Shown in pieces: positions 1 to 59,134 of a stretch of 59,134 bases of DNA. The stretch lies in the IMG/VR virus record IMGVR_UViG_3300035698_007197, positions 1-59,134 of that record, one strand, 5' to 3'. The notes below the pieces were generated by a model. The model searched no databases. It saw nothing but the letters and a program-made list of their open reading frames with translations, and was not told the DNA's origin. The stretch comes from a virus. Positions within the stretch are counted from its first letter, which is position 1, and each line of letters opens with the position of its first letter. A program made the translations under genes and the position numbers.

Positions 1-125
1 CTAAGATCGCACGAGCGAAGCTTCGCCGTCACGAGGACAAGATCAAGGATCTTCACACCAAAGGACAGGACCGTTGGGTCTTCCCGAAGAGTGCTGCTGA
101 TAAGCTTAAGGCTATACTCTCCTAA
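1..125 (+). CDS. 3' end of the charged mini-HTH protein (gene split by the window ends)
   Basis: This is the second copy of the last 125 bases of the gene at 58434-59132. The frame starts at base 3 and ends with TAA at 123-125. It encodes the end of a small helix-turn-helix-like domain (residues A-R-A-K-L-R-R-H, then W-V-F-P-K). In the circular genome it is not a separate gene. Confidence 0.9.
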   Translation, partial: KIARAKLRRHEDKIKDLHTKGQDRWVFPKSAADKLKAILS

Positions 126-127
126 GA
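1..127. repeat. Terminal direct repeat, left copy (circular closure)
   Basis: Bases 1-127 are identical to 59008-59134. An exact repeat at both ends of an assembled sequence usually marks a circular (or circularly permuted) molecule cut at an arbitrary point. The length of 127 equals a commonly used assembly k-mer, which favours an assembly overlap over a biological terminal repeat. The unique genome is then 59,007 bp. Confidence 0.95.
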
Positions 128-132
128 GTAAG

Positions 133-206
133 AGAGACGATGGGTGATTGCATCCGTCGTCTCCTTGTCGTATAGTGTCTTCATTTCAATAACGCAATGG
201 AGGAAA
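133..206 (+). repeat. 74-bp direct repeat, copy 1 (promoter plus leader)
   Basis: Bases 133-206 match 2268-2341 at 73 of 74 positions; the only difference is T186 against G2321. The repeat covers an upstream AGAGACG element, both promoter hexamers, the 5' hairpin and the ribosome-binding site, and stops just before the start codons. It is a duplicated expression cassette placed in front of two unrelated genes. Confidence 0.95.
148..198 (+). promoter_or_regulatory. Sigma70-like promoter with 5' stem-loop
   Basis: TTGCAT (148-153), a 17-bp spacer, TATAGT (171-176), then 6 bp to a small hairpin: ATTTC (183-187), loop AATAAC, GCAAT (194-198). GGAGG follows directly. Transcription should start at or beside the hairpin. 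One stem pair is broken here compared with the copy at 2318-2333. Confidence 0.8.
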
Positions 207-209
207 TTG

Positions 210-1061
210 ATGGACAACGAAGAGATCAGGAAAACCAAGGATCGACTATCCAAGTTGCTTAACATGACCGTGGAGAACGGCTGTAGCGAGGACGAGGCCG
301 AGAACGCGATGCGAATGGCCGCGGGACTTGCTGCCCGTATAGGCATATCGCTCGACGAGGTGCGACCCGCGGGAGAAGCCAAACCCAAGGTCACTGAGCG
401 GTGGAAGTCCGTTCGCATGAAAGTCTATGAGTCCTTCTGCGCTCAGGCTGCAGGCGAACTCTATGGCGTTGAGTGTGTTGCTCCCAACTATGGTAAGGAC
501 GGCTACTGGTTCACCGGGCGGGAGGAGAACATCGAACTCGCGGAGCAGACCATGCTGTTCCTCATCCGCCAGGTAGAACAACTCTACAAACAGGCATTGC
601 CGCGGGGACTATCAAAGCGTGATCGTGCTAACTTCAGAGGATCTTTCAAGGATGCCTGTGGGGAGCGGATCTATCACCGGGCTATCAAGCTGATGAGGGA
701 GATGCAGACCAATGAGGCCCAAGCCCAGGAAGCCACAGGTCGCAATGCGCTGGTAGTGGCCGGTCACTTCAAGCAACTGCGGTCCGAGGTCCGTGCCTAT
801 AACGACGAGAAATATATCACCGGGCCCCGTCGCCGAGCTGAGGAGCGCCGTCAATCAAAGCTTGCAGCTATGACCGAGGAGGATAGAGTAAAGTTCCTCG
901 AGAAGGAGAATGAAGAAAAGCTCAAAGCGGAGAAGGCTGCAAAGAAAGAAGCTGCCAAGCCCTATAAGCCACCGCGCCATCGCAACCCCAAGAGGGGATC
1001 GGGAACTGAAGCCGGCTGGGATGCGGGCGACCGCGTTCGTCTCCGTCGGGAGATTAAGTAA
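210..1061 (+). CDS. DUF2786-family phage protein
   Basis: The protein has 283 aa. The start is ATG 210, eight bases after GGAGGA; an upstream in-frame GTG lies inside the promoter and is rejected. Residues 4-40 (K-D-R-L-S-K-L-L-N-M, then E-D-E-A-E-N-A-M) match the DUF2786 pattern, an N-terminal helical domain common in phages. The middle may be the DUF7168-like part that often follows it. The C-terminal 80 residues are strongly charged (repeated Glu/Lys/Ala) and end in a basic tail, suggesting nucleic-acid contact. No catalytic motif is visible and the function is unknown. It is the first gene of the early + strand block. Confidence 0.8.
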   Translation: MDNEEIRKTKDRLSKLLNMTVENGCSEDEAENAMRMAAGLAARIGISLDEVRPAGEAKPKVTERWKSVRMKVYESFCAQAAGELYGVECVAPNYGKDGYWFTGREENIELAEQTMLFLIRQVEQLYKQALPRGLSKRDRANFRGSFKDACGERIYHRAIKLMREMQTNEAQAQEATGRNALVVAGHFKQLRSEVRAYNDEKYITGPRRRAEERRQSKLAAMTEEDRVKFLEKENEEKLKAEKAAKKEAAKPYKPPRHRNPKRGSGTEAGWDAGDRVRLRREIK

Positions 1062-1072
1062 GATCAAGGTGG

Positions 1073-1123
1073 TTGCTGGCCGCGTCATCTTTGTATATAA
1101 TGACCGTATCGCAACAACGCGAT
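1073..1123 (+). promoter_or_regulatory. Sigma70-like promoter with 5' stem-loop
   Basis: TTGCTG (1073-1078), 17-bp spacer, TATAAT (1096-1101), 6 bp, then stem ATCGC (1108-1112), loop AACAAC, stem GCGAT (1119-1123), followed at once by TTGGAG and ATG 1135. It sits in the 73-bp gap after the DUF2786 gene. Confidence 0.85.
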
Positions 1124-1134
1124 TGGAGAATAGC

Positions 1135-1707
1135 ATGAAAGAACAGAAAAGATACCCCGTATATCTAACGGGTCACCGACCCCCCGACCAGTACTCCCGG
1201 ACCTGGGTGCCGATCTTCTTCGACCCCGAGCTCGCTCGACTATTGATCGAGAGCTTCATCCACAATCGAGACCATAAACGAGAGGGCAATGTCTTCATCG
1301 TCCAGGGCGACTTCGAAATGAAGGTTAAGTGCGAGGCTATGGACAAGGTTCTGGATACCCCATTAACCGGGCTCGAGCTTGACCTTGAGACAAAGGGCCG
1401 AGCAGTCCGCTTCAAGTTCGGGAGCTGGGAAGAGAAGCATGATAAGCCCGTTGAGGAAGTCGAGGAAACCAATGATGAGGGAGAGACGGTCGTAGTCAAG
1501 AAGAAGGTGACTAAAGCCGCCAAGCCCAAGAGATCTAAGAGGCCCGACGGCTTTATTACCATCACCGAACTCTGTAAGAAATGGGGTATAAAGCCTCTTC
1601 ACGCGAGACAATCCCTGCGAGTGTCTGATGTCGAGAAACCTGAGTTTGGGTGGGCGTTTGATCCTAAGGATGAAGCCAAACTCAAAAAGATCTGCGGAGT
1701 AAAGTAA
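1135..1707 (+). CDS. Hypothetical protein with C-terminal mini-HTH domain
   Basis: The protein has 190 aa. ATG 1135 follows a promoter, hairpin and GGAG; the reading frame is open further upstream, but that part precedes the transcription start. Residues 1-95 are unrecognised. Residues 100-138 are an acidic then basic linker (Glu-rich, then K-K-K-V-T-K-A-A-K-P-K-R). Residues 140-190 (I-T-I-T-E-L-C-K-K-W-G-I-K-P, then A-R-Q-S-L-R) form a small helix-turn-helix-like unit also seen at the C-terminus of the protein at 58434-59132 and near the N-terminus of the one at 44415-44765. A role in DNA binding is inferred. Confidence 0.8.
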   Translation: MKEQKRYPVYLTGHRPPDQYSRTWVPIFFDPELARLLIESFIHNRDHKREGNVFIVQGDFEMKVKCEAMDKVLDTPLTGLELDLETKGRAVRFKFGSWEEKHDKPVEEVEETNDEGETVVVKKKVTKAAKPKRSKRPDGFITITELCKKWGIKPLHARQSLRVSDVEKPEFGWAFDPKDEAKLKKICGVK

Positions 1708-1988
1708 TGAAGCTACATCATCCACCCGTAGATACTCAGTGGCGGATTACCCACAGTCGGCTCGCTCGGTATCCGGAGATCATAGCCGCCGATGATCTGC
1801 CAGAGCTGCGTAGCCGGGTAGCCGAGATTATCGGGGAAGGTAACCAATTCCGTGAGGACAAGAAGAAGATCAAAGACCTTCGCTTCCGGTATGAAGCTGA
1901 CGAGGAGGACTATGTCAATGTGGCCCATGTCCTCTTTCAGGGATACACGGGGAGAACTATCCGAGCGATGAGACTGGAGAGGATCTGA
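1707..1988 (+). CDS. Hypothetical protein
   Basis: The protein has 93 aa. The start overlaps the previous stop as TAATG, implying translational coupling. It is charged, with a run E-D-K-K-K-I-K-D-L in the middle and an acidic patch E-A-D-E-E-D. No membrane segment, cysteine cluster or known motif is visible. It belongs to a three-gene coupled set (1135-2266). Confidence 0.75.
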   Translation: MKLHHPPVDTQWRITHSRLARYPEIIAADDLPELRSRVAEIIGEGNQFREDKKKIKDLRFRYEADEEDYVNVAHVLFQGYTGRTIRAMRLERI

Positions 1989-2266
1989 TGCCCCGGGATC
2001 GAACGATCACCATGGGGAAGGTATCCGCACAGGAGGCTCATGCAGCGGCTATCAAGAAGTCCCTGAAGCTGTATATCCCGTATGCCGTTTTGGACGGAGA
2101 ACTCGCCGGCGCCGATCCAGGACTTTATGCAGTCGTCTTCACCGCTCCGCTCGGCGGCGATAGATACCTGGCTGCTACCCGTAAGAGAAAGAAGAATGCC
2201 AAGCTCTTGCGAGATATGCTCAACCGCGCATGGGCCGAGGGTCACTGGGCATCGATGCGAGAATGA
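1988..2266 (+). CDS. Hypothetical protein
   Basis: The protein has 92 aa and starts at ATG 1988, overlapping the upstream stop. Residues 25-60 (Y-I-P-Y-A-V-L-D-G, then Y-A-V-V-F-T) suggest a small mixed alpha/beta fold, followed by a basic stretch T-R-K-R-K-K-N-A-K. The family is not recognised. It ends just before the second copy of the 74-bp promoter repeat. Confidence 0.75.
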   Translation: MPRDRTITMGKVSAQEAHAAAIKKSLKLYIPYAVLDGELAGADPGLYAVVFTAPLGGDRYLAATRKRKKNAKLLRDMLNRAWAEGHWASMRE

Positions 2267-2267
2267 A

Positions 2268-2341
2268 AGAGACGATGGGTGATTGCATCCGTCGTCTCCT
2301 TGTCGTATAGTGTCTTCATTGCAATAACGCAATGGAGGAAA
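2268..2341 (+). repeat. 74-bp direct repeat, copy 2 (promoter plus leader)
   Basis: Copy of 133-206 with one difference. It lies 2,135 bp downstream and starts 2 bp after the previous stop codon. The gene placed after it is unrelated to the DUF2786 gene that follows copy 1. Confidence 0.95.
2283..2333 (+). promoter_or_regulatory. Sigma70-like promoter with 5' stem-loop
   Basis: TTGCAT (2283-2288), 17-bp spacer, TATAGT (2306-2311), 6 bp, stem ATTGC (2318-2322), loop AATAAC, stem GCAAT (2329-2333), then GGAGG. The stem differs from those at 1108 and 4366 (ATCGC/GCGAT) by a paired change, C-G to T-A, which keeps the pairing. Confidence 0.85.
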
Positions 2342-2344
2342 ACA

Positions 2345-2569
2345 ATGACCGACCCAAATGCCCCTGTGGAAGAAGATGTTCTCATTGAACGAGGCTTTAA
2401 CTCCCAGGTTGCTGAAGCCCTCGAAGGGCGAGAAGTTACCTACGGGACTCTGACCCACCTTACGACGGATGAGATCTTCGAGCATTACCTCGAGTGGAAT
2501 GGGATCATCGGCTACTCAAGTCAGATCCGCGATGCGCTCGACAATATCCGCAACATGGAGGCCGTGTGA
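2345..2569 (+). CDS. Small acidic hypothetical protein
   Basis: The protein has 74 aa. ATG 2345 lies 7 bases after GGAGG. It is acidic and probably helical, with several Glu and Asp residues and no cysteine pairs or membrane segment. It overlaps the next gene by TGATG. The function is unknown. Confidence 0.75.
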   Translation: MTDPNAPVEEDVLIERGFNSQVAEALEGREVTYGTLTHLTTDEIFEHYLEWNGIIGYSSQIRDALDNIRNMEAV

Positions 2570-2730
2570 TGACGGTACTCACCATCCCCACTTCTTGCCC
2601 GTTCCACTGCGCGGCGAGCGCTATCCAACGGGAAACCCGTTATTCCGAGATCACGAGCTTCAAGGTCCGGGATAACTTCATCCATGTAGAATATGAAAGG
2701 AAGCCACCATGTCCGCCGCAGTCTTCGTAG
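2569..2730 (+). CDS. Small hypothetical protein
   Basis: The protein has 53 aa. ATG 2569 overlaps the upstream TGA. It has two cysteines near the N-terminus (C-P-F-H-C) that could bind a metal with partners elsewhere, and a second half rich in beta-forming residues (F-K-V-R-D-N-F-I-H-V-E-Y). It overlaps the next gene by 22 bases. Support is its tight packing and the good SD of the next gene inside it, not homology. Confidence 0.55.
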   Translation: MTVLTIPTSCPFHCAASAIQRETRYSEITSFKVRDNFIHVEYERKPPCPPQSS

Positions 2731-2996
2731 TCCACCAGAAAGGCTTGCCCTGCCGTTACCTGTGCAGGAATAGGAAGCAAGGCTTTGTCTGGAGAGAGGG
2801 ACGCGAGCATGCCTGTGAGTTCCCTAGCTGGAAGGACGCAGAGAAAACCGCTCGTGAGTTCTCCGAGCTTCACCGCGTCTGGATCAGTGCTTCTCGGGAG
2901 GCTTGCCGTCATAACTTCGTTGAGGCCGTCGATGATGATGGCCGCCTGATTGAACCCGCGCAGGACGTCTGCGTAAACTGTGGAGAAACACGATGA
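2709..2996 (+). CDS. Hypothetical cysteine-containing protein
   Basis: The protein has 95 aa. ATG 2709 is preceded by GAAAGGAAG. It ends in C-V-N-C-G-E-T-R, a zinc-ribbon-like half site, with further Cys and His residues at C-R-Y-L-C and C-R-H-N. A small metal-binding protein is possible. The stop overlaps the next start as ATGA. Confidence 0.7.
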   Translation: MSAAVFVVHQKGLPCRYLCRNRKQGFVWREGREHACEFPSWKDAEKTAREFSELHRVWISASREACRHNFVEAVDDDGRLIEPAQDVCVNCGETR

Positions 2997-3418
2997 GCCG
3001 TATGAGACAATCAATCGCCCCAACCAACTTCAGCACCCGGCTGTCCAATGCCCTCGTTAGTCTACGCGGACACGATGACTGCTTTGTTCTCGAGGATGTC
3101 TTGAAGCTTTATGCGGAGAACCCCGCTCAGCTGGAGGCTGAGTTCCTCCGAGTGCCGGGCGCAGGACGAGCGACCCTCAATGAGCTCAAGGAGTATCTCG
3201 ACAAGTACGTCTATGAGAACAACACCATCGGGCGCGTCACGGTGATGAGCCAGCGCGATGCCAGCGCGAACCGAGGAGCGATTGATCGAGTGCTCGCGCA
3301 CGTTGACGCGAACAGCGCCGACTACCAACGCCTACGCGATGTCCAGGAAGCGCTGAAGTCCTCTCGGGTTATGATCGAGCAGCCCGATGATACGCGCCGC
3401 GAGTTCAGGACCGACTGA
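2993..3418 (+). CDS. RpoA C-terminal-domain-like helix-hairpin-helix protein
   Basis: The protein has 141 aa. Residues 13-75 contain S-T-R-L-S-N-A-L, then L-R-V-P-G-A-G-R-A-T-L-N-E-L-K-E-Y-L. This closely resembles the helix-hairpin-helix segment of the RNA polymerase alpha subunit C-terminal domain (typically G-x-G-R-K-S-L-N-E-I). In RpoA this domain binds DNA UP elements and activators. A free-standing phage copy could compete for or bridge to promoters, which is inferred. The second half (about residues 80-141) is charged and unrecognised. It is coupled to both neighbours. Confidence 0.7.
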   Translation: MSRMRQSIAPTNFSTRLSNALVSLRGHDDCFVLEDVLKLYAENPAQLEAEFLRVPGAGRATLNELKEYLDKYVYENNTIGRVTVMSQRDASANRGAIDRVLAHVDANSADYQRLRDVQEALKSSRVMIEQPDDTRREFRTD

Positions 3419-3795
3419 TGTCCAAGGCCATCGATCTTCTCTTCCATGACCCGAGCTTGGAAGATGCCGAGGACACCCAAAAACTGTCAGCTATTCTTCA
3501 GCGAATTGTGGACATGGCTGCAGCTCGAGGGGTATCCATACAGATTGAGTTGGATGAGGATGGCATACACGTCCCAGACCTCTTCAGACAGAAAACCCAT
3601 AAAAATGGAAAAGCGGGTGATGGAGTCGAGGTTCTTCGACAGGTCTGTGCTGTGGCTGATGAGTTTAAGCTCGTTACCCATATAGAGTATATGGCAGATG
3701 AACCCAAACTCGGCGAGCTGTATAGCTCGTGCGGGTTTAAGCCCTATGCCAACCATGATGACCCTATCATCAATATGAGAAGAAGCCCTGGATAA
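3418..3795 (+). CDS. Hypothetical protein
   Basis: The protein has 125 aa and starts at ATG 3418, overlapping the previous stop. It contains amphipathic helices and a central D-E-D-G-I-H-V segment. The C-terminal part (Y-S-S-C-G-F-K-P-Y-A-N-H-D-D) has one Cys and one His. The family is not recognised. It is the last gene of the coupled set 2345-3795, and a new promoter follows. Confidence 0.7.
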   Translation: MSKAIDLLFHDPSLEDAEDTQKLSAILQRIVDMAAARGVSIQIELDEDGIHVPDLFRQKTHKNGKAGDGVEVLRQVCAVADEFKLVTHIEYMADEPKLGELYSSCGFKPYANHDDPIINMRRSPG

Positions 3796-3811
3796 TAGCG
3801 GTATTTAGATA

Positions 3812-3868
3812 TTGCCTTACGGAGAATTTTCTTGTATTGATATGTTGCCAAGACAATAACGTCATTGG
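3812..3868 (+). promoter_or_regulatory. Promoter with 5' stem-loop
   Basis: TTGCCT (3812-3817), 17-bp spacer, TATTGA (3835-3840). A hairpin follows: CCAAGAC (3848-3854), loop AATAAC (3855-3860), GTC-A-TTGG (3861-3868, one bulged A). The loop is the same as in the other leaders although the stem sequence is completely different. Confidence 0.75.
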
Positions 3869-3889
3869 TAATAACTATGGAGACTAACC

Positions 3890-4261
3890 ATGTTAATGAA
3901 ACGAAGAGCTGCCGCTGTGGCGCTCACCAAAAAGCTGTTCGCTGCAGAAACGGCAATCGACGAGGCTATCAGCCGCGTTGCCGAGCTGAACGCTGAAATG
4001 CCCGTTGCTCGAACGGCTGCCGGCCTCTCCGCGATTGTGGGACAAGCCGCATTGGCTGCTGCCTCCACTTCGATGACCAACCTGGTCGCCGCTCGTGGTG
4101 ATATGGTCGATGCCCACAATCAGCTCGCCGTGGTGCGGGATCAGATCGGGCTCAAGGAGTTGGGTATGGGCAGTGGTGATATGAAGCCGCCTGTCCATCA
4201 GGCTACGACCAAGGAGAACCCGCTCTCCGTGGTTGAAGACGAAGAAGACGCCGCGGCCTAA
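3890..4261 (+). CDS. Alanine-rich coiled-coil-like hypothetical protein
   Basis: The protein has 123 aa. ATG 3890 follows GGAG. An Ala/Val/Leu-rich helical body (residues 5-90) has the spacing of a coiled coil or helical bundle and no strong membrane segment. The tail is acidic (E-D-E-E-D). Composition resembles small phage structural or scaffold-like proteins, but no family is recognised. It is transcribed alone from its own hairpin promoter. Confidence 0.75.
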   Translation: MLMKRRAAAVALTKKLFAAETAIDEAISRVAELNAEMPVARTAAGLSAIVGQAALAAASTSMTNLVAARGDMVDAHNQLAVVRDQIGLKELGMGSGDMKPPVHQATTKENPLSVVEDEEDAAA

Positions 4262-4330
4262 ACCCACACCCAAGATAGACTGCGAGCTGGGCCCGTGCTC
4301 GGCTCGTAGAGTAATGAAGAAAGTGGGTGA

Positions 4331-4381
4331 TTGTCACGAGACAGTTGATGTCATATAAGCTATCTATCGCAATAACGCGAT
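4331..4381 (+). promoter_or_regulatory. Sigma70-like promoter with 5' stem-loop
   Basis: TTGTCA (4331-4336), 17-bp spacer, TATAAG (4354-4359), 6 bp, stem ATCGC (4366-4370), loop AATAAC, stem GCGAT (4377-4381), then GGAG and ATG 4393. GGGTGA directly upstream of the -35 is shared with the promoters at 148 and 2283. Confidence 0.85.
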
Positions 4382-4392
4382 GGAGAAATACT

Positions 4393-4632
4393 ATGTCCGA
4401 ATTAAGAGAACTCATCCGAGAACACCAAGAAGTGACCGACGCCACAGACAATGACATCGCGTCCATTCTTTCTCGGTACCTAACCGATGAGGTGGCAACC
4501 TATGATACCGACAGCAAGTTGGTTGATCGGCTCTGCGACTTCATCGAGGTAGAACAGCTTCAAGGCCAAGAGGAAGAGCTCATGCTCTTTATTGTCGAGA
4601 ACCTTGAACGTGGCCCAGGAGACATGGCATGA
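4393..4632 (+). CDS. Small acidic hypothetical protein
   Basis: The protein has 79 aa with ATG 4393 after GGAG. It is strongly acidic and helical (E-E-E-L-M-L-F-I-V-E-N-L). It resembles the acidic protein at 2345-2569 in size, composition and promoter type, though no clear sequence relation is seen. Small acidic early phage proteins often bind host enzymes; no direct evidence is present here. The stop overlaps the next start. Confidence 0.75.
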   Translation: MSELRELIREHQEVTDATDNDIASILSRYLTDEVATYDTDSKLVDRLCDFIEVEQLQGQEEELMLFIVENLERGPGDMA

Positions 4633-4961
4633 ATACTATTCCAACTTTCGCCTGCAAGCTCTGCGGGACTATCCATACCCAAGAGGGTGGCTATGTCTCG
4701 ACAACCACGACTTGCAACATGGCCGGCAAGCCCTGTGAAGGGATGCAATGCGCCGAGACCGATGACTACAAGCTTTTCTACCACCTGAGCGACCCGACGA
4801 CTATCTATGTAGTTGAGCCGCCGTTCGATGGTAAGGCCGACGTCTATCATGACCATCAGCACGATGGGTCTGGCGCTACGAACCTTCAGGTCCGCGCTTT
4901 CGACCGTGATCTCGACCTTGAGTTCTGCTCATCCATCTACTGGGAGTATCTCCCGGAATGA
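4629..4961 (+). CDS. Putative zinc-binding hypothetical protein
   Basis: The protein has 110 aa. Its N-terminus has C-K-L-C (residues 9-12) with further cysteines at T-T-C-N and G-M-Q-C, consistent with a small zinc-binding fold. The rest is mixed, with a His/Asp patch (Y-H-D-H-Q-H-D). No known family is recognised. The stop overlaps the next start by ATGA. Confidence 0.7.
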   Translation: MNTIPTFACKLCGTIHTQEGGYVSTTTTCNMAGKPCEGMQCAETDDYKLFYHLSDPTTIYVVEPPFDGKADVYHDHQHDGSGATNLQVRAFDRDLDLEFCSSIYWEYLPE

Positions 4962-5200
4962 AGATCAAGCTCATCCCAGTCCGTCAGATGAAGAAAGGCC
5001 GGACGAAGGTCTGGACCAAGTGCACCGAGCAGCAAGCCCAAGCATATGAGCTCAGGGATAGGAAGGGGAAGATGCTCCGCAGGGAGCGTTCCTCAGCTGA
5101 GGCCCACAGGGTCGCCGCATTATTTGACAAGCCCAAAGCCCCGAAGGACAGGCGATCCCTCGTCGGGAGGCGATGGGCAGACGTGAAGGACAAACTATGA
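4958..5200 (+). CDS. Small basic hypothetical protein
   Basis: The protein has 80 aa and is very basic, with clusters of Lys and Arg throughout, so nucleic-acid binding is plausible. No motif is recognised. It is coupled upstream (ATGA) and downstream (CTATGA). Confidence 0.65.
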   Translation: MKIKLIPVRQMKKGRTKVWTKCTEQQAQAYELRDRKGKMLRRERSSAEAHRVAALFDKPKAPKDRRSLVGRRWADVKDKL

Positions 5201-5370
5201 TAGAATACCGCTGCCAAGATGAGACATTGATGGGAAAGGCTCACCATCAGCTTATCAATCAGGGACACCGCCACCACCTTATCGGGCTACTGTCCATAGG
5301 CTTCCGTAAGAAGCCCTGCCGCAAGGCCAAGATTATCCTATCCCAATGCGGCTTCGAGAGAACAGCATGA
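5197..5370 (+). CDS. Small basic hypothetical protein
   Basis: The protein has 57 aa. ATG 5197 is chosen over an in-frame ATG at 5173 because it overlaps the upstream TGA and has GAAGGA before it. The protein is His- and Lys-rich (H-H-Q, H-R-H-H) with two cysteines. The family is unknown. Confidence 0.6.
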   Translation: MIEYRCQDETLMGKAHHQLINQGHRHHLIGLLSIGFRKKPCRKAKIILSQCGFERTA

Positions 5371-5645
5371 AGCTTGACGATCCCGGAACGCTCTACCTTG
5401 CCTCTAAGCCGTGCAGTCAGTGCCTCACGTCGAAACGCCGCATAGTCAGTGACGCTCGAGCCGAAGAGCTTATAGCCGACTGCCGTGAGTCGGGTAAACA
5501 CTTCATCTGTCACAAAGGCAGCATAGCCGGCTGCAATCTACACTGCGCGGGCGTTCACGCGCTGAAGCCCTCGACGAGCTATAAGGTCGCGAAGGCCATA
5601 GGTATCCCCATCGAGCTGGTCGATCCTGATAGTCTTGATGATTAA
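5367..5645 (+). CDS. DUF6283-like cysteine-rich protein
   Basis: The protein has 92 aa. ATG 5367 overlaps the previous stop. It has P-C-S-Q-C near the N-terminus, then F-I-C-H-K and a further C/H pair in N-L-H-C-A-G-V-H, the layout of the small metal-binding DUF6283 family found in phages and actinobacteria. The function of that family is not known. It is the last gene of the 4393-5645 chain. Confidence 0.6.
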   Translation: MKLDDPGTLYLASKPCSQCLTSKRRIVSDARAEELIADCRESGKHFICHKGSIAGCNLHCAGVHALKPSTSYKVAKAIGIPIELVDPDSLDD

Positions 5646-5665
5646 GCTATTAAGCCGGGGTAGGC

Positions 5666-6226
5666 CTAATCGTCATCTGGACCAGGCAGCCTCCAGAAGG
5701 ATCTTTTGCTGTCACCGAACCCCTCCTGAGTCTTCACTACGTTCAGCCTTGCTGCTGCGATCCTCAGTGTCGCTCTGCTAAAGCCCCCGCTGTTTGCCGG
5801 CAGTCTGATGCTGTCCCAAAACATACCTCCCCGCTGGAGTAAGTGCCGAAGGTGTAAGACTGACTCTGCCTCCTGGTAAGCATCATTAGATATTTCCTCT
5901 GAGAACTGTGTGCTCTGGGGTATCTGGGATAGTGCATCCATCATTCTTCGCTGATGGATCTTGCTAACTCCGGCTCGCTTCGCTACAATGCTCCTAAGAA
6001 GCTCTTTGATGACATACCTTAAGACTATTGGCCAATGAGGCATACGGGGGGGATCGGTTTCCCAGCGCCGCCAAGTCTGTGGTGCAATCCCCAAGACTCT
6101 AGCGCAAGCCGTATTATTCTCTTTTAAGACTTCGAAGAGCAAGTCTGTTAAGGCGTGAAACTCTTCGTGGTCTAAAGTGTACTGGTGGATCCGCATCTTG
6201 GTCTGACGTCTCTTGGACTTCTTCAT
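5666..6226 (-). CDS. HTH DNA-binding protein, probable regulator or initiator
   Basis: The protein has 186 aa. It is the only minus-strand gene in the first 17 kb. Residues 38-60 (A-C-A-R-V-L-G-I-A-P-Q-T-W-R-R-W-E) look like a phage-type helix-turn-helix. The C-terminal 45 residues (S-R-A-T-L-R-I-A-A-A-R-L, ending F-W-R-L-P) resemble the winged-helix tail of RepA-like replication proteins, including the one encoded at 56145-58043. SD AAAGGAA precedes the start. It is driven by a near-consensus promoter flanked by a 15-bp inverted repeat (6300-6365), which suggests autoregulation. The repeats at 6487-7398 are candidate targets. Repressor and origin-binding roles are both possible. Confidence 0.65.
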   Translation of the reverse strand: MKKSKRRQTKMRIHQYTLDHEEFHALTDLLFEVLKENNTACARVLGIAPQTWRRWETDPPRMPHWPIVLRYVIKELLRSIVAKRAGVSKIHQRRMMDALSQIPQSTQFSEEISNDAYQEAESVLHLRHLLQRGGMFWDSIRLPANSGGFSRATLRIAAARLNVVKTQEGFGDSKRSFWRLPGPDDD

Positions 6227-6299
6227 AACGGTTTCCTTTCATATCTTCTATTAGGTGCATAAGCGTAGTTTTCAATGGTAATTGTATGCTGAGCGTATG

Positions 6300-6365
6300 A
6301 GTATTGACACTAAGTGTGGTCTGGATGGGCTCATTATAGGGTGAGTGTGCCTTAGTGTCAATACT
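6300..6365 (-). promoter_or_regulatory. Consensus minus-strand promoter inside a 15-bp inverted repeat
   Basis: On the minus strand TTGACA (6361-6356), exactly 17 bp, TATAAT (6338-6333). Perfect inverted arms lie at 6300-6314 (AGTATTGACACTAAG) and 6351-6365. One arm covers the -35, the other lies downstream of the start site. The left arm extends into the dyad ACACTAAGTGT (6307-6317). The layout is that of a paired operator, most likely for the HTH protein it drives. Confidence 0.75.
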
Positions 6366-6486
6366 TATATACTCAACAATAAAAACCCATTAAAAACTAC
6401 GGTTAACTGACTATACGCGCATAGGTAACCATCTATACTCGTCGGTTACATTGGACAAAGTGAGTGAAATATAGCTCTGAAGTCCA

Positions 6487-6645
6487 GCCGGACCAGCTCA
6501 GAGACGGCCCAACCAAAGCCCAATAAGCTTAATGCTGTATAGGATGGATAGCTGTATAGGTGGGCCAAGAGAAAAGAGACGGACCAACTTATTTTTAGAG
6601 ATGGAGGAGCTTAGACACGTAATCACGTTATGGTTGGTCCAACCA
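6487..6645. repeat. Iteron-like repeat block I
   Basis: This lies in the non-coding stretch 6366-6673. It has two perfect GCTGTATAGG repeats at 6534-6543 and 6551-6560 (17 bp apart) and the palindrome GGTTGGTCCAACC at 6632-6644. Degenerate or half copies are CCGGACCAGC (6488-6497), GGCCCAACCA (about 6506-6515), GGGCCAA (about 6562) and GGACCAAC (6581-6588). The same two motifs recur in block II (7289-7398). Origin iterons or operators are the likely meanings. Confidence 0.7.
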
Positions 6646-6673
6646 CCTTATGGAGTGTTGTAGAATAGAGACG

Positions 6674-6722
6674 TTGACTTTGAGAGTTGATGATCGTAGA
6701 TTGCTTACATCGAAACGCAATG
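6674..6722 (+). promoter_or_regulatory. Sigma70-like promoter with degenerate 5' hairpin
   Basis: TTGACT (6674-6679), 17-bp spacer, TAGATT (6697-6702), 6 bp, then ATCGAAACGCAAT starting at 6709, which keeps the position but only part of the pairing of the hairpin family. GAAAGG and ATG 6735 follow. Confidence 0.75.
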
Positions 6723-6734
6723 AAAGGCTCAACG

Positions 6735-6995
6735 ATGTCCGATATGACACCCGACCAAATCGAGTTCCAGATCCGTCGTGCATTTGCCGCGATCTACCCC
6801 GATATGCCCATCAAATACCAAGCCATTGACGAAAGCTTGATTGTGTCCGTATCATACGGGCTATATAATGTCGTCTTCCAATATGACATCGCATCCGACG
6901 ATGATGGCTACTTCTACTTCGGGCTCGTGCAACATGACGGCACTATATCCGACATGGCCGTTGTTCGCATTCCATACCCGGAGGAAGTCCGATGA
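6735..6995 (+). CDS. Hypothetical protein
   Basis: The protein has 86 aa. ATG 6735 has AAAGG seven bases upstream; an earlier in-frame ATG at 6720 overlaps that SD and is less likely. The sequence is Tyr-, Asp- and Ile-rich with predicted strands (L-I-V-S-V-S-Y-G-L-Y-N-V-V-F-Q-Y). The family is unknown. It is first of a three-gene chain flanked by the two repeat blocks. Confidence 0.7.
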   Translation: MSDMTPDQIEFQIRRAFAAIYPDMPIKYQAIDESLIVSVSYGLYNVVFQYDIASDDDGYFYFGLVQHDGTISDMAVVRIPYPEEVR

Positions 6996-7123
6996 TGGGG
7001 GCTATTGTCTTTATCCTATACCTGCTCCTGCTGCCTGCCGTATACTTCGGGATCATCATTGGCTCATGCCGTCTATATGACCGTATCCGTAACGGCCCAA
7101 CACCGGAGACTGACGATGCTTGA
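6992..7123 (+). CDS. Small single-span membrane protein
   Basis: The protein has 43 aa. ATG 6992 overlaps the upstream TGA, with GGAGGAAG just before it. Residues 3-24 form one hydrophobic segment (A-I-V-F-I-L-Y-L-L-L-L-P-A-V-Y-F) followed by a basic loop and an acidic tail. It is paired with a second tiny membrane protein. Confidence 0.6.
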   Translation: MMGAIVFILYLLLLPAVYFGIIIGSCRLYDRIRNGPTPETDDA

Positions 7124-7235
7124 CTATATCGACACGTTGAACCTCGAACGATGGGCACCCCTCATCTTCATCCTATGCGCGGGTGTATTCGCCATATGGG
7201 TGATATACAAATCCATCCGATCATTATTCCGTTGA
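7116..7235 (+). CDS. Small single-span membrane protein
   Basis: The protein has 39 aa. ATG 7116 overlaps the preceding gene by 8 bases and has CGGAG upstream. Residues 13-31 are hydrophobic (P-L-I-F-I-L-C-A-G-V-F-A-I-W-V-I-Y), ending in a short basic tail. A tandem of two very small membrane proteins could act on the host envelope or in superinfection exclusion, which is speculation. Confidence 0.6.
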   Translation: MLDYIDTLNLERWAPLIFILCAGVFAIWVIYKSIRSLFR

Positions 7236-7288
7236 GGTGATAGGTCCGTCGTCCTGTGGGCACGGGCCTTATCCTTGCGGATACTCAT

Positions 7289-7398
7289 GGTTGGACCAAC
7301 CCTAAAGCTGTATAGCTGGTAGAGCTGCATAGCGGGGGTGTTGGGTAGACAGGGTTGGACCATGTCCGGAGTGAGACTCATGCCCTGGTTGGTCCACC
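7289..7398. repeat. Iteron-like repeat block II
   Basis: This lies in the 316-bp gene-free stretch 7236-7551. It has the palindrome GGTTGGACCAACC (7289-7301), GCTGTATAGC (7307-7316) and GCTGCATAGC (7324-7333) again 17 bp apart, then GGTTGGACCA (7353-7362) and GGTTGGTCCACC (7387-7398). The two-motif make-up and 17-bp phase match block I on the other side of a 0.5-kb gene cassette. Confidence 0.75.
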
Positions 7399-7479
7399 CG
7401 TTGGGATGGTGTCCAATCCATGATCGCTTATGTCGATCAATAACATTCGATTGATTGATTTTATTCATCAAGATAACTA

Positions 7480-7529
7480 TTGCAATGATCGTCAAAAGGC
7501 GTATTGTAATTACATCGCAACGACGCGAT
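7480..7529 (+). promoter_or_regulatory. Promoter with 5' stem-loop
   Basis: TTGCAA (7480-7485), 16-bp spacer, TATTGT (7502-7507), 6 bp, stem ATCGC (7514-7518), loop AACGAC, stem GCGAT (7525-7529). AAAAGGAAAA and ATG 7552 follow. Confidence 0.75.
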
Positions 7530-7551
7530 GACATGAAAAGGAAAACACGAA

Positions 7552-7863
7552 ATGACACGCAAAAACGAAACCCCATCCATCGTTCTCAAAACGATCCACA
7601 ATGATATCGTGTCCGATGACAAAACGTCCACGCTCACGACCAAACAAATGCGCGCCAAGTTGCGCGTCGAAATGAACGACGTCCACGTCCGCAATGCGTC
7701 ATGGATTTTCACCGCATCGCAATATGACACCGTCCGTTCCATGTTCGATGACAAATATGCCGCGAAGATCGAACGCGCCGCGAAACGCAACCCTCGCAAA
7801 ACCCGTGCAAAGAAATCTGCACCCGCGAATGAAACGTCCGCAAACGAAACTGCCGACGCATAA
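7552..7863 (+). CDS. Hypothetical basic-tailed protein
   Basis: The protein has 103 aa with AAAAGGAAAA before ATG 7552. It has a Thr- and Val-rich body, and residues 78-93 are strongly basic (K-R-N-P-R-K-T-R-A-K-K). Many codons end in C and the local wording differs somewhat from neighbouring genes. No known family. The basic tail suggests binding to nucleic acid. Confidence 0.7.
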   Translation: MTRKNETPSIVLKTIHNDIVSDDKTSTLTTKQMRAKLRVEMNDVHVRNASWIFTASQYDTVRSMFDDKYAAKIERAAKRNPRKTRAKKSAPANETSANETADA

Positions 7864-7870
7864 TCCGAAC

Positions 7871-7897
7871 GGGCGCGAGATATTATGTCCCGCGCCC
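7871..7897 (+). terminator. GC-rich hairpin after 7552-7863
   Basis: Perfect stem GGGCGCG (7871-7877) and CGCGCCC (7891-7897) with a 13-base loop, 8 bp after the stop codon. There is no U-tract, so it may be a factor-dependent terminator or a 3' stabiliser. The rest of 7898-8029 shows no further clear signal apart from GTAAGGAGG before the next start. Confidence 0.5.
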
Positions 7898-8029
7898 ATT
7901 CATCCCGCCCAACTATTGTTGCTACCCGCCCGTCTAAAGTTTCGGGCCATACACGTATCCCACGCACCTGGTCCTTATCCATGGAAATCAGGTTTACAGA
8001 GTCATTCGTTTTATTGTAAGGAGGTCCGT

Positions 8030-8233
8030 ATGTTCAAAGGTTCGATTACTCTCCCTGATGCAGGCCCGCAGGAACAGGAGTATGAGAAGCTGAACGACTT
8101 GAAGCGTTGGTTACTATCCATCCTGAGGCAGGATAGTGATCTCGCTACCTTAAGGGTCTCGGCTAATGGAAGGGACATCACAGACTTGGTAGGGCGAGAC
8201 CTTACTAGAGAACTATTGAAAGGAAAGCCATGA
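8030..8233 (+). CDS. Small hypothetical protein
   Basis: The protein has 67 aa. ATG 8030 is preceded by a near-perfect SD, AAGGAGG. It is charged and helical with L-K-R-W-L-L-S-I-L in the middle. The stop overlaps the next start by ATGA. No family is recognised. Confidence 0.7.
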   Translation: MFKGSITLPDAGPQEQEYEKLNDLKRWLLSILRQDSDLATLRVSANGRDITDLVGRDLTRELLKGKP

Positions 8234-8415
8234 GCAAGAGAATAGCCACCCAAACAAAGAACGCCCTCAGGGCTGCTGGGGTCACCGATCCTTACGCCTG
8301 CACACTCCAGGAACTCCTGCGAGTCCGCGGGGTAGGTCCCCTAGGCGTAGCATACCTGGCGAAGAAGGGATACCCTCCCACAGGCTCGGGATATCTTGAG
8401 AGTAAGGGCAAGTGA
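8230..8415 (+). CDS. Helix-hairpin-helix mini-protein (RpoA-CTD-like)
   Basis: The protein has 61 aa. Residues 24-48 (T-L-Q-E-L-L-R-V-R-G-V-G-P-L-G-V-A-Y-L) match the helix-hairpin-helix core of the RNA polymerase alpha C-terminal domain, with the G-V-G turn. It is the second such protein in the early block (see 2993-3418). Binding to DNA backbones is the usual role of the fold; the partner is unknown. Confidence 0.65.
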   Translation: MSKRIATQTKNALRAAGVTDPYACTLQELLRVRGVGPLGVAYLAKKGYPPTGSGYLESKGK

Positions 8416-8417
8416 CC

Positions 8418-8651
8418 ATGGCTGTAAGAGTTAGAAGCGACGGCAGGATCTTCTGCGCCGCGCTTCATCCCGAGGAGCCGGGAGATACCTATATCCCCGA
8501 TCAGCTGCACTATGATAGGTCGGTAGTGGAGAAGGTCTTAGTGACTCAGCCGAACGAGGAGCATATGAAGAACGGTGAGTGGTGGTGGAGGGGCTCCATA
8601 CCCATCGGAGTAGAGATCGACCCCTGGTATTTCGAGAATAAAGGGTCGTGA
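8418..8651 (+). CDS. Hypothetical protein
   Basis: The protein has 77 aa from ATG 8418; an in-frame GTG at 8412 is an alternative. It contains an aromatic patch G-E-W-W-W-R-G. No cysteine cluster or membrane segment. The function is unknown. The 3' end overlaps the -35 of the next promoter. Confidence 0.65.
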   Translation: MAVRVRSDGRIFCAALHPEEPGDTYIPDQLHYDRSVVEKVLVTQPNEEHMKNGEWWWRGSIPIGVEIDPWYFENKGS

Positions 8652-8676
8652 CAGGAGCGCACTGCGTGACTATAAT
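8648..8676 (+). promoter_or_regulatory. Sigma70-like promoter
   Basis: GTGACA (8648-8653), 17-bp spacer, TATAAT (8671-8676). The leader ACAGCGAAAGGAAAC has the SD but no clear stem-loop. Confidence 0.75.
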
Positions 8677-8701
8677 GACGTGACAGCGAAAGGAAACTAA
8701 A

Positions 8702-8947
8702 GTGAGACATATCAAAACCACAAAGACCACCCACTACCTAGAGCTCGACGGCGATGAGCTGATGATGCTCCTGCAAGGAGAGGGCGACGGTCCAGTCATG
8801 GAGGATGAGGAGAACTTCAAGCTCGAGGTTATCCTTCCGTCCGGCGGGGACTACTACAGTGGCATGACCCTACTTGTGGAGGGTAACCTGAAGTTCATCG
8901 CCACTTGGGAAGATGACACTGACGAAGAAGTGGAGCAACTGGGCTAA
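8702..8947 (+). CDS. Acidic hypothetical protein
   Basis: The protein has 81 aa with a GTG start 8 bases after AAAGGAAA. It is strongly acidic (M-E-D-E-E-N, E-D-D-T-D-E-E-V-E). The alternating pattern L-E-V-I-L-P and L-L-V-E-G-N-L-K-F-I suggests a small beta protein. No family is recognised. Confidence 0.7.
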   Translation: MRHIKTTKTTHYLELDGDELMMLLQGEGDGPVMEDEENFKLEVILPSGGDYYSGMTLLVEGNLKFIATWEDDTDEEVEQLG

Positions 8948-9065
8948 GCTCGGTCATCGGCGCTACATGAAAGCTCATCCGCCCTGCCCCCATGGTCGGG
9001 CGAGTTGGAAGCATTGCCCCCATTGCTTGGGCCTGAACGACAGGGAGGAAACTGATGCCCCGTAA
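8913..9065 (+). CDS. Possible small zinc-finger-like protein
   Basis: The 50-aa frame contains C-P-H-G and, 11 residues later, C-P-H-C, a pattern of small zinc-binding phage proteins. It overlaps the previous gene by 35 bases and the next by 11. ATG 8913 has a weak SD; ATG 8967 is an alternative start. It fills what would otherwise be a 107-bp gap. Moderate support only. Confidence 0.4.
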   Translation: MTLTKKWSNWAKLGHRRYMKAHPPCPHGRASWKHCPHCLGLNDREETDAP

Positions 9066-9231
9066 GGATCTCGTAGAACGAGTGCGTGACCAGATGGGTG
9101 CGGAGGGGCCTCAGCTTCCCACAGAAGAGTATGAACAGCGGATCGACGAGGAGCTAGAACGGATGAGCGCGAAGCGACTTCTCGAGCTACTGAGCTATAC
9201 GTTCAATTGGGATCATCTGAAGAGTGACTGA
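9055..9231 (+). CDS. Small helical hypothetical protein
   Basis: The protein has 58 aa. ATG 9055 is preceded by AGGGAGGAA at good spacing. The sequence is almost entirely charged helix (E-E-Y-E-Q-R-I-D-E-E-L-E-R-M). It overlaps the following gene by 8 bases. The function is unknown. Confidence 0.65.
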   Translation: MPRKDLVERVRDQMGAEGPQLPTEEYEQRIDEELERMSAKRLLELLSYTFNWDHLKSD

Positions 9232-9487
9232 CACCCCACAGTCCTTGTGGGACGAAGCGGACTTGCCGGAGGAAGCTTTCGAGCGGTTGGCAGACGGGGG
9301 ACCCTGGCGGTTGGCTCCCAACCCCGAGCCCATAGAGGCCAGGGGCCCTACCGCCGTGAGCAACCGAACTGTGACCCCGGCAATATACCACGCCGAGCGC
9401 GAGGATGATCGCCACTGGTTCGTTTATGGGAAGTGGGAGGATGAGAATGACGCCGCTTGGAGGCGCGTCGGTCATATGGTAGATTAA
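9224..9487 (+). CDS. Hypothetical protein
   Basis: The protein has 87 aa with a GTG start inside the end of the preceding gene. It is acidic and Trp-rich (six Trp) with no recognisable motif. It is the last gene before a new promoter. Confidence 0.65.
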   Translation: MTDTPQSLWDEADLPEEAFERLADGGPWRLAPNPEPIEARGPTAVSNRTVTPAIYHAEREDDRHWFVYGKWEDENDAAWRRVGHMVD

Positions 9488-9492
9488 GGTAG

Positions 9493-9534
9493 TCGACAGA
9501 AGATCAATCATCGACTATAATGATCGAATAACGA
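9493..9534 (+). promoter_or_regulatory. Sigma70-like promoter with minimal hairpin
   Basis: TCGACA (9493-9498), 17-bp spacer, TATAAT (9516-9521), then TCG-AATAA-CGA (9524-9534), a very short version of the 5' hairpin that keeps the AATAA(C) loop. AAAGGAG and ATG 9547 follow. Confidence 0.75.
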
Positions 9535-9546
9535 AAGGAGAATACT

Positions 9547-9834
9547 ATGCTTGCATTTGAAGGATTGATTGCTAAAGCCGGCCATGACGCCGGGATGAAG
9601 GTGCCGCCCGACGAAACCCTTGATGAGGAAGGCCCTCACGAGGGCCGCGCCTGGGACAAGGACGAGTTCCCCCACTTCCATTGCTTCTGTGCGCTTCAGC
9701 TCGGTCGGGCAACGTCAGGACCGACGGAACACTGGGACAACGCCAAGGTGATCGCCAAGATCCCCGAGGAAGATCTCAAGACCATGACGGTCGAAGACTT
9801 CGCCGCCCGCGGCGTTGTCATGGTTATCGGGTAG
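9547..9834 (+). CDS. Hypothetical protein
   Basis: The protein has 95 aa with an excellent SD (AAAGGAGA). Residues F-P-H-F-H-C-F-C-A-L-Q-L-G form a conspicuous His/Cys cluster, possibly a metal site. The rest is acidic. Not recognised. Confidence 0.7.
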   Translation: MLAFEGLIAKAGHDAGMKVPPDETLDEEGPHEGRAWDKDEFPHFHCFCALQLGRATSGPTEHWDNAKVIAKIPEEDLKTMTVEDFAARGVVMVIG

Positions 9835-9842
9835 GGGGTATC

Positions 9843-9974
9843 ATGGCGAAGAAAGATAAGAACTGGAAGAAGTTCGGGTCTCCCTATGACCCGGCCCATT
9901 CGGGCAAGATGCAGCTGCCGCCAGAGAAGCGCGGCGAGTTCTTCAAAGAGCTTGAAGCTAAGAAGGAGAAATAG
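9843..9974 (+). CDS. Small basic hypothetical protein
   Basis: The protein has 43 aa. ATG 9843 follows GGGGGTATC. Lys-rich at both ends (K-K-D-K-N-W-K-K and E-L-E-A-K-K-E-K) with a short Pro/Gly centre. Probably real given the gap it fills and its spacing; the function is unknown. Confidence 0.55.
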   Translation: MAKKDKNWKKFGSPYDPAHSGKMQLPPEKRGEFFKELEAKKEK

Positions 9975-9977
9975 TCC

Positions 9978-10286
9978 ATGAATTATCACCTCGCCTCTAA
10001 GGCCCTATTGGAGTTACCCGAGGCCAAGATCCGATGGTCCTATGGTCGGGAGAACCCTGAATATCCCACTGACCTACCCCACCTTCGCTGGATGCTGATC
10101 CAGCTTCGGAACGGGGGAATGTCAGAGGGTAAAGCCGGTCGGTGGCTGGGATGGGTTCAAGCCTGCCTCGTCATCAAGGGCTTCTTCACCCTCGAGGAAA
10201 TGAAGGCCCACAATATGGCATCCTCCTGTGAGGACGAGGGCTGCCCGCACTACAACACCCTTCACGTTCACCAGGAGAAAGACTAA
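9978..10286 (+). CDS. Hypothetical protein
   Basis: The protein has 102 aa. Residues 33-70 form two helices around G-R-W-L-G-W-V-Q-A. The C-terminus has C-E-D-E-G-C-P-H-Y and a His-rich end, a possible metal site. The stop overlaps the next start. Confidence 0.7.
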   Translation: MNYHLASKALLELPEAKIRWSYGRENPEYPTDLPHLRWMLIQLRNGGMSEGKAGRWLGWVQACLVIKGFFTLEEMKAHNMASSCEDEGCPHYNTLHVHQEKD

Positions 10287-10642
10287 TGGCCGTAATCTAC
10301 AATCCCGCTACTGTTCGGGAATACTACAAGACAGTTAAACGCCTTGATCAGATCCAGGAAGAGTATGACTCTCTAGAGGGTGATGAGGCTTCCGCCTTTC
10401 ACGAGGAGCATTGGGCTGACTTGAAAGCTCAGGTTGTTCCTCCTCCGCTTAATGCCCTTATCCTCGAAGAGTTTATGGAAACCCATGAGCGACAGCAGCA
10501 ACATTTGGCTAATGCTATTCTCGAGTTCAAGAAGATACCCGAAGGTATGGAAAAGCCCGCCAACGCCATTACCCTATGGAAGGCTATCTGCCATGGTCTG
10601 GATCGGATTGCCGACGGACTGAGTAAGGCCCCCGAAAGATAA
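10286..10642 (+). CDS. Hypothetical helical protein
   Basis: The protein has 118 aa, rich in Glu and Lys, predicted mainly helical (residues 15-75). No recognised domain or catalytic motif. It is coupled to the gene upstream by TAATG and is the last gene before the promoter at 10660. Confidence 0.7.
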   Translation: MAVIYNPATVREYYKTVKRLDQIQEEYDSLEGDEASAFHEEHWADLKAQVVPPPLNALILEEFMETHERQQQHLANAILEFKKIPEGMEKPANAITLWKAICHGLDRIADGLSKAPER

Positions 10643-10659
10643 TCCCGGAAAACGGTGAA

Positions 10660-10688
10660 TTGACGAGAGATCGAAAATCGCCGATAAT
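10660..10688 (+). promoter_or_regulatory. Sigma70-like promoter
   Basis: TTGACG (10660-10665), 17-bp spacer, GATAAT (10683-10688). The leader has CAGGAGGG before ATG 10713 and no obvious stem-loop. It should drive the thyX group. Confidence 0.7.
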
Positions 10689-10712
10689 CATCTTTTAACC
10701 ACAGGAGGGTAT

Positions 10713-10895
10713 ATGCTCGAGTTTCTCATCGGTCGAGTCGAGGCTATGATCGCCACGCTTGATCTTTCTAAAGGGACAAAGGATCCCATCACCCACGTCC
10801 GTTCTGAGTTGGATCGGACGTCGGATGGTGGGGTCTTCCAGCTAACGGTGAACAATCGCCGTTATCTCATAAGCGTAGAGGAGTGTAATGACTAA
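10713..10895 (+). CDS. Small hypothetical protein
   Basis: The protein has 60 aa with SD AGGAGGG. Helical first half, then a short beta pattern (V-F-Q-L-T-V-N-N-R-R-Y-L-I). Its stop overlaps the thyX start (TAATG), so it is co-translated with thyX. The function is unknown. Confidence 0.65.
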   Translation: MLEFLIGRVEAMIATLDLSKGTKDPITHVRSELDRTSDGGVFQLTVNNRRYLISVEECND

Positions 10896-11734
10896 TGCAA
10901 GCTAAGATCATATTGGATAGCGTGAGCCATGACGGCATACGCCTTACCACCTTTCACCTTCGATACTGGCGATCCATCCACGCCGAGCTGATGACCCATC
11001 GGGACTTCAGTCGAAACGCCCGCTCGAGCCGAGCAGTTCCCAGCAAGATCTTGCTAACCGAGCCGATCTTCATTCCCACCTTCGGGATGAACCAGCCCGG
11101 GATGCAGGCTTCCGACGAAGAAGTGTTCCCCGGTTTACTTGAGCGATGGGAGAAGGAGTGGGGGGAGCTAGCGGAGATTACTCGTTCCTATGTCAAGAAG
11201 TGGCAGGCTGACGGGATGCACAAGCAGTGGGCAAATCGGCCGCTCGAGTGGTTCGGTTGGATCGACGTGCTGGTGTCCTCTACGCGGTACGAGAACTTCT
11301 GGGCTCTTCGAGTCAGCGAGTATGCTCAGCCTGAGTTTCTTGATCTCGCAACCGCCATGCAAAAGCTTATGCTTCAGAGCGATCCTCAACTATTGAGACC
11401 GGGCGAGTGGCACCTGCCCTACATTCAGCAGGAAGGGCTCATCACCTATGGACTCGAGGTGTGCAAGATGCTGTCCGCGGCGCGATGCGCTCGATTGAGC
11501 TACAAGCCTTTCGATGGATCTGACAGCCTTCAAGCAGAACGTGATCGATACGAACGCCTAGTCGTGTCGCGTCCTGTTCATGCGTCACCTGTGGAACACC
11601 AGGCGACTCCTGACACAGGAATGAAGCACGTTCGTCCTCCCTATCGTATCGACTGGAACAATCCTGAGCAACATGGGAACTTTCATGGTTGGATCCAGAA
11701 CCGAAAGTTAATCCCCAATGAGGTGGTGCGATGA
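10895..11734 (+). CDS. thyX: Flavin-dependent thymidylate synthase ThyX
   Basis: The protein has 279 aa. ThyX makes dTMP from dUMP using methylene-tetrahydrofolate, NADPH and FAD. Residues 34-46 (T-H-R-D-F-S-R-N-A-R-S-S-R) are a phage variant of the ThyX signature (RHRxxSxNxxSxR), and A-S-P-V-E-H-Q-A-T-P near residue 230 is the second conserved block. The length fits phage ThyX. Because dTMP synthesis is covered here, the two ThyA-fold proteins at 52811-54492 probably do something else. It is coupled to small genes on both sides and a MazG-like enzyme lies shortly downstream. Confidence 0.9.
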   Translation: MQAKIILDSVSHDGIRLTTFHLRYWRSIHAELMTHRDFSRNARSSRAVPSKILLTEPIFIPTFGMNQPGMQASDEEVFPGLLERWEKEWGELAEITRSYVKKWQADGMHKQWANRPLEWFGWIDVLVSSTRYENFWALRVSEYAQPEFLDLATAMQKLMLQSDPQLLRPGEWHLPYIQQEGLITYGLEVCKMLSAARCARLSYKPFDGSDSLQAERDRYERLVVSRPVHASPVEHQATPDTGMKHVRPPYRIDWNNPEQHGNFHGWIQNRKLIPNEVVR

Positions 11735-11976
11735 ACCCGGAAATCCGAACCCGATGGGCTCAGTTCACCGAAAACTACCGTGAGCCGCACTACGCTTCAG
11801 CGGATACCCTGCTGAAGCCCCAGCAAGTTGATGAGCAAATCTGCGGTCATCACTCCTCCGTGGTAGTCGAACGAGGAACTCGAGTCTTCATGTTCGAAGG
11901 TCAAGCTAATCGAGACGCCTTTGTAAATGCCTACCGACAATGGGAGTCTAAACCATGCCAAAACCCTCTACCGTAA
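11731..11976 (+). CDS. Hypothetical protein
   Basis: The protein has 81 aa and starts by ATGA overlap with thyX. Residues 45-70 (V-V-V-E-R-G-T-R-V-F-M-F-E-G) look like a beta hairpin followed by a helix. No known family. It overlaps the MazG-like gene by 22 bases. Confidence 0.65.
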   Translation: MNPEIRTRWAQFTENYREPHYASADTLLKPQQVDEQICGHHSSVVVERGTRVFMFEGQANRDAFVNAYRQWESKPCQNPLP

Positions 11977-12329
11977 AACCCCGTCCCATACCTGGATCGG
12001 TAGCTCCCCATAAGAAGATACCCTACTTGATCGGTAGCGACAAGTTTGCGGGTATCTCCAAACTCGTTGAGGAGTGCGGTGAGGTTTTGCAGGTGATCGG
12101 TAAGTTGATGGGTTTTGGCAAGTTCGGTATTCACTGGGATGGAAAGCCCATCAAGAAATCCCTCGAGGAAGAGATCGCCGATGTCCTGGCTGCTGTGGAT
12201 TTTGTTATCGCCAAAAACCACCTAAATCGGGGCAAGATTGAGAAAAGGCGTAAGGAAAAGCACAAGAAGTTTAACTTTTGGCATAAGAACGTCCAGAAAG
12301 GCCGGGACCCACGCGATAACGGAAAATAG
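11955..12329 (+). CDS. MazG-like nucleotide pyrophosphohydrolase
   Basis: The protein has 124 aa. K-L-V-E-E-C-G-E-V-L-Q (residues about 36-46) and L-E-E-E-I-A-D-V-L-A-A (about 74-84) are the metal-binding helices (ExxE and ExxD) of the MazG superfamily, which cleaves (d)NTPs to (d)NMP and pyrophosphate. It has one domain, so is a short phage type. The C-terminus is basic. Close linkage with thyX suggests control of the dNTP pool. The nucleotide preference cannot be read from sequence. Confidence 0.8.
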   Translation: MPKPSTVKPRPIPGSVAPHKKIPYLIGSDKFAGISKLVEECGEVLQVIGKLMGFGKFGIHWDGKPIKKSLEEEIADVLAAVDFVIAKNHLNRGKIEKRRKEKHKKFNFWHKNVQKGRDPRDNGK

Positions 12330-12333
12330 GCGA

Positions 12334-12386
12334 TTGACTGGGTTATCGAATACGTCTATAGCTAACAACGTCAATGATGACAAGGA
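12334..12386 (+). promoter_or_regulatory. Sigma70-like promoter with leader hairpin
   Basis: TTGACT (12334-12339), 17-bp spacer, TATAGC (12357-12362). The leader contains AACAAC, then GTCA-ATGA-TGAC (a short stem-loop) before AAGGAG. Confidence 0.7.
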
Positions 12387-12394
12387 GACATGAC

Positions 12395-12550
12395 ATGAAG
12401 ATCAAAATGACCAAAGACCGTGACACGAAGGGCACCTACGTCTACAAGAACGGCGATGAAGGCGCGGCGATCACTTCGCTCTACATCAAGAAGTCGGCCG
12501 TGAAGGACGATGCTCCCGACACGATCACCGTCGAGATCAAGGAGCTCTGA
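12395..12550 (+). CDS. Small conserved-looking phage protein
   Basis: The protein has 51 aa. ATG 12395 follows AAGGAG. The beta-rich pattern (G-T-Y-V-Y-K-N, I-T-S-L-Y-I-K-K-S-A, I-T-V-E-I) resembles a short type often seen in tailed phages next to DNA-metabolism genes, but no named family can be given. Confidence 0.6.
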   Translation: MKIKMTKDRDTKGTYVYKNGDEGAAITSLYIKKSAVKDDAPDTITVEIKEL

Positions 12551-12552
12551 CA

Positions 12553-12678
12553 ATGCCTTGGGGGGGATGGCTAATCGCATGGGTGGTTTTATCCATCCCC
12601 GCCGTCCTCCTTTTAGGGAGAGTCATAAGAAAGGCTGATGAGGATGAGAAACGACACTTCGAAGACCCCGATAATTAA
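12553..12678 (+). CDS. Small single-span membrane protein
   Basis: The protein has 41 aa. One hydrophobic segment (residues 5-22, W-L-I-A-W-V-V-L-S-I-P-A-V-L-L-L) and a charged cytoplasmic-type tail rich in Asp, Glu and Lys. It starts 2 bp after the previous stop. It overlaps the next small membrane protein by 35 bases. Confidence 0.55.
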   Translation: MPWGGWLIAWVVLSIPAVLLLGRVIRKADEDEKRHFEDPDN

Positions 12679-12784
12679 GCGAGTGCTCTTTGGCTTGGAG
12701 GTTGCGCTCGCCGCCGCAATCGTCCTGTGGACATACTATGCGATGGGGGTCTCCCTCTACGAATGGCTTTGCGGCATTTTCTAG
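12644..12784 (+). CDS. Small single-span membrane protein
   Basis: The protein has 46 aa. ATG 12644 has AAAGG about nine bases upstream. Residues 15-36 are hydrophobic (V-L-F-G-L-E-V-A-L-A-A-A-I-V-L-W). It is a second tandem pair of tiny membrane proteins, as at 6992-7235. The function is unknown. Confidence 0.5.
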   Translation: MRNDTSKTPIIKRVLFGLEVALAAAIVLWTYYAMGVSLYEWLCGIF

Positions 12785-12794
12785 TTTTCAGGGA

Positions 12795-12844
12795 TTGACA
12801 GTTTCACGCAATCGCGTTAGGTTGTAACATCGCACTTCCGCGAT
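12795..12844 (+). promoter_or_regulatory. Promoter with 5' stem-loop
   Basis: TTGACA (12795-12800), 17-bp spacer, TAGGTT (12818-12823), 5 bp, stem ATCGC (12829-12833), loop ACTTCC, stem GCGAT (12840-12844), then AGGAG. The stem is that of the hairpin family but the loop differs. Confidence 0.75.
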
Positions 12845-12858
12845 CACAGGAGACTATC

Positions 12859-13170
12859 ATGACCGTAACCGTCAACGTCCGCACCCGCGCAGTAGGTGCA
12901 ACCGTCAAGATTGGCGAAGTCGAGACTGAGGTTCCCGCCCGCTCGGACAAAGACTTCTTTGTCGATGGCACCCTCGATCTCACCATCACCGAAGCCGATC
13001 CCGCCGCGACAGCCGAGAACCCCAACCCTCCACTCGATAACAAGAACGTCCCAGGCCGTCAACAGAATGACGAGCTGACGAAGCCGGCGGATGGCTCTTC
13101 CTTCGATCACGACGGCGATGGAAAACCGGGCGGCAGTCTACCGAAGAGCAAGGCTTCCTCGAAGTCCTAA
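12859..13170 (+). CDS. Hypothetical beta-rich protein
   Basis: The protein has 103 aa. The first 50 residues alternate hydrophobic and polar (V-T-V-N-V-R-T-R, L-D-L-T-I-T) like a small beta sandwich. The rest is an Asn/Pro/Asp/Lys-rich flexible tail. It has its own promoter and terminator, so is probably abundant. A small virion or envelope-binding protein is possible but unproven. Confidence 0.75.
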   Translation: MTVTVNVRTRAVGATVKIGEVETEVPARSDKDFFVDGTLDLTITEADPAATAENPNPPLDNKNVPGRQQNDELTKPADGSSFDHDGDGKPGGSLPKSKASSKS

Positions 13171-13187
13171 CTTCTTCCGACCACCTT

Positions 13188-13216
13188 GGGCCCCGCTTCG
13201 GCGGGGTCCATACTTT
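13188..13216 (+). terminator. Hairpin terminator
   Basis: GGGCCCCGC (13188-13196), TTCG tetraloop, GCGGGGTCC (13201-13209), then ATACTTT. This is a stable 9-bp stem (one G-T pair) 18 bp after the stop. The U-tract is weak. Confidence 0.75.
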
Positions 13217-13227
13217 AGGGGTAGACC

Positions 13228-13617
13228 ATGAAGTTCCTCAAGAAATACCGAGTTCCCGAGAGCGCCATCACTGAGAAGGGATTAAAGCGACTGCTCAAGA
13301 GGGCAGCTCGTGACTATTCTTCTCTCAGCGACTGGGCGGTAGATCACGGTATCACCCCACAGGCTGTTTCAGCTTTTATGCGCGGAACCCAAGGCGCAGG
13401 TCTTCAGATACCTCGGGCTTTAGGCTATCGGCCGCAAACTGTTTTCCTTCCGGATGATGAAGCCCTGATTGCAAACCGTCCTCCTCCCCGGAAACCCACA
13501 AAGAACCCCACAAGTAAGGTTGACCATTCAAAGGACCCCGTGGAGAAGAAGTGGTCCAAGGCTAAGGATCCTCGAAAGGAAGCCAAGAAGCGATTAAAGA
13601 AGAGGAGTCGTCGCTAA
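13228..13617 (+). CDS. HTH domain protein with basic tail
   Basis: The protein has 129 aa. Residues 30-70 (S-D-W-A-V-D-H-G-I-T-P-Q-A-V-S-A-F-M-R-G, then R-A-L-G-Y) match a Cro/C1-type or XRE-like helix-turn-helix as found in many phages. The last 40 residues are very basic (K-K-R-L-K-K-R-S-R-R). DNA binding is well supported; the regulated target is unknown. The stop overlaps the next start. Confidence 0.75.
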   Translation: MKFLKKYRVPESAITEKGLKRLLKRAARDYSSLSDWAVDHGITPQAVSAFMRGTQGAGLQIPRALGYRPQTVFLPDDEALIANRPPPRKPTKNPTSKVDHSKDPVEKKWSKAKDPRKEAKKRLKKRSRR

Positions 13618-13964
13618 TGCCCGAACTCTTCTATGGCACCCTTCCCGACGAGAGCAAGCGCAGGCTCTACACCGCTCGGCCTCTGAGGCAGATTGAGAGC
13701 GGGATATTTGACCACTGGAAGATAAGGAAGCTTGGCCCTAAGGAGCGGCTGACCCACATAGCTCTTCTGTGGTGGTTCCGGGAGAAAAAGCATACGGGAT
13801 TAGCTTGGCATGATGGGCGGGGAAAGGAGCAATCTATCTTTCTTCCCCAACTTCTTCCTCAGACCACTGTCCTCCCTTTGTCACGAGAGCTATTCGGTGA
13901 CATCATACCCTCAGCTATAACCCTCCGGGTGCTGAATGAGAGAAGGCCCTATTTCTATGATTAA
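13617..13964 (+). CDS. Hypothetical protein
   Basis: The protein has 115 aa. Basic and Trp/Phe-rich (A-L-L-W-W-F-R-E-K-K-H). No known motif. It sits between an HTH gene and the DNA ligase and overlaps the ligase start by 8 bases. Confidence 0.65.
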   Translation: MPELFYGTLPDESKRRLYTARPLRQIESGIFDHWKIRKLGPKERLTHIALLWWFREKKHTGLAWHDGRGKEQSIFLPQLLPQTTVLPLSRELFGDIIPSAITLRVLNERRPYFYD

Positions 13965-14856
13965 ACGTCCAATGAAGGGAGCGGCTGTCGAAGACCTTGA
14001 GGTAGTACGCTTCCCCTGCATCACTATGCCGAAGATCGACGGGTTCCGCTGCGTCCTAGCCGACCGTGCTCATACCTCTCGATTGGCCTCCTTCCCCAAT
14101 CACTCCTTCATGCGACAAACCAAGGGAGTTCTTCCTCGAAGGGGCATCCTCGACTCTGAAGCTGTCTGTGGTCTTCACTACGGCCCGGGAGTTCTGCAAC
14201 GAACCTCCAGCGGCTTGACTTCCGAGCAGGGTGATCCCGATTGGTACCTTCACGCCTTCGACACTTTTGAGCCCGGGGTTCCCTATGCTGAACGACTAGA
14301 GCACGTCACCCTCCTAGCCCGACTCTCTAATAATGATCGCATCCGTCCTTTGGAATATAGGTGGATATACAACTATAAAGAATTGGAGGAATATATTACC
14401 GAGTGCCTTGAACGGGGGTTTGAGGGGATTATCACCCGAGATCCCCTAGGTCACTATAAAGAGGGTAAGTCCACGTTGAAGCAACAGGGCATGCTCAAGG
14501 TAAAACCATTCGAAGACTTCGAAGCTCGCATCACCGGTTACTATGAAGAAATGGAGAATACCAATGAAGCGAAAAGGGAAAAAACGGGGAAGCTCAAAAG
14601 GTCATCATCGAAGGCGGGGAAAAAACCGAAAGGCACACTCGGCGGCTTCATCGGTAAAACCCTCAAGGGAGGAGTCGAAGTCCGGGTTGGGGGAGGCTTC
14701 ACCGCAAAGCAACGCCGAGAATTCTGGCTTCGAAAAGATGAGCTGGTGGAGGCCGGTGCGGTGATGAAGTGTAAGAAACAGAAAGTGGGTGAGAAAGACA
14801 AGCCTCGACACCCCAACTTCCTGTCCTTGAGGCCGGAGTGGGATTTGGCAGAATAA
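13957..14856 (+). CDS. ATP-dependent DNA ligase
   Basis: The protein has 299 aa. It joins nicked DNA through an enzyme-AMP intermediate. Motif I is K-I-D-G-F-R (Lys near residue 28 is the adenylated residue), motif IV is G-F-E-G-I-I-T-R-D-P and motif V is M-L-K-V-K-P. A C-terminal OB-fold region follows (F-T-A-K-Q-R-R-E-F-W). It is a minimal phage-type ligase without extra N-terminal domains. ATG 13957 is preferred over 13936 because AGAAGG lies nine bases upstream. A Lys/Ser-rich insert sits between the two domains (residues about 205-225). Confidence 0.9.
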   Translation: MIKRPMKGAAVEDLEVVRFPCITMPKIDGFRCVLADRAHTSRLASFPNHSFMRQTKGVLPRRGILDSEAVCGLHYGPGVLQRTSSGLTSEQGDPDWYLHAFDTFEPGVPYAERLEHVTLLARLSNNDRIRPLEYRWIYNYKELEEYITECLERGFEGIITRDPLGHYKEGKSTLKQQGMLKVKPFEDFEARITGYYEEMENTNEAKREKTGKLKRSSSKAGKKPKGTLGGFIGKTLKGGVEVRVGGGFTAKQRREFWLRKDELVEAGAVMKCKKQKVGEKDKPRHPNFLSLRPEWDLAE

Positions 14857-14861
14857 GCAAG

Positions 14862-14890
14862 TTGCCTCTTTGTTCTTGTCATTGTATAAT
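14862..14890 (+). promoter_or_regulatory. Sigma70-like promoter
   Basis: TTGCCT (14862-14867), 17-bp spacer, TATAAT (14885-14890), 6 bp to ATAACAACGAAAGG. The AACAAC element is kept but no stem is evident. Confidence 0.75.
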
Positions 14891-14918
14891 TGGGGTATAA
14901 CAACGAAAGGTGAATTGA

Positions 14919-15161
14919 ATGTCTAAACGAGTAATTGAGATTTCCGCTGGGGATGCGAAGCAGGTGCGCGCCATCCTATTGACCCACGCTGAATTGCAGG
15001 ATCAGCAGGCGATACCTTCGATGGAGCTATTGGCTCGATTGAAACGAGATAATCCCCGCCCCGACGAGACTGTAGCTGAAATGATCGAAGATCTTCGCAG
15101 TCAAGTTAACGACCTCGAGGCTGACAGCGACAACCTACAGCGCATTGCTGTGCACTTCTAA
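14919..15161 (+). CDS. Small acidic coiled-coil-like protein
   Basis: The protein has 80 aa with SD GAAAGG. The C-terminal half (M-I-E-D-L-R-S-Q-V-N-D-L-E-A-D-S-D-N-L) has heptad spacing typical of a short coiled coil. The function is unknown. Confidence 0.7.
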   Translation: MSKRVIEISAGDAKQVRAILLTHAELQDQQAIPSMELLARLKRDNPRPDETVAEMIEDLRSQVNDLEADSDNLQRIAVHF

Positions 15162-15172
15162 GGAGACGACTG

Positions 15173-15592
15173 ATGCAAGCAAGTGAAGCACTACAACGAG
15201 TTATCGCCGCAGCTATCGGTGCGGAGGATGGCCGGTCGATTGATCCTGACGATGAGAACTACAAGCAGGACCAGGTAGCTATTGCTATCTGTCAGGCTGT
15301 TCTTAATACGGCGATCCCCGTGGCACGGTTCCGTGCCTTCTTTCAGATCGATAATATCCCGGGCAAGCAGGACGGTTACGAGTACACCATCTGCGCCGTA
15401 TCAATCGGCGAGATCCAGGCGGCTTTAAGACACGCGGGATGGAAGAGCAACATTCAAGTTCAGGTAACCCTGTGGGAACAGGAACAGGCCGGCGCCGAAA
15501 TGCTCAGTGGCTATCAAGGCGCGACTTCCCAACAATACCGGAAATGGGTCGATAGCCTCGATCACTTCCAGGATGGGGTGAGTGTCAACTGA
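15173..15592 (+). CDS. Hypothetical protein
   Basis: The protein has 139 aa with AAGGAGAC before ATG 15173. It looks like an alpha/beta protein with a Gln-rich second half. No cysteine cluster or catalytic motif is visible. The stop overlaps the next start. Confidence 0.7.
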   Translation: MQASEALQRVIAAAIGAEDGRSIDPDDENYKQDQVAIAICQAVLNTAIPVARFRAFFQIDNIPGKQDGYEYTICAVSIGEIQAALRHAGWKSNIQVQVTLWEQEQAGAEMLSGYQGATSQQYRKWVDSLDHFQDGVSVN

Positions 15593-16080
15593 TGGCTCGT
15601 AAGAAGCTTGACCCCTTGGAGGCTGATCGTCGCAAGAAGGCTCGCGCTGCTGAACGGCGTAGACTTCGTAAACTAGGACAGTCAGCCTCCCCTACTTCCC
15701 ATAGGTCGAAGCGGCCTATGGAGAAACCCCGTTTCCCCAATGAGCTATTTGATTGGGCCGAGGATATTCCCGAAAACCCCAAGGACCTCAATTGGCTAAT
15801 CGTATTGGGAGTCAAGGCTGCCGCTGACCGCATAATCAATGGGGCTCGGACTCGCCCCTTCTATATCTCCGTTCATTGGCCTCAGGGCTCCGGTCCTGAG
15901 CCTTCCTTTGACTTCTACCCCTGTGGCTATTTCCGTTCGGGGGACCGAGTATATTATAGCTTTGCCTTTCCCGATCATCGGGATGCGGTTTTTCGGGTAT
16001 ATCGCAAGAAGCTGAAGGCTCATAAAGAAACCCGCGAGTCCGTGATTAAAGCTCACGCTCGAGCATATCCCAAGAAGTAA
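15592..16080 (+). CDS. Hypothetical protein with basic N-terminus
   Basis: The protein has 162 aa. Residues 1-45 are dominated by Arg and Lys (A-E-R-R-R-L-R-K-L). Residues 60-150 form a mixed domain with aromatic strands (F-Y-I-S-V-H-W, Y-Y-S-F-A-F-P). It may contact nucleic acid through the N-terminus. It is the last gene of the early + strand block. Confidence 0.7.
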   Translation: MARKKLDPLEADRRKKARAAERRRLRKLGQSASPTSHRSKRPMEKPRFPNELFDWAEDIPENPKDLNWLIVLGVKAAADRIINGARTRPFYISVHWPQGSGPEPSFDFYPCGYFRSGDRVYYSFAFPDHRDAVFRVYRKKLKAHKETRESVIKAHARAYPKK

Positions 16081-16084
16081 ATAC

Positions 16085-16244
16085 AGACGTCTTAGGTCAT
16101 CATCGCTTGTGTGATCGCGCAACGCATAGTTGCACGTTGATCGATGATCCTGAGACGTCTCTGGGTGTATCCAGGGCAGGCTTAGGTGAATGATACAGTG
16201 CATTTACGCGCAATCATGCGTAAATGCGCGCCAAAACACCTAAG
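16085..16244. other. Structured non-coding segment with nested inverted repeats
   Basis: The gap 16081-16314 holds no convincing gene. Element 1: arms 16085-16105 and 16142-16160 (both containing AGACGTCT and CATCG/CGATG) enclose a second stem GCAAC (16119-16123)/GTTGC (16129-16133), a near-continuous hairpin of about 76 nt. A short stem CTGG/CCAG follows (16161-16174). Element 2: CTTAGGTG (16181-16188) and CACCTAAG (16237-16244) enclose a perfect 10-bp stem GCATTTACGC (16200-16209)/GCGTAAATGC (16218-16227). TTAGG and CCTAA appear again at about 16270 and 16293. It could be a structured RNA, packaging site or origin. Confidence 0.7.
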
Positions 16245-16314
16245 GATTTATCTCTTAATGTCCCCAGCTATATAACCTTAGGAGTACGAGATCCTAACCC
16301 AGCAAGGACCTTCC

Positions 16315-16785
16315 ATGGTAATCCTCGAGATTAAGAAACACTTCCAACTAAGAGTTATCGAATGGTGGAGTGCCAGTGTTATGGCTACCTGGGGGTTCCT
16401 AGTGCTACTGGTCCCAGCCATGTTTCAGGAACAGGAAGTCTTCTCGGGGATGCTTCAATTCGCTCCCCAGCATATATGGGGCCTTGCTGCTTTTATCTCG
16501 GGACTCCTTCGACTGGTGGCACTCACCATCAATGGGTTCTGGGCTCGAACACCCCTTGTCCGATGGTTCACCGCAATGATCGGCATCTCCATATGGTTTA
16601 GCATTACAACGGGTCTATTCTATGCCCCTGTCCTGAGTACAGGACTTGTCGTCTATGCTTGGCATATGGTCGCGGATATGTATTCCGCCTATCGCTCTGC
16701 ATCGGATTTCCACGAAGCCGAGCTCCAACGAAAACTCAAAGAACAGGGCGAGTCCGGGAATGTCAGTAGTATCCACAGCCAATGA
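16315..16785 (+). CDS. Multi-span membrane protein
   Basis: The protein has 156 aa with AAGGACC before ATG 16315. It has about four hydrophobic segments (residues 20-40, 57-72, 88-105, 108-122), then a charged helical C-terminus. It sits just upstream of the terminase region together with a second membrane protein. A holin-like or envelope-modifying role is possible, but a separate holin candidate follows the endolysin at 42126. The start overlaps the end of the structured non-coding zone. Confidence 0.75.
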   Translation: MVILEIKKHFQLRVIEWWSASVMATWGFLVLLVPAMFQEQEVFSGMLQFAPQHIWGLAAFISGLLRLVALTINGFWARTPLVRWFTAMIGISIWFSITTGLFYAPVLSTGLVVYAWHMVADMYSAYRSASDFHEAELQRKLKEQGESGNVSSIHSQ

Positions 16786-17089
16786 GATCGCAGCAATAGA
16801 TTGGAACATAGTCGCCGCTGCCATTGCCACCTTGATAGTTACGGGGTTCGCCACGTGGCAGGGACTAAGGAAGGGCAAGGAAAAGGCCGCTGATCCCAGT
16901 AAGTCCGATACCACCTCAATCGTAGGTGCTTCCTTGATAGAGACCTCTTCTGTTCATCGTCTCTCCGAAGAACTCAAAGATAACACCGCCGCACAGAAAG
17001 AGGTGAGTACTCTTCTTCGGGACTTAGTCTCGGAGACTCGACGGTCGAATGACCTGGTCTTGATGGGTCAACGCTTTTCTAGCAAATAG
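16760..17089 (+). CDS. Single-span membrane protein with helical tail
   Basis: The protein has 109 aa. ATG 16760 lies inside the end of the previous gene (26-bp overlap). Residues 14-32 (I-V-A-A-A-I-A-T-L-I-V-T-G-F-A-T-W) span the membrane. Residues 60-105 are a charged helix. The type is seen near terminase genes of alphaproteobacterial phages, but its role is not known. Confidence 0.7.
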   Translation: MSVVSTANEIAAIDWNIVAAAIATLIVTGFATWQGLRKGKEKAADPSKSDTTSIVGASLIETSSVHRLSEELKDNTAAQKEVSTLLRDLVSETRRSNDLVLMGQRFSSK

Positions 17090-17094
17090 ATATT

Positions 17095-17130
17095 GACACC
17101 AGGCCGGAGTAGTGATAGCCTAGAGGTGTC
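17095..17130. other. Hairpin between convergent gene groups
   Basis: GACACC (17095-17100) pairs with GGTGTC (17125-17130), and inside it AGGC with GCCT. It lies between the 3' ends of a + and a minus gene group, where a two-way terminator is expected. There is no U-tract on either strand. TTGACA-17-TAGCCT (17093-17121) on the + strand within it could instead be an antisense promoter. Confidence 0.35.
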
Positions 17131-17641
17131 GGGGACGTAAGTCTTCTGATAGGAACCGTGGGTGCTTCGGCTCGCCATTGAGCGCGACCTCTAAGCATTG
17201 AAGCTCTAATCCAGCGTCGTCAGCCAACTGCCGAACGAAGCGCCCACGTTCTTGATGCTTAACACCCCATGCACAGATCACGGGAATATCTCGATCAGCA
17301 GCAAACTCAAAGATTGTAGATAACCACCAATCATTCTTAGGACCGACTGCTACACTCATCTCCCGAGGTAGGTTCTCGGGTCGGCTAGTCCGATAGGCGT
17401 AGATATTAAGCACGAGGATCCCGCCATACCCCCACCGAGCTGCATAGCGCATAGTCTTGCAAATCGTCGGATCATTCTTCCGCCAATCAGCTGTGGAGGG
17501 GTTCATCATCACCCAGATAAGAACGGGCTTATCCGGCTCCCAGCATCGATACAACCACCAGCGATAAAGTCCATCTATTGAGATTGATGCTTCGGAGACC
17601 TTGATGTCGAGGTCCTTCACGCTTATTCTTTGGGTGGCCAT
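17120..17641 (-). CDS. DUF1643 family protein
   Basis: The protein has 173 aa. M-M-N-P-S-T-A-D (residues about 47-54), D-P-T-I-C-K-T-M-R-Y-A (about 60-70), V-L-N-I-Y-A-Y-R-T (about 81-89) and the final H-P-R-F-L are the hallmark blocks of DUF1643, a widespread family of unknown biochemical function found in phages and bacteria. It is the second gene of a two-gene minus-strand unit with 17623-17859 and is probably accessory. Confidence 0.85.
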   Translation of the reverse strand: MATQRISVKDLDIKVSEASISIDGLYRWWLYRCWEPDKPVLIWVMMNPSTADWRKNDPTICKTMRYAARWGYGGILVLNIYAYRTSRPENLPREMSVAVGPKNDWWLSTIFEFAADRDIPVICAWGVKHQERGRFVRQLADDAGLELQCLEVALNGEPKHPRFLSEDLRPRHL

Positions 17642-17859
17642 TTGAACCTCCAGTTACCTTTCTTGTCTGCCTTTGCCATTCGTTTCTCCCACTTCTTTCG
17701 AAGCTTCTTGTCCCGGGCTGTCTGCTTGACAGGCTTCCATTTCCACTTGCCCTTCTTGCCGGGCACCGCGATTGCCAGAGGCTTCAACCCTTCTGTGGGA
17801 GGAGGACCTAGCCAACCCCCCTCGGGAGTATCATCCTTTATGCGTTGTTTACGGGCCAT
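17623..17859 (-). CDS. Small very basic hypothetical protein
   Basis: The protein has 78 aa, about one third Lys/Arg, with repeated W-K and K-W patches (K-G-K-W-K-W-K-P). SD AAAGGAGAA precedes the start. Probably a nucleic-acid or nucleoprotein-binding protein. It overlaps the DUF1643 gene by 19 bases. Confidence 0.65.
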   Translation of the reverse strand: MARKQRIKDDTPEGGWLGPPPTEGLKPLAIAVPGKKGKWKWKPVKQTARDKKLRKKWEKRMAKADKKGNWRFKWPPKE

Positions 17860-17869
17860 AATTTCTCCT

Positions 17870-17898
17870 TTGACTTATGGTAAAACCTGAATTATCCT
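17870..17898 (+). promoter_or_regulatory. Sigma70-like promoter
   Basis: TTGACT (17870-17875), 17-bp spacer, TATCCT (17893-17898). The leader has an imperfect stem (ACCTTTCACC with GGTGTGAAGG, about 17905-17939) near the predicted 5' end. It overlaps the translation-start region of the divergent minus-strand gene. Confidence 0.65.
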
Positions 17899-17968
17899 TA
17901 GGGAACCTTTCACCGGCTCGAGCGTTGATGGTGTGAAGGACAACAACCCTACGTAGAGGAGAATACCC

Positions 17969-18448
17969 ATGAGTACTTTTGGACAAGACGCCGCGACTAC
18001 TGATAACAATGCCAAGGCCGCACAGTCGGGTACGCCTAAGGATGATGCCACGAAGACCGACATCGAGAATGCGGACAAAGCCGTCGAGAATGCCGGGGAA
18101 GACAATACGGATGACGAGACTGCTGCGGAAGCAGCTGATCGCCATATTGCTTCGACCGAACTTCCTGTCGGTGATGTCACCGATCCGGAAACGCAGGCTC
18201 TTGAGGATCGTGAGGATCCCGACTCCGACTTCGAGACAGCGGAAGCTGCAGAGGCCGCGGAGAAGATCGTTCCCGGTGCCAAGGAGGGTCCGCAGGTGGA
18301 CGGCACTGTTCGCAATGATCTGGGCAAGGTAGCCTATGCTCCTCCGGGATCGAAGAATGCCGCAGTCAATGGTGTCCAAGAAGATGCTTCCGGTCACGTC
18401 GACTCGGTGGGCACGGACAACAGCTCCAAATCCGGTACCCGCATCTAA
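17969..18448 (+). CDS. Acidic, Ala/Asp-rich disordered protein
   Basis: The protein has 159 aa. Ala, Asp, Glu, Thr and Asn dominate with no hydrophobic core, so it is probably disordered. It has its own promoter and a strong terminator, suggesting high expression. Location just before the terminase and its make-up would fit a small virion, decoration or scaffold-like protein; there is no homology to prove it. Confidence 0.7.
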   Translation: MSTFGQDAATTDNNAKAAQSGTPKDDATKTDIENADKAVENAGEDNTDDETAAEAADRHIASTELPVGDVTDPETQALEDREDPDSDFETAEAAEAAEKIVPGAKEGPQVDGTVRNDLGKVAYAPPGSKNAAVNGVQEDASGHVDSVGTDNSSKSGTRI

Positions 18449-18476
18449 CCGTTGCGGTATCACTTGACTACCAGAA

Positions 18477-18505
18477 GCCGTCGGGGGAAACCTCGGCGGC
18501 TTTTT
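18477..18505 (+). terminator. Rho-independent terminator
   Basis: A 10-bp stem, GCCGTCGGGG (18477-18486) with CCTCGGCGGC (18491-18500), GAAA tetraloop, then TTTTT (18501-18505). Classic intrinsic terminator for the gene at 17969. It ends exactly at the stop codon of the convergent gene. Confidence 0.9.
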
Positions 18506-19017
18506 CATAGCTTGGCCCAGTGAGGTGGTTTACGCCTCGTCCATTTGGGAGCTCGTTTATCGTCCGGCCATCTGCTGTTAAGGTAGGTCTTGTAAGCCTC
18601 AAACGTCGGTAGGTGACTGAAGTCAAGACCAAGCTTCTTGTGCCTAGCGCCGTTGTAGAAGTCGTCCTCCTCCATCTTCGGGGTAAACATGGTCAGGTAA
18701 GGCCATCGAAAAGTAAGACCTTCAAGCACAAGATGACAGGCATGCTTTCTTCCTCGTCGGTATATTATCTCCTCACCATAAGCAATACCCAGAGCATAGA
18801 GCCATCGAATGGGATTAAGGTTTTGATGATCGGATGCCCATTTTGTTATGGGATGGTTGACGTGACAGCTTCGATAAGGGGTAGCCTGCTCACCGCTTTG
18901 CTCATTGATGACTGTGCAGATTATTTGGGCGGTTTCCAGTATCATCTTGTTCAGTCGCTTATCATCCAGAGCCCTAGCGCATATTCGCGGGTGACGTGAT
19001 ACGGTAAAGATATTCAT
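18505..19017 (-). CDS. Pyr_excise-like (pyrimidine dimer glycosylase-like) protein
   Basis: The protein has 170 aa. The N-terminus (P-R-I-C-A-R-A-L-D-D-K-R-L-N-K-M-I-L-E-T) and the block N-H-P-I-T-K-W-A, later R-W-L-Y-A-L-G, match a phage family commonly annotated as Pyr_excise, related to T4 endonuclease V, which cuts DNA at UV-induced pyrimidine dimers. Enzymatic activity in this family is often untested, so the DNA-repair role is provisional. The stop of the preceding gene overlaps its start. Confidence 0.6.
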   Translation of the reverse strand: MNIFTVSRHPRICARALDDKRLNKMILETAQIICTVINEQSGEQATPYRSCHVNHPITKWASDHQNLNPIRWLYALGIAYGEEIIYRRGRKHACHLVLEGLTFRWPYLTMFTPKMEEDDFYNGARHKKLGLDFSHLPTFEAYKTYLNSRWPDDKRAPKWTRRKPPHWAKL

Positions 19018-19463
19018 CGCTTCTTCCTACATCCAGGACCGAAGCCCAGTTTAATTGATAGAGGGTCTGTCAGGTCCCTACCACATTTACCACATTTTCC
19101 GCGATGGTAAAACTGCAAATGTCCGCTGAGTGTACCGTAGTTGATCTTAGCCCAGAACCAGGAGAATACGCTGAAGTGTTCACAGGATCGGAGTTCTAGC
19201 GGAACTGCCGTCGTCCAGCGGAACACGCCATTCCTGTCGATCATCCCTATATATTCATAACCGTCCGAGAGTCGGTTGACCCACCAAACGTCTTTCTGTT
19301 TGCCCCGCCGAACCTTGAAGGTAAGGTGTTTGCCAGTCTGTTGAGACTTAAGGGTGAACTTCGCATTGCCGGCCAGGACGTAGTCCTTCATGCTTTGTAT
19401 ATCGTTGACCCGATGCTCAAAGGGTAAATCTAACTGCTCCTGTGATTTCTCTTTAACCGTCAT
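19014..19463 (-). CDS. DUF6011-type zinc-binding protein
   Basis: The protein has 149 aa. The C-terminus (H-R-G-K-C-G-K-C-G-R-D-L-T-D-P-x-S-I, then G-F-G-P-G-C-R-K-K) is the signature of DUF6011, with three cysteines of a predicted zinc site. The N-terminal 100 residues form a beta-rich domain (F-T-L-K-S-Q, T-F-K-V-R-R-G). The function is unknown. SD ACAGGA. It is first gene of a two-gene unit. Confidence 0.75.
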   Translation of the reverse strand: MTVKEKSQEQLDLPFEHRVNDIQSMKDYVLAGNAKFTLKSQQTGKHLTFKVRRGKQKDVWWVNRLSDGYEYIGMIDRNGVFRWTTAVPLELRSCEHFSVFSWFWAKINYGTLSGHLQFYHRGKCGKCGRDLTDPLSIKLGFGPGCRKKR

Positions 19464-19506
19464 ATGGAATTATCCTGTCAGTAATTGCGTGTTTTGCCCT
19501 ATGGGG

Positions 19507-19535
19507 GAGATACAGTCATTTTAACCTGTAGTCAA
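19507..19535 (-). promoter_or_regulatory. Minus-strand sigma70-like promoter
   Basis: On the minus strand TTGACT (19535-19530), 17-bp spacer, TATCTC (19512-19507). It drives 19463-18505. It sits at the start codon of the terminase small subunit gene, so the two units are divergent. No equally good + promoter is seen in this 71-bp gap. Confidence 0.65.
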
Positions 19536-20101
19536 TGAAAGTTCAACCAGTCATGTCTCGTTTTGTCCGGACGCATAAAGCTAGAAAGATATTCCTCGAT
19601 CAGCTGTCGGTCGGCAACTCCCTGTCCTTTGCTGCTCACGCAGCGGGGGCCACCGTTCGGAACTTCAAAAGGTGGCGTGAGGATGACGAGAATTTCTCCC
19701 AGGATTGGGATGAAGCCATCGAGGAGGGGACCGACTTCATTGAGGACGTGGCTTTGGATCGGGCAATGAAGAAATCCGATCCCCTCATGCAGATGATATT
19801 GAAGGCTCGCCGGCCAGATAAGTATGACCGGGGAAGCAAGCTCGAGCTTAGTGGAGGAATAAATGTTGAAGGCTCAAAAGCCAAGTTGCTCAATCGTATT
19901 GCGAGGCTCCAGGCTCAAGGGGACGTTTCCTCGAGCGACGGTGAAGAGAAGTCTGAAGCACTTGGGAATAAATCCCCAGAAACGCCCCTCCTCCCAGCCC
20001 CCGCCAGTGGTAAAGATGGATCTCGACCCATACGGGGGTCCAAACGTCGTGCAGCGGTTGAGGGAAGCGGACGGAAGAAAGCTGCGCAACCATCATCTTA
20101 A
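19535..20101 (+). CDS. terS: Terminase small subunit
   Basis: The protein has 188 aa. The small subunit recognises phage DNA for packaging. Residues 15-50 (F-L-D-Q-L-S-V-G-N-S, A-A-H-A-A-G-A-T-V-R-N-F-K-R-W) form the N-terminal HTH typical of TerS, followed by a helical region (I-E-D-V-A-L-D-R-A-M) and a Ser/Lys-rich tail. It directly precedes TerL. ATG 19535 lacks a clear SD; ATG 19553 is an alternative. Confidence 0.8.
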   Translation: MKVQPVMSRFVRTHKARKIFLDQLSVGNSLSFAAHAAGATVRNFKRWREDDENFSQDWDEAIEEGTDFIEDVALDRAMKKSDPLMQMILKARRPDKYDRGSKLELSGGINVEGSKAKLLNRIARLQAQGDVSSSDGEEKSEALGNKSPETPLLPAPASGKDGSRPIRGSKRRAAVEGSGRKKAAQPSS

Positions 20102-21668
20102 GACTCTGGATATATCCAAACTCAAAGACCTTACTGATGAAGAAGCCGATGATCTCCTACACACCTGGGAACTGTGGGCCCGTCCCAATCAACTAGAGCC
20201 AAAGCCCCTTCTGGATAATGGAGAACATTGGGTAACTTGGCTGATCCTCGCCGGTCGTGGCTTCGGTAAGACTCGGTGCGGAGCTGAGACCGTAATCAAG
20301 TGGGTCAAGGACGGTGTCTGCAAGAGGATCGCTTTGATCGCGGAGGATAGTGCTGATGCCCGAGACGTTATGGTCGAGGGTGAGTCCGGTGTCCTTGCTT
20401 GCTCACCCCGAGATTTCATGCCCAAGTATGAGCCCTCAAAACGTAGACTTACTTGGCCGAACGGCGCAGTGGCCACTCTCTTCTCCGCGGAAGATTATGA
20501 GTCCCTCCGCGGGCCACAGTTTGACGGCGCATGGCTAGACGAGCTATGTAAGTGGAGGTATGCTGAACTTGCTTGGGATAACCTTCAGTTTGGTCTACGT
20601 CTAGGTGAGCATCCTCGACAAATCGTAACCACCACTCCTCGTCCAATGAAATTGCTTAAGGAGATCATCCTTCGTTCAGACACCTACATCACCAAGGGTT
20701 CCACTATGGAGAACCTTGCTAACCTTGCTCCCCCGTTCAAGAAGCAGGTGATCGACAAGTATATGGGAACAAGGGTCGGTCGACAGGAACTAGAGGCCGA
20801 GCTGCTTGATGATATGCCCGGAGCTCTGTGGCACCGTCAGCTTATTGATGACACTCGACTCCTGCCCGTTGATAGTCTCACTCCCGTTCAACTTCCCCAT
20901 CTTGCTAGAGTGGTCGTCGCTATCGATCCAGCCAAAGAGGTCGGAGAGGACGCGGCGGAGACGGGGATCATGGTTACTGCAATCGATGGTAATGGTCATG
21001 GCTACCTATTGGAAGACTTATCCATCGCCGGGACTCCGGAGGAGTGGGCACGAGAAGCGGTTGTCGCCTATGATGAGTGGGAGGCTGACCTGATAGTCTA
21101 CGAGGCTAATCAAGGTGGCGAAATGGTCGCGTCTGTTCTTCGAGCTGCCGCAAGGAACATGAAGGAAGAAGGAAACCGAACCGCTGACTTTATTCCTCTA
21201 AAGGCTGTCCACGCAACCCGAGGAAAGATGGTTCGCGCTGAGCCAGTTTCTCAACTCTACGAGCAGGGTAAGATCCATCATGTCGGAACTTTCCCCGAGC
21301 TTGAGGATCAGCTCTGCGAGTATACGCCTGATGGGAAGATGGGCTATTCGCCGGACCGTATGGATGCCTTGGTCTGGGGCTTCACAGAACTGCTTGTCGG
21401 CGGCATACCCCATGAAGGATTGATGGATTACTACAGGCAGGAATCGAAGGCCATCGCTGATCGCTTGGCCGGTGGGAATAAACCCGTATTAACTAGCGCC
21501 TTGGTTTCTCTTCAAGGTCCCGCAGGTATAAATAGGGCATACGGAGCGGAAGGTGATGAATATCTGCTGGGGAATGATGGGCATTTTCGCGTAAAAGAAA
21601 CTGACGTAAAAGGCCTCGAAACTGCTGGTTTTCATCGAGTTTTTGCTGAGATAGGATCGAATAACTGA
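20016..21668 (+). CDS. terL: Terminase large subunit
   Basis: The protein has 550 aa from ATG 20016, which overlaps terS by 86 bases; the frame is open further upstream without sensible sequence. It is the ATP-driven packaging motor and nuclease. Walker A is A-G-R-G-F-G-K-T (near residue 80), Walker B W-L-D-E (near 170), and the T-T-T-P-R-P coupling motif follows. The nuclease domain starts at V-V-A-I-D-P-A (first catalytic Asp), with further acidic residues at E-A-N-Q-G-G and at D-R-M-D-A-L-V-W-G. It belongs to the Terminase_6-type family found in gene-transfer-agent-like phages. Confidence 0.93.
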   Translation: MDLDPYGGPNVVQRLREADGRKLRNHHLKTLDISKLKDLTDEEADDLLHTWELWARPNQLEPKPLLDNGEHWVTWLILAGRGFGKTRCGAETVIKWVKDGVCKRIALIAEDSADARDVMVEGESGVLACSPRDFMPKYEPSKRRLTWPNGAVATLFSAEDYESLRGPQFDGAWLDELCKWRYAELAWDNLQFGLRLGEHPRQIVTTTPRPMKLLKEIILRSDTYITKGSTMENLANLAPPFKKQVIDKYMGTRVGRQELEAELLDDMPGALWHRQLIDDTRLLPVDSLTPVQLPHLARVVVAIDPAKEVGEDAAETGIMVTAIDGNGHGYLLEDLSIAGTPEEWAREAVVAYDEWEADLIVYEANQGGEMVASVLRAAARNMKEEGNRTADFIPLKAVHATRGKMVRAEPVSQLYEQGKIHHVGTFPELEDQLCEYTPDGKMGYSPDRMDALVWGFTELLVGGIPHEGLMDYYRQESKAIADRLAGGNKPVLTSALVSLQGPAGINRAYGAEGDEYLLGNDGHFRVKETDVKGLETAGFHRVFAEIGSNN

Positions 21669-23197
21669 TGGCAAGTCAACGTGCAGCTGCTGGGGGAGGT
21701 CGGGAAACAAGCCTGGCCAATTCTTCCAACGTCACCGTATCCTATGCGGGAAATCAGGACGGCGCTGGCTGGTTCGGTCCCGGTGAGCCTATGGCACCCC
21801 AGGCCCCTCCCCAAGTTAAGGGTCGATCCTTCGACTTCCCCCAGGCCGTCAATCTATTTAATCAGCAACGTAAGACCTCGATAGTTGGCTTCGATACCCT
21901 ACGAGCTTTTGCTGATGGCTATGATCTTCTTCGACTAATCATTGAAACCCGTAAAGATGCCATGGAGCGATTGCGCTGGGTTATCCAGCCCCGTGATCCT
22001 TCGGAAAAGATGAGCCCACAGAAGAGGAACCGGGTGAAGGAGCTGACCAAGTTCTTCCTCAAGCCGGACAAGGAGCATAACTGGAACACCTGGCTTCGTA
22101 TGCTCCTTGAGGACCTCTTCGTGATTGATGCGGTTACCCTTCATCGTCGGAAGACTCGGGGCGGTAAGCTATACGCTCTCGAGCAAATCGACGGGTCGAC
22201 TATGCGCCGCGTTCTGGATGACTGGGGTCATACCCCTGAGGATCCCGACGATACCGCTTATCAACAAATCCTTAAGGGCATGCCGGCTGTCAACTACCGT
22301 GGGGAGGAGATCTATTATCGTCCCCGCAATACCCGTGTCCATAAGATTTATGGGTATTCTGCGGTAGAGCAGATTATGATGACCATCAACATTGGTCTTC
22401 GTCGCCAGGTCTTCCAACTGAACTTCTTCACCGAAGGCAATATGCCTAACGCCTTGATCGGCGTACCGGAGACATGGACCCCTGACCAGATCCGTGTTTT
22501 CCAGGAGTGGTTCGACAACATTCTAGCCGGTAACTTGGGGGAACGCCGCCGGGCTCGCTTCGTCCCGTCAGCTGTGGGCAAGACTTATATCCCCACTCAG
22601 GAAACTGAGCTATTCGGCAAAGCGGAGGAATGGCTTGCTCGTGTCTGCTGCTTCGCTTTCAGTGTGTCGCCTCAGCCGTTCCTGCAGATGATGAACCGGG
22701 CGACTGCTGACAGTGCTGCACAGGAAGCTGCTGCGACGGGTCTTGCGCCGATCCAGAACTGGGTCAAGGCTTTGATCGATGATGTGCTTGCTGATGAACT
22801 TGATGCCTCAGACCTTGAGTTTGTTTGGCGGGGAGACGATGAGCTTGATCCCACCAAGCGGCAACAGATCACCGAAGCAGACGTCAAGACCGGTTTGCTT
22901 ACCCTCAATGAAGGCCGGTCAGCGAATGGCCGGGAACCTTATGATGACCCCCGCTTCGATCAGCCGATGTTTATGACCTCTAATGGTCTTGCACCGCTGA
23001 TTGCAGAGGAGGGGGACACTGAAGAACTCCAGGGAGCGGAGGAACCGAAGCTACCTGCAGGAACTCTGAAGGCGGGTGAACAGCCCGACGATGAGAAAGG
23101 CATCGAGAAGACTATAGCCCACTTCATCGACGCCCAAGATGAAGAGGGATTATCCCAATATCTTAAGGGCATGAACAAGGAGATCGAACATGAGTAA
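21668..23197 (+). CDS. Portal protein
   Basis: The protein has 509 aa. The portal forms the dodecameric ring at the head vertex through which DNA enters. Residues 45-450 show the phage portal pattern (F-D-T-L-R-A-F-A-D-G-Y-D-L-L-R-L-I-I-E-T-R, later L-E-Q-I-D-G-S-T-M-R-R, and F-S-V-S-P-Q-P-F). The C-terminus is acidic. It starts by overlap with terL and overlaps the protease gene by 8 bases, a standard head-gene order. Confidence 0.9.
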   Translation: MASQRAAAGGGRETSLANSSNVTVSYAGNQDGAGWFGPGEPMAPQAPPQVKGRSFDFPQAVNLFNQQRKTSIVGFDTLRAFADGYDLLRLIIETRKDAMERLRWVIQPRDPSEKMSPQKRNRVKELTKFFLKPDKEHNWNTWLRMLLEDLFVIDAVTLHRRKTRGGKLYALEQIDGSTMRRVLDDWGHTPEDPDDTAYQQILKGMPAVNYRGEEIYYRPRNTRVHKIYGYSAVEQIMMTINIGLRRQVFQLNFFTEGNMPNALIGVPETWTPDQIRVFQEWFDNILAGNLGERRRARFVPSAVGKTYIPTQETELFGKAEEWLARVCCFAFSVSPQPFLQMMNRATADSAAQEAAATGLAPIQNWVKALIDDVLADELDASDLEFVWRGDDELDPTKRQQITEADVKTGLLTLNEGRSANGREPYDDPRFDQPMFMTSNGLAPLIAEEGDTEELQGAEEPKLPAGTLKAGEQPDDEKGIEKTIAHFIDAQDEEGLSQYLKGMNKEIEHE

Positions 23198-25091
23198 GGC
23201 GAAGGCGCCGCGGGTTTTCGTCCCGCTGACCAAAGTGGACGAGGAACAGCGCCTCGTCTACGGTCGTATCACCCAGGAAATGCTGGACAAATCAGGCGAG
23301 GTCATGGACTATGCAACGTCCAAGCCTTTCTTTGAGAAGTGGTCCAGCGACATCGAGGCTGCCTCCGGTGGTCTGTCCAAGGGTAACGTCCGGGTCATGC
23401 ACGGGCTGACTGCTGCCGGCAAACTCACGGAGCTTGACTTCGATGACGAGGATATGTCCATTGACGTATGCTCGAAGATCGTTGACGATGCCGAATGGAA
23501 CAAGGTTGTCGAAGGTGTCTACACCGGCTTCAGTGTCGGCGGCAAGTATGAGAAGCGTTGGACCGAGACCATTGATGGAGTCAAGGTGAAGAAGTTCACT
23601 GCGAACCCCAACGAGGTCAGCATCGTGGATAACCCCTGTGTTCCCTCCGCCTGTTTCTCCTATTTCAAGGCTGACGGCGCTGAAGAACAGGTTGAATTCC
23701 AAGTCGAGAATGACGACGACCTGTGGCCCGGCTTTGCCAAGGCGGATGATGCTGAGGAAGCTACCGAAGAGAAGCCTGCGAAGAAAGCTGATGCCAAGAA
23801 GAAGGCACCGGCTAAGAAGGGAGCCAAGAAGAAGGAAGCCAAGAAGGCCGCTGAGCCGGAAGTCACTATCCCGAACGAAGTTCTGGTCAAGAAAGCTGAA
23901 GAGCTTGCTAAGACTGCCGATGACGGCACGACCTGGCAAGACCACCTCGACGATGCTCGTGAAGAGCTGACCAAGGCAGCGACCGGTGAACAGGAGACGA
24001 AGGATGGCGATGAACCCGAAGGAAAAGAAGCCGCGGAAGAAGAAGAAGGCGAAGCAGCAGAAGGAGCTGAAGACTCGGCCGCCGACGAGGACGCTGATGA
24101 CGACTCCGCAAACAAGGTCACTCCCGCCGGGGTGAAACAGCAGTGGACTGCTAGCGACGGTAAAGCCTTCGACAAGAAAGCTGAGGCTGAAGCCCATGAG
24201 GGGGCTCTTGCTAAGGGTGAACCCACGGAAGCCGACAAGCTGCGCGAACGCATGAACAAGGCGCTTACCACCGAAGAGGAGACTGGGCTCACTGTCTGGG
24301 ATGACTTCGAACGATTGAGCAAGGTCGTCGAGGTTCTCGAAACTCCCCACGAGGAGGGCCAGCCGGTACTGCAGAAGGGAATGTATAACACCTCCTGCTT
24401 TGCCCGTTGCCTGTGGGATATGGGCGCGGTGACTCGCAAGGTCTTCAAGGAATATGAAGCCGAGGGCGATGACGAGACGGATCTGACGGTCTTTAACGAT
24501 ATGAAGGCTGCCGTTGAGAGCTTCTCCAAGGCGTTCGTTGTCTATGCGAAGGACCAGGTCGATGAGCTCATCGCTCAGCTCGAGGACGGCTGCTGCGTTG
24601 ACTACTACGACTATTACTACGCCGCTGCCAAGGAGAACGGTGAAGATCAGCTGGCCAAGGACGTCTGCACTGTGCTCGAGGAACGCCGCGATCCCAGCCG
24701 TGAGGTTCGGGAGGAGTTCTTCAAGCTTTATACCGCGGATGAGGAAGTGGAGGAAATCGATGACGAGGATCTGCCGCCTAACCTGGCCAAGAGGTTCGAG
24801 GCAATCGAGGCTGATCGTGATAGCTTCAAGAAGCTTGCTGAAGATGCTATCGCCGGCATTGAAGAGTTGAAGAAGTCCGTCGCAGAAATCGGTGACAAGC
24901 CGGCTCCTCGAGCTCCACGGAATATCGCACTTCGGGACGGTGATGGAGGCTTCTTCAAGGGAGCCGAGACCGAAGAACAGAAACTCGCCATGTTGAGTGA
25001 TATGGTGAAGAGCAAGGGCACTGAAGGCGTTGCTCTTGACTTCATCAAGCTCGCACAGCAAAACGGTCAGCAACTCCATCTGAACCGTTAG
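23190..25091 (+). CDS. Capsid maturation protease fused to a long charged scaffold-like region
   Basis: The protein has 633 aa. Residues 1-165 resemble XkdF-like phage proteases (V-Y-G-R-I-T, V-R-V-M-H-G, V-Y-T-G-F-S-V-G-G, then E-V-S-I-V-D-N-P), with His in V-M-H-G and Ser in F-S-V-G as likely active-site residues. Residues 180-330 are Lys/Ala/Glu low complexity. Residues 335-560 form an acidic helical domain, and residues 560-633 look like a scaffold end. Proteases that carry the scaffold in one chain are known in HK97-type phages. The length is unusual for the family, mainly because of the charged middle. Confidence 0.8.
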   Translation: MSKAKAPRVFVPLTKVDEEQRLVYGRITQEMLDKSGEVMDYATSKPFFEKWSSDIEAASGGLSKGNVRVMHGLTAAGKLTELDFDDEDMSIDVCSKIVDDAEWNKVVEGVYTGFSVGGKYEKRWTETIDGVKVKKFTANPNEVSIVDNPCVPSACFSYFKADGAEEQVEFQVENDDDLWPGFAKADDAEEATEEKPAKKADAKKKAPAKKGAKKKEAKKAAEPEVTIPNEVLVKKAEELAKTADDGTTWQDHLDDAREELTKAATGEQETKDGDEPEGKEAAEEEEGEAAEGAEDSAADEDADDDSANKVTPAGVKQQWTASDGKAFDKKAEAEAHEGALAKGEPTEADKLRERMNKALTTEEETGLTVWDDFERLSKVVEVLETPHEEGQPVLQKGMYNTSCFARCLWDMGAVTRKVFKEYEAEGDDETDLTVFNDMKAAVESFSKAFVVYAKDQVDELIAQLEDGCCVDYYDYYYAAAKENGEDQLAKDVCTVLEERRDPSREVREEFFKLYTADEEVEEIDDEDLPPNLAKRFEAIEADRDSFKKLAEDAIAGIEELKKSVAEIGDKPAPRAPRNIALRDGDGGFFKGAETEEQKLAMLSDMVKSKGTEGVALDFIKLAQQNGQQLHLNR

Positions 25092-25190
25092 AAAGAGGCA
25101 ACGAGGCGACCGGGGACGGAAGCCAACTTCAACCCTACCGGGGACGGTGGGACTATCAACCAACCAGTAAAATTGAAAGTGAGGAATAAT

Positions 25191-26723
25191 ATGTCTGGTA
25201 CTGCTCTCGCTCCTGCCCAGTCGCAGGATTTGGGTCTCGCTGCGAACGTCTCCATGGACGCTCTCTTGAAGGCCCTGGGTGACTCGCCTGTCATGGCTGA
25301 TCCGATTATGCCGGATGCTTTGGCGAAGTCTACCTTTTCGCAGTCAGGTTCGGCTACAACCGGCCTGACGTTCTATGACCTCGAAGCCGGGGCCAAGTTC
25401 CTTTACCCGGTCTTGACACCGCTCCGTAACGAGATGCCTCGCGTCTCCGGCAAGGGCGGCATCCAGGCCAATTGGAAGGCGGTCACGGGGATTAACACGT
25501 CCGGTATTCGGATCGGTGTCTCGGGTGGTAACCGTGGTGCGGTCATGGCAGTTACGACTGCCGACTACGCTGCGGCCTACAAGGGCATCGGTATTGAAGA
25601 CAACGTGGACTTCGAGGCTCAGTATGCCGGTCGTGGTTTCGAGGACATTCGTGCTCTCGCTGCCAAGGTAGGTCTCGAGGCACTTATGCTCGGCGAGGAA
25701 ATTCTTATCCTCGGCGGTAATGGCACTGTGCCCCTCGGTACTTCACCGACTCCATCCCTGACAGCTTCGGCTGCTGGGGGTACCATGACCGCAACCACCA
25801 AGCACGTCCTCTGCGTTGCTCTCACCCTCGAAGGATACCTGAACGCCTCTGTGGCTGCCGGCATCCCGACTGAAGTTGCCCGTACCAACGCGGATGCTTC
25901 TGTCGATACCTTCGGCGGCGGGTCGGCTCAGGTGTCTGCTTCGGTAAGTGTCGCTACGACGGGCACCACGGGTAGCATCGCTGCAACGGTTACCGCCGTT
26001 CGTGGTGCTGTTGCCTACGCCTGGTTCTGGGGTGCTTCGGCTGCCGCATCAACGCTCGGGGCGATCACTACGGTCAACGCCTACACGATGACCACCAACG
26101 CAGGCTCTGGGACCCAGGCGGCTTCGACGCTTCCTGTCCAGGACAACTCGACAAACAACCTCGTCTTCGACGGTCTCCTCACTCAGGCGATGAAGTCAGG
26201 CAGCAATGCCTACTACACCTCGCTGGACGGTGCGGGGCTTACGGCTGACGGCGCGGGGGGTATTGTCGAGATCGATACGGCACTCAAGTCTTTCTGGGAC
26301 AACTACAAGTTGACCCCGGATACGATCTGGCTGTCATCCGATCTTGCGTTGGTTATCTCGCAGAAGATCCTGGCGGGTAACGCCAACGGGGCCTTCCGCA
26401 TCGTGGTCAACATGGAACAAGGCATGATGGTCGGTGGTGTTATGGTCGCCACCTACCTGAACCGCTTCTCCATGAATGGCGCCAACGTCCTGAAGGTTCG
26501 GATCCACCCGAACATGCCGGGCGGTATGGTTCTGTTCACCACGAACAAGCTGCCTTACCCTGTCAATGGGGTTGGGAATGTCATGCAGATCCGGTACCGT
26601 CAGGACTACTACCAGATCGAATGGCCACTGACCACTCGTAAGTACGAGTATGGCGTCTATGCCGACGAGGTGCTTCAGTGCTACTTCCCGCCGAGCATGG
26701 GTGTCATCACCAACGTCGGTTAA
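25191..26723 (+). CDS. Major capsid protein with possible inserted Ig-like domain
   Basis: The protein has 510 aa. ATG 25191 follows GTGAGG; an in-frame GTG at 25173 is less likely. Position after portal and protease, an expected long N-terminal arm (residues 1-75) and high codon quality support the major capsid protein. Residues about 235-330 are Ala/Thr/Ser-rich with repeated beta pattern (S-A-S-V-S-V-A, S-I-A-A-T-V-T-A-V, A-Y-A-W-F-W-G) and look like an Ig- or PKD-like domain inserted into the capsid fold. The final 100 residues (V-L-K-V-R-I-H-P-N-M-P-G-G) look like the conserved core end. The 5' leader (25092-25190) contains the direct repeat CCGGGGACGG. Confidence 0.85.
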   Translation: MSGTALAPAQSQDLGLAANVSMDALLKALGDSPVMADPIMPDALAKSTFSQSGSATTGLTFYDLEAGAKFLYPVLTPLRNEMPRVSGKGGIQANWKAVTGINTSGIRIGVSGGNRGAVMAVTTADYAAAYKGIGIEDNVDFEAQYAGRGFEDIRALAAKVGLEALMLGEEILILGGNGTVPLGTSPTPSLTASAAGGTMTATTKHVLCVALTLEGYLNASVAAGIPTEVARTNADASVDTFGGGSAQVSASVSVATTGTTGSIAATVTAVRGAVAYAWFWGASAAASTLGAITTVNAYTMTTNAGSGTQAASTLPVQDNSTNNLVFDGLLTQAMKSGSNAYYTSLDGAGLTADGAGGIVEIDTALKSFWDNYKLTPDTIWLSSDLALVISQKILAGNANGAFRIVVNMEQGMMVGGVMVATYLNRFSMNGANVLKVRIHPNMPGGMVLFTTNKLPYPVNGVGNVMQIRYRQDYYQIEWPLTTRKYEYGVYADEVLQCYFPPSMGVITNVG

Positions 26724-26739
26724 CCCGACGGGTCGCAGG

Positions 26740-26770
26740 GGGTGGGGAGTCTACGCGAGGCTCCTCACCC
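26740..26770 (+). terminator. Stable hairpin after the capsid gene
   Basis: GGGTGGGGAG (26740-26749) and CTCCTCACCC (26761-26770), 10 bp with one G-T pair, 11-base loop. There is no U-tract. Located 17 bp after the capsid stop, it probably reduces read-through or protects the capsid mRNA 3' end. Confidence 0.6.
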
Positions 26771-26803
26771 TCACCTACTCCTCGCGATAGAAAGGACAGT
26801 CCC

Positions 26804-27175
26804 ATGGACACCAAGTTGAAAATGAAGGCCCCCGATGGGGTAAGCACCGCCTTGATCGAAGGCCATGAGTATGAAGTTCCCAAGAACGGCGTGATCGATA
26901 TAGTTTCTCCTCACCATGGGGAGACGCTCCGCCGTCATAACTTCACCGATGTCGCCAGCGATGGCCTCAAGGATGAGATCGAGTCCACCAATGACAAGGA
27001 CCGTCTTGTCGAGATCATCGAAGAGCATGGCGGCGATGCTGACAGCGACATGAAGCTGGGTAAGCTTCGCCGTATGGCTCGCGAGTCTCTCGCAGACGAT
27101 GAAGACGAAGATGATGAGGATGAAGCCGACGAAAAGCCGGCCAAGAAATCCCGTCGTAAGTCGAAGAAGGCTTAA
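26804..27175 (+). CDS. Small head protein with charged tail
   Basis: The protein has 123 aa. ATG 26804 is preceded by AAAGGA. The first half is a small beta domain (V-S-T-A-L-I-E-G-H-E-Y-E-V). The end is acidic then basic (D-D-E-D-E-D-D-E-D-E then K-K-S-R-R-K-S-K-K), like other tails in this genome. Position between capsid and connector suggests a head-completion or accessory protein. Confidence 0.65.
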   Translation: MDTKLKMKAPDGVSTALIEGHEYEVPKNGVIDIVSPHHGETLRRHNFTDVASDGLKDEIESTNDKDRLVEIIEEHGGDADSDMKLGKLRRMARESLADDEDEDDEDEADEKPAKKSRRKSKKA

Positions 27176-27178
27176 CCG

Positions 27179-27973
27179 ATGACTACCGAGAGGCTCACAA
27201 CACTCGCTGCCGTTAAGTCATGGCTGGACGTGGATAACACGAATAGCGATGCAGAGCTTACGCGGATAATTGATGCGGCCTCTCGGTTCATCACCAACTA
27301 TCTCAACTGGAGGAGCTTTAAGCCCACCGAGTATACCTATCGGTTTAGCGGCAACGGTAAGTCTTCTATGCTCCTTCCTAACTGGCCCGTTATCTCGATC
27401 AGCTCCTTGGCTGTGGGCGGAGTAACGACCACCGCATCCACCTTTAACAAGGGCGTTCCTAGTTCGGGCTACGTGCTCGATAGTCGGGATCGGGCGTTGG
27501 CTACCTTGAATATCTATGGTAACCGCTTCTGTGGTCCTGGTGAGATTGTCTACGCTGCAGGTTTCCGCTATGCAGAAACGGCACTCCTTGCTGTCGATGA
27601 TAGTGCTATCACAGTAACGCCCACAGAGGCGGGTCAATGGATCTCCAATGAGTCCGTGACTATCGACGGTACTGCTGCTACCCTTGTTACCGGTGCTCCT
27701 GCCGCCGGCGAGTATGCTGTTGATGAGTGGGGCACCTACACCTTTAACGTGGCTGATGATACCAAGACGGCAGTCATCACCTACGGCTATGCACCATGGG
27801 ACATCGCCTTTGCCGCAACTGAGATTGTGGGTGAATGGTATAAGCGCCGTGACCGCATCGGAGTTCTGTCCAAAACCCTAGGCGGTCAGGAGACCGTTAC
27901 CTTCTCGAAGATGGATATGAATGACTCCGCTCGCGCTACCCTCCAAGACTACATGAACGTGGTGCCCTTATGA
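27179..27973 (+). CDS. Head-tail connector (adaptor) protein with inserted beta domain
   Basis: The protein has 264 aa. Residues 1-60 (L-A-A-V-K-S-W-L-D-V-D, D-A-E-L-T-R-I-I-D-A-A-S) are the N-terminal helices of gp6-like connector proteins. The C-terminal third (I-A-F-A-A-T-E-I-V-G-E-W-Y-K-R-R) closes the helical fold. Between them, residues about 140-205 form an inserted beta domain (A-G-E-Y-A-V, G-T-Y-T-F-N-V-A-D-D, V-I-T-Y-G-Y) that clearly resembles a segment of the tail-tube protein at 29038-29790. Confidence 0.8.
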   Translation: MTTERLTTLAAVKSWLDVDNTNSDAELTRIIDAASRFITNYLNWRSFKPTEYTYRFSGNGKSSMLLPNWPVISISSLAVGGVTTTASTFNKGVPSSGYVLDSRDRALATLNIYGNRFCGPGEIVYAAGFRYAETALLAVDDSAITVTPTEAGQWISNESVTIDGTAATLVTGAPAAGEYAVDEWGTYTFNVADDTKTAVITYGYAPWDIAFAATEIVGEWYKRRDRIGVLSKTLGGQETVTFSKMDMNDSARATLQDYMNVVPL

Positions 27974-28482
27974 GCGCGGATTTTCTATACGCTGAGGTCG
28001 TAGGCGACAGAAACGCTCTCCGAAACCTCGACTTGATGCCCGACACGGTTCGGGCTGTTCTGCTGGCGAAGGTGGAAGTTAACGTCGAGCGGTTGAAGGA
28101 TGCCGTAGAGGCGGAGATCACCCCTAGCTCTAAATCGGGTAAGCTGCTATCGGCAGTCAGGTCAGAGGTCATCAATAACAAGCCAGGAAGGGTAGAGGGT
28201 CGTGTCTACATCGATGAGACTGTAGCGCCTTATGCCCGAGCCCAAGACAAGGGTGCTTCGATACCCGCCCATATCATTCGTCCGAAGCAAGCGAAGGTTC
28301 TTGCGTTCATGGGGGCAACGGGTGACAAGGTATTCGCCACTCGTGTCTTCCACCCCGGTGGTCAGATACCCCCTAAGAACTTTATGGCTAATGCTCGTCG
28401 CACCCTAGGTGGGGCATTTAGCCGGGACATCAAGAAGGCGATTGTCGAAGGCATCCGCCAGAACATGAGGGCGCAGTCATGA
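27970..28482 (+). CDS. HK97 gp10-like neck protein
   Basis: The protein has 170 aa. It starts by ATGA overlap with the connector. The pattern R-N-L-D-L-M-P-D-T-V-R near the start, G-K-L-L-S-A-V-R in the middle and Y-A-R-A-Q-D-K-G-A with later P-K-N-F-M is that of the HK97 gp10 family, a neck or tail-completion component. The order (connector, gp10-like, tail terminator) supports this. Confidence 0.8.
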   Translation: MSADFLYAEVVGDRNALRNLDLMPDTVRAVLLAKVEVNVERLKDAVEAEITPSSKSGKLLSAVRSEVINNKPGRVEGRVYIDETVAPYARAQDKGASIPAHIIRPKQAKVLAFMGATGDKVFATRVFHPGGQIPPKNFMANARRTLGGAFSRDIKKAIVEGIRQNMRAQS

Positions 28483-28958
28483 CGGTCGATGAAGAAACCG
28501 TACTCTACACCTTAGCTGAGCGCATGGCCCTGGTTCGCTGGGAGCGCGTAGGTGAAGCGCAGGACCACCGCCGGTTCATCACCATCAGTCGTCGCGTCAA
28601 GTTGTTCTCAGACGTGCCTGGTCGATCCCAGCCGGCGTGTTATCAAGCGGAACACGGTACGACTGAGGACCAGATCACTGGAATGCCTTATCGTTCAATT
28701 GTCGAAGCCAATTGGATTATCTATCAGGACGTATCAAAAGACAAGGAGGGTATTGGGGCAATCGAGAACAACCTCATCCTTGGTGGCATCCGTGCTGCAC
28801 TGGCTCCTTTCCCTCAGGACCCGGGATATTCCAACGAGCGGAATACCCTTAACGGGTTGGTTCATCATTGCTATATAAGTGGGAAGATCTTCAAGGATCC
28901 TGGCGACATTGACGGCCAGGGGATGATGGTCATTCCCATTAAAGTGTTAGTCCCATAA
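28479..28958 (+). CDS. Putative tail terminator or completion protein
   Basis: The protein has 159 aa. It overlaps gp10-like by ATGA. It lies between the neck protein and the tail tube where siphophages encode the tail terminator. The sequence has alternating strands and helices (R-R-F-I-T-I-S-R-R, I-V-E-A-N-W-I-I-Y) consistent with that small alpha/beta fold. The assignment rests mainly on position. Confidence 0.65.
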   Translation: MTVDEETVLYTLAERMALVRWERVGEAQDHRRFITISRRVKLFSDVPGRSQPACYQAEHGTTEDQITGMPYRSIVEANWIIYQDVSKDKEGIGAIENNLILGGIRAALAPFPQDPGYSNERNTLNGLVHHCYISGKIFKDPGDIDGQGMMVIPIKVLVP

Positions 28959-29041
28959 TGGGCAAGATTTCACACGAGCCCGGGCATCAGCCTGTGAAAG
29001 CCGAAGGGTTGGGTAACTTAATTGAGGAGCTAAAGATATGA
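28958..29041 (+). CDS. Possible tiny linking peptide
   Basis: The 27-aa frame is coupled to the preceding stop (TAATG) and to the tail-tube start (ATGA). It contains the SD of the tube gene. It may serve only to couple translation. No homology claim is made. Confidence 0.3.
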   Translation: MGKISHEPGHQPVKAEGLGNLIEELKI

Positions 29042-29790
29042 GTCAATACGTCTTCGGCACTGGGCAGCTCTTTGCGATGCCCGTGGGAGGTGGTGCCCCC
29101 CTTCGTTTTGGCGCGTTGCAAGACGTGTCAGTGGATTTCAGCGGAGACATCAAATCGCTGCATGGTCAATACCAGTTTCCGCTGGACGTTGCCCGTGGTA
29201 AGTCCAAGGTCGAATGGTCGGCCAACTCTGGCAACATCGATGTCGAGGCCTTCAACCAGGTCTACTTCGGCGGAACGGTCGCTTCGGGTGATGAGGTGGT
29301 TCAGGTCTTTAACGAGGCTGCTGCTATCCCCACCACCCCATTCCAGATCACTGTGGCTAACGCCGCTAACTTCGTGATGGATCTGGGTGTCTATGATGCG
29401 GTTACTGCAGAGCCCTTGACCCAGGTGGCTTCGTCTCCTACGACGGGTCAATACTCGGTCAGTGCAGCGGGTGTCTATACCTTTGCTGCAGCGGACACCG
29501 GCAACAATGTCCTTATCAACTATCTCTATGAGTCCGCCTCCACCGGTGGTTCTCTCGAGGTGGCCAATCAGTTGATGGGTGATACTCCCCGGTTCCAGCT
29601 CGTGTTGTCGCAGGTCTACGCAACCAAGACCTTTACTCTCATCCTCTACGCCAACGTGGCGGAGAAGCTGTCCCTCCCGATCAAGCAGGACGACTACCTC
29701 GTCGGCGAGATCTCGGGTCAAAGCTTCGCTGATGATGCGGGACGGGTCGCTCGGATCACCACTACGTCTGTAACGGGCGGTGGAGCCTAA
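29038..29790 (+). CDS. Major tail tube protein
   Basis: The protein has 250 aa with SD TTGAGGAG. Position before the chaperones and a beta-sheet-rich sequence identify the tube protein (F-G-A-L-Q-D-V-S-V-D-F, L-H-G-Q-Y-Q-F-P). Residues about 125-180 (T-G-Q-Y-S-V, G-V-Y-T-F-A-A-A-D-T-G, V-L-I-N-Y-L-Y) form an additional beta domain shared with the connector at 27179-27973. An 67-bp gap without hairpin of note separates it from the chaperone gene. Confidence 0.85.
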   Translation: MSQYVFGTGQLFAMPVGGGAPLRFGALQDVSVDFSGDIKSLHGQYQFPLDVARGKSKVEWSANSGNIDVEAFNQVYFGGTVASGDEVVQVFNEAAAIPTTPFQITVANAANFVMDLGVYDAVTAEPLTQVASSPTTGQYSVSAAGVYTFAAADTGNNVLINYLYESASTGGSLEVANQLMGDTPRFQLVLSQVYATKTFTLILYANVAEKLSLPIKQDDYLVGEISGQSFADDAGRVARITTTSVTGGGA

Positions 29791-29857
29791 TCAACTGTGG
29801 GCAGGTCTTAACGGGCCTGCCCATAGCCACTTCAACTTGCCTTAGGAAGGACAACCA

Positions 29858-30319
29858 ATGGCTGAACTTATAGCGGGGGATAAGACTTACGTGATCCCCG
29901 ACCTTAACTTTGTAGCATTAGAGCTTGCTTGGCCTTATGTCCAAGAAGCAACAGTAGCTGTAACCCCTATCTCTGGTATCTCCGCCTCGATCATGGTGAT
30001 CGCTGCGGGGCTCATCACTAAGGAGGATTTCGACCCCAAGGATTTCGAGATCCCCGAGGAGATTACCAGCGTCAAGACTCAACACGCCATGATCGGGGTT
30101 TTTCTCAAGCGGAAGATCCGAGCCAAGGACGCGGGTGCCGTCAAGGACACCTTCATGCAAGTGTTAGAGGAGGCGGGCCTTGAGGTCAGCGAGGGGGAAC
30201 TTCTGCAGATCCTCGAGGAAGTCAAAGGGATGGTGGCGAACCCTTCGACGGGGACTGCACAAGCTACATCGTCGAGCTCGTCGCCGCAGGATGCGAAGGG
30301 GGGAGCTGGGAAGCGGTAA
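29858..30319 (+). CDS. Tail assembly chaperone, short form
   Basis: The protein has 153 aa with AAGGAC before the start. It is the G-type chaperone that binds the tape measure during tail assembly. Acidic helical body (D-P-K-D-F-E-I-P-E-E-I), then a Ser-rich linker just before the stop. Position between tube and tape measure is diagnostic. The slippery site near its end allows the long form below. Confidence 0.8.
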   Translation: MAELIAGDKTYVIPDLNFVALELAWPYVQEATVAVTPISGISASIMVIAAGLITKEDFDPKDFEIPEEITSVKTQHAMIGVFLKRKIRAKDAGAVKDTFMQVLEEAGLEVSEGELLQILEEVKGMVANPSTGTAQATSSSSSPQDAKGGAGKR

Positions 30320-30528
30320 GAACACAGTGGGGTCTAAAGAAGTACAATGCAATGGTCGACCATTGGTGCGAGAACGGACCTCCTGTCTATATTGCTGTCG
30401 CTGGCTACCTCGGTTTGGTTAAAAGAAAGACGGGATCAAAGGCTAAGACTGGAGAACCCGGCAACCTAGAGGACTTGCTACAGATGGCAGGTCCTGGCGG
30501 TATGATCCATACGGGGACGATACAGTAA
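29858..30528 (+). CDS. Tail assembly chaperone, -1 frameshift long form
   Basis: A -1 shift at 30298-30304 joins the short form to a second frame that begins S-W-E-A-V-R-T-Q-W-G-L-K-K-Y-N and ends at TAA 30526-30528, overlapping the tape-measure ATG. The second frame has no start codon of its own at the right place and would otherwise leave 208 bp unexplained. The fused product has 222 aa plus the shift, like G-GT of lambda. The coordinates span both frames; the actual join is at 30303/30304. Confidence 0.8.
30298..30304 (+). promoter_or_regulatory. Programmed -1 frameshift slippery heptamer
   Basis: G-GGG-GGA is in the X-XXY-YYZ phase relative to the chaperone frame. It lies 16 bases before the zero-frame stop (TAA 30317-30319). 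After slipping, reading resumes with AGC TGG GAA. Confidence 0.8.
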
Positions 30529-33500
30529 TGGCTGATGATGTAAATATCAATATAGGCTCAGACCCATCCGGAGTAGAACGCGGATCGAGGCGGGCGAAGG
30601 TTGCTATCAAGGGGGTTGCCGATGAAGGCCGCCAACTCGACGGTGCCCTTCGTCGGTTAAAGTCGGCTATAGACCCTACCTTCGCCGCGCAGGATAAGCT
30701 TAATGAGAAGCTCCGGATGGCTAAGCAGCTTCTCGACGCCGGGAAGATTAGCCAGAATGAATACACCCAAGCAAAGAGGGTATATAGACAGGAGCTCGAG
30801 AAAGAGATCGCTGCTACTACCCGCAATTCTGCCGCGGGCAAAGCAGCCGCCGCTGAAGCTAAGCGACAGGAACAGGAAAAGGTTGCGGCGGCGCGTCAGG
30901 CTGCCACCGAGAAAATCGCCGCCGCCCGTGAGGAACGTCGGGTAAAAGAACAACTCGAGAAGCAAGAACGGGATGCCATCAAGCTCTCCGCTCAGCTTGC
31001 TCGTCAGGCTGCTCTTGAGGCTCAACGATCCGCTCGGGCTCCCTCGCAAAGGGCGATAGGCAAAGTCGACCCTGCTGTGGGCGAAGCATCCCGGTCGATC
31101 CGGCAGCTCGAGTATGACATTGAACGCGCTATGGCTAAGGCCGCTCGACTGTCCGAACGCGCACAGCAGCAGGCAGCCAGAGCTGCACAGGCGTCCTCCT
31201 CTAAAGTGGCAGAGGTCCATAAGCAAGCGGCTCAAAGTGCATCGGCTGCTGCCGAACAGACCAGTCAACGGGTCATCCAGCTCGAGAGGCAGAAGTCCTC
31301 ACAGGTAGCTCAGGCTAAGCAGGAGGAGATCACCGCGGAGCGTCGGGTTCAAGCGGCCTCTAGGGAAGCTACACAAGAAGCAGCTCGTGCGGCCTCTGCT
31401 AAGAAGAAGGCTGCCGCGGACTCCGCTAGAGCTGCACGGGAGGCAGCGAGAGAAACGGAGTTACAGGCCAAGGCCGAACGTACAGCTGCAACGGCCGCTC
31501 AAGAGCTTCGGGCAAATATTGATCCGGCCTATGCTTCACAGATGCGGTATAACGAGACCATGCGTCGAGCTACCCAGTTGCTGATGCAGAACAAGCTTCA
31601 GACCGGTGAATGGATGGGCATCCAGCGCCAAGCAAAGGCGCAGATGGATTTGAATACCCGATCTCTCGGTGCACAGAATGCCCGGTATGTCCAGATCGGC
31701 TATCAAGCGCAGGACGTTGTGGCTTCATTCTCGACGGGGATCAGCCCTCTCGTTATCCTCGCACAGCAAGGGGGTCAGACTGCTGCAGCCCTATCAACCA
31801 TGGGGGGTGTTGCCGGTAGGGTTGCTGCCTTCTTCGCCGGTCCGTGGGGTGCAGCGATCCTCGGTGCAACTCTGCTCATGGGCTTCTTCTTCCGCAGTAC
31901 AGAGGAGGCGGAAGAAGCTCAGCTGGACTTGTCCGATGCTACAGCGGTTAACCGAGCATCCCTTGAAGATCTTCGTAAGGCCGTCCGTGACTTCAATGAG
32001 GAGCAGAGGAACGCAAATGAGAATACTTGGGAGGCCGCAGAGGCTCAACTCCAGGCAGCCCAAAACGCGATCACCCGGACAGAAGCTATCCGCGACCAAA
32101 CTGTGGCCCTTATTGAACAGGCGCAGGCCGATGCTGAATTGGTGGAGTCCACTCGTCGGTATTCCGCTGACGGCGCGGGAGGTAGCGCGGCCTTTGCTAT
32201 GCAAACTGCCATGGCCACCGCTCGTGTCGAAGGATTAACCCAACGGCTGGAAGAAGCCCGAGAAGCTGCCGGAGAGGCTCGAGACGCTATGGGCGAGATC
32301 GATATCCAGCGGTCTCGAGCAGCTGCCCGTCGAGGAACAGACGAACGTGCGGCCCTGGAAAATCGGTACGACCGAGAAGAAGCTCTCATCATCCGAACCT
32401 ATCGGGCCAGCGAGAAAGGCGCCGCTGATCGCCGGCGTATGGATGAGGCTCTTCTGGACATCGCTAGGCGGCGAGCTGCGGAAGAGGAAAGCATCGCGGA
32501 GTCCGCTCGAAGCACTGCAGACTCCCATGCAGACAGCGTTAGGGCTTGGCAGTCTCGGGAGCAGGCGATAGGTCAAGCGATCACTGATCTCAGTGGAGCA
32601 GGTTTCCGTGTAAGCGAGAATGACCAAGCGGGGGGTGTGAGAGGCAACCACCCGGGGATGGGCAACCAAGCCCACGGTCGATATGCGGCAGACGTCAACA
32701 TAGGGTCGGGGAATATAGAAGCTGATAACCCTGCGATGGCTTCACAGGTCGAGGCTGCAGTTAGGGCCTATCAAGCTCTCGGTTATCGGATCTTGTGGAA
32801 CGGCCGTGTCTACGAGCCTTTGATGGATGGGCCTGGTGCTCGTATCCCACAGGGGCAAGGTCAGCATCGGGATCATTTCCATATCGAGGCCCCCGCTTCC
32901 CTGGTCGGTAGGCCTCGGGATCGGACAGGGGGCGATACCCCTGACATTGAGCAGATCCGCCGTCAGGCACTCGACAGCTATATTGAGGATCTAAGCTACC
33001 AGCAACAACTTGCTGAGGACGACTTTGAAGAGCAGCTCCGTCTCCAGGATGAGAAGATTGCTGCGATGCAGGAATTCTACGGGGAGCAGTCTCGTAATGC
33101 AATCCGTGCTCAGAGGGAGCGGGTTGCTATTGAACGTAGGATGCAGGCAGATATCCTTCGGGAACAACAGACGGGTATTGACCACCGGCTCGAGCTGGCG
33201 GAGATTGAGCTCGGTCGTGACAGCAATGTAGCAGACTCTCAGCTCAGTTCTGCGAGCGATAACGTGCAGTTCAACGAACAGAACCGGTTGATAGGACCTG
33301 AGCAGGCTCTAGCTCAACGTGCTGCGATCCTGGACAGCGAATATCAGTTGAACGTGGCGCATCAGGAAAGGCTATACCAACTTCGTCTGCGAGCAGTCCA
33401 AGAACAACTAACCTTAGCGAACCTCCCCGCCGACCGAAGAGCAGAGCTCATGCGGGAACTGGAAGTCATGGAAGCCCAGCACCTTGCAAGTCGTCAGGCT

Positions 33501-34466
33501 GACCAAGCTGACTATGCTCGGGAGGTCAATCGTATTCAACTCGAGTCCGCCCAACTTGTTGCTGATAAATGGAGGGACGTTGCTCAGACGATGACCCAGT
33601 CGATCAACTCTGCTTTGCAGGGTATTTGGACTCGGTCGATCACCTTCCAGGAAGCCATGATTAACATGGCCGATGCTTTAGTCTACAAGTTCTTCGACAT
33701 GGGGACCCAGATGCTCGAGGACTGGGTGATGAGGCAACTCGGCATGACCGCCGCTCAGCAGGTGCAGGATACCGCCCGGGCTGCATCGACTGTGGGAGCT
33801 GAAGCTGCGAAGACCGGGGCTGTTGTAGCGGGGACCGCCACACAGATGGGAGCCAAAGCCGTAGCAGCTGGAACAGAACAGGGGATTGAGGCTGCTACCG
33901 TCGGAGCAAAGGTTGCGGGGGAAGCCATTAAAGCCGGTGCCTCCGTTGCCGGTGCTGCCACGTCGACTGCTGCAACAGCGGGAATGGCTACCACGGAGAT
34001 TACAGCGAACGCAGCAAGCGCGGCAGCGGGTGCGTATAAGTCGACTGTCGTTATCCCCTTCATCGGGCCCATCGCTGCTCCTGCCGCCGCTGCGCTCGCC
34101 CTGGCCGCGGTGCTCGGGTTCGGTGCGCTCGTTTCATCACGGGGGGGTCTGGGTGAAGTAGGACATGATGGCCAAGGGGCTATCCTTCACGCTAAGGAGA
34201 CAGTGCTTCCGGCTTATATCGCCGAGCCGATGAGGCAGATGTTTGTCTCGCCTCGTTCTCGTAGTGGGGGGTTCTCAGCTCCCGCTGCTCAAGCAGGTGC
34301 GGCAGCTCGTGCAAGTCAACAGCCACCCGATCCTGGTATGAGTATGCCTCCTATCCACTTCTATGCGGCTAAGGGAATGACCCGTAGCGAGATTGAAAAG
34401 CAAGCAGGCACCATTGTCAAGATTATGAAGAATGCTGTCCGTAACAGAGAGTTTAGCATGCCATGA
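30528..34466 (+). CDS. Tape measure protein with embedded LAS-type peptidase
   Basis: The protein has 1,312 aa. It sets tail length and passes into the host at infection. Residues 1-400 are Ala/Gln/Arg-rich helix. Residues about 385-455 (Y-Q-A-Q-D-V-V-A-S-F-S-T-G, then G-P-W-G-A-A-I-L-G-A-T-L-L-M) are the conserved hydrophobic TMP segment. Residues about 685-795 look like a zinc D,D- or D,L-peptidase of the LAS group: H-G-R-Y-A-A-D-V (metal His and Asp) and D-H-F-H-I-E (H-x-H). A second coiled region and an Ala-rich hydrophobic stretch (about 1170-1205) follow. The peptidase would open peptidoglycan during DNA entry. Confidence 0.9.
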   Translation: MADDVNINIGSDPSGVERGSRRAKVAIKGVADEGRQLDGALRRLKSAIDPTFAAQDKLNEKLRMAKQLLDAGKISQNEYTQAKRVYRQELEKEIAATTRNSAAGKAAAAEAKRQEQEKVAAARQAATEKIAAAREERRVKEQLEKQERDAIKLSAQLARQAALEAQRSARAPSQRAIGKVDPAVGEASRSIRQLEYDIERAMAKAARLSERAQQQAARAAQASSSKVAEVHKQAAQSASAAAEQTSQRVIQLERQKSSQVAQAKQEEITAERRVQAASREATQEAARAASAKKKAAADSARAAREAARETELQAKAERTAATAAQELRANIDPAYASQMRYNETMRRATQLLMQNKLQTGEWMGIQRQAKAQMDLNTRSLGAQNARYVQIGYQAQDVVASFSTGISPLVILAQQGGQTAAALSTMGGVAGRVAAFFAGPWGAAILGATLLMGFFFRSTEEAEEAQLDLSDATAVNRASLEDLRKAVRDFNEEQRNANENTWEAAEAQLQAAQNAITRTEAIRDQTVALIEQAQADAELVESTRRYSADGAGGSAAFAMQTAMATARVEGLTQRLEEAREAAGEARDAMGEIDIQRSRAAARRGTDERAALENRYDREEALIIRTYRASEKGAADRRRMDEALLDIARRRAAEEESIAESARSTADSHADSVRAWQSREQAIGQAITDLSGAGFRVSENDQAGGVRGNHPGMGNQAHGRYAADVNIGSGNIEADNPAMASQVEAAVRAYQALGYRILWNGRVYEPLMDGPGARIPQGQGQHRDHFHIEAPASLVGRPRDRTGGDTPDIEQIRRQALDSYIEDLSYQQQLAEDDFEEQLRLQDEKIAAMQEFYGEQSRNAIRAQRERVAIERRMQADILREQQTGIDHRLELAEIELGRDSNVADSQLSSASDNVQFNEQNRLIGPEQALAQRAAILDSEYQLNVAHQERLYQLRLRAVQEQLTLANLPADRRAELMRELEVMEAQHLASRQADQADYAREVNRIQLESAQLVADKWRDVAQTMTQSINSALQGIWTRSITFQEAMINMADALVYKFFDMGTQMLEDWVMRQLGMTAAQQVQDTARAASTVGAEAAKTGAVVAGTATQMGAKAVAAGTEQGIEAATVGAKVAGEAIKAGASVAGAATSTAATAGMATTEITANAASAAAGAYKSTVVIPFIGPIAAPAAAALALAAVLGFGALVSSRGGLGEVGHDGQGAILHAKETVLPAYIAEPMRQMFVSPRSRSGGFSAPAAQAGAAARASQQPPDPGMSMPPIHFYAAKGMTRSEIEKQAGTIVKIMKNAVRNREFSMP

Positions 34467-36820
34467 GTTATCTAGTTCCTCAACAGCCCCAAACCTTCGG
34501 GACTACTATCCGTCGTTTTGAGCCCGCGTTCTGGGACGTGGACTTTGACCTGTCAGCGGTAGCTACGATTGTTACCACAGTAGCTAATGCCTTTACGGTC
34601 AAGGGGATCCTCCGCACAACCTCCAACCTGGTGGGGGTTTTCTGGCGATCACAGGACAAGTGGGGTCACCCCCTATTCAGCTATGAGCAGGAGATCGATT
34701 GGCGGAACTGCGTCTTGACCTTTGATCTGACCTACACGAACTGCCCGACTATAGATGACTCCGCAAACGCCGGAGCTAATCGACTGACCATGACAGTTAC
34801 AGATATGTCCGGTAAGGATTACTATCTATACCTGGAGAATTTTCAGACAGCGGGAGTGCCGAACAGTAGAACGGGGACCTTCTCCATTAACTTCAGTACT
34901 GCCATGGGGGGTATACTTGAAGACGAGACAATACCCTGGGACTTCATCGACAAGGTCTTTATCGCCTTTGTTCCCCCGGGGTATGTCAAAGGATCGTCTA
35001 CGCCTATAGCCGATGTAGCTTTCCAGGCGGACTTCACTAATATCTCGGTAACGGGCACGAACTCAACTGTGGGGTATAATGACACCGGCCTCGCTGCTCA
35101 TCAGCTCCGTATTGCAGACGGCTATGCGGACAGCTACCCGATGACACCCGCCCGAGTAGTGGAGCAGATCGTTAATCTAGGATACCGGGGTAACGTCGTT
35201 CTCTACGTGGGGTTTACCCAATTCTTATCTTTGACTTATGACGGAGGCGAGAGTCGGTTCATCATTGATACAGGAAAGGCGACCCTCAATGTCCCAACCC
35301 AGCAGTGGATTTCCGACTTCTGCTCAAGACTTAACACCGCCGGCCTCGGTGTGGTTATGTCTGTCTCCTTTGAGCTACTTAAGCAGTATGCCCCATTAGC
35401 TTGGGCGCAGTATGACTATAAGGGCCAACAATCCGAGTCCGGGTGGGATCCCAGTTCCACCTTCGTATCGCCGAGCAGTGTTGCGGGAATGAACTATCTC
35501 CGAGACGTAGCCGTTGACTTTGTAGGGCTTGCCGATGCGGCAGGTTGCTATGTAGAATACCAAGTAGGAGAGCCCTGGTGGTGGCCGGGGGGTTACCGCG
35601 GAGATGGTCCTTGTTTCTATGATACCAACGTGATAGCAGAATACCTCGCCGATACCGGCTTGGCCGTTCCCACACCTTATCTCGAGACCATCTATGATGA
35701 GTATGAGGATACCCCCACCCAGGTAGCTTTCCTTGAATGGCTAGAGGCTAAGCTGGGAGAGATGACCACTTGGTTGGCGGATGAAGTTAAGGTAGCTTAT
35801 CCCGGGACCCTCTGCACCGTGCTGTTCTACACCCCGACTGTCAGCAACCCGCTTGCCCCTATGCTTACCCTAGTGGACTTTCCTACGGCCGCATGGTCCT
35901 CACCGGAGTGGGACTATATCCAGGTGGAAGACTATGAGGTGATTGAGTTCGGTAACTTCGTGCAACAGCTCGCCGACCTCGACGTTCCGATCCAGACCTT
36001 AGGCTATGCAGCCGCGGACTGCCAATACTTCTCGGGGTTCAATCTGCTCCCTACAACTACGTTTATCTGGAACCAGATAGATAAGGCCATATGGGTATCC
36101 TTGGAACAGAAGTCATATGGTTCTGCTTTGGTGTGGGCAAGGCCGCAAGTATGTCGGGATGGTTGGGTCTTTAACGAAGATGCTTGGCCGACCTATGCCG
36201 CAGCTGAGCCGGCGCCGTCATATACCCAGTTTCCCGTCCTCACTCAAATTGGGTGGAGTGTTACTCGGTCACCAAACTTCAATACCCTTATTTCTTCCCA
36301 TGTTTCCGGGAAAGAGATAAGGTCACCGAGAGCGGTGTATCCGCAGTGGCAGTTCGAGTTCACCTATGAAGGCTTAAAGAGTGATGGCGCTCAGACACTA
36401 CAGCAGATGCTAAGTTTCTTCCAATCTATGAAGGGTCGAGGAAACCACTTTGCCTATTCTGACCCGGAGAACAACACGGCTACCGCTCAATACCTCGGCG
36501 ACGGAACGGGTTTCCGCCGGGGATACACCTTTATCCGAGCTGTGGGATCTGACTATGAGGAGCCCGTTGGGGCTATCAATTCCGTCAGTGCTGTCTACAT
36601 CGATGGGGGATTAGTCGATCCCGCGGACTATGAGGTCTGGTATAATGACACCTGGCCCCAGCTGCTGTTCGATACTGCTCCAGCGGATGGCACTGTGATA
36701 ACCGCTACTTTCTCTTATTTCTTTGTATGTAGGTTTAGTAATGACTCGCAGACCTTTGAGGAGTTTATGAAGGACTTCCATAGGTATCAATCTTGTAAGA
36801 TAATATCGGTGAAACCATGA
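34463..36820 (+). CDS. Tail-tip protein: TIM-barrel-like region fused to DUF2460
   Basis: The protein has 785 aa and overlaps the tape measure stop. Residues 1-205 form an N-terminal beta-rich part. Residues about 210-580 resemble a glycoside-hydrolase-type TIM barrel (V-V-L-Y-V-G-F-T-Q-F, Y-V-E-Y-Q-V-G-E-P-W-W-W-P, Y-I-Q-V-E-D-Y-E); E-x-P-W-W and a later acidic strand could be catalytic. Residues about 588-785 are a complete DUF2460 domain (I-G-W-S-V-T-R-S-P, Y-P-Q-W-Q-F-E-F-T-Y-E). The next gene is a free-standing DUF2460 paralogue. A wall- or glycan-degrading role is possible but not shown. Confidence 0.75.
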   Translation: MSYLVPQQPQTFGTTIRRFEPAFWDVDFDLSAVATIVTTVANAFTVKGILRTTSNLVGVFWRSQDKWGHPLFSYEQEIDWRNCVLTFDLTYTNCPTIDDSANAGANRLTMTVTDMSGKDYYLYLENFQTAGVPNSRTGTFSINFSTAMGGILEDETIPWDFIDKVFIAFVPPGYVKGSSTPIADVAFQADFTNISVTGTNSTVGYNDTGLAAHQLRIADGYADSYPMTPARVVEQIVNLGYRGNVVLYVGFTQFLSLTYDGGESRFIIDTGKATLNVPTQQWISDFCSRLNTAGLGVVMSVSFELLKQYAPLAWAQYDYKGQQSESGWDPSSTFVSPSSVAGMNYLRDVAVDFVGLADAAGCYVEYQVGEPWWWPGGYRGDGPCFYDTNVIAEYLADTGLAVPTPYLETIYDEYEDTPTQVAFLEWLEAKLGEMTTWLADEVKVAYPGTLCTVLFYTPTVSNPLAPMLTLVDFPTAAWSSPEWDYIQVEDYEVIEFGNFVQQLADLDVPIQTLGYAAADCQYFSGFNLLPTTTFIWNQIDKAIWVSLEQKSYGSALVWARPQVCRDGWVFNEDAWPTYAAAEPAPSYTQFPVLTQIGWSVTRSPNFNTLISSHVSGKEIRSPRAVYPQWQFEFTYEGLKSDGAQTLQQMLSFFQSMKGRGNHFAYSDPENNTATAQYLGDGTGFRRGYTFIRAVGSDYEEPVGAINSVSAVYIDGGLVDPADYEVWYNDTWPQLLFDTAPADGTVITATFSYFFVCRFSNDSQTFEEFMKDFHRYQSCKIISVKP

Positions 36821-37416
36821 GCAGTCTCGTATTTCCTCAGCTACCCGGGCAAGGGTGGTCCGTATTCCGTCGACCGACCTTCGGTGTTCAGCTGAGGACC
36901 AGCCCTTCGCAGCGTGAGGTGTCTTCAATCCTGATGGACAAGTGCTACTATGAGTTTGATGTCAACTGGGATCTACTTCGACAGAGGACGGGTTTCTCCG
37001 AGTTGACCGAGATTGAGGGTCTCTTCCTTTCGATGAGGGGGTCCTATGACTATTTCTTCTTTACGGACCCCAATAGCTATCAAGTTACCGACGGGGGTAT
37101 CGGGACAGGGGATGGGGTCAATACTGCCTTTGTTCTGGGTCGTAACACAGGTCCGAGCTATTTTGAAGCCGTAGGATATCTTAACCAGATGACTGCGGTC
37201 TATATCAATAGTATCTTAGTTGATCCCGCAGACTACAGCTTCTCCGCGCCTAACACCATTATCTTCGATACCCCTCCGGGAAATGGTCTAGCAGTTACGG
37301 CGACCTTCACCTATTACTTCCTTTGCCGGTTTGGGCAAGACTCTCAAGAATATGAGCAGTTCATGTATAAGCTATATCAGCTAAATACCGTAACTCTCAA
37401 GACAGTGGATTATTAA
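36817..37416 (+). CDS. DUF2460 tail-tip protein
   Basis: The protein has 199 aa. F-P-Q-L-P-G-Q-G-W-S-V near the start, Y-E-F-D-V-N-W-D-L-L, and the end V-D-P-A-D-Y-x-F-S-A-P-N-T-I-I-F-D-T-P-P are typical DUF2460 blocks (gene-transfer-agent gp12-like distal tail protein). It overlaps the previous gene and matches that protein's C-terminal 200 residues, so DUF2460 is duplicated in tandem. Confidence 0.85.
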   Translation: MSSLVFPQLPGQGWSVFRRPTFGVQLRTSPSQREVSSILMDKCYYEFDVNWDLLRQRTGFSELTEIEGLFLSMRGSYDYFFFTDPNSYQVTDGGIGTGDGVNTAFVLGRNTGPSYFEAVGYLNQMTAVYINSILVDPADYSFSAPNTIIFDTPPGNGLAVTATFTYYFLCRFGQDSQEYEQFMYKLYQLNTVTLKTVDY

Positions 37417-37417
37417 G

Positions 37418-38353
37418 ATGAGAAATGCAACCCCCCCCCTGATCCAGCTCTTGCAGAACCACACTCGGATACCCTTTGCTAACTGCTTTACGATCATCAC
37501 CCAATATGGTGCGGATATCAGCTCGCTTGCGGCAGTCGCTCTCGGGAACCCCACAGGTGAGACTTATTTCTACACGGACTCCGATGCTGATGTCCAGGTA
37601 GGGAACCATCTCTATAGCGCAAGCGGCCTGATCGTTCGAGGGTTGAGGTATAACCTTCGCCGGGGACTTCAGGTAGACGAACAGACGGTGACCATCCATG
37701 CTGGGGATACCACCACCGTGGAGGGCACTCCCTTTCTTCAAGCAATTGCTGAGGGACTTCTTGACGGCGCTCGGTTCGAGCAAGATCGAGCATTCTTTGA
37801 TCCCACCACTTGGCCTGCTCGACCGGGTAATCCCAATCGGGCAGTCGGCGCCATCAACCTTTTCTCCGGTAGGATAGCAGATGTCGAGGAAGTGGGTAGG
37901 ACCGCGGCTAAGATCAAGGTTCGTTCCGACCTATCCCTGCTCGATGTAGAAATGCCGAGGAACCTATATCAGGCTAGCTGTATCCATACCCTGTTTGATG
38001 AGGGCTGTGGGCTCAACATAACGCTCTGGAGGAAGAACGCCGTAGTTGACGGCGCATCGACCCGCTCGGTAATTGCCTGGGGCAATGCTGAGGCGTCAAA
38101 TTACTTCGCTCAGGGCATCATTCGCTTTACGTCAGGGGATAACGTCGGTTTATCACGACCGGTGCGATCCTCGGACACCTCAGGCGTTACGGTGATCTTT
38201 CCTTTTCCTCGCGCCCCAGCCATCAGTGATAGCTTCGTTATATCCCCGGGCTGTGACCATACCTACGATGGAACTCAGGGCTGTCCTAAGTTCCGTAACG
38301 TCCGTAACTTCCGCGGCTTCCCATTTGTGCCGCCTCCGGAGACCGCAATCTGA
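37418..38353 (+). CDS. DUF2163/BR0599 tail-tip protein
   Basis: The protein has 311 aa. It is GTA gp13-like. The C-terminus (P-G-C-D-H-T, G-C-P-K-F-R-N-V-R-N-F-R-G-F-P) is the phage_BR0599 Cys motif, and the N-terminal two thirds fit DUF2163. It belongs to the hub assembly that connects tube and fibre. TAATG-type overlap with the next gene. Confidence 0.88.
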   Translation: MRNATPPLIQLLQNHTRIPFANCFTIITQYGADISSLAAVALGNPTGETYFYTDSDADVQVGNHLYSASGLIVRGLRYNLRRGLQVDEQTVTIHAGDTTTVEGTPFLQAIAEGLLDGARFEQDRAFFDPTTWPARPGNPNRAVGAINLFSGRIADVEEVGRTAAKIKVRSDLSLLDVEMPRNLYQASCIHTLFDEGCGLNITLWRKNAVVDGASTRSVIAWGNAEASNYFAQGIIRFTSGDNVGLSRPVRSSDTSGVTVIFPFPRAPAISDSFVISPGCDHTYDGTQGCPKFRNVRNFRGFPFVPPPETAI

Positions 38354-38784
38354 TGAGTAATCGTGAAAGACATAAGGTAGCAGCTGAGGCTAAGACTTGG
38401 CTGGGAACCCCCTACCATCACCATGGTCGGTTGAAGGGTATCGGAGTAGACTGCGCGATGCTCCCCGCAGAGGTATATCACTCCTGTGGACTCATCCCCC
38501 GGATCGAGGTAGACCACTACCCCATCGATTGGCATCTTCATCGGGATGAGGAGCGATACCTCGCGACGGTCTTAGACCACTCTCAGGAGACCGACCAATT
38601 GGACATCGGTAACTTTATTCTGTATAAGTGGGGACGCTGCTTTGCCCATGGCGCAATCATCATTAAGTGGCCCATCATTATCCATGCCTGGAATGGCACA
38701 GGAGTTCTCCTAGCGGACGGTACGAAGGGCCGCCTGGAGGGTAGAGAATTCAAGGCCTATACCCTTTGGGGAGATAACTCATGA
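38353..38784 (+). CDS. NlpC/P60 tail peptidase
   Basis: The protein has 143 aa. W-L-G-T-P-Y-x-x-x-G-R then G-V-D-C-A supplies the catalytic Cys (near residue 37); H-G-A-I-I and later I-I-H-A-W contain the candidate His. This is the GTA gp14-type cell-wall peptidase of the tail tip, acting on peptide cross-links of peptidoglycan. It overlaps the hub gene by four bases. Confidence 0.9.
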   Translation: MSNRERHKVAAEAKTWLGTPYHHHGRLKGIGVDCAMLPAEVYHSCGLIPRIEVDHYPIDWHLHRDEERYLATVLDHSQETDQLDIGNFILYKWGRCFAHGAIIIKWPIIIHAWNGTGVLLADGTKGRLEGREFKAYTLWGDNS

Positions 38785-40880
38785 GCTTCTTTTTCCCCAA
38801 AACCCCTAATAATACGAAGCCCCAGTATACGGGACTACAAGTTCAGACGTCAACCAACAGTATGCCTATCCCCATCTTGTTGGGGACTACCTCTCTGGCG
38901 CCCAATATCTTCTGGTATGATAACTTCACCACAGTTACTACCAAGGAAAAGCAAGGGGGTAAAGGCGGTGGCTCTGTAACCACTACCAATTATAGCTATA
39001 CCGCGGACGTGATGATGGGGGTCTGTGAAGGACCTATCTTCAGCATCCCTCGATCTTGGGCGGATAAGGAAGAGACGACCCCAACGGAAGAGGGACTTAC
39101 GGTCTTCACCGGGGAGAACCCACAGGAACCTTGGCCCTATCTGGTCAGTAACTACCCCACTCAGGCTCTCTCCTATAATGGGACAGCTTATGTCGCGGGC
39201 GAGAACTACGCCTTGACCGATGCTGCTGGTATCCGTATCCATAACTTCGAGACGGTTGGCTATCTGGCCGGTACTTTATCGGATATAGGAAACACCGCTG
39301 ACGCTGACGTGGCTCTCTGCATACAAGAGCTTTTGACTAATCCCCAATGGGGGGCTTACTTCCCCGAAGCCTATATCCATGAATTCTATCTCTTGGGGGA
39401 TAGTGGGTCAACTTCCTACCAGTGTTACTGTAAAGCTATGGGTTTCGGTATCTCCCCAGCGATCTCCAGTCAAGAGCCCGCGGCCGACATCATCCAGAGG
39501 TGGCTGGAGTTCACTAACGCGACGGTCGTTTGGTCGGACAACGTGATTAAGTTCATTCCCTTTGCGGAAGAAGACATAACGGGCAACGGCTTTACTTGGG
39601 ACGCGCAGACAGCACCCCTCTACAACCTAACTGACGAGGACTTCGTTTATAGCGAAGGGGAGGACCCAGTCCGAGCTCGTAGGATCGATGTTTCCCGGGC
39701 AGACAATATACTGAAGATCGAGATTAAGGATGCGTCCAACCAGTACTCCGTCCTCCCTGTGGAATGCCGAGACGAGAGCGCGATCCAGCTGTATGGGAAC
39801 CGTCCGGGAAGCACCATCCAGGCCAATGAGATAACAAATATAGACATTGCTTCGCTTGCAGGCCAGCTGATCCTTCAGCGTAAGCTATATATCCGTAACG
39901 AGTATGAGTTTACCCTGAGTTGGGAGTATTGTTTGCTCGAGCCCATGGACGTGGTTACTATTACGGATGCGGCTTTAGGGCTATCTCAGTATTCGGTGAG
40001 GATCATTGATCTAGAAGAAGATGATGAGGGCAACTTGCTCTTCACCGCAGAAGACCTGGTAACCGGGCTTGGGCAGCCCACGGTCTTCCCCAAGCAACAG
40101 GTGACCAACAACCCCATCAACTTCGGTACTCCCGCACCTAACGTCAATACCCCGATGATCTTTGAAGCAACTCCTGAGTTGACCGGCGGTGATGCGGAAA
40201 TCTGGGTAGCAGCTTCAGGGAACGGCTCCAACTGGGGAGGAGCTCAGGTTTGGGTATCCACCGATAATACCACCTATGCCCAATGGGGAACACTTAGTCA
40301 GCCCGCCACCCAAGGCGAGCTATCCGCTGGGCTTCCTGACTACGGAGGAACTAACCCCGACAACACAAACACCGCCCCTGTGGACTTGTCTGAGTCCGGG
40401 GGAACTATGCTTAGCGCGAGTTCGGCGGATGCACAAGCCGGTGTTACTATGGGTCTCGTGAATGACGAGGTGTTCTCCTATAAGACCGCTAACCTTACAG
40501 CGGCCAATGAGTATGACCTCACCGAGCTGTATAGAGGGCAGTTCGGGACAGAGCCTGCTGCTCATTCTACGAGTGACAGATACTGTAGATTGGACGACGC
40601 GGTTGAGAGGATAGTCTTGCCTAATGCTTATATAGGCCAGCTGCTCTATATCAAGTTCGTCTCCTTTAACGAGTTCGGGCTAGGGCTACAGGATATATCC
40701 ACTCTAACTCCCTACAACTTCACCCCTCAGGGAACGGTCGCCGGTGATGACATACTGACGAAACTCCGGACCGGCATCCCTGTGGATCTCGGCACTGTCT
40801 CCACAGGCACTGCTACAACCGTAAGTCTCGGCTCACCCCCCGTTACCGGTGCGCCGATCACTCTAGGAGGAACAAGCTAA
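38781..40880 (+). CDS. Tail hub / host specificity protein (GTA gp15-like)
   Basis: The protein has 699 aa. The N-terminus (Y-T-G-L-Q-V-Q-T-S-T-N-S-M-P-I-P-I-L-L-G) and the region around W-D-A-Q-T-A-P-L-Y are typical of the large hub protein that closes the GTA-type tail tip. Residues 340-430 (L-V-L-Q-R-K-L-Y-I-R-N-E-Y-E-F-T-L) form the conserved middle. The rest contains beta repeats that could reach the receptor. It is placed after DUF2460, DUF2163 and NlpC/P60. Confidence 0.85.
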   Translation: MSFFFPKTPNNTKPQYTGLQVQTSTNSMPIPILLGTTSLAPNIFWYDNFTTVTTKEKQGGKGGGSVTTTNYSYTADVMMGVCEGPIFSIPRSWADKEETTPTEEGLTVFTGENPQEPWPYLVSNYPTQALSYNGTAYVAGENYALTDAAGIRIHNFETVGYLAGTLSDIGNTADADVALCIQELLTNPQWGAYFPEAYIHEFYLLGDSGSTSYQCYCKAMGFGISPAISSQEPAADIIQRWLEFTNATVVWSDNVIKFIPFAEEDITGNGFTWDAQTAPLYNLTDEDFVYSEGEDPVRARRIDVSRADNILKIEIKDASNQYSVLPVECRDESAIQLYGNRPGSTIQANEITNIDIASLAGQLILQRKLYIRNEYEFTLSWEYCLLEPMDVVTITDAALGLSQYSVRIIDLEEDDEGNLLFTAEDLVTGLGQPTVFPKQQVTNNPINFGTPAPNVNTPMIFEATPELTGGDAEIWVAASGNGSNWGGAQVWVSTDNTTYAQWGTLSQPATQGELSAGLPDYGGTNPDNTNTAPVDLSESGGTMLSASSADAQAGVTMGLVNDEVFSYKTANLTAANEYDLTELYRGQFGTEPAAHSTSDRYCRLDDAVERIVLPNAYIGQLLYIKFVSFNEFGLGLQDISTLTPYNFTPQGTVAGDDILTKLRTGIPVDLGTVSTGTATTVSLGSPPVTGAPITLGGTS

Positions 40881-41356
40881 TGGGTACTCGACTTCAACTG
40901 CTCAAGGATACTGACACCAACCTTGATGCCTACACGCCTGCCGCCGGTGAGGTGGTCGTATCAACCGATGATGCTCGACCTCGCTCGGGGGACGGGGCCG
41001 AGGTCGGGGGATTTCCCCTAGCCTTTCAAAGTGAGGTGGCGCTAGGGGATTGGGTCTCACCCACCCTCTTGCTTAGCTGGATAGGATTAGGCGGGGGGTA
41101 TCAAGATCCTCGCTATCGAATTGATGGTCGAGGGATGGTGACTATCGATGGCGCGATGCAGCGAGCGGGATCCTCACTCGATGGGGTTATCTGGACGCTG
41201 CCTGCGGGGTATCGACCCGCTGCCCGTCAATACTTCGCCTGCTACTCAGCGGGTGGACTTTTCCGGGTGGACGTCTATGCTAACGGCGATGTCGAAACGT
41301 CGGCAGCTAACTACTTCGGAAGCAGTTTCGGCGGCATTCAATTCTATATAGATTAA
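40880..41356 (+). CDS. Putative tail fibre tip protein
   Basis: The protein has 158 aa. The N-terminus (T-D-T-N-L-D-A-Y-T-P-A-A-G-E-V-V-V-S-T-D) resembles the opening of phage fibre tips with a short repeated G-D-G motif. The second half is beta-rich (G-R-G-M-V-T-I-D-G-A-M-Q-R, F-R-V-D-V-Y-A-N-G-D-V). It overlaps the hub stop (TAATG) and is likely the receptor-binding tip. Confidence 0.7.
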   Translation: MGTRLQLLKDTDTNLDAYTPAAGEVVVSTDDARPRSGDGAEVGGFPLAFQSEVALGDWVSPTLLLSWIGLGGGYQDPRYRIDGRGMVTIDGAMQRAGSSLDGVIWTLPAGYRPAARQYFACYSAGGLFRVDVYANGDVETSAANYFGSSFGGIQFYID

Positions 41357-41367
41357 GGAGAAAGACT

Positions 41368-42123
41368 ATGATGTTAACTTGGCTTGCAGACGTACTTAGG
41401 AACGCGGGACTTAACGTGGTGGAGGAGGCCGGTTGGAAGACTGCTGGTCGAGGCCCTATGGGAACTCCCCAAGGCGTCTTGCTTCATCACACCGCAGGTC
41501 CTCGAGATGGGAACTCCCCCAGCTTGCGTATCGTGCGGGAGGGCAGAGCAGACCTTCCGGGACCTCTCTCTCACTTATTTCTTTCGAGGGATGGAACCTA
41601 TCATGTCGTAGGCGCTGGTCGCACTAACCATGCAGGGCGAGGGTCTTGGCAAGGAGCAACGGGTAACTCCCACTTCATTGGGATCGAGGCTGAGAATATG
41701 GGGACTGGTAAGGACCCCTGGCCTTCTGTCCAGATGGATGCTTATGAGCGGGGCGTTGCTGCTCTCTTGACCCATCTAGGCCTTGATGATGTTATGGCTG
41801 CAGGTCATAAGGAGTATGCTACTCCCCGAGGTCGTAAGATCGACCCGTCCTTCGATATGGTGGAATTCCGTGAGAATATCGAAGCCCTTATGGTTGCCGG
41901 TGGTCCTCGTCGCCGAGTAACCGCCGTGGATCCCGTTCGCTCGATGCTTCGCAAAGGTGATCGGGGAGAGTCTGTTAAACTGCTTCAATCAACTCTCGGT
42001 ATTCCTGCCGATGGTCAGTTTGGGCCGCAGACTCAACTCGCCGTCCGTGACTTCCAGTCAAGGCATGGACTTACTGTTGATGGGATCGTCGGTCCGGCGA
42101 CCTGGAAGAAACTAGGAGTATAG
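41368..42123 (+). CDS. Endolysin: N-acetylmuramoyl-L-alanine amidase with peptidoglycan-binding domain
   Basis: The protein has 251 aa with SD AAGGAG. Residues 25-165 are an Amidase_2 domain: L-L-H-H-T-A-G (zinc His), H-A-G-R-G-S, and a third His in A-A-G-H-K-E-Y. Residues 185-250 are a PG_binding_1 domain (L-R-K-G-D-R-G-E-S-V-K-L-L-Q-S-T-L-G, F-G-P-Q-T, V-G-P-A-T-W). It cleaves the amide linking peptide to glycan. There is no signal peptide, so a holin is needed. Confidence 0.92.
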   Translation: MMLTWLADVLRNAGLNVVEEAGWKTAGRGPMGTPQGVLLHHTAGPRDGNSPSLRIVREGRADLPGPLSHLFLSRDGTYHVVGAGRTNHAGRGSWQGATGNSHFIGIEAENMGTGKDPWPSVQMDAYERGVAALLTHLGLDDVMAAGHKEYATPRGRKIDPSFDMVEFRENIEALMVAGGPRRRVTAVDPVRSMLRKGDRGESVKLLQSTLGIPADGQFGPQTQLAVRDFQSRHGLTVDGIVGPATWKKLGV

Positions 42124-42125
42124 CT

Positions 42126-42437
42126 ATGAATTGGATACAAAGGTTCAAAGACAAGTTCCTCGATGATTGCCGCCACTGGTATAAGCTTTGGTCATCTTGG
42201 TTGGCGATCCTGTGGGGAGTTATCGTTACCATCTTCTGGAATGACCCGACAATGCTTGGCCAGTTGGTAAATGTCTTACCCCAAGAGGCTAGGACCTTGT
42301 TGTCCCCTCTCGTTCTGGGGCTGGTCGCGGCATTGCCGATCATTGTCCGATTGCTGAAACAGCAGAAGCTGATGGATGCGATCAAGTCTGACGGTCTCGA
42401 GCTCGACGAGGAGCCCCGAGATAAAGAGGTCCGGTAG
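42126..42437 (+). CDS. Putative holin
   Basis: The protein has 103 aa and starts two bases after the endolysin stop. Two hydrophobic segments (residues about 26-42 and 58-76) and charged ends (R-F-K-D-K-F at the start, D-E-E-P-R-D-K at the end) fit a class II holin. Placement next to the endolysin supports this. Its 3' end overlaps the convergent J-domain gene by 56 bases. Confidence 0.75.
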   Translation: MNWIQRFKDKFLDDCRHWYKLWSSWLAILWGVIVTIFWNDPTMLGQLVNVLPQEARTLLSPLVLGLVAALPIIVRLLKQQKLMDAIKSDGLELDEEPRDKEVR

Positions 42438-43044
42438 CACGGGCAGTGGGTCCTCGGCTTTGTCCTTCCGGTCGAGGGCCCACTTCAAACTCATAGTCCC
42501 CCATTCGCTTCTCTGCCTCCCTTGAGATATCCAGTGCATTCTCCTGAGCACGGATCTGGAACTCAAGGCTTTCCACCTGACCATCGAGATACTCGAGGAT
42601 GACGTTCTTCCCATCCCCCTTTTTCTTGACTCTCTTTCTTACCATCAGGGTTTTATAGAGTTGCTCATTAAGACTCTTGATATTGGCCTTTACTTGCCGA
42701 CGACCCGTCTTAAGCATCTTGGCCATGACCACAGGGAAGTTCACGTTACTAACGTCCTCTCCTCCATTCATCACTGAGCTGAATAGCTGAATGATCGTCC
42801 GCTCGATCTCCGCCTCTGTGGTCTTGTAGGCATCGTTAGCACTACCCGTCTCATCATATCGCTTCCGACGTTCCGGGTCTTTCAAGATGCCATAAGCGTC
42901 TTGGACTTCCTGAAGCTTACGAGACGCCTCGGGGTCTTCTTTGTTCTTGTCGGGATGGTAGTCCTTTGACAAGCTCCGGTAGGCTGACTTGATGTCAGAT
43001 ATCGAAGCATCGGGTTCTACCCCGAGGATCTCGTAGGGGTTCAT
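42382..43044 (-). CDS. J-domain (DnaJ-like) protein
   Basis: The protein has 220 aa. Residues 1-65 are a J-domain: N-P-Y-E-I-L-G-V, D-I-K-S-A-Y-R, and the essential H-P-D-K, then G-I-L-K-D-P-E-R-R. The J-domain stimulates Hsp70 ATPase. No Gly/Phe or zinc regions follow; instead there is a helical domain (residues 90-180) and a Pro/Arg-rich tail. A phage J-protein may recruit host DnaK for replication or assembly. It lies last in the minus-strand unit with the spanins. Confidence 0.85.
   Translation of the reverse strand: MNPYEILGVEPDASISDIKSAYRSLSKDYHPDKNKEDPEASRKLQEVQDAYGILKDPERRKRYDETGSANDAYKTTEAEIERTIIQLFSSVMNGGEDVSNVNFPVVMAKMLKTGRRQVKANIKSLNEQLYKTLMVRKRVKKKGDGKNVILEYLDGQVESLEFQIRAQENALDISREAEKRMGDYEFEVGPRPEGQSRGPTARATGPLYLGAPRRARDRQT
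42445..42485. terminator. Long hairpin between convergent operons
   Basis: AGTGGGTCCTCG (42445-42456) pairs with CGAGGGCCCACT (42473-42484), 12 bp with one G-T pair, directly after the holin stop. It lies inside the end of the J-domain gene. No U-tract on either strand; a role in stopping late read-through is likely but unproven. Confidence 0.5.
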
Positions 43045-43415
43045 CTTCCTTCTTCCTCCGCCGCGAGCCGAGCCTGTTCAGCATTAAAGGCTTGGACTCT
43101 GGTTCGGGTGTCATCGATAGACTGCCAAGTAGCAGCAAGCTTTGACCGACAGTCATCGCCTACCTCAAAGGCATCGGCAATCAGCTGTGAGATCTCCCCA
43201 CTGCTCCTAACCTCTCGACGTTCTAGTCGAGCCATACAGTCACGGAGTGCTGGGTCGGGTTCCGCGAACACCATCTGGGTTCGGGTCACCACCCGTGTCT
43301 CCGGTTCCGGCCGGTTCTGCATCGTCCCACAGGCGGCCAAGAGTGTCATTGATGATAGGAGCAATAGGCTCCTCAGGCTGGGAAGCCGGGGTGTCCGGCG
43401 CGGAGTTGATTGCAT
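43041..43415 (-). CDS. Outer-membrane spanin subunit (Rz1-like lipoprotein)
   Basis: The protein has 124 aa. Residues 15-29 (L-R-S-L-L-L-L-S-S-M-T-L-L-A-A-C) are a lipoprotein signal with lipobox L-A-A-C. The mature part is charged helix. The start lies inside the inner spanin gene in another frame (176-base overlap), the classic embedded or overlapping arrangement of spanin pairs. It is longer than lambda Rz1. It overlaps the J-domain start by four bases. Confidence 0.8.
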   Translation of the reverse strand: MQSTPRRTPRLPSLRSLLLLSSMTLLAACGTMQNRPEPETRVVTRTQMVFAEPDPALRDCMARLERREVRSSGEISQLIADAFEVGDDCRSKLAATWQSIDDTRTRVQAFNAEQARLAAEEEGR

Positions 43416-43743
43416 TTCTTATCTCCCTATAAGTTTGGGTGCGTTCGCGGGCGGCAGCTCGTTCCGCGGCGGCGATCTCTTGGTTGTTGTCATCAATATC
43501 ATCTTTCAGTTCCGCGGCTTCACGGTTCTGTCGGTTGAGATCGATGGCTGCGTCTCTCTGACCTTCGACCCGAGTAACCTTTGTTCCCAGTTGCTCGTTC
43601 TCCGTCTCGAGGTCTTCGATATGTTGGAAGTGATCCCGGACCGTATCGAAGGCCAGATAGATCACCACTGCGGCCCCGACGCCCATCAGCAGTTTTAAGA
43701 TGCTAACGTCGAAACCGAATAGCTTGAACAGTACTTTACCCAT
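43240..43743 (-). CDS. Inner-membrane spanin subunit (Rz-like)
   Basis: The protein has 167 aa. Residues 15-34 (I-L-K-L-L-M-G-V-G-A-A-V-V-I-Y-L-A-F) anchor it in the inner membrane. Residues 38-115 are a coiled coil (D-L-E-T-E-N-E-Q-L, A-A-E-L-K-D-D-I-D). It partners the overlapping lipoprotein to fuse inner and outer membranes at lysis. The gene starts two bases after the upstream stop. Spanins being on the opposite strand to endolysin and holin is unusual. Confidence 0.85.
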   Translation of the reverse strand: MGKVLFKLFGFDVSILKLLMGVGAAVVIYLAFDTVRDHFQHIEDLETENEQLGTKVTRVEGQRDAAIDLNRQNREAAELKDDIDDNNQEIAAAERAAARERTQTYREIRNAINSAPDTPASQPEEPIAPIINDTLGRLWDDAEPAGTGDTGGDPNPDGVRGTRPSTP

Positions 43744-43745
43744 GG

Positions 43746-44141
43746 TTATTCCTCCTCTATGCTTTGGCTATAGACTTCCTTCACCCAGTCGACCAGAACG
43801 TCATCCGCACGGTAGCCAGCGCCCCATACAGTTATGATCTTTCCTGAGCAACCTACCCGCTTCAGCCAACCACGAAGCCGATTGATATGAACTGTGAAGA
43901 TCTTGGGTTCAGGGCCACCATCGGACCTATCCCCATATATCATTGAGTGGAAGGCGGACTTGGCAACAACCCCGGGTGACCGCTTGATAAGGACTACCAA
44001 CATAAAGGCCATCCTGTGGGTAATACCCCTGCCCCTCGACATTATGGCACCCAGCTCTTTGCTGCTGCCCATCAGTGCGTCGAGTTGCTGCCTTAGCAAT
44101 TCGATCTCTTCCTCAAGTTCTTGTTCTCTTTCGTTTTGCAT
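43746..44141 (-). CDS. CtrA/OmpR-type winged-helix regulator without receiver domain
   Basis: The protein has 131 aa. Residues 1-30 are a Glu/Gln coiled coil. Residues 35-125 match the OmpR/PhoB C-terminal effector domain: F-H-S-M-I-Y-G-D, P-K-I-F-T-V-H-I-N-R-L-R-G-W-L, then I-I-T-V-W-G-A-G-Y-R-A. The wording is closest to the DNA-binding half of CtrA, the alphaproteobacterial cell-cycle regulator (K-I-I-D-V-F-I, T-V-W-G-R-G-Y). The phosphorylated receiver domain is missing, so it may be always active. It is first in the unit with spanins and DnaJ, after promoter 44172-44200. Confidence 0.75.
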   Translation of the reverse strand: MQNEREQELEEEIELLRQQLDALMGSSKELGAIMSRGRGITHRMAFMLVVLIKRSPGVVAKSAFHSMIYGDRSDGGPEPKIFTVHINRLRGWLKRVGCSGKIITVWGAGYRADDVLVDWVKEVYSQSIEEE

Positions 44142-44171
44142 CTTCTGGTCCCGCCAACATCATTGACTGCC

Positions 44172-44200
44172 ATCATACTTTCTATTTACCTTTTGGTCAA
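44172..44200 (-). promoter_or_regulatory. Minus-strand promoter for regulator-spanin-DnaJ unit
   Basis: On the minus strand TTGACC (44200-44195), 17-bp spacer, TATGAT (44177-44172). The leader to ATG 44141 is about 25 nt and has only a weak SD. Confidence 0.75.
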
Positions 44201-44213
44201 CGGGTTCCTCTAC

Positions 44214-44314
44214 TCGCGATTATGCGCGACATATGACAGTTCTGGGGTGTGCCTGGTTGACGCAGGACGCGCTCAGGCGGCGTTCGCTAGGTATCGCGTG
44301 TCATCATGCGCGAT
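44214..44314. repeat. Two CGCGA palindromes in the 273-bp intergenic region
   Basis: TCGCG (44214-44218)/CGCGA (44225-44229) and ATCGCG (44293-44298)/CGCGAT (44309-44314). They lie upstream of the minus-strand promoter 44172-44200 in the gap 44142-44414. The rest of the gap shows the terminator at 44357-44390 and no gene. Confidence 0.5.
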
Positions 44315-44356
44315 CAATCGGCGAAATCCCCTAAGGCAGCGTATCGATCTGCCACT

Positions 44357-44390
44357 AAAAGCCCCCGATGAGTGAACACCGGGGGCCTTT
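44357..44390. terminator. Bidirectional terminator
   Basis: GCCCCCG (44361-44367) and CGGGGGC (44380-44386), 12-base loop. On the minus strand it is followed by TTTTAG, ending the SNF2 / 44415 unit; on the + strand by CTTTCG. Confidence 0.8.
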
Positions 44391-44414
44391 CGAGTATGAG
44401 AGTCGGCGACGGGT

Positions 44415-44765
44415 TTATTCGTCGTCTTCGTCTTCTTCATCCTCGTCGTCTTCGTCCTTGGCCTTCTTCGACTTCTTGGACTTCTTGTCCTTCTTCGAAG
44501 ACTTCTTGGACTTCTTCGGTGCTTCGTCCTCGTCTTCATCCTCGTCATCCGAGTCGGAACGGATCTGGTCGATGACCTCGTTCAGTTCCTTCTTGGTGTT
44601 CCAGCCGTAAGACTTGCCAGCCTTCTCGATGCCGTTGTTACGCAGCTGGACGCGGACGGATGCAGGCTTGATGCCCAGTGCATCGGCCAGGTCCTGGACA
44701 CCATACTTGAATTCTGCTGCTTCGGTCTTCTCGACCTTCTCGGCTTTATCTTTCTTCTTACCCAT
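44415..44765 (-). CDS. Small mini-HTH protein with Lys/Asp/Glu-rich tail
   Basis: The protein has 116 aa with SD GAAAGGA. Residues 19-70 (G-V-Q-D-L-A-D-A-L-G-I-K-P-A-S-V-R-V-Q-L-R) form the same mini-HTH unit seen at the ends of the proteins at 1135-1707 and 58434-59132. Residues 72-116 alternate acidic and lysine runs, like the DUF669 protein at 46831. Possibly a nucleoid- or ssDNA-associated protein; function unknown. Confidence 0.75.
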   Translation of the reverse strand: MGKKKDKAEKVEKTEAAEFKYGVQDLADALGIKPASVRVQLRNNGIEKAGKSYGWNTKKELNEVIDQIRSDSDDEDEDEDEAPKKSKKSSKKDKKSKKSKKAKDEDDEDEEDEDDE

Positions 44766-44777
44766 CGAAATATCCTT

Positions 44778-46370
44778 TCATGTTGATGGTCGCTTATGCA
44801 ATCGATCATAGAAAGTTTCGGTGATCGACTTTTTCTGTTCTACACTGAAGCAGATGTCGGTGTCAATAGTTAAATCTGCCATCAGTAGAAAAAAATCTGC
44901 CGCCTCAGTTTGGAACATGAAGTCCCCCCGGCTCATCATTTGATCGTAGTCAATGAAGGAGTGCCCCATTGAATACACGAAGAACTTACGCGCTAGATAT
45001 AAATCGACGCCGACCCCACCGGTGCGCTGTTGGCAGACCATGGCATCGAACTCACCTCGCTGGAAAGCCAGTAACATATTGGTCCGCTTCTTCTCGCGCT
45101 TGGTATCCTTGACCTTACCCCACAGTTTGGCAACTCGACCATACCCCATCCGCTCGATCAGTCCTGCAATCATATGGACTTCCCAGACGTACTTGCAGAA
45201 GACCACGAATGGCTCATCCTTCTTGACGTATTTCTTGATGGCGCGACGGAGCAACCTACGCTTGCTGGTGCCTATCATATGCACCTCACCGTCTTCGTCC
45301 TTGATGTAGCCGCCTGTCATCTGTTGCAGCTTACCGATGTTGGTTATCTTCAGGGGAGTCTTTATCGTCTCGCCGCCTATCTTTACAAGCATGGTCTTCT
45401 CGAGCTTCCGATACTTCTTGTTCTCGTAAGGATCAAGCTTGAACTTAAGCTTCTTGATCTTCGCCCGCTCAATACCGGCTTCCTCCTTGGTGATGCGACC
45501 GGTATGCGGGGAAATGAGATCCGCTAGTTCTTGGATCTTGTCTTCTCGTATTGGAGCCTTTCGCTTGGCGATCTGATAGGCGAGCATCATCTTCTTGCGT
45601 TGGATAACGCCCATCTTCTTGGTAAGGTCAATCGTGGGCTCCTCGAGGAACTCAGCCTCGAAGTCCTTCCAGTTATCCCCGAGCACTGTGGGATCCACGA
45701 ACCGCATGATTGCCCACAGGTCCCGAGGGTTGGCATCGATGGGAGTTCCCGTCAGTGCTAGTCGTCGAGCGCCGCTTGCACTGAGCAATCCTGCGTCCCT
45801 GGAGGACCTTGAGGCTCGGTTCTTCAGTCGTTGCGCCTCATCATACACGATGCGATCCCAGTGAAGCCTACGTAGCTTCTTGAGGAGCGGGGTTACTGCC
45901 TCGTAGTTAAGGAGAAGGATCCTATGCTTGGGAGGTTCATTGAAAGCCTGAGTCCGAGATAGGTCATAGGACCTTTGGTCATAGTAGCTATCGAAGTCAA
46001 GGTGCACCGAGTACCAGGAAAGCTTCTCGTTTAGGAACTTTACCCAGGTGCTGCTTAAATTGGTCAACGGCCCAACGAGTAGAACGTCGTGGGTTACTTT
46101 TCTTTCCGCCTCTAACACGGCGCCCGTAACCCAGGTCTTCCCCGTGCGTTGCTCGTAGTACGCGGCAAATCCAGCGATAGAGCTTATCTCCCTGCCTCCT
46201 CTTCGCTGATGGTTCTGTAGCAGCCTTAACCAAGGCGATTGCTTGGCTAGGGCTCTCCACGATACACGCAACGGAACCCACGGCTCGCCACTCGAGAAGC
46301 GTTTCAAGTTGTAGCGGCGAGGGCTTGCCTTCCCGCGGGACTTTGACTTCGAACTTGAACGAGACGCCAT
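44778..46370 (-). CDS. SNF2-family helicase-like ATPase
   Basis: The protein has 530 aa if read from ATG 46370. Motif I R-T-G-K-T, motif II (DEAx box) Y-D-E-A-Q, motif III L-T-G-T-P, and the C-terminal motifs G-G-V-G-V-D-L and D-Q-M-M-S-R are those of SNF2-type superfamily 2 ATPases, which move on double-stranded DNA. The ORF overlaps the VRR-NUC gene by 374 bases. Its first ~55 residues look unlike SNF2 sequence, so the real start may be near 46200-46271 (TTG in frame at 46271), or the two frames are joined by a frameshift. The catalytic core is complete. Confidence 0.8.
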   Translation of the reverse strand: MASRSSSKSKSRGKASPRRYNLKRFSSGEPWVPLRVSWRALAKQSPWLRLLQNHQRRGGREISSIAGFAAYYEQRTGKTWVTGAVLEAERKVTHDVLLVGPLTNLSSTWVKFLNEKLSWYSVHLDFDSYYDQRSYDLSRTQAFNEPPKHRILLLNYEAVTPLLKKLRRLHWDRIVYDEAQRLKNRASRSSRDAGLLSASGARRLALTGTPIDANPRDLWAIMRFVDPTVLGDNWKDFEAEFLEEPTIDLTKKMGVIQRKKMMLAYQIAKRKAPIREDKIQELADLISPHTGRITKEEAGIERAKIKKLKFKLDPYENKKYRKLEKTMLVKIGGETIKTPLKITNIGKLQQMTGGYIKDEDGEVHMIGTSKRRLLRRAIKKYVKKDEPFVVFCKYVWEVHMIAGLIERMGYGRVAKLWGKVKDTKREKKRTNMLLAFQRGEFDAMVCQQRTGGVGVDLYLARKFFVYSMGHSFIDYDQMMSRGDFMFQTEAADFFLLMADLTIDTDICFSVEQKKSITETFYDRLHKRPST

Positions 46371-46506
46371 CGACTACACCATCTAGGTCAGGTTGACCGG
46401 CTTCTTGAAAGGCTGACCCGTGAACCTTCCACCATTTACCGCCTACTTCCTTCTTCAGTGCCTTGTGGATGCGCTGTTGAAGTCGGCTCTCTTTTTTCTT
46501 AGCCAT
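45997..46506 (-). CDS. VRR-NUC domain nuclease
   Basis: The protein has 169 aa. Residues 5-95 are a VRR-NUC domain: E-S-R-L-Q-Q-R-I-H near the start, G-Q-P-D-L-D-G-V (first acidic site), F-K-F-E-V-K-V (E-x-K) and S-P-L-Q-L-E-T-L. These nucleases cut branched DNA, such as Holliday junctions. Residues 100-169 run out of frame through the SNF2 gene and look like non-coding translation. A shift of +1 near 46210 would give a VRR-NUC-SNF2 fusion, an arrangement known in phages. Confidence 0.75.
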   Translation of the reverse strand: MAKKKESRLQQRIHKALKKEVGGKWWKVHGSAFQEAGQPDLDGVVDGVSFKFEVKVPREGKPSPLQLETLLEWRAVGSVACIVESPSQAIALVKAATEPSAKRRQGDKLYRWICRVLRATHGEDLGYGRRVRGGKKSNPRRSTRWAVDQFKQHLGKVPKREAFLVLGAP

Positions 46507-46721
46507 TAGGCTATCGCCATCCCCAGCTTAACTAGGGCTATCACCGCTCCGAGTAAGAAGGAGATCAGGGGAATGGGCTGAAGCTGTAGAGGTGTGTTCA
46601 TTGCCATCCAAATACCCCATACCCCGAAGATAATAAGGATTATAGCCAAGGCCCATAGACCAAAGAACCAGATTAAGGCTATAGCTATGGCGATCAGTAG
46701 TAGAATAAACGCGGTTAACAT
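46506..46721 (-). CDS. Small membrane protein
   Basis: The protein has 71 aa. ATG 46721 is chosen because GGGAG lies upstream; an earlier in-frame ATG at 46754 lacks this. Almost entirely hydrophobic with two to three spans (I-A-I-A-L-I-W-F-F-G-L-W-A-L-A-I). It overlaps the VRR-NUC start by TAATG. Its role in a replication unit is unclear. Confidence 0.6.
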   Translation of the reverse strand: MLTAFILLLIAIAIALIWFFGLWALAIILIIFGVWGIWMAMNTPLQLQPIPLISFLLGAVIALVKLGMAIA

Positions 46722-46830
46722 AATGCTTCTCCCATATAAGGGAAAGGGCGCCACCCGAAGATGACGCCCTCCCCTTCCGACACCCGGTTACGATCAGCCC
46801 GAAAGCCGTTTCAGCCGGACGGCGCCGAAC

Positions 46831-47607
46831 CTAGTCTTCGAGGAGGTCCTCGTCTTCCAGGGCATCGATGACGGCGGCCTGCTTCTTGCCGATCTTCTTG
46901 AAGTCGTCGAGATCCACGTCAAGGTCGTGCTCGTCGATGATCTCCTGGAGTTCATCTTCATCCATTTCCTCGATGTCATCTTCGTCGTACTTCTTGGCCT
47001 TCTTCTTTTTGCCCTTGGACTTTTTCGACTTGGACTTCTTGGGGGGTTTCTCATCCTCCTCATCTTCGTCCTCATCTTCCTCGTCCTCATCGTCCTCATC
47101 CTTCTTGGATTTCTTCGATTTGGACTTTTTCTTCGACTTGGACTTCTTGCCCTTCTTGGGTTCGTCGTCCTCATCTTCATCCTCGTCGTCTTCATCCTCG
47201 GTACCCTCGTAGTTCTCGATGGTATCGAAGTCGGTCATCTTCGCCCGTTTCTTGCCGTTGTAGGTTTCGTGGGTGACAACGGCAACGCACTCCTCGCCGA
47301 CGAGCTCGGACAAGTCGATGTCCATTTCGTCCTTGGGAACGTCGATGCCCAGGGCTGTGAGGAAGGAGTGCAACTTCCACAGGCTGTTCTCGTCGAGGGT
47401 GCAGTAGAACCAGAGCTTGGTGCCCTTGTGCTTCCCTTCGGAGATCTCGAGCGTGAACTCGATCTGGTCATTCTTATTAGACGATACGCCGGCCTTGGTC
47501 TCGAGGACCTCGACCTTGTAATCGCCCTCGGGCGGAGTCGACCGGCTTTCAACGTCCTTGAAATTGACCTTGACGGAGTCGGACTTTTTCTTACGGCTAC
47601 GAGCCAT
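46831..47607 (-). CDS. DUF669-like ssDNA-binding protein with charged tail
   Basis: The protein has 258 aa. Residues 10-135 match DUF669 (G-D-Y-K-V-E-V-L-E-T, N-K-N-D-Q-I-E-F-T-L-E-I, L-W-F-Y-C-T-L), a phage family placed beside Sak4-type recombinases and thought to bind single-stranded DNA. Residues 140-215 are repetitive Lys/Ser/Glu/Asp runs, then an acidic end. It overlaps the upstream ATPase gene by TAATG, so the two are co-translated. Confidence 0.8.
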   Translation of the reverse strand: MARSRKKKSDSVKVNFKDVESRSTPPEGDYKVEVLETKAGVSSNKNDQIEFTLEISEGKHKGTKLWFYCTLDENSLWKLHSFLTALGIDVPKDEMDIDLSELVGEECVAVVTHETYNGKKRAKMTDFDTIENYEGTEDEDDEDEDEDDEPKKGKKSKSKKKSKSKKSKKDEDDEDEEDEDEDEEDEKPPKKSKSKKSKGKKKKAKKYDEDDIEEMDEDELQEIIDEHDLDVDLDDFKKIGKKQAAVIDALEDEDLLED

Positions 47608-48431
47608 TATTCATTTCCTTTCATCAGTTTCTTCAGCTTTCGGAAGGTGGGATCTTCAATATAATCTGGAGCCTCGATCCCCTTGGGCTTCCGGATCTTG
47701 GTAGTGTAGACCTCATTAGGGCCGACACGCAAGCAGTAAATCTTTTCGATCTGGGTCTTCTTCATTTTGGTTTTCTTGTTACGAGTCTTGGTAACCCGAA
47801 CCCGGATGAAGGTGTTGACAATAACGGATACGCTGGCGTTCAGGTCATTCTTGACCGAAGGCATCAGCTTGGGGCCAACCTCAGGATCGAGCTGTGACAG
47901 TCCATCGTCCTCGTCATCGGGGAGGTTGAATACTCGCTCCTGTGCGATGAACACACTCTCGACCGGAAGGTTACGGATATCCATGATGACAGATTTCAGT
48001 TCCCCGGCGATCAGTCCCCAGTCCTGCTTGGTAAGAGTACCGAAGTCCCCAGCCTTTTTCCCGCTTTTCTGGAGCTTCTTGTTTACCCCCATCTCGTCGG
48101 TCAATATGCTTTGAAGCTGGGACATCGTATCTAGCACGATAGTCTTGTATTTGAGTTTCCCCTTGTTAGCCTTGCTGTGGGCCCAGAGGATCAGATCCTT
48201 CAATTGTTCTCCCGTCTCAATATCCACAACATCTACATCTTCGACATCGGCTATAGAGTCGGTGCCGTTATCCAGGATATTGAGATAAAGTATGGGCTTG
48301 GGGTAGGATCCTGACAGAGTGGTCTTACCTGTACCGGATCGACCATAAATTGCATAGGACCCGTGGTAGTGCTTTTCGCCGACCGGGGTAGATCCCGGTG
48401 CTCGATCACGTTTACGGACGGTGGTTGCCAT
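47607..48431 (-). CDS. Sak4-like RecA-fold ATPase (recombinase)
   Basis: The protein has 274 aa. Walker A G-R-S-G-T-G-K-T-T (residues about 29-37), Walker B T-I-V-L-D-T (about 95-100) and a conserved C-terminal half with I-R-K-P-K-G identify the AAA_24 phage nucleotide-binding family, which includes the Sak4 recombinases that anneal DNA strands. The partner gene (DUF669) is immediately downstream and a PD-(D/E)XK nuclease upstream, forming a recombination module. It has its own promoter at 48458-48486. Confidence 0.82.
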   Translation of the reverse strand: MATTVRKRDRAPGSTPVGEKHYHGSYAIYGRSGTGKTTLSGSYPKPILYLNILDNGTDSIADVEDVDVVDIETGEQLKDLILWAHSKANKGKLKYKTIVLDTMSQLQSILTDEMGVNKKLQKSGKKAGDFGTLTKQDWGLIAGELKSVIMDIRNLPVESVFIAQERVFNLPDDEDDGLSQLDPEVGPKLMPSVKNDLNASVSVIVNTFIRVRVTKTRNKKTKMKKTQIEKIYCLRVGPNEVYTTKIRKPKGIEAPDYIEDPTFRKLKKLMKGNE

Positions 48432-48457
48432 GAATTAAACCTTTCACTTGAGCCGAT

Positions 48458-48486
48458 CTTATATCACCGAGTTGAACCCAGTGCAA
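48458..48486 (-). promoter_or_regulatory. Minus-strand promoter for the recombination module
   Basis: On the minus strand TTGCAC (48486-48481), 17-bp spacer, TATAAG (48463-48458), then AAAGG before ATG 48431. Confidence 0.75.
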
Positions 48487-48491
48487 TACCC

Positions 48492-49649
48492 TTAATCCTC
48501 AGCGCGTTCTTTGTCATCACGCTTGTGGCTGAGATCCTCAGTCTGGTATTCGCGCTTCAAGATCCATTCCAGGTCGGACCCTGTAGCCTCGGCTTTACAC
48601 AGGGGTTGGAAGTCACACCAACTGCAATGGCGGTCGATGTTCTGGTCCTTCTTAGTGCCGTAACCGTCAGCGATCTCTTTTGCGGTGTCTACGAAGTCAT
48701 CCCAGATATTATCCACGATCCGAGGCTTGACTGGACTGTAGATACGGATGAACCTATTTCGGCGGTTAGCCTTGGAGTCCGCGAGGATCTTCTTATATGC
48801 AGCGTCTGATTTCTTTAGACCCTCTTCCTTGCGCCAAGCCCTTACTCTTGTTGGCAGGGTATCCATTTTTCTCGTGGAGATCTTACCCGTGGGAGTTAGT
48901 TCGCCCGGGACGTTGCACGGCTTGCTGCTGATATAATCCCACAGGATGCCATCGATTGCCTTGAAGCCCATCTCCTCGAGAGCACGAAAATAGACTGCTG
49001 CCTGAACGGACCTCCATCGCTCATCCTCAGAAGGCATCCTGCTAAATGACTTGTGCTCTACAAGCCAACGCATCTTCTTGGCCTTAGCTACAGCATCGAT
49101 CTTGCCCGTGAACCATATGTTCTTTTCCAGCTCTATGCGGAACTCATGCTCAGACCTTCGACCATCATGCTTGATAGGCTTCAGACTACCCTCGTAGTGA
49201 TCGAAGTAATCTTCCATGATATAGCCGATGTCTTCGACGATCTTGCCATACATTTCTATCTGCTTACGAAACAGCTTCTTGTTATCAAGCTCCACCTTTC
49301 GGAGGTGCTCCCGCCAATCCTCACCTTCGAGCTGAGACTCTATGATCTCATGGATGATGCTACCAAAGGTCAGCGGTCGGGACTTAACTTTCTTCTGGAT
49401 GCCGAGCACAAACTTGTTATGGAAGGCTCGCCGACATCGCCGGTAGGTCTTCACCTTCGACTGACTGATGTTGATGGTACCATCCGCTAGCAGGATCGTG
49501 CTATGGTCATGCGCCGGCGCTTCACCTTTCTTGAGCTTAGGCCCTCCGTTATGTCCTATGCCGACTGCTTGACACGCTTCTTCCGTCGGGGTGAGCGAGC
49601 TTTTCTTCCTTCTCGCTTTTCTACGATCTTCAATTGTTCTTTTAGCCAT
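48492..49649 (-). CDS. PD-(D/E)XK (Cas4/RecB-like) nuclease
   Basis: The protein has 385 aa from ATG 49649 (AAGGA upstream); the frame is open further into polA but that part is rejected. Residues 25-35 (G-I-G-H-N-G-G-P) are a motif frequent in alphaproteobacterial phages. The nuclease core has T-F-G-S-I-I-H-E-I-I, D-A-V-A-K-A and V-E-H-K-S (PD-ExK type), and ends with a Cys cluster, C-S-W-C-D-F-Q-P-L-C, typical of the 4Fe-4S site of Cas4/AddB-like enzymes. It would process DNA ends for the Sak4-like recombinase. Confidence 0.82.
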   Translation of the reverse strand: MAKRTIEDRRKARRKKSSLTPTEEACQAVGIGHNGGPKLKKGEAPAHDHSTILLADGTINISQSKVKTYRRCRRAFHNKFVLGIQKKVKSRPLTFGSIIHEIIESQLEGEDWREHLRKVELDNKKLFRKQIEMYGKIVEDIGYIMEDYFDHYEGSLKPIKHDGRRSEHEFRIELEKNIWFTGKIDAVAKAKKMRWLVEHKSFSRMPSEDERWRSVQAAVYFRALEEMGFKAIDGILWDYISSKPCNVPGELTPTGKISTRKMDTLPTRVRAWRKEEGLKKSDAAYKKILADSKANRRNRFIRIYSPVKPRIVDNIWDDFVDTAKEIADGYGTKKDQNIDRHCSWCDFQPLCKAEATGSDLEWILKREYQTEDLSHKRDDKERAED

Positions 49650-52114
49650 GTCTTCAAATCCTTTCCTTGTCCCCATGCACCAATTCCCGCATCAGCTTCG
49701 ATGGGGACACTCATTTCAATCTCAAAGTCATCAAGCAGCTCAGGGTGAGACATGATCTCTAGCCCGCGGTTGTGAACGTGCTCGACCATATCGTTACGAA
49801 CCTCTAGGAGCACAGCGTCATGCACTGTTCCTACAAGCCTAAACCAAGGTCTCCTGAACTCCTTCCGCATTTGTAACGCAGCCATAAGGTTAAGCTCATT
49901 AGCGAAGCTCTGAACAGGAGAATTGATTGCCTGCCGCTGTGCCTCCCGTCGTTCGGGACTATCTCGATTTCCCATCGCTGCCGGGAGCCGGCGCTTGCGC
50001 CCAGATAGAGACCGGACGTATCCATTGACCTGAGCAAATCTACGTTGCTTATTATGCCAGTTTGGGAAACCCGGATAAAGCTCGAAGAATGCTTCACGGC
50101 TTTGCTGTGCTTCCTCATCAGTCACCTCCACCCCATAGTTATCTCGAGCATATATCTTAAACTTCTTCCACCACATTCCGTAGAGATAGCCGAAGTTAAT
50201 GGCCTTCGCCTTCTTACGAACCTCCTTCCACATTTTCATCAATTCGGTAGCGGCGTTACCGCCCATGTTGAGAATGTATTCAACAGCCTCACTATATCCC
50301 ATCTTCTTGTATTCTTTACCCTCCTGCTTATGATGCAGTTTGACAGTTTTCTTTATCTCCTTGGCATAACCGGCGCCACGTTCAATTTCTCGAATTGCAG
50401 TTTGCCAGTGAGGGTCACCGCCTTCGTGGAACACTCCAAGGAGGTTATGCTCATCTGCAAGTTCGGCGGCAATGCGCAGCTCAATCTGGCTGAGATCCAT
50501 CTCAACCAACGTCCATCCCTCAGGAGCTGTAATAAGACTTCTGATGCGAGGATCTCGGGGGACTTGTTGGAGATTGGGATGCTCACAAGAGAGGCGGCCG
50601 GTAACAGTACCATGCAGTTTGAATACCGGATGAAGCCTCCCTTCCCGATCAAGGTAAGGACGCCATCCCTCAATGAAGCCGCTGAGTTGTTTCTGTGCAG
50701 CTCTAAACCGGAGAAGGTCGCCGACCATGGGATGGTCAATCCTGAGGAGGACTGACTCGCTTGTGCTGTTTGCGCCACTTTTTGTTTTCTCCACTACGGG
50801 GATCTTCAGCACCTCGAACAGTAGGTGACCCAACTGCTTAGGCGATCCCCAGTTTATCTTCTCAGTCTTCTTATCGACCAGGGTTGCCTTAGCCCCCCAC
50901 TTCTCAAGCTTCTCCTGAGCGTCAGCTAACTCACCCCGAAGGTAAGCCTCAGCATCGTCCATCTTGTCAAGGTCAATGAAGACACCTCGATGCTCAGCCT
51001 CGATGAACATTTGGATGCAGGGAACCATGATAAGATCGTGGACCCGTTTTACATCATGGTCTTCTTCCAACATCTTCTTGAGGATGAACCTAAGTTTCCG
51101 GGTATAGAAAACGTCATGCGCGGCATACTTGGCATTCTTCTGAGACCACTCCGTTTTTACACCGCCTTCAACGTCCCAATCGGGAACACCCAAGAATTTC
51201 TGTGCAAGATACTTGAGACCGTGTCTATCGTTCTCGTCTACTAGGTAGTGAGCGAGCATGGTATCGAAGTCGACTCGCCACTTAACCTGGAAACGCTCGA
51301 GCATCCACAGTGCGTCGAACTTACCATTATGGAAGACGTTGAAGCACTTCTTTAATTTGCGGGTGACGAGGTGGACAATCTTGGTCAGCTCGGCGTCAGA
51401 CCATATGCCGGCGGTTTCCATGGGGACCACCCATTGACGCTTACGACAGCCGAACTGCATAGCCACGACACGGGGTTGATTACCATTATGGGTTGACTTG
51501 TGTTGCTTGATCGCTTCCTGGGAGGCAGTACCGTCAGCCACCAGATCATCCAGCGCCGTGGTGAACGGGTATAATCGAGTGCACTCGAGATCAGTTGCTA
51601 CGGTGCCCCTGAGATCCTTGAGCATCGCCTTCACTTTGTCCCACGTATCGACAATCTCGAACTCGAGTTCCTTCTCCTCCGGTATGCCCCCGAACTCCCG
51701 ACACTCCCTCAACCTGTGGGCATCAGCCTCGATGGTATCGATCCTGCGCTCATCATGTAGTGCGATGTTGGGATGCAGCATGGGGAGGATCACTCGACCC
51801 TCATGCGTGATGGGTTTACCTCGAAGCTTGGTGATACCCTGTTTCTCTAGTACCGCCTGACAAGCGTTGTTCCCCAAGAGGACAATGTATTTGGGGTCTC
51901 TTCGATTGATCTTCTTTAAGACCCTCTCTCGCTCATGCTTTACCATGGTCTTGGTGATATTCTTTCCTTCGGGGGGAGCCTTCCTGAGGACGTTAATCCA
52001 CCGAATATCCTCGCTCTCAATCCCAGCCTCGTTCAAGGCGTCCATGAAGATAGACTGAGCTCGGGGGTTAATGTCGGGATGCTCACCGACTATCAAGATA
52101 TCAGACTTGGACAT
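49556..52114 (-). CDS. Family A DNA polymerase with N-terminal UDG-like domain
   Basis: The protein has 852 aa. Residues 1-140 resemble a family 4/5 uracil-DNA glycosylase (I-L-I-V-G-E-H-P, W-I-N-V-L-R-K-A, L-L-G-N-N-A-C, and M-L-H-P-N), but the usual catalytic acidic residue after G-E-x-P-G is altered, so it may only bind DNA. Residues about 155-360 are a 3'-5' exonuclease (V-A-T-D-L-E near 172; N-G-K-F-D; Y-A-A-H-D). Residues about 450-835 are the polymerase: motif A M-D-L-S-Q-I-E-L-R, motif B K-A-I-N-F-G-Y-L-Y-G, motif C V-H-D-A. The fusion is also known from SPO1-type phages. It replicates the phage genome. Confidence 0.92.
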   Translation of the reverse strand: MSKSDILIVGEHPDINPRAQSIFMDALNEAGIESEDIRWINVLRKAPPEGKNITKTMVKHERERVLKKINRRDPKYIVLLGNNACQAVLEKQGITKLRGKPITHEGRVILPMLHPNIALHDERRIDTIEADAHRLRECREFGGIPEEKELEFEIVDTWDKVKAMLKDLRGTVATDLECTRLYPFTTALDDLVADGTASQEAIKQHKSTHNGNQPRVVAMQFGCRKRQWVVPMETAGIWSDAELTKIVHLVTRKLKKCFNVFHNGKFDALWMLERFQVKWRVDFDTMLAHYLVDENDRHGLKYLAQKFLGVPDWDVEGGVKTEWSQKNAKYAAHDVFYTRKLRFILKKMLEEDHDVKRVHDLIMVPCIQMFIEAEHRGVFIDLDKMDDAEAYLRGELADAQEKLEKWGAKATLVDKKTEKINWGSPKQLGHLLFEVLKIPVVEKTKSGANSTSESVLLRIDHPMVGDLLRFRAAQKQLSGFIEGWRPYLDREGRLHPVFKLHGTVTGRLSCEHPNLQQVPRDPRIRSLITAPEGWTLVEMDLSQIELRIAAELADEHNLLGVFHEGGDPHWQTAIREIERGAGYAKEIKKTVKLHHKQEGKEYKKMGYSEAVEYILNMGGNAATELMKMWKEVRKKAKAINFGYLYGMWWKKFKIYARDNYGVEVTDEEAQQSREAFFELYPGFPNWHNKQRRFAQVNGYVRSLSGRKRRLPAAMGNRDSPERREAQRQAINSPVQSFANELNLMAALQMRKEFRRPWFRLVGTVHDAVLLEVRNDMVEHVHNRGLEIMSHPELLDDFEIEMSVPIEADAGIGAWGQGKDLKTWLKEQLKIVEKREGRKARSPRRKKRVKQSA

Positions 52115-52638
52115 TAAATCACTTCAACCACTTCGCGTGAGAAATACTCGACAATATAACCTGCGGGCGTCACTTCGTAAATACCCGTAACTCTCTGGAA
52201 TACTTCCGAGGTTCCCTGACCCAGTCGAGGGTCCGGGTAAGGTCGAGAGAACATTCCCAGGTGCTGGGTCGAGCGGTAGGGTATCTCAAATAATATCCTC
52301 CCGATATGAAGATCGCTTTGCTGGATCACCAAGCTGCATAGCTCACAGGGGCTGTGGGTGACATAGAGGTCTACCTCGGTTCCAGCTTTTATTATGGATG
52401 ATGCCTTTCCCAGGGCATTACTCTCTGCGTGTAGAGAAGGACACTTCCCGGGAACCATACCGGGGCAATCGTTTCCCGCGCAGTGAGGCTCTCCCGCCGC
52501 CGCGCCGTTCCATCCTACGCTGATCGGGCTGTTCTCCATGACAACCAGTGCTCCGACGTTCAGGCGTGAACAGGTCGACCGCTTCGCCGCACTCCTTGCC
52601 ATTTCCATGAACATTGCTTCTCTGCTTATCCGTCCCAT
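52114..52638 (-). CDS. dCMP deaminase
   Basis: The protein has 174 aa. ATG 52638 has GGAGG upstream; the ATG at 52695 precedes the end of the upstream gene and is rejected. Zinc and catalytic residues are H-A-E (residues 70-72) and P-C-E-L-C (97-101); a second metal site may use C-A-G-N-D-C and C-P. The enzyme turns dCMP into dUMP, feeding dTMP synthesis by ThyX. Its overlap with polA (TAATG) shows it is part of the replication unit. Confidence 0.88.
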   Translation of the reverse strand: MGRISREAMFMEMARSAAKRSTCSRLNVGALVVMENSPISVGWNGAAAGEPHCAGNDCPGMVPGKCPSLHAESNALGKASSIIKAGTEVDLYVTHSPCELCSLVIQQSDLHIGRILFEIPYRSTQHLGMFSRPYPDPRLGQGTSEVFQRVTGIYEVTPAGYIVEYFSREVVEVI

Positions 52639-52814
52639 CGGTCTATCCTCCATTCTTCGATCCAGGGTTCGTGCATATTGCCGTCTTGTATCCAACTGAC
52701 CTGGTAGCTGGTGTTCTTGCCTCGGATCATTATAGCAAGCACCGTAGCTACGATAGCTTTACAGCCGTCAATGGTTACCTTGTCTCCGACATCATAGAGC
52801 GTCTCAATCCTCAT
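52626..52814 (-). CDS. Small beta-rich protein
   Basis: The protein has 62 aa. Y-D-V-G-D-K-V-T-I-D-G and alternating strands (A-T-V-L-A-I-M-I, Y-Q-V-S-W-I) resemble a KOW/SH3-like small barrel. It overlaps the TS-like gene by four bases and the deaminase by 13. The function is unknown; it could bind a neighbouring enzyme or nucleic acid. Confidence 0.65.
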   Translation of the reverse strand: MRIETLYDVGDKVTIDGCKAIVATVLAIMIRGKNTSYQVSWIQDGNMHEPWIEEWRIDRWDG

Positions 52815-53662
52815 CCTACTTTATCCCAGTCTGGGCGGAACAGGTGCATTGATCCGATCTGCATGATGAACTTACCCGGTCGAACGGCAGCCCAATCGGG
52901 GTTCCTGCTACGAACCCTCTCGAGCATCCACAGGTGGAGCCGAAGAGTCAGGTATAGGTCATTGCGGAAATGCTTGTATAGATCGCAACTACGGATATGG
53001 TAATTGATGTCGAGGCGTTCCTCGCGCATGAGGAAGTGGTAACCGATGGTGCAGGGTGCTCGCTTGTCACCTCCACCCGTATCCTCGGGAAACCATATGG
53101 GGAAGTAGGCTTGACGGGTGTAGGGATCGTCAGCAAGCTGGTCGGCTACATCGATTAGTTGGCCGTAGTCATACATGATGCCTCGGTTCGGCGTAGGCGG
53201 TGATCCTCGATTTTGATCGGAGAACCTACGTCGCCACTCCTGAGCATCCTCAGTCGGCGCCTCTACCTGCCCAGCGAACCTTGGCCAGTATCGTTCCATA
53301 TAGTTATGGTTGAACTTTCCTCGGTTATCCAGGAAGCCTTCCACTCCTGACCGAGATAGCTTCGCCTGCGACCAATTCCTCCACTCGGTTCCCGGGTTCA
53401 TCGGATAGCCGCTGACCCTCTCCTCAAAGTGGTCATCGGACCAAGGGAACTCAGCGCCGGTATCATCGCGGTAATGCTGTAGTTCTTCTGTGGGCAAATC
53501 AACCATGAAGGAGACATGGGTCATTTCCTTACTGGCCATTAGGGGGTTGTTAGCTATGCTCACACCTTGCCAACGCTTCGAGTGCACCAGAGGAGCATTA
53601 TGTATGTCTTCACACAGCTCCCGGTATACAGTATCGAAGCTGTCCATTTCTAGGGGTCTCAT
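52811..53662 (-). CDS. Thymidylate-synthase-fold enzyme, predicted dCMP-type (hydroxymethylase-like)
   Basis: The protein has 283 aa. The C-terminal half aligns with ThyA: D-P-Y-T-R-Q (phosphate Arg), R-A-P-C (C204, nucleophile), H-I-R-S-C-D (224-227, phosphate binding), and G-S-M-H-L-F (H273). Where E. coli ThyA has Asn177, which reads uracil, this protein has D235 in a gap-free stretch. In T4 dCMP hydroxymethylase the equivalent is also Asp and reads cytosine. ThyX (10895) already covers dTMP. A role making hydroxymethyl-dCMP or another C5-modified nucleotide is inferred. The N-terminal 150 residues diverge. Confidence 0.75.
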   Translation of the reverse strand: MRPLEMDSFDTVYRELCEDIHNAPLVHSKRWQGVSIANNPLMASKEMTHVSFMVDLPTEELQHYRDDTGAEFPWSDDHFEERVSGYPMNPGTEWRNWSQAKLSRSGVEGFLDNRGKFNHNYMERYWPRFAGQVEAPTEDAQEWRRRFSDQNRGSPPTPNRGIMYDYGQLIDVADQLADDPYTRQAYFPIWFPEDTGGGDKRAPCTIGYHFLMREERLDINYHIRSCDLYKHFRNDLYLTLRLHLWMLERVRSRNPDWAAVRPGKFIMQIGSMHLFRPDWDKVG

Positions 53663-54492
53663 TCATCTACTCCTTCAGGTTCTTGGTATTTGTTACGGTG
53701 ACCGGGGTGGTTATCCCGGAGATACTTGATGAGCTTCTTTCGCCGCTTACCCTTGATGCGCTTATCAGCATCCATCTTGACCCGAAGGGCTTGGGCGAAC
53801 TTAGCTATTCCCCGGTAGTGCTCTTCGCACAGGTATCGGGAAGACCATTTGATGATCCACTCCCAGAAATACTTATCCTTCTTTCTGATCCTTTCGAGCT
53901 CGGCGATAGGGTCATCCATATGGGGTATGGCAGTTACGAAATACTGCGGGTGGACGGTGATATTGGCAAAGTGGCAATTCATCCCTTCGAACTCCATACC
54001 ATCAAAGTTGAACCCGTCGAGAAGGACATCGCGGATGAACACCAAGTCGGCGGGGAACTTCTTGAGCAGCTCGGTGGTTCGATAGAAGACGTCGATAACA
54101 TACCGACCTTTCTTACCCCCCTTAATCTGCGTGATAACCACCGACTGTAAGCAAGGCCCCATGACACTAGCCCGCTTGGATTTCTTAGTTGGGTCATTCT
54201 TGAGCAAATGGTTGTAGCAGGTAAAGCCCACACTGCCGTAGGAAGTTTTCTTGCGTCGCTCATCCCACAGCTTGATCGCCATATCCTTGGACTCCTCGTG
54301 AAGGTATAGCCGCTTCAAGTGCGACCCCTTCGCCGAGGTGTATCCCGCATCCGCAAGAATGAGTGGGTCTTCATAGTCCCACAGGTCGTGAAAGGTTATC
54401 ATCCTCCCCGTTATGATCTTGCGGCAACCCGAAAAGAAGTCACCCTTTTTCCTGGAGAGGCGTAGAACCTCCTTGACCCACTCATCCTTCAT
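53659..54492 (-). CDS. Second thymidylate-synthase-fold protein, divergent
   Basis: The protein has 277 aa. It lies next to and shares the ThyA-like layout with the previous gene: M-G-P-C (C114), F-Y-R-T-T-E (138-141 in place of R-S-x-D) and D149 at the Asn177 position, N-C-H-F (H174). Conservation outside these is low. It may be a paralogue with different substrate or a partner subunit. TS pairs of this kind are uncommon in one phage. The basic C-terminus (K-R-I-K-G-K-R-R-K-K) could touch DNA. Start overlaps previous stop region by four bases. Confidence 0.65.
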   Translation of the reverse strand: MKDEWVKEVLRLSRKKGDFFSGCRKIITGRMITFHDLWDYEDPLILADAGYTSAKGSHLKRLYLHEESKDMAIKLWDERRKKTSYGSVGFTCYNHLLKNDPTKKSKRASVMGPCLQSVVITQIKGGKKGRYVIDVFYRTTELLKKFPADLVFIRDVLLDGFNFDGMEFEGMNCHFANITVHPQYFVTAIPHMDDPIAELERIRKKDKYFWEWIIKWSSRYLCEEHYRGIAKFAQALRVKMDADKRIKGKRRKKLIKYLRDNHPGHRNKYQEPEGVDE

Positions 54493-54495
54493 GGT

Positions 54496-55383
54496 CTAGG
54501 CCTCCAACTCTTCGGCGGGGGCCGTAAAGATCTCATCAAAGATAGCATTGTCCTGAACAAGGTCTCTGTGATCGGGAGCTTCCCAACCGGAAGGCTTCAC
54601 GATGTCATACTTGGGTTTACGGCCGCTATCCTCATGACCGTCAGTCGCCTGATCCTTTCGGACCTTCGCCATGTTGGCGGTGACAACCCGACGCCATGCC
54701 TCATTGAAGGCAGCCCGACCGAATTGGAGATCCGCCGTACCGAACAGGACCCAGATGGCATCGCACAGTGCATCGAGCTGGAGTTCCAAGCAATTGATGA
54801 TGTCGCGGCGATCCCGTCGCTCGACCGCATCCACCAGTTTGGGATATTCGTCTCGATACTCCTCGGTCTCCTCGGCATGAAACTTCTCGCGAAAATCGTG
54901 GAGATCCTGTGGAAGCATACGGGGTTTACCGAGATACTCCTGGCCGAACTTCGCATGGAACGCACTAACGTCACCCATATAGTCGGGGAAGTCATGATCT
55001 CGGAGGTGAAGCCCCTTGACGATCATATCTGCTTGGGCGGCGAGTACCTTCTCGACGTGGTGATCCCTCTTCTTGCCGGCAAACCTCGAGGCACTGATGA
55101 GCATAGTCCGGACATCGCCGGCTTGTTCCACGAGGAAGTGAAGTTCAGCTATGATCTCCTGCTCATCATCCTCTATCTGAATAGCCCGGTCCTCCAATTT
55201 CTCGTAAGGGGGTAAAGCGGTGAACCGACTATTCCACCTGTCCTTATGGGTCCAGCGCAGCTTTCCGTCTTCACCGCGGTAGGCAACGCCCGTGACCCAG
55301 TCGCCGGTGTCCGGGTGCTTTCCCGATTGAGGTTCCTCATAGGCGTATAGTCCGCCGTCGGCGTGGGTATGGGTAGGTTTCAT
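54496..55383 (-). CDS. DUF1653-like plus HisE/MazG-like pyrophosphohydrolase fusion
   Basis: The protein has 295 aa. Residues 10-55 (G-L-Y-A-Y-E-E-P, W-V-T-G-V-A-Y-R, R-F-T-A-L) resemble DUF1653. Residues 155-280 are a phosphoribosyl-ATP pyrophosphohydrolase-like (MazG superfamily) domain: E-E-T-E-E-Y and L-D-A-L-C-D-A-I-W-V-L-F-G-T-A, then A-N-M-A-K-V and K-P-S-G-W-E-A-P. Such enzymes hydrolyse dNTPs. In base-modifying phages a dCTPase removes normal dCTP, so dCTP is a plausible substrate next to the TS-like genes, but not proven. Confidence 0.75.
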   Translation of the reverse strand: MKPTHTHADGGLYAYEEPQSGKHPDTGDWVTGVAYRGEDGKLRWTHKDRWNSRFTALPPYEKLEDRAIQIEDDEQEIIAELHFLVEQAGDVRTMLISASRFAGKKRDHHVEKVLAAQADMIVKGLHLRDHDFPDYMGDVSAFHAKFGQEYLGKPRMLPQDLHDFREKFHAEETEEYRDEYPKLVDAVERRDRRDIINCLELQLDALCDAIWVLFGTADLQFGRAAFNEAWRRVVTANMAKVRKDQATDGHEDSGRKPKYDIVKPSGWEAPDHRDLVQDNAIFDEIFTAPAEELEA

Positions 55384-55883
55384 GCTTCATTCTCCAGGTT
55401 ATAGCAGTGGTGGAAATATACAGTAGCGGTAAGCTGATCCATGTCATCGCCAATGCGATAGACAAAGTGAGCATGCTGAGCAGCCCACAGTCGGTACTCC
55501 TTGAGAAGTTCCTGCTCATGCTCATCGAGCAATTGCCGGTGACGTTCGGTATCGTGATCCTTGAGTTCGTGCCCCTCGAAGCCGCGTGTGCCCGCGTCAC
55601 AATAAATAAAGGTGTGCCCCGCGTCATAGAAAATGGACTGGCGACCGAGAGTAATCGGGTCACCTTCTTTGCGAAACTTACCATATATTGAATTGGAGAT
55701 AACGGGATGACGAACGAAGAGCCGCTGCTCGAGTGTCTCATATCGATCAACTCGCTCGTTAATCTCATCATCACTCAGAGGTGGTCCTTCGCTTTCTTGG
55801 ACGATTAACGCCATATACTCGGCCATTTGTTGAGCGAGGGTGCTCTTGCCGCTGTTGTCCATTCCTTCGATAATAATAGCCAT
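55380..55883 (-). CDS. Deoxynucleoside monophosphate kinase-like
   Basis: The protein has 167 aa. ATG 55883 is downstream of the promoter start point and has CGGAG; upstream in-frame starts would be untranscribed. Residues 1-16 (A-I-I-I-E-G-M-D-N-S-G-K-S-T-L) are a Walker A of thymidylate-kinase/dNMP-kinase type. R-H-P-V-I-S and the D-A-G-H region look like substrate and LID parts. It would phosphorylate a (modified) dNMP. First gene of the long minus-strand unit and ATGA-coupled to the HisE-like gene. Confidence 0.75.
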   Translation of the reverse strand: MAIIIEGMDNSGKSTLAQQMAEYMALIVQESEGPPLSDDEINERVDRYETLEQRLFVRHPVISNSIYGKFRKEGDPITLGRQSIFYDAGHTFIYCDAGTRGFEGHELKDHDTERHRQLLDEHEQELLKEYRLWAAQHAHFVYRIGDDMDQLTATVYFHHCYNLENEA

Positions 55884-55896
55884 GGTTTGCTCCGTA

Positions 55897-55925
55897 TTGA
55901 CGACCGTGAAAACTTTTGACATAAT
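55897..55925 (+). promoter_or_regulatory. Plus-strand promoter overlapping the divergent minus promoter
   Basis: TTGACG (55897-55902), 17-bp spacer, CATAAT (55920-55925). Its -10 region is shared with the minus promoter's -10 (55921-55926), so both cannot be occupied at once. A short stem (CTGG/CCAG, about 55929-55943) lies at its predicted 5' end. Confidence 0.65.
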
Positions 55926-55949
55926 ACTCTGGTTTTTCGCCAGTGTCAA
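55921..55949 (-). promoter_or_regulatory. Minus-strand promoter of the nucleotide/replication unit
   Basis: On the minus strand TTGACA (55949-55944), 17-bp spacer, TATTAT (55926-55921), near consensus. It drives 55883 leftward through the replication genes. Confidence 0.8.
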
Positions 55950-55960
55950 CGGGGGTCGTC

Positions 55961-56158
55961 TTGTCCCAAAATCTTGAGAATTTCTTCAGCGTAAAGGAAG
56001 CTGCATTGTATATCGGTATCGATTACATGGCTCTCCATCAACGCATACACCGGGGAACCGTTCAAGTGGAACGGCCTGGTAATCATATAGTGCTCGTTCC
56101 TCGTCAAGAGGCTGAGAGGCTTAAAGCGGAGAGGGAAGCCGACTGTGTTAATCACTAA
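55961..56158 (+). CDS. Small excisionase/AlpA-like HTH protein
   Basis: The protein has 65 aa from TTG 55961, which has GGGGG about six bases upstream; GTG 55943 in frame is an alternative. Residues 10-50 (F-S-V-K-E-A-A-L-Y-I-G-I-D-Y-M-A-L-H-Q-R-I) fit the MerR/excisionase-type HTH domain, which often ends with R-x-G-x-V-P-x. It lies between divergent promoters and the primase-helicase gene, which it overlaps by 14 bases, and could control either. Confidence 0.65.
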   Translation: MSQNLENFFSVKEAALYIGIDYMALHQRIHRGTVQVERPGNHIVLVPRQEAERLKAEREADCVNH

Positions 56159-58043
56159 GATCTGGTCAGAGCAACCAGGCAATTTCTTTTGCTTGTCAAC
56201 CAAGGACGGGTCGGGGAAGTGGAAGGACCACTTCTTCGCTCGGGATGAGTTCGGCAAGATCCGACAATTCCTAAGGGATAATGAGGATTGCGACATATAC
56301 TTTTGCCCTCATGGGTTTAAGCGAAGATCGAGGACTAAGGCAGAGGCTGTTCTCCCGAACCTCCTGTGGGCAGATCTTGATTTCGCCGATCCCAGCGACA
56401 TGAAACCCAAGCCCACTTATGCCTTTGAGTCTTCACCGGGAAGGTATGTTGGTCTCTGGGCTTTGAAAGGGACAATGAGTGAGTCGCTGAATAGGCGACT
56501 GACGTATGCAGTAGAGGCTGACCATGGGGGTTGGGATCTCACCCAAGTCCTGCGTATGCCCGGCACGAAGAACTATAAGTACAAGGCTCAGCCTCGAGTG
56601 AGGATCCTGTGGAAGGATGGGAAGGTCTGGTCAATCAAGGCAATCGAGAAATACTTACCGGACGAAGAGGATGAGTCCGAAGACGGTGTAGTATATGTCT
56701 CGCCCTCCGAGGTTTTCGAGAAATACCAAGACAAGCTCCCCCGTTGGGCACGTCGGGAGTTGATGGCCGAGAAGATCAAGGGTAAAGCTGACCGAAGCGA
56801 AATGCTATGGAAACTTGAGAACGTATGCCTCGAAGCCGGAATGGCTATGGAAGAAGCTTTCGCCGTTATCAAGATGTCCGTATGGAATAAGTTCAAAGGT
56901 CGGCGTAACGAAGACGAGATAATACTGAATGAGCTGAGGAAGATAGTTGACAGCAATTTCCGGGAGAAACCCAAAGGGGCAGAGAAACGCCACAGGAGAT
57001 CCGACAAGGAGGAGTCCGAGAAAGAAAAGAACCGGGGCATATTTACCTTCAAGCCGCTAAGCGAGATCAAGGAAGAGAAGATCGATTGGATCTGGTACCC
57101 TTATCTGGCGAAGAAAACCCTATCGATCCTCGAGGGTGACCCGGGTCTCGGTAAATCCTATCTCGCCATGATGGTCTCCGCTGCTTTATCTAAAGGCCAG
57201 AAACTTCCTTGCGTCCATAAAGGTAAACCTCGAGCTCATGGCCCGGTTGTCTACTTCGATATTGAGAATAACGCAGCATCTGTAACCAAGGTCCGCTTAA
57301 GACATAATGGCTTCACTGATCTAGGGGATTACTATCCTATTGAGCAAGCCTTCAGCATTGAGGATGAAGATGCCATTGATGAGATCTGCGAATACCTGGA
57401 GAAGATCAAACCCATCCTCGTGGTATTCGATACGCTAAACACTTACATTGGTAAGGCTGATACGCACAAAGCCTCCGAGGCCACTCAAGCGATGAATATC
57501 TTTAAGGAGATCGCTACCGATTTTGATTGTTCCGTTCTCGTGCTTCGTCACCTTACTAAAGGAACAGGCTCTGCGATGTATCGTGGGCAGGGTTCTGTCG
57601 CTTTCGCCGGCTCCGCTCGTGTTGTCATGGCCGTGGGTGTTGACCCCGAAGACACTGACACCCGCGTTATGGCTGTGGTCAAGGGAAACCTCGCCCCTCT
57701 ACCTGGAGGACTATCTTTCAGGATCGAAGGTAGACCCAAGGATGGCTCTGAGTTTATATGGGAAGGCTTCAATAATCTGTCCGCACAGGAAGTGGTTGAC
57801 GCCTCGAACGATGCTCGGTCGAAGAATAAGGAGGGTTCCAGTATACAGGATGCTATGGAGTTCCTCGAGGCTACCATAACGGGTGCCGCTGTAGAGGTGG
57901 GTAAACTGTATAGGATGGGTGAGAAAAGAAGCGTCTCCAAGAAAATGTTGGATAGAGCTGCTTCTAAGATGAACATCAAGATTAGTAAGAAGAAAGGCGT
58001 CGAGCGTTGGAAGATCGTGCCCGACGAGGAGGATGACTCCTAA
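56145..58043 (+). CDS. Bifunctional primase-helicase (AEP-type primase plus RepA-like AAA helicase)
   Basis: The protein has 632 aa with GTG start after GAGAGGGAA. Residues 1-180 are an archaeo-eukaryotic primase-like domain: L-L-W-A-D-L-D (D77, D79) and R-M-P-G-T-K-N-Y, as in RepB-type primases. Residues about 290-540 are a RecA-fold helicase: Walker A G-D-P-G-L-G-K-S (near 332), Walker B I-L-V-V-F-D-T, R-H-L-T-K-G arginine-type motif. The C-terminal 60 residues form a winged helix. It would prime and unwind DNA for PolA. It is alone on the + strand next to the replication unit. Confidence 0.88.
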   Translation: MLITKIWSEQPGNFFCLSTKDGSGKWKDHFFARDEFGKIRQFLRDNEDCDIYFCPHGFKRRSRTKAEAVLPNLLWADLDFADPSDMKPKPTYAFESSPGRYVGLWALKGTMSESLNRRLTYAVEADHGGWDLTQVLRMPGTKNYKYKAQPRVRILWKDGKVWSIKAIEKYLPDEEDESEDGVVYVSPSEVFEKYQDKLPRWARRELMAEKIKGKADRSEMLWKLENVCLEAGMAMEEAFAVIKMSVWNKFKGRRNEDEIILNELRKIVDSNFREKPKGAEKRHRRSDKEESEKEKNRGIFTFKPLSEIKEEKIDWIWYPYLAKKTLSILEGDPGLGKSYLAMMVSAALSKGQKLPCVHKGKPRAHGPVVYFDIENNAASVTKVRLRHNGFTDLGDYYPIEQAFSIEDEDAIDEICEYLEKIKPILVVFDTLNTYIGKADTHKASEATQAMNIFKEIATDFDCSVLVLRHLTKGTGSAMYRGQGSVAFAGSARVVMAVGVDPEDTDTRVMAVVKGNLAPLPGGLSFRIEGRPKDGSEFIWEGFNNLSAQEVVDASNDARSKNKEGSSIQDAMEFLEATITGAAVEVGKLYRMGEKRSVSKKMLDRAASKMNIKISKKKGVERWKIVPDEEDDS

Positions 58044-58076
58044 GAAAAAGGCCCCCGGGATTATCTCCCGAGGACC
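58044..58076 (-). terminator. Intrinsic terminator in the minus direction
   Basis: The stem GGCCCCCGGGA (58050-58060) pairs with TCCCGAGGACC (58066-58076), two mismatches, 5-base loop. The T-run is on the minus strand (complement of AAAAA 58045-58049), so it stops leftward transcription. There is no minus-strand gene here, which points to the RNA candidate at 58045-58280. Confidence 0.7.
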
Positions 58077-58280
58077 TCTCACCAAACAGGGGGGCATAAG
58101 GCTGCAGGTTCTAGAGCCCCGCGTTCTACAGCCTTATATGCCGGGGCACTCACCTGATCCAAGTCATAGGCGGTTCTCCGCGGTTTCGGCGCATCGATCC
58201 TTGGGCGCCGCTAGAACACCTGGATCGGGTGCCGATCACGTCCAACGAAAGGTTACGACCCGAGACGCGACCGGCAATGT
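58045..58280 (-). ncRNA. Candidate minus-strand non-coding RNA
   Basis: The 390-bp gap 58044-58433 contains no good gene but has a minus promoter-like -35 (58310-58305) and a minus-oriented terminator (58076-58044) about 235 nt apart. Between them, GGCATAAGGCTG (58093-58104) pairs with CAGCCTTATATGCC (58129-58142), and GCCCCG (58116-58121) could instead pair with CGGGGC (58142-58147), so two structures compete. CGATCC and GGATCG (about 58195/58220) form another stem. Confidence 0.5.
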
Positions 58281-58281
58281 T

Positions 58282-58310
58282 ATATTCGCGCAATCGCGCA
58301 CCACTGTCAA
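58282..58310 (-). promoter_or_regulatory. Possible minus-strand promoter of the RNA candidate
   Basis: TTGACA (58310-58305) on the minus strand is a perfect -35. At 17 bp the -10 reads GAATAT (58287-58282), only 3 of 6 matches; AATATA at 18 bp is similar. The -35 is convincing, the -10 weak. Confidence 0.45.
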
Positions 58311-58359
58311 CCCCCTTGATCTTCCTCATCCTTCTAAGAGTAAGAGAGCATTTAGGTGA

Positions 58360-58410
58360 TTGACACCACCAGTCCGTAGTGGTAAATGTAACTTGTCGCA
58401 ATTCAAGCGA
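58360..58410 (+). promoter_or_regulatory. Promoter with 5' stem-loop
   Basis: TTGACA (58360-58365), 17-bp spacer, TAAATG (58383-58388), 6 bp, then TCGC (58396-58399), loop AATTCAA, GCGA (58407-58410). The 15-mer CTAAGAGTAAGAGAG upstream (58334-58348) also occurs at 122-136, upstream of the promoter at 148. Confidence 0.75.
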
Positions 58411-58433
58411 TACCAAACAGTCGGAGATACCGT

Positions 58434-59132
58434 ATGAGTGACTTAGCAAAATTAAATAGACTGCGTGAGAACGCGGGAATGAAACCCCTCAAATCCTGGA
58501 AAGCCTCGAAAGACAAGCTCCAGGAAAAGATCGATGACATGATCGAAGCGGGCAACCTTGATGTTCTTCCCGGTGCCAATACCGAGGCAGCTCCCAAGAC
58601 CGATGACCCACAGGTGGCGAAGGCTAGACCCGATCCCGTCGAACCGGAGAAGAAGGAACCTAAGGTTACTCAGGTCCGCCCGGGACTAGGACGAGGGGTC
58701 GAGAACGACCTGTTCGGTAGGGGCTGCCGTCAATCCATTCGGGATCATCGAAAGAAGGAGAGGGAGGAGGCTAAGGCTGAACGCAAGAACGCCGCCGAGT
58801 TATCCGATGAGGACAAGCGACAGATCAAGGATGAGGCCCGGCTCCGTGGGGCAGTCGATCCCAAGAAGGATCCCGCAAAAGCGAAGCGACAGGCGGACAA
58901 GGTCAAGGCGAAGCAGGAGAAGCGCAAAGCTTCGGGTCGAACGGTCAAGAAGGTGGATGACAATGAGATTACTGTTGCGGACCTGGCCCGCGAACTCAAG
59001 ATCAGCCCTAAGATCGCACGAGCGAAGCTTCGCCGTCACGAGGACAAGATCAAGGATCTTCACACCAAAGGACAGGACCGTTGGGTCTTCCCGAAGAGTG
59101 CTGCTGATAAGCTTAAGGCTATACTCTCCTAA
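58434..59132 (+). CDS. Charged DNA-binding-like protein with C-terminal mini-HTH
   Basis: The protein has 232 aa with CGGAGA before ATG 58434. Residues 1-45 are helical, 46-85 Pro/Glu/Lys-rich and probably disordered, 86-170 highly charged helix (K-K-E-R-E-E-A-K-A-E-R). Residues 178-232 (I-T-V-A-D-L-A-R-E-L-K-I-S-P-K-I-A-R-A-K-L-R-R) form the mini-HTH unit also found at 1135-1707 and 44415-44765. The gene crosses the end of the assembly; the last 125 bases repeat at 1-125. It belongs to the early + strand block. Confidence 0.8.
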   Translation: MSDLAKLNRLRENAGMKPLKSWKASKDKLQEKIDDMIEAGNLDVLPGANTEAAPKTDDPQVAKARPDPVEPEKKEPKVTQVRPGLGRGVENDLFGRGCRQSIRDHRKKEREEAKAERKNAAELSDEDKRQIKDEARLRGAVDPKKDPAKAKRQADKVKAKQEKRKASGRTVKKVDDNEITVADLARELKISPKIARAKLRRHEDKIKDLHTKGQDRWVFPKSAADKLKAILS

Positions 59133-59134
59133 GA
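59008..59134. repeat. Terminal direct repeat, right copy
   Basis: Identical to 1-127 over 127 bases. It marks circular closure of the assembled genome; see the left copy. Confidence 0.95.

Follow-up and report, generated by a model that had tools for sequence, protein, structure and literature searches.

Two adjacent genes in the viral DNA analysed here encode proteins, A and B, of the thymidylate synthase (TS) superfamily, and we consider it fairly likely that both take part in modifying cytosine before replication, as TS-fold enzymes of a pathway that leaves a modified cytosine in the phage DNA. Since both proteins keep the residues expected to grip and to attack cytosine, the phage probably builds an altered cytosine into its DNA. 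B is named by no family database, and the A–B pair is recurrent in sequenced phages. The window, i.e. the whole stretch of DNA that was analysed, comprises 59,134 nt (IMG/VR record IMGVR_UViG_3300035698_007197, positions 1 to 59,134) and contains the following features:

10895-11734, plus strand: ThyX-like flavin-dependent thymidylate synthase, a separate dTMP source (Thy1 27.5 bits, cut-off 24.8)
49556-52114, minus strand: family A DNA polymerase with an N-terminal UDG-superfamily domain (phrog_17 1e-136; PF00476 1.4e-74; PF03167 5.7e-9)
52114-52695, minus strand: dCMP deaminase, supplying dUMP (phrog_174 3.4e-31; PF00383 1.6e-18)
52811-53662, minus strand: protein A, TS-superfamily enzyme, predicted dCMP-specific (phrog_160 1.4e-28; PF00303; AF2 model; 63 relatives)
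53659-54492, minus strand: protein B, unrecognised TS-fold protein (AF2 model; invariant columns in 52 relatives)
54496-55383, minus strand: MazG/HisE-like nucleotide pyrophosphohydrolase, candidate dCTPase (phrog_671 nucleotide pyrophosphohydrolase 1.5e-17)
55380-55949, minus strand: P-loop dNMP kinase-like protein (phrog_761 thymidylate kinase 6e-8)

The ORFs of A and B overlap by 4 bases, and that of the kinase-like protein starts with TTG at 55949, with an ATG at 55883. An earlier note on this DNA had described two adjacent ThyA-fold proteins with MazG-like and kinase-like genes directly upstream and a phage-encoded ThyX; the two ORFs lie where it placed them and both are predicted to adopt the TS fold, PHROGs confirmed the two upstream genes, and the ThyX call is supported by the Thy1 match, which is also seen weakly in a six-frame Pfam search. 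Pfam gave no match for the MazG-like ORF and sub-cut-off matches only for the kinase-like ORF. Among the left-arm ORFs, phrog_85 'thymidylate synthase' was matched at 9.8e-76, in output that carries no ORF name. The scanned parts of the window contained no glycosyltransferase and no other tailoring gene, and arabinose or other sugar genes were not seen.

Active-site residues of the two proteins

Protein A is a member of the TS superfamily, with fold, Cys nucleophile and phosphate Arg all present. In the ORF-level scan PF00303 reached 28.6 bits (cut-off 24.3), while the same model, run on all six frames of the window, missed A and found nothing. The AF2 model (pLDDT 94.7) matches TS, MilA and AfhB with a VIA Z of about 19, and A keeps most TS landmarks, the counterpart of His207 included. 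The nucleophile C204, the phosphate arginine R224 and the cytosine-reading D235 are found in 63/63 sequences, accompanied by R183 and H273, and at the two positions that separate deoxy from ribo substrates A has the deoxy types, R183 and S225 (PMC5175136). Family-specific residues of A are R201 (63/63), H119 (60/63), H231 and Q184, the latter invariant and located at the site of TS Arg127. Residues 262-264 of ThyA have no aligned counterpart in nearly all 63 A sequences, so the C-terminal tail is absent.

For protein B, Pfam gave no match and PHROGs returned families of unknown function only. The TS call of the earlier note thus went beyond the databases, and it is supported by the AlphaFold model (pLDDT 91.6), for which all PDB matches listed are TS-fold proteins with Z of 10 to 13, AfhB being the best fold match. 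The profile of B compared with those of A, ThyA and T4 gp42 gave borderline values (E 0.06 to 0.25), and searched against PDB sequences it found no TS; the TS-fold claim for B is therefore based on structure and invariant residues. Judged by this model, B is a member of the TS superfamily, combining the TS fold with a Cys nucleophile and a phosphate Arg. Only Y63, C114, R138 and D149 are invariant in 52/52 diverse B proteins (mean identity 19%), where C114, R138 and D149 represent the TS nucleophile, the phosphate arginine and the base-reading position, respectively. Beside the base-site Asp, counterparts of His207, Glu58, Trp80 and Tyr94 were considered, and in the column statistics of the 52 relatives no His, Glu or Trp column reached 75%; by this count neither conserved folate-site residues nor a conserved His207 counterpart are apparent. 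As far as their sequences tell, the two proteins are of unequal kind, A carrying most TS landmarks and B the Cys, Arg and Asp only.

In both proteins the Asp follows the phosphate Arg by exactly 11 residues without gaps, which is the spacing in E. coli ThyA (R166–N177) and in T4 gp42. The residues named in the earlier note, C204 and D235 in A and C114 and D149 in B, are present, with Asp at the Asn177 site. Since D235 is invariant in 63/63 and C114, R138 and D149 in 52/52 sequences, the match is more than chance. In characterised enzymes, a cytosine substrate is paired with Asp at the Asn177 site and a uracil substrate with Asn (PMC5175136; PMC6400193). The cytosine specificity of B is predicted from its three residues and from the alignment by spacing and secondary structure.

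Exchange of B and distribution of the cassette

Of 162 B loci, 159 also contain A, and the other three are truncated by contig ends. A without B occurs in 15 contigs. A homologue of DNA C5-methylases, identified by Pfam searches, is encoded in 9 of 12 A phages without B, compared to 0 of 38 with B, and by this swap B has been replaced at least twice. Because some A phages carry the C5-methylase homologue in place of B, it is probable that B is an enzyme in its own right and does more than complete A as a subunit; in the phages with the homologue, modification again seems directed at C5 of cytosine. We also weighed, and consider rather unlikely, an obligate heteromer in which A and B catalyse one TS-like reaction on dCMP and exchange phosphate-binding arginines between subunits, as the TS homodimer does. 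The adjacent, overlapping genes and the near-constant company of A would suit such an enzyme, as would the invariant Gln184 in place of Arg127, a residue acting across the TS dimer. However, A also occurs without B, B has been replaced at least twice and keeps its own invariant Cys, and the pairwise distances of A and B correlate at 0.60 (partial 0.17), no more than those of A with PolA, with B and PolA reaching 0.89. The distance correlations thus show none of the tight A–B coevolution that would point to a complex, and no natural A–B fusions were present among the ORFs.

The earlier note had considered the pair unusual, which did not hold: B is found in approximately 100 GenBank/RefSeq phage records (102 matches, RefSeq copies counted), where it is mostly labelled hypothetical and the adjoining A thymidylate synthase. 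In phages infecting Proteobacteria and Actinobacteria, among them Muddy, the genes for kinase, MazG, B, A, dCMP deaminase and PolA are conserved together as one block, in exactly this order in 64 of 96 loci. In Muddy, which grows on M. smegmatis mc2 155, B corresponds to gene 47; PMBT14 (P. fluorescens) and Polewnik (B. pondensis) are further carriers. A MazG-like gene takes the same place in 88 of these 96 loci and a kinase-like gene in 87, and dCMP deaminase and family A polymerase are present in 91 and 89, respectively. ThyX is also encoded in eight further loci beside the window, and Triscuit encodes a classical ThyA (Asn) beside A. With dCTPase-like, TS-fold and dNMP kinase-like homologues together in fixed order, the block could serve as a T4-like nucleotide-level cytosine replacement cassette, with the MazG-like and kinase-like proteins as its putative dCTPase and dNMP kinase.

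We propose a model in which the MazG-like enzyme would convert dCTP to dCMP, which A would bind. Asp235 would then read the cytosine and Cys204 attack C6, leading to addition of a substituent at C5, which could be hydroxymethyl, hydroxyl, methyl or another group. B, with Cys, Arg and Asp available for binding and activating a cytosine nucleotide, might carry out a further or different C5 step. Phosphorylation of the product by the dNMP kinase would be the first step towards the triphosphate, to be incorporated by the phage polymerase, and dCMP deaminase and ThyX would maintain the dTTP supply. Virion DNA would consequently be expected to contain a modified cytosine, which may shield it from host nucleases and probably confers resistance to bacterial defences. 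As a more tentative extension, possible but held with less than even confidence, B could constitute a new TS-fold branch that lost the folate site and retained the Cys for covalent attack and the Asp that reads cytosine. Together with A it would perform an undescribed cytosine modification in a widespread set of phages, where a DNA C5-methylase homologue can take the place of B.

Should A and B rewrite cytosine, about 100 phage records would stand for altered DNA, with consequences for escape from restriction and CRISPR, for the sequencing and engineering of carriers such as Muddy, and for the range of TS-fold chemistry. For the carrier phages we found no measured modified base in the literature; two Brevundimonas carriers belong to a set grouped according to EcoRI digests, in a paper that leaves the cutting of their DNA unstated (PMC10070969).

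Comparison with known cytosine- and uracil-modifying enzymes

Among PDB sequences, A is nearest to enzymes acting on dCMP or CMP, namely the flavin-linked dCMP hydroxylase AfhB of phage HY126 (9iqu/9iqc, 2.3e-10) as best match, MilA (3e-8) and the N229D mutant of TS (6.5e-8); T4dCH matches at 7.6e-6. With AfhB and RB69 ORF048, A shares the Asp at the base site, and its C-terminus, as in ORF048, is short and follows closely on the His-x-Phe motif. In PMC13390438 a TS-superfamily 5-hodCMP synthase is reported, and A could be a flavin-dependent dCMP 5-hydroxylase of this type and the phage base derive from 5-hydroxycytosine instead of 5-hydroxymethylcytosine, a reading to which AfhB as best fold match of B also contributes. 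We nevertheless regard it as quite unlikely, since inspection of the RB69 ORF048 sequence revealed Thr and Glu where A has His119 and Arg201, MilA and the TS mutant score nearly as well against A, and by fold TS and MilA equal AfhB (VIA Z 18.8). Furthermore, in the AfhB type one enzyme acts by itself, and in RB69 it has arabinose genes in its neighbourhood; no such sugar genes were seen here. The CMP hydroxymethylase MilA resembles A in the TS fold, the Asp for cytosine and the strength of the match, but differs in its ribo preference, which is mediated by Lys133/Ala176, in place of which A has the deoxy-type Arg/Ser pair (PMC5175136).

ThyA shares with both proteins the fold, the Cys and Arg166, and with A only His207. 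It differs in Asn177, which is Asp in A and B, in the tail and Arg127, lost or replaced by Gln in A, and in the folate site, of which B shares no conserved residue. Ordinary nucleotide metabolism, with A as dUMP methylase, B as its degenerate relative and unmodified DNA, agrees with the annotation of A as thymidylate synthase and with kinase, MazG and deaminase, which also suit plain dTTP supply, but is improbable in view of the invariant Asp in both proteins, the co-encoded ThyX or ThyA in several phages, the missing tail of A and the invariant Cys of B, unlike a dead copy. A was rejected as plain thymidylate synthase on the Asp and on ThyX/ThyA alongside, and it has neither the Asn177 nor the cofactor-covering C-terminal tail by which ThyA is defined; a dUMP hydroxymethylase was rejected since the characterised dUH carries Asn (PMC5175136).

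The favoured reading, a pre-replicative cytosine-modification pathway, comes closest in its organization to the hmC pathway of T4, in which a TS-fold enzyme likewise modifies the nucleotide and genes of the dCTPase-like, dNMP kinase-like and dCMP deaminase types are also present. The T4-like dCMP hydroxymethylase implied by the earlier note fits only in part: Cys148 and Asp179 of gp42 have their counterparts in C204 and D235 of A, but the proposed T4dCH signature, Asp145 (Asp/Glu three before the Cys) together with Ser94 (Ser/Thr) (PMC6400193), is replaced by Arg201 and His119. A further deviates from gp42 by Gln for Arg127 and by a shorter C-terminus. No glucosyltransferase was seen here, and where T4 relies on one cytosine-type TS-fold protein, the phages described here have two or three.

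Two neighbouring thymidylate synthase-fold proteins

In the window, two neighbouring proteins of the thymidylate synthase (TS) fold, A and B, are encoded by ORFs sharing a 4-base overlap:

52811-53662, minus strand, protein A, 283 aa
53659-54492, minus strand, protein B, 277 aa

The residues highlighted in the earlier note (C204 and D235 in A, C114 and D149 in B) proved right on re-reading of both ORFs. A is a recognised TS-superfamily member, matching phrog_160 at 1.4e-28 and PF00303 at 28.6 bits (cut-off 24.3). A Pfam scan of B gave zero matches, and its relatives (n = 52) matched phrog_34294 (25/52) and phrog_13667 (20/52), both PHROGs without function. AlphaFold2 models, fed with alignments of viral relatives, were confident for both A (pLDDT 94.7, pTM 0.92) and B (pLDDT 91.6, pTM 0.89). 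All PDB matches listed for the B model have the TS fold, the top one being 9iqu/9iqc (Foldseek E 7e-6; VIA Z 13.1, rmsd 3.6 over 179), the structure of the phage dCMP hydroxylase AfhB with dCMP and FAD, followed by the CMP hydroxymethylase MilA (Z 12.5) and TS (about 11). Judged from model and invariant residues, B constitutes a new, so far unrecognised TS-fold family. The A model is about equally close to MilA, T4 gp42 dCMP hydroxymethylase, AfhB and TS (Foldseek E about 1e-12; VIA Z about 19), while its sequence profile ranks AfhB first in the PDB (2.3e-10), followed by MilA (3e-8), the L. casei TS N229D mutant (6.5e-8) and the T4 enzyme (7.6e-6).

Only Y63, C114, R138 and D149 are invariant in 52 B proteins (mean identity 19%), with Lys or Arg at position 55 in 52/52, and all His, Glu and Trp columns of this alignment stay below 75%. 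In the model, C114 starts a strand, R138 is part of the strand that follows and D149 of the helix after it, the same order as C146, R166 and N177 of ThyA. From this pattern of conservation we infer that B may remain able to bind a cytosine nucleotide and attack it, but would have lost the folate machinery.

Downstream of A, other loci encode a third paralogue of the TS type, shorter than A and B at about 180 aa (16 ORFs), which was not found in the window; it shares the invariant Tyr, Cys, Arg and Asp of B, the Asp at +11, and two scanned ORFs had no Pfam match. Examples are:

L006:6882-7391, third paralogue
L010:4914-5441, third paralogue
L020:2891-3523, third paralogue
L021:4768-5316, third paralogue

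Distribution of the pair and its gene block

The A-B pair is widespread. By tblastn, A was found in 148 phage records (E<=1e-3; remoter matches fall outside the A/B clade) and window-type B in 17, to which actinobacteriophage-type B (Muddy gp47) adds 85 further records, RefSeq copies being counted throughout. At every A/B-clade locus inspected, B lies just upstream of A, separated from it by no more than a few small ORFs, and is annotated mostly as hypothetical, in two records as 'pyrimidine hmase synthase', and in one lacking annotation, where the ORF was read. By profile, 159 of 181 fetched loci carry A and B, 18 A only (three of them outgroups) and 3 B only, all of which run into the contig end. 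Since these loci were selected for resembling A or B, a fair estimate comes from the viral loci retrieved with A, 65 of 80 of which have B close by. The constant pairing of B and a divergent A, in phages whose hosts span at least two bacterial phyla, is new; we found no description of the pair in the literature, as far as partial coverage reached.

The exact order kinase-MazG-B-A-dCMP deaminase-PolA occurs in 64 of 96 loci with sufficient flank (kinase in 87, MazG 88, B 86, deaminase 91). Across 84,980 prokaryote species (one genome each), A was found only 8 times, always in metagenome-assembled genomes (6/8 with B), and the family therefore looks viral; it probably belongs to virulent phages.

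A without B

Along their whole length, 15 A-only contigs contain no B, while the same profile recovers B in 14/14 A+B records. In a quick tree of A, A-only contigs form at least two separate groups nested within B carriers, which means that A can sometimes do without B. A PF00145 DNA C5-methylase homologue is present in 9/12 tested A-only contigs vs 0/38 A+B contigs (hypergeometric about 9e-8, hand-computed, ignoring kinship and with contigs possibly incomplete), and in several it occupies B's slot, directly upstream of A. This exchange of B for a C5-methylase homologue is likewise new. The pairwise distance correlation is modest for A-B (0.60; partial 0.17) compared with B-PolA (0.89; partial 0.72; 99 loci), which, together with the occurrence of A without B, weakly favours two enzymes over one heteromer.

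The divergence of B follows that of PolA far more closely than it follows that of A (99 loci). The B-less contigs with A and a divergent C5-methylase homologue, frequently right before A, are L068, L076, L078, L081, L084, L085, L092, L096, L102 and L185, the last known solely through a partly contaminated profile. Those homologues that were read carry P[EK]CGxFS, not PPCQxFS; that of L078 is fused to an N6/N4 methylase, and an intein that carries an endonuclease-like domain splits that of L092.

Proposed pathway and comparison with known enzymes

TS-fold enzymes in pre-replicative cytosine modification are already known from T4, Xp12 and RB69. In the window, the TS fold, its active-site residues and the conserved gene block stand beside a separate dTMP synthesis, by a ThyX-like flavin-dependent enzyme. 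In the pathway we propose, the MazG-like pyrophosphohydrolase would convert dCTP to dCMP, A would modify dCMP at C5, B may perform an additional or alternative C5 step, the dNMP kinase-like protein would phosphorylate the modified product and PolA, a family A DNA polymerase, would incorporate it. As the group added by A, hydroxymethyl is our leading candidate, though short of an even chance; a group other than hydroxyl or methyl comes second, hydroxyl is somewhat less likely and methyl unlikelier still. Phage DNAs whose cytosine is fully modified are resistant to most type II enzymes (PMC7653180). The single related laboratory observation located is the sorting of Brevundimonas isolates, two carriers included, by EcoRI patterns, the outcome for these two not being stated (PMC10070969).

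Further window genes are PolA itself (49556-52114), with an N-terminal uracil-DNA-glycosylase-superfamily domain (PF03167, 5.7e-9), a protein with an N-terminal DnaJ domain (42382-43044; PF00226, 1.4e-24) and a pyrimidine dimer DNA glycosylase-like protein (18505-19017; PF03013, 1.5e-6, above cut-off).

Invariant in 63 A proteins are, among others, C204, R224, R183, D235 and H273, equivalent to C146, R166, R126, N177 and H207 of E. coli ThyA. Asp at the N177 site accompanies cytosine substrates (PMC5175136; PMC6400193), and in R183 and S225 (the latter in 59/63) A agrees with the deoxy-specific enzymes of PMC5175136. At other positions A has residues peculiar to itself, namely Q184 for R127 of E. 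coli ThyA, R201 for L143, H119 for P92 and H231 for G173. The T4 enzyme has D145 and S94, the proposed dCMP hydroxymethylase signature (PMC6400193), where A has R201 and H119; A therefore fails this dCMP hydroxymethylase test, yet retains the cytosine-type Asp. RB69 ORF048, of the 5-hodCMP synthase type (PMC13390438), differs from A at the same two positions, with Glu at that of D145 and, from inspection of the NTFYG motif, Thr at that of S94.
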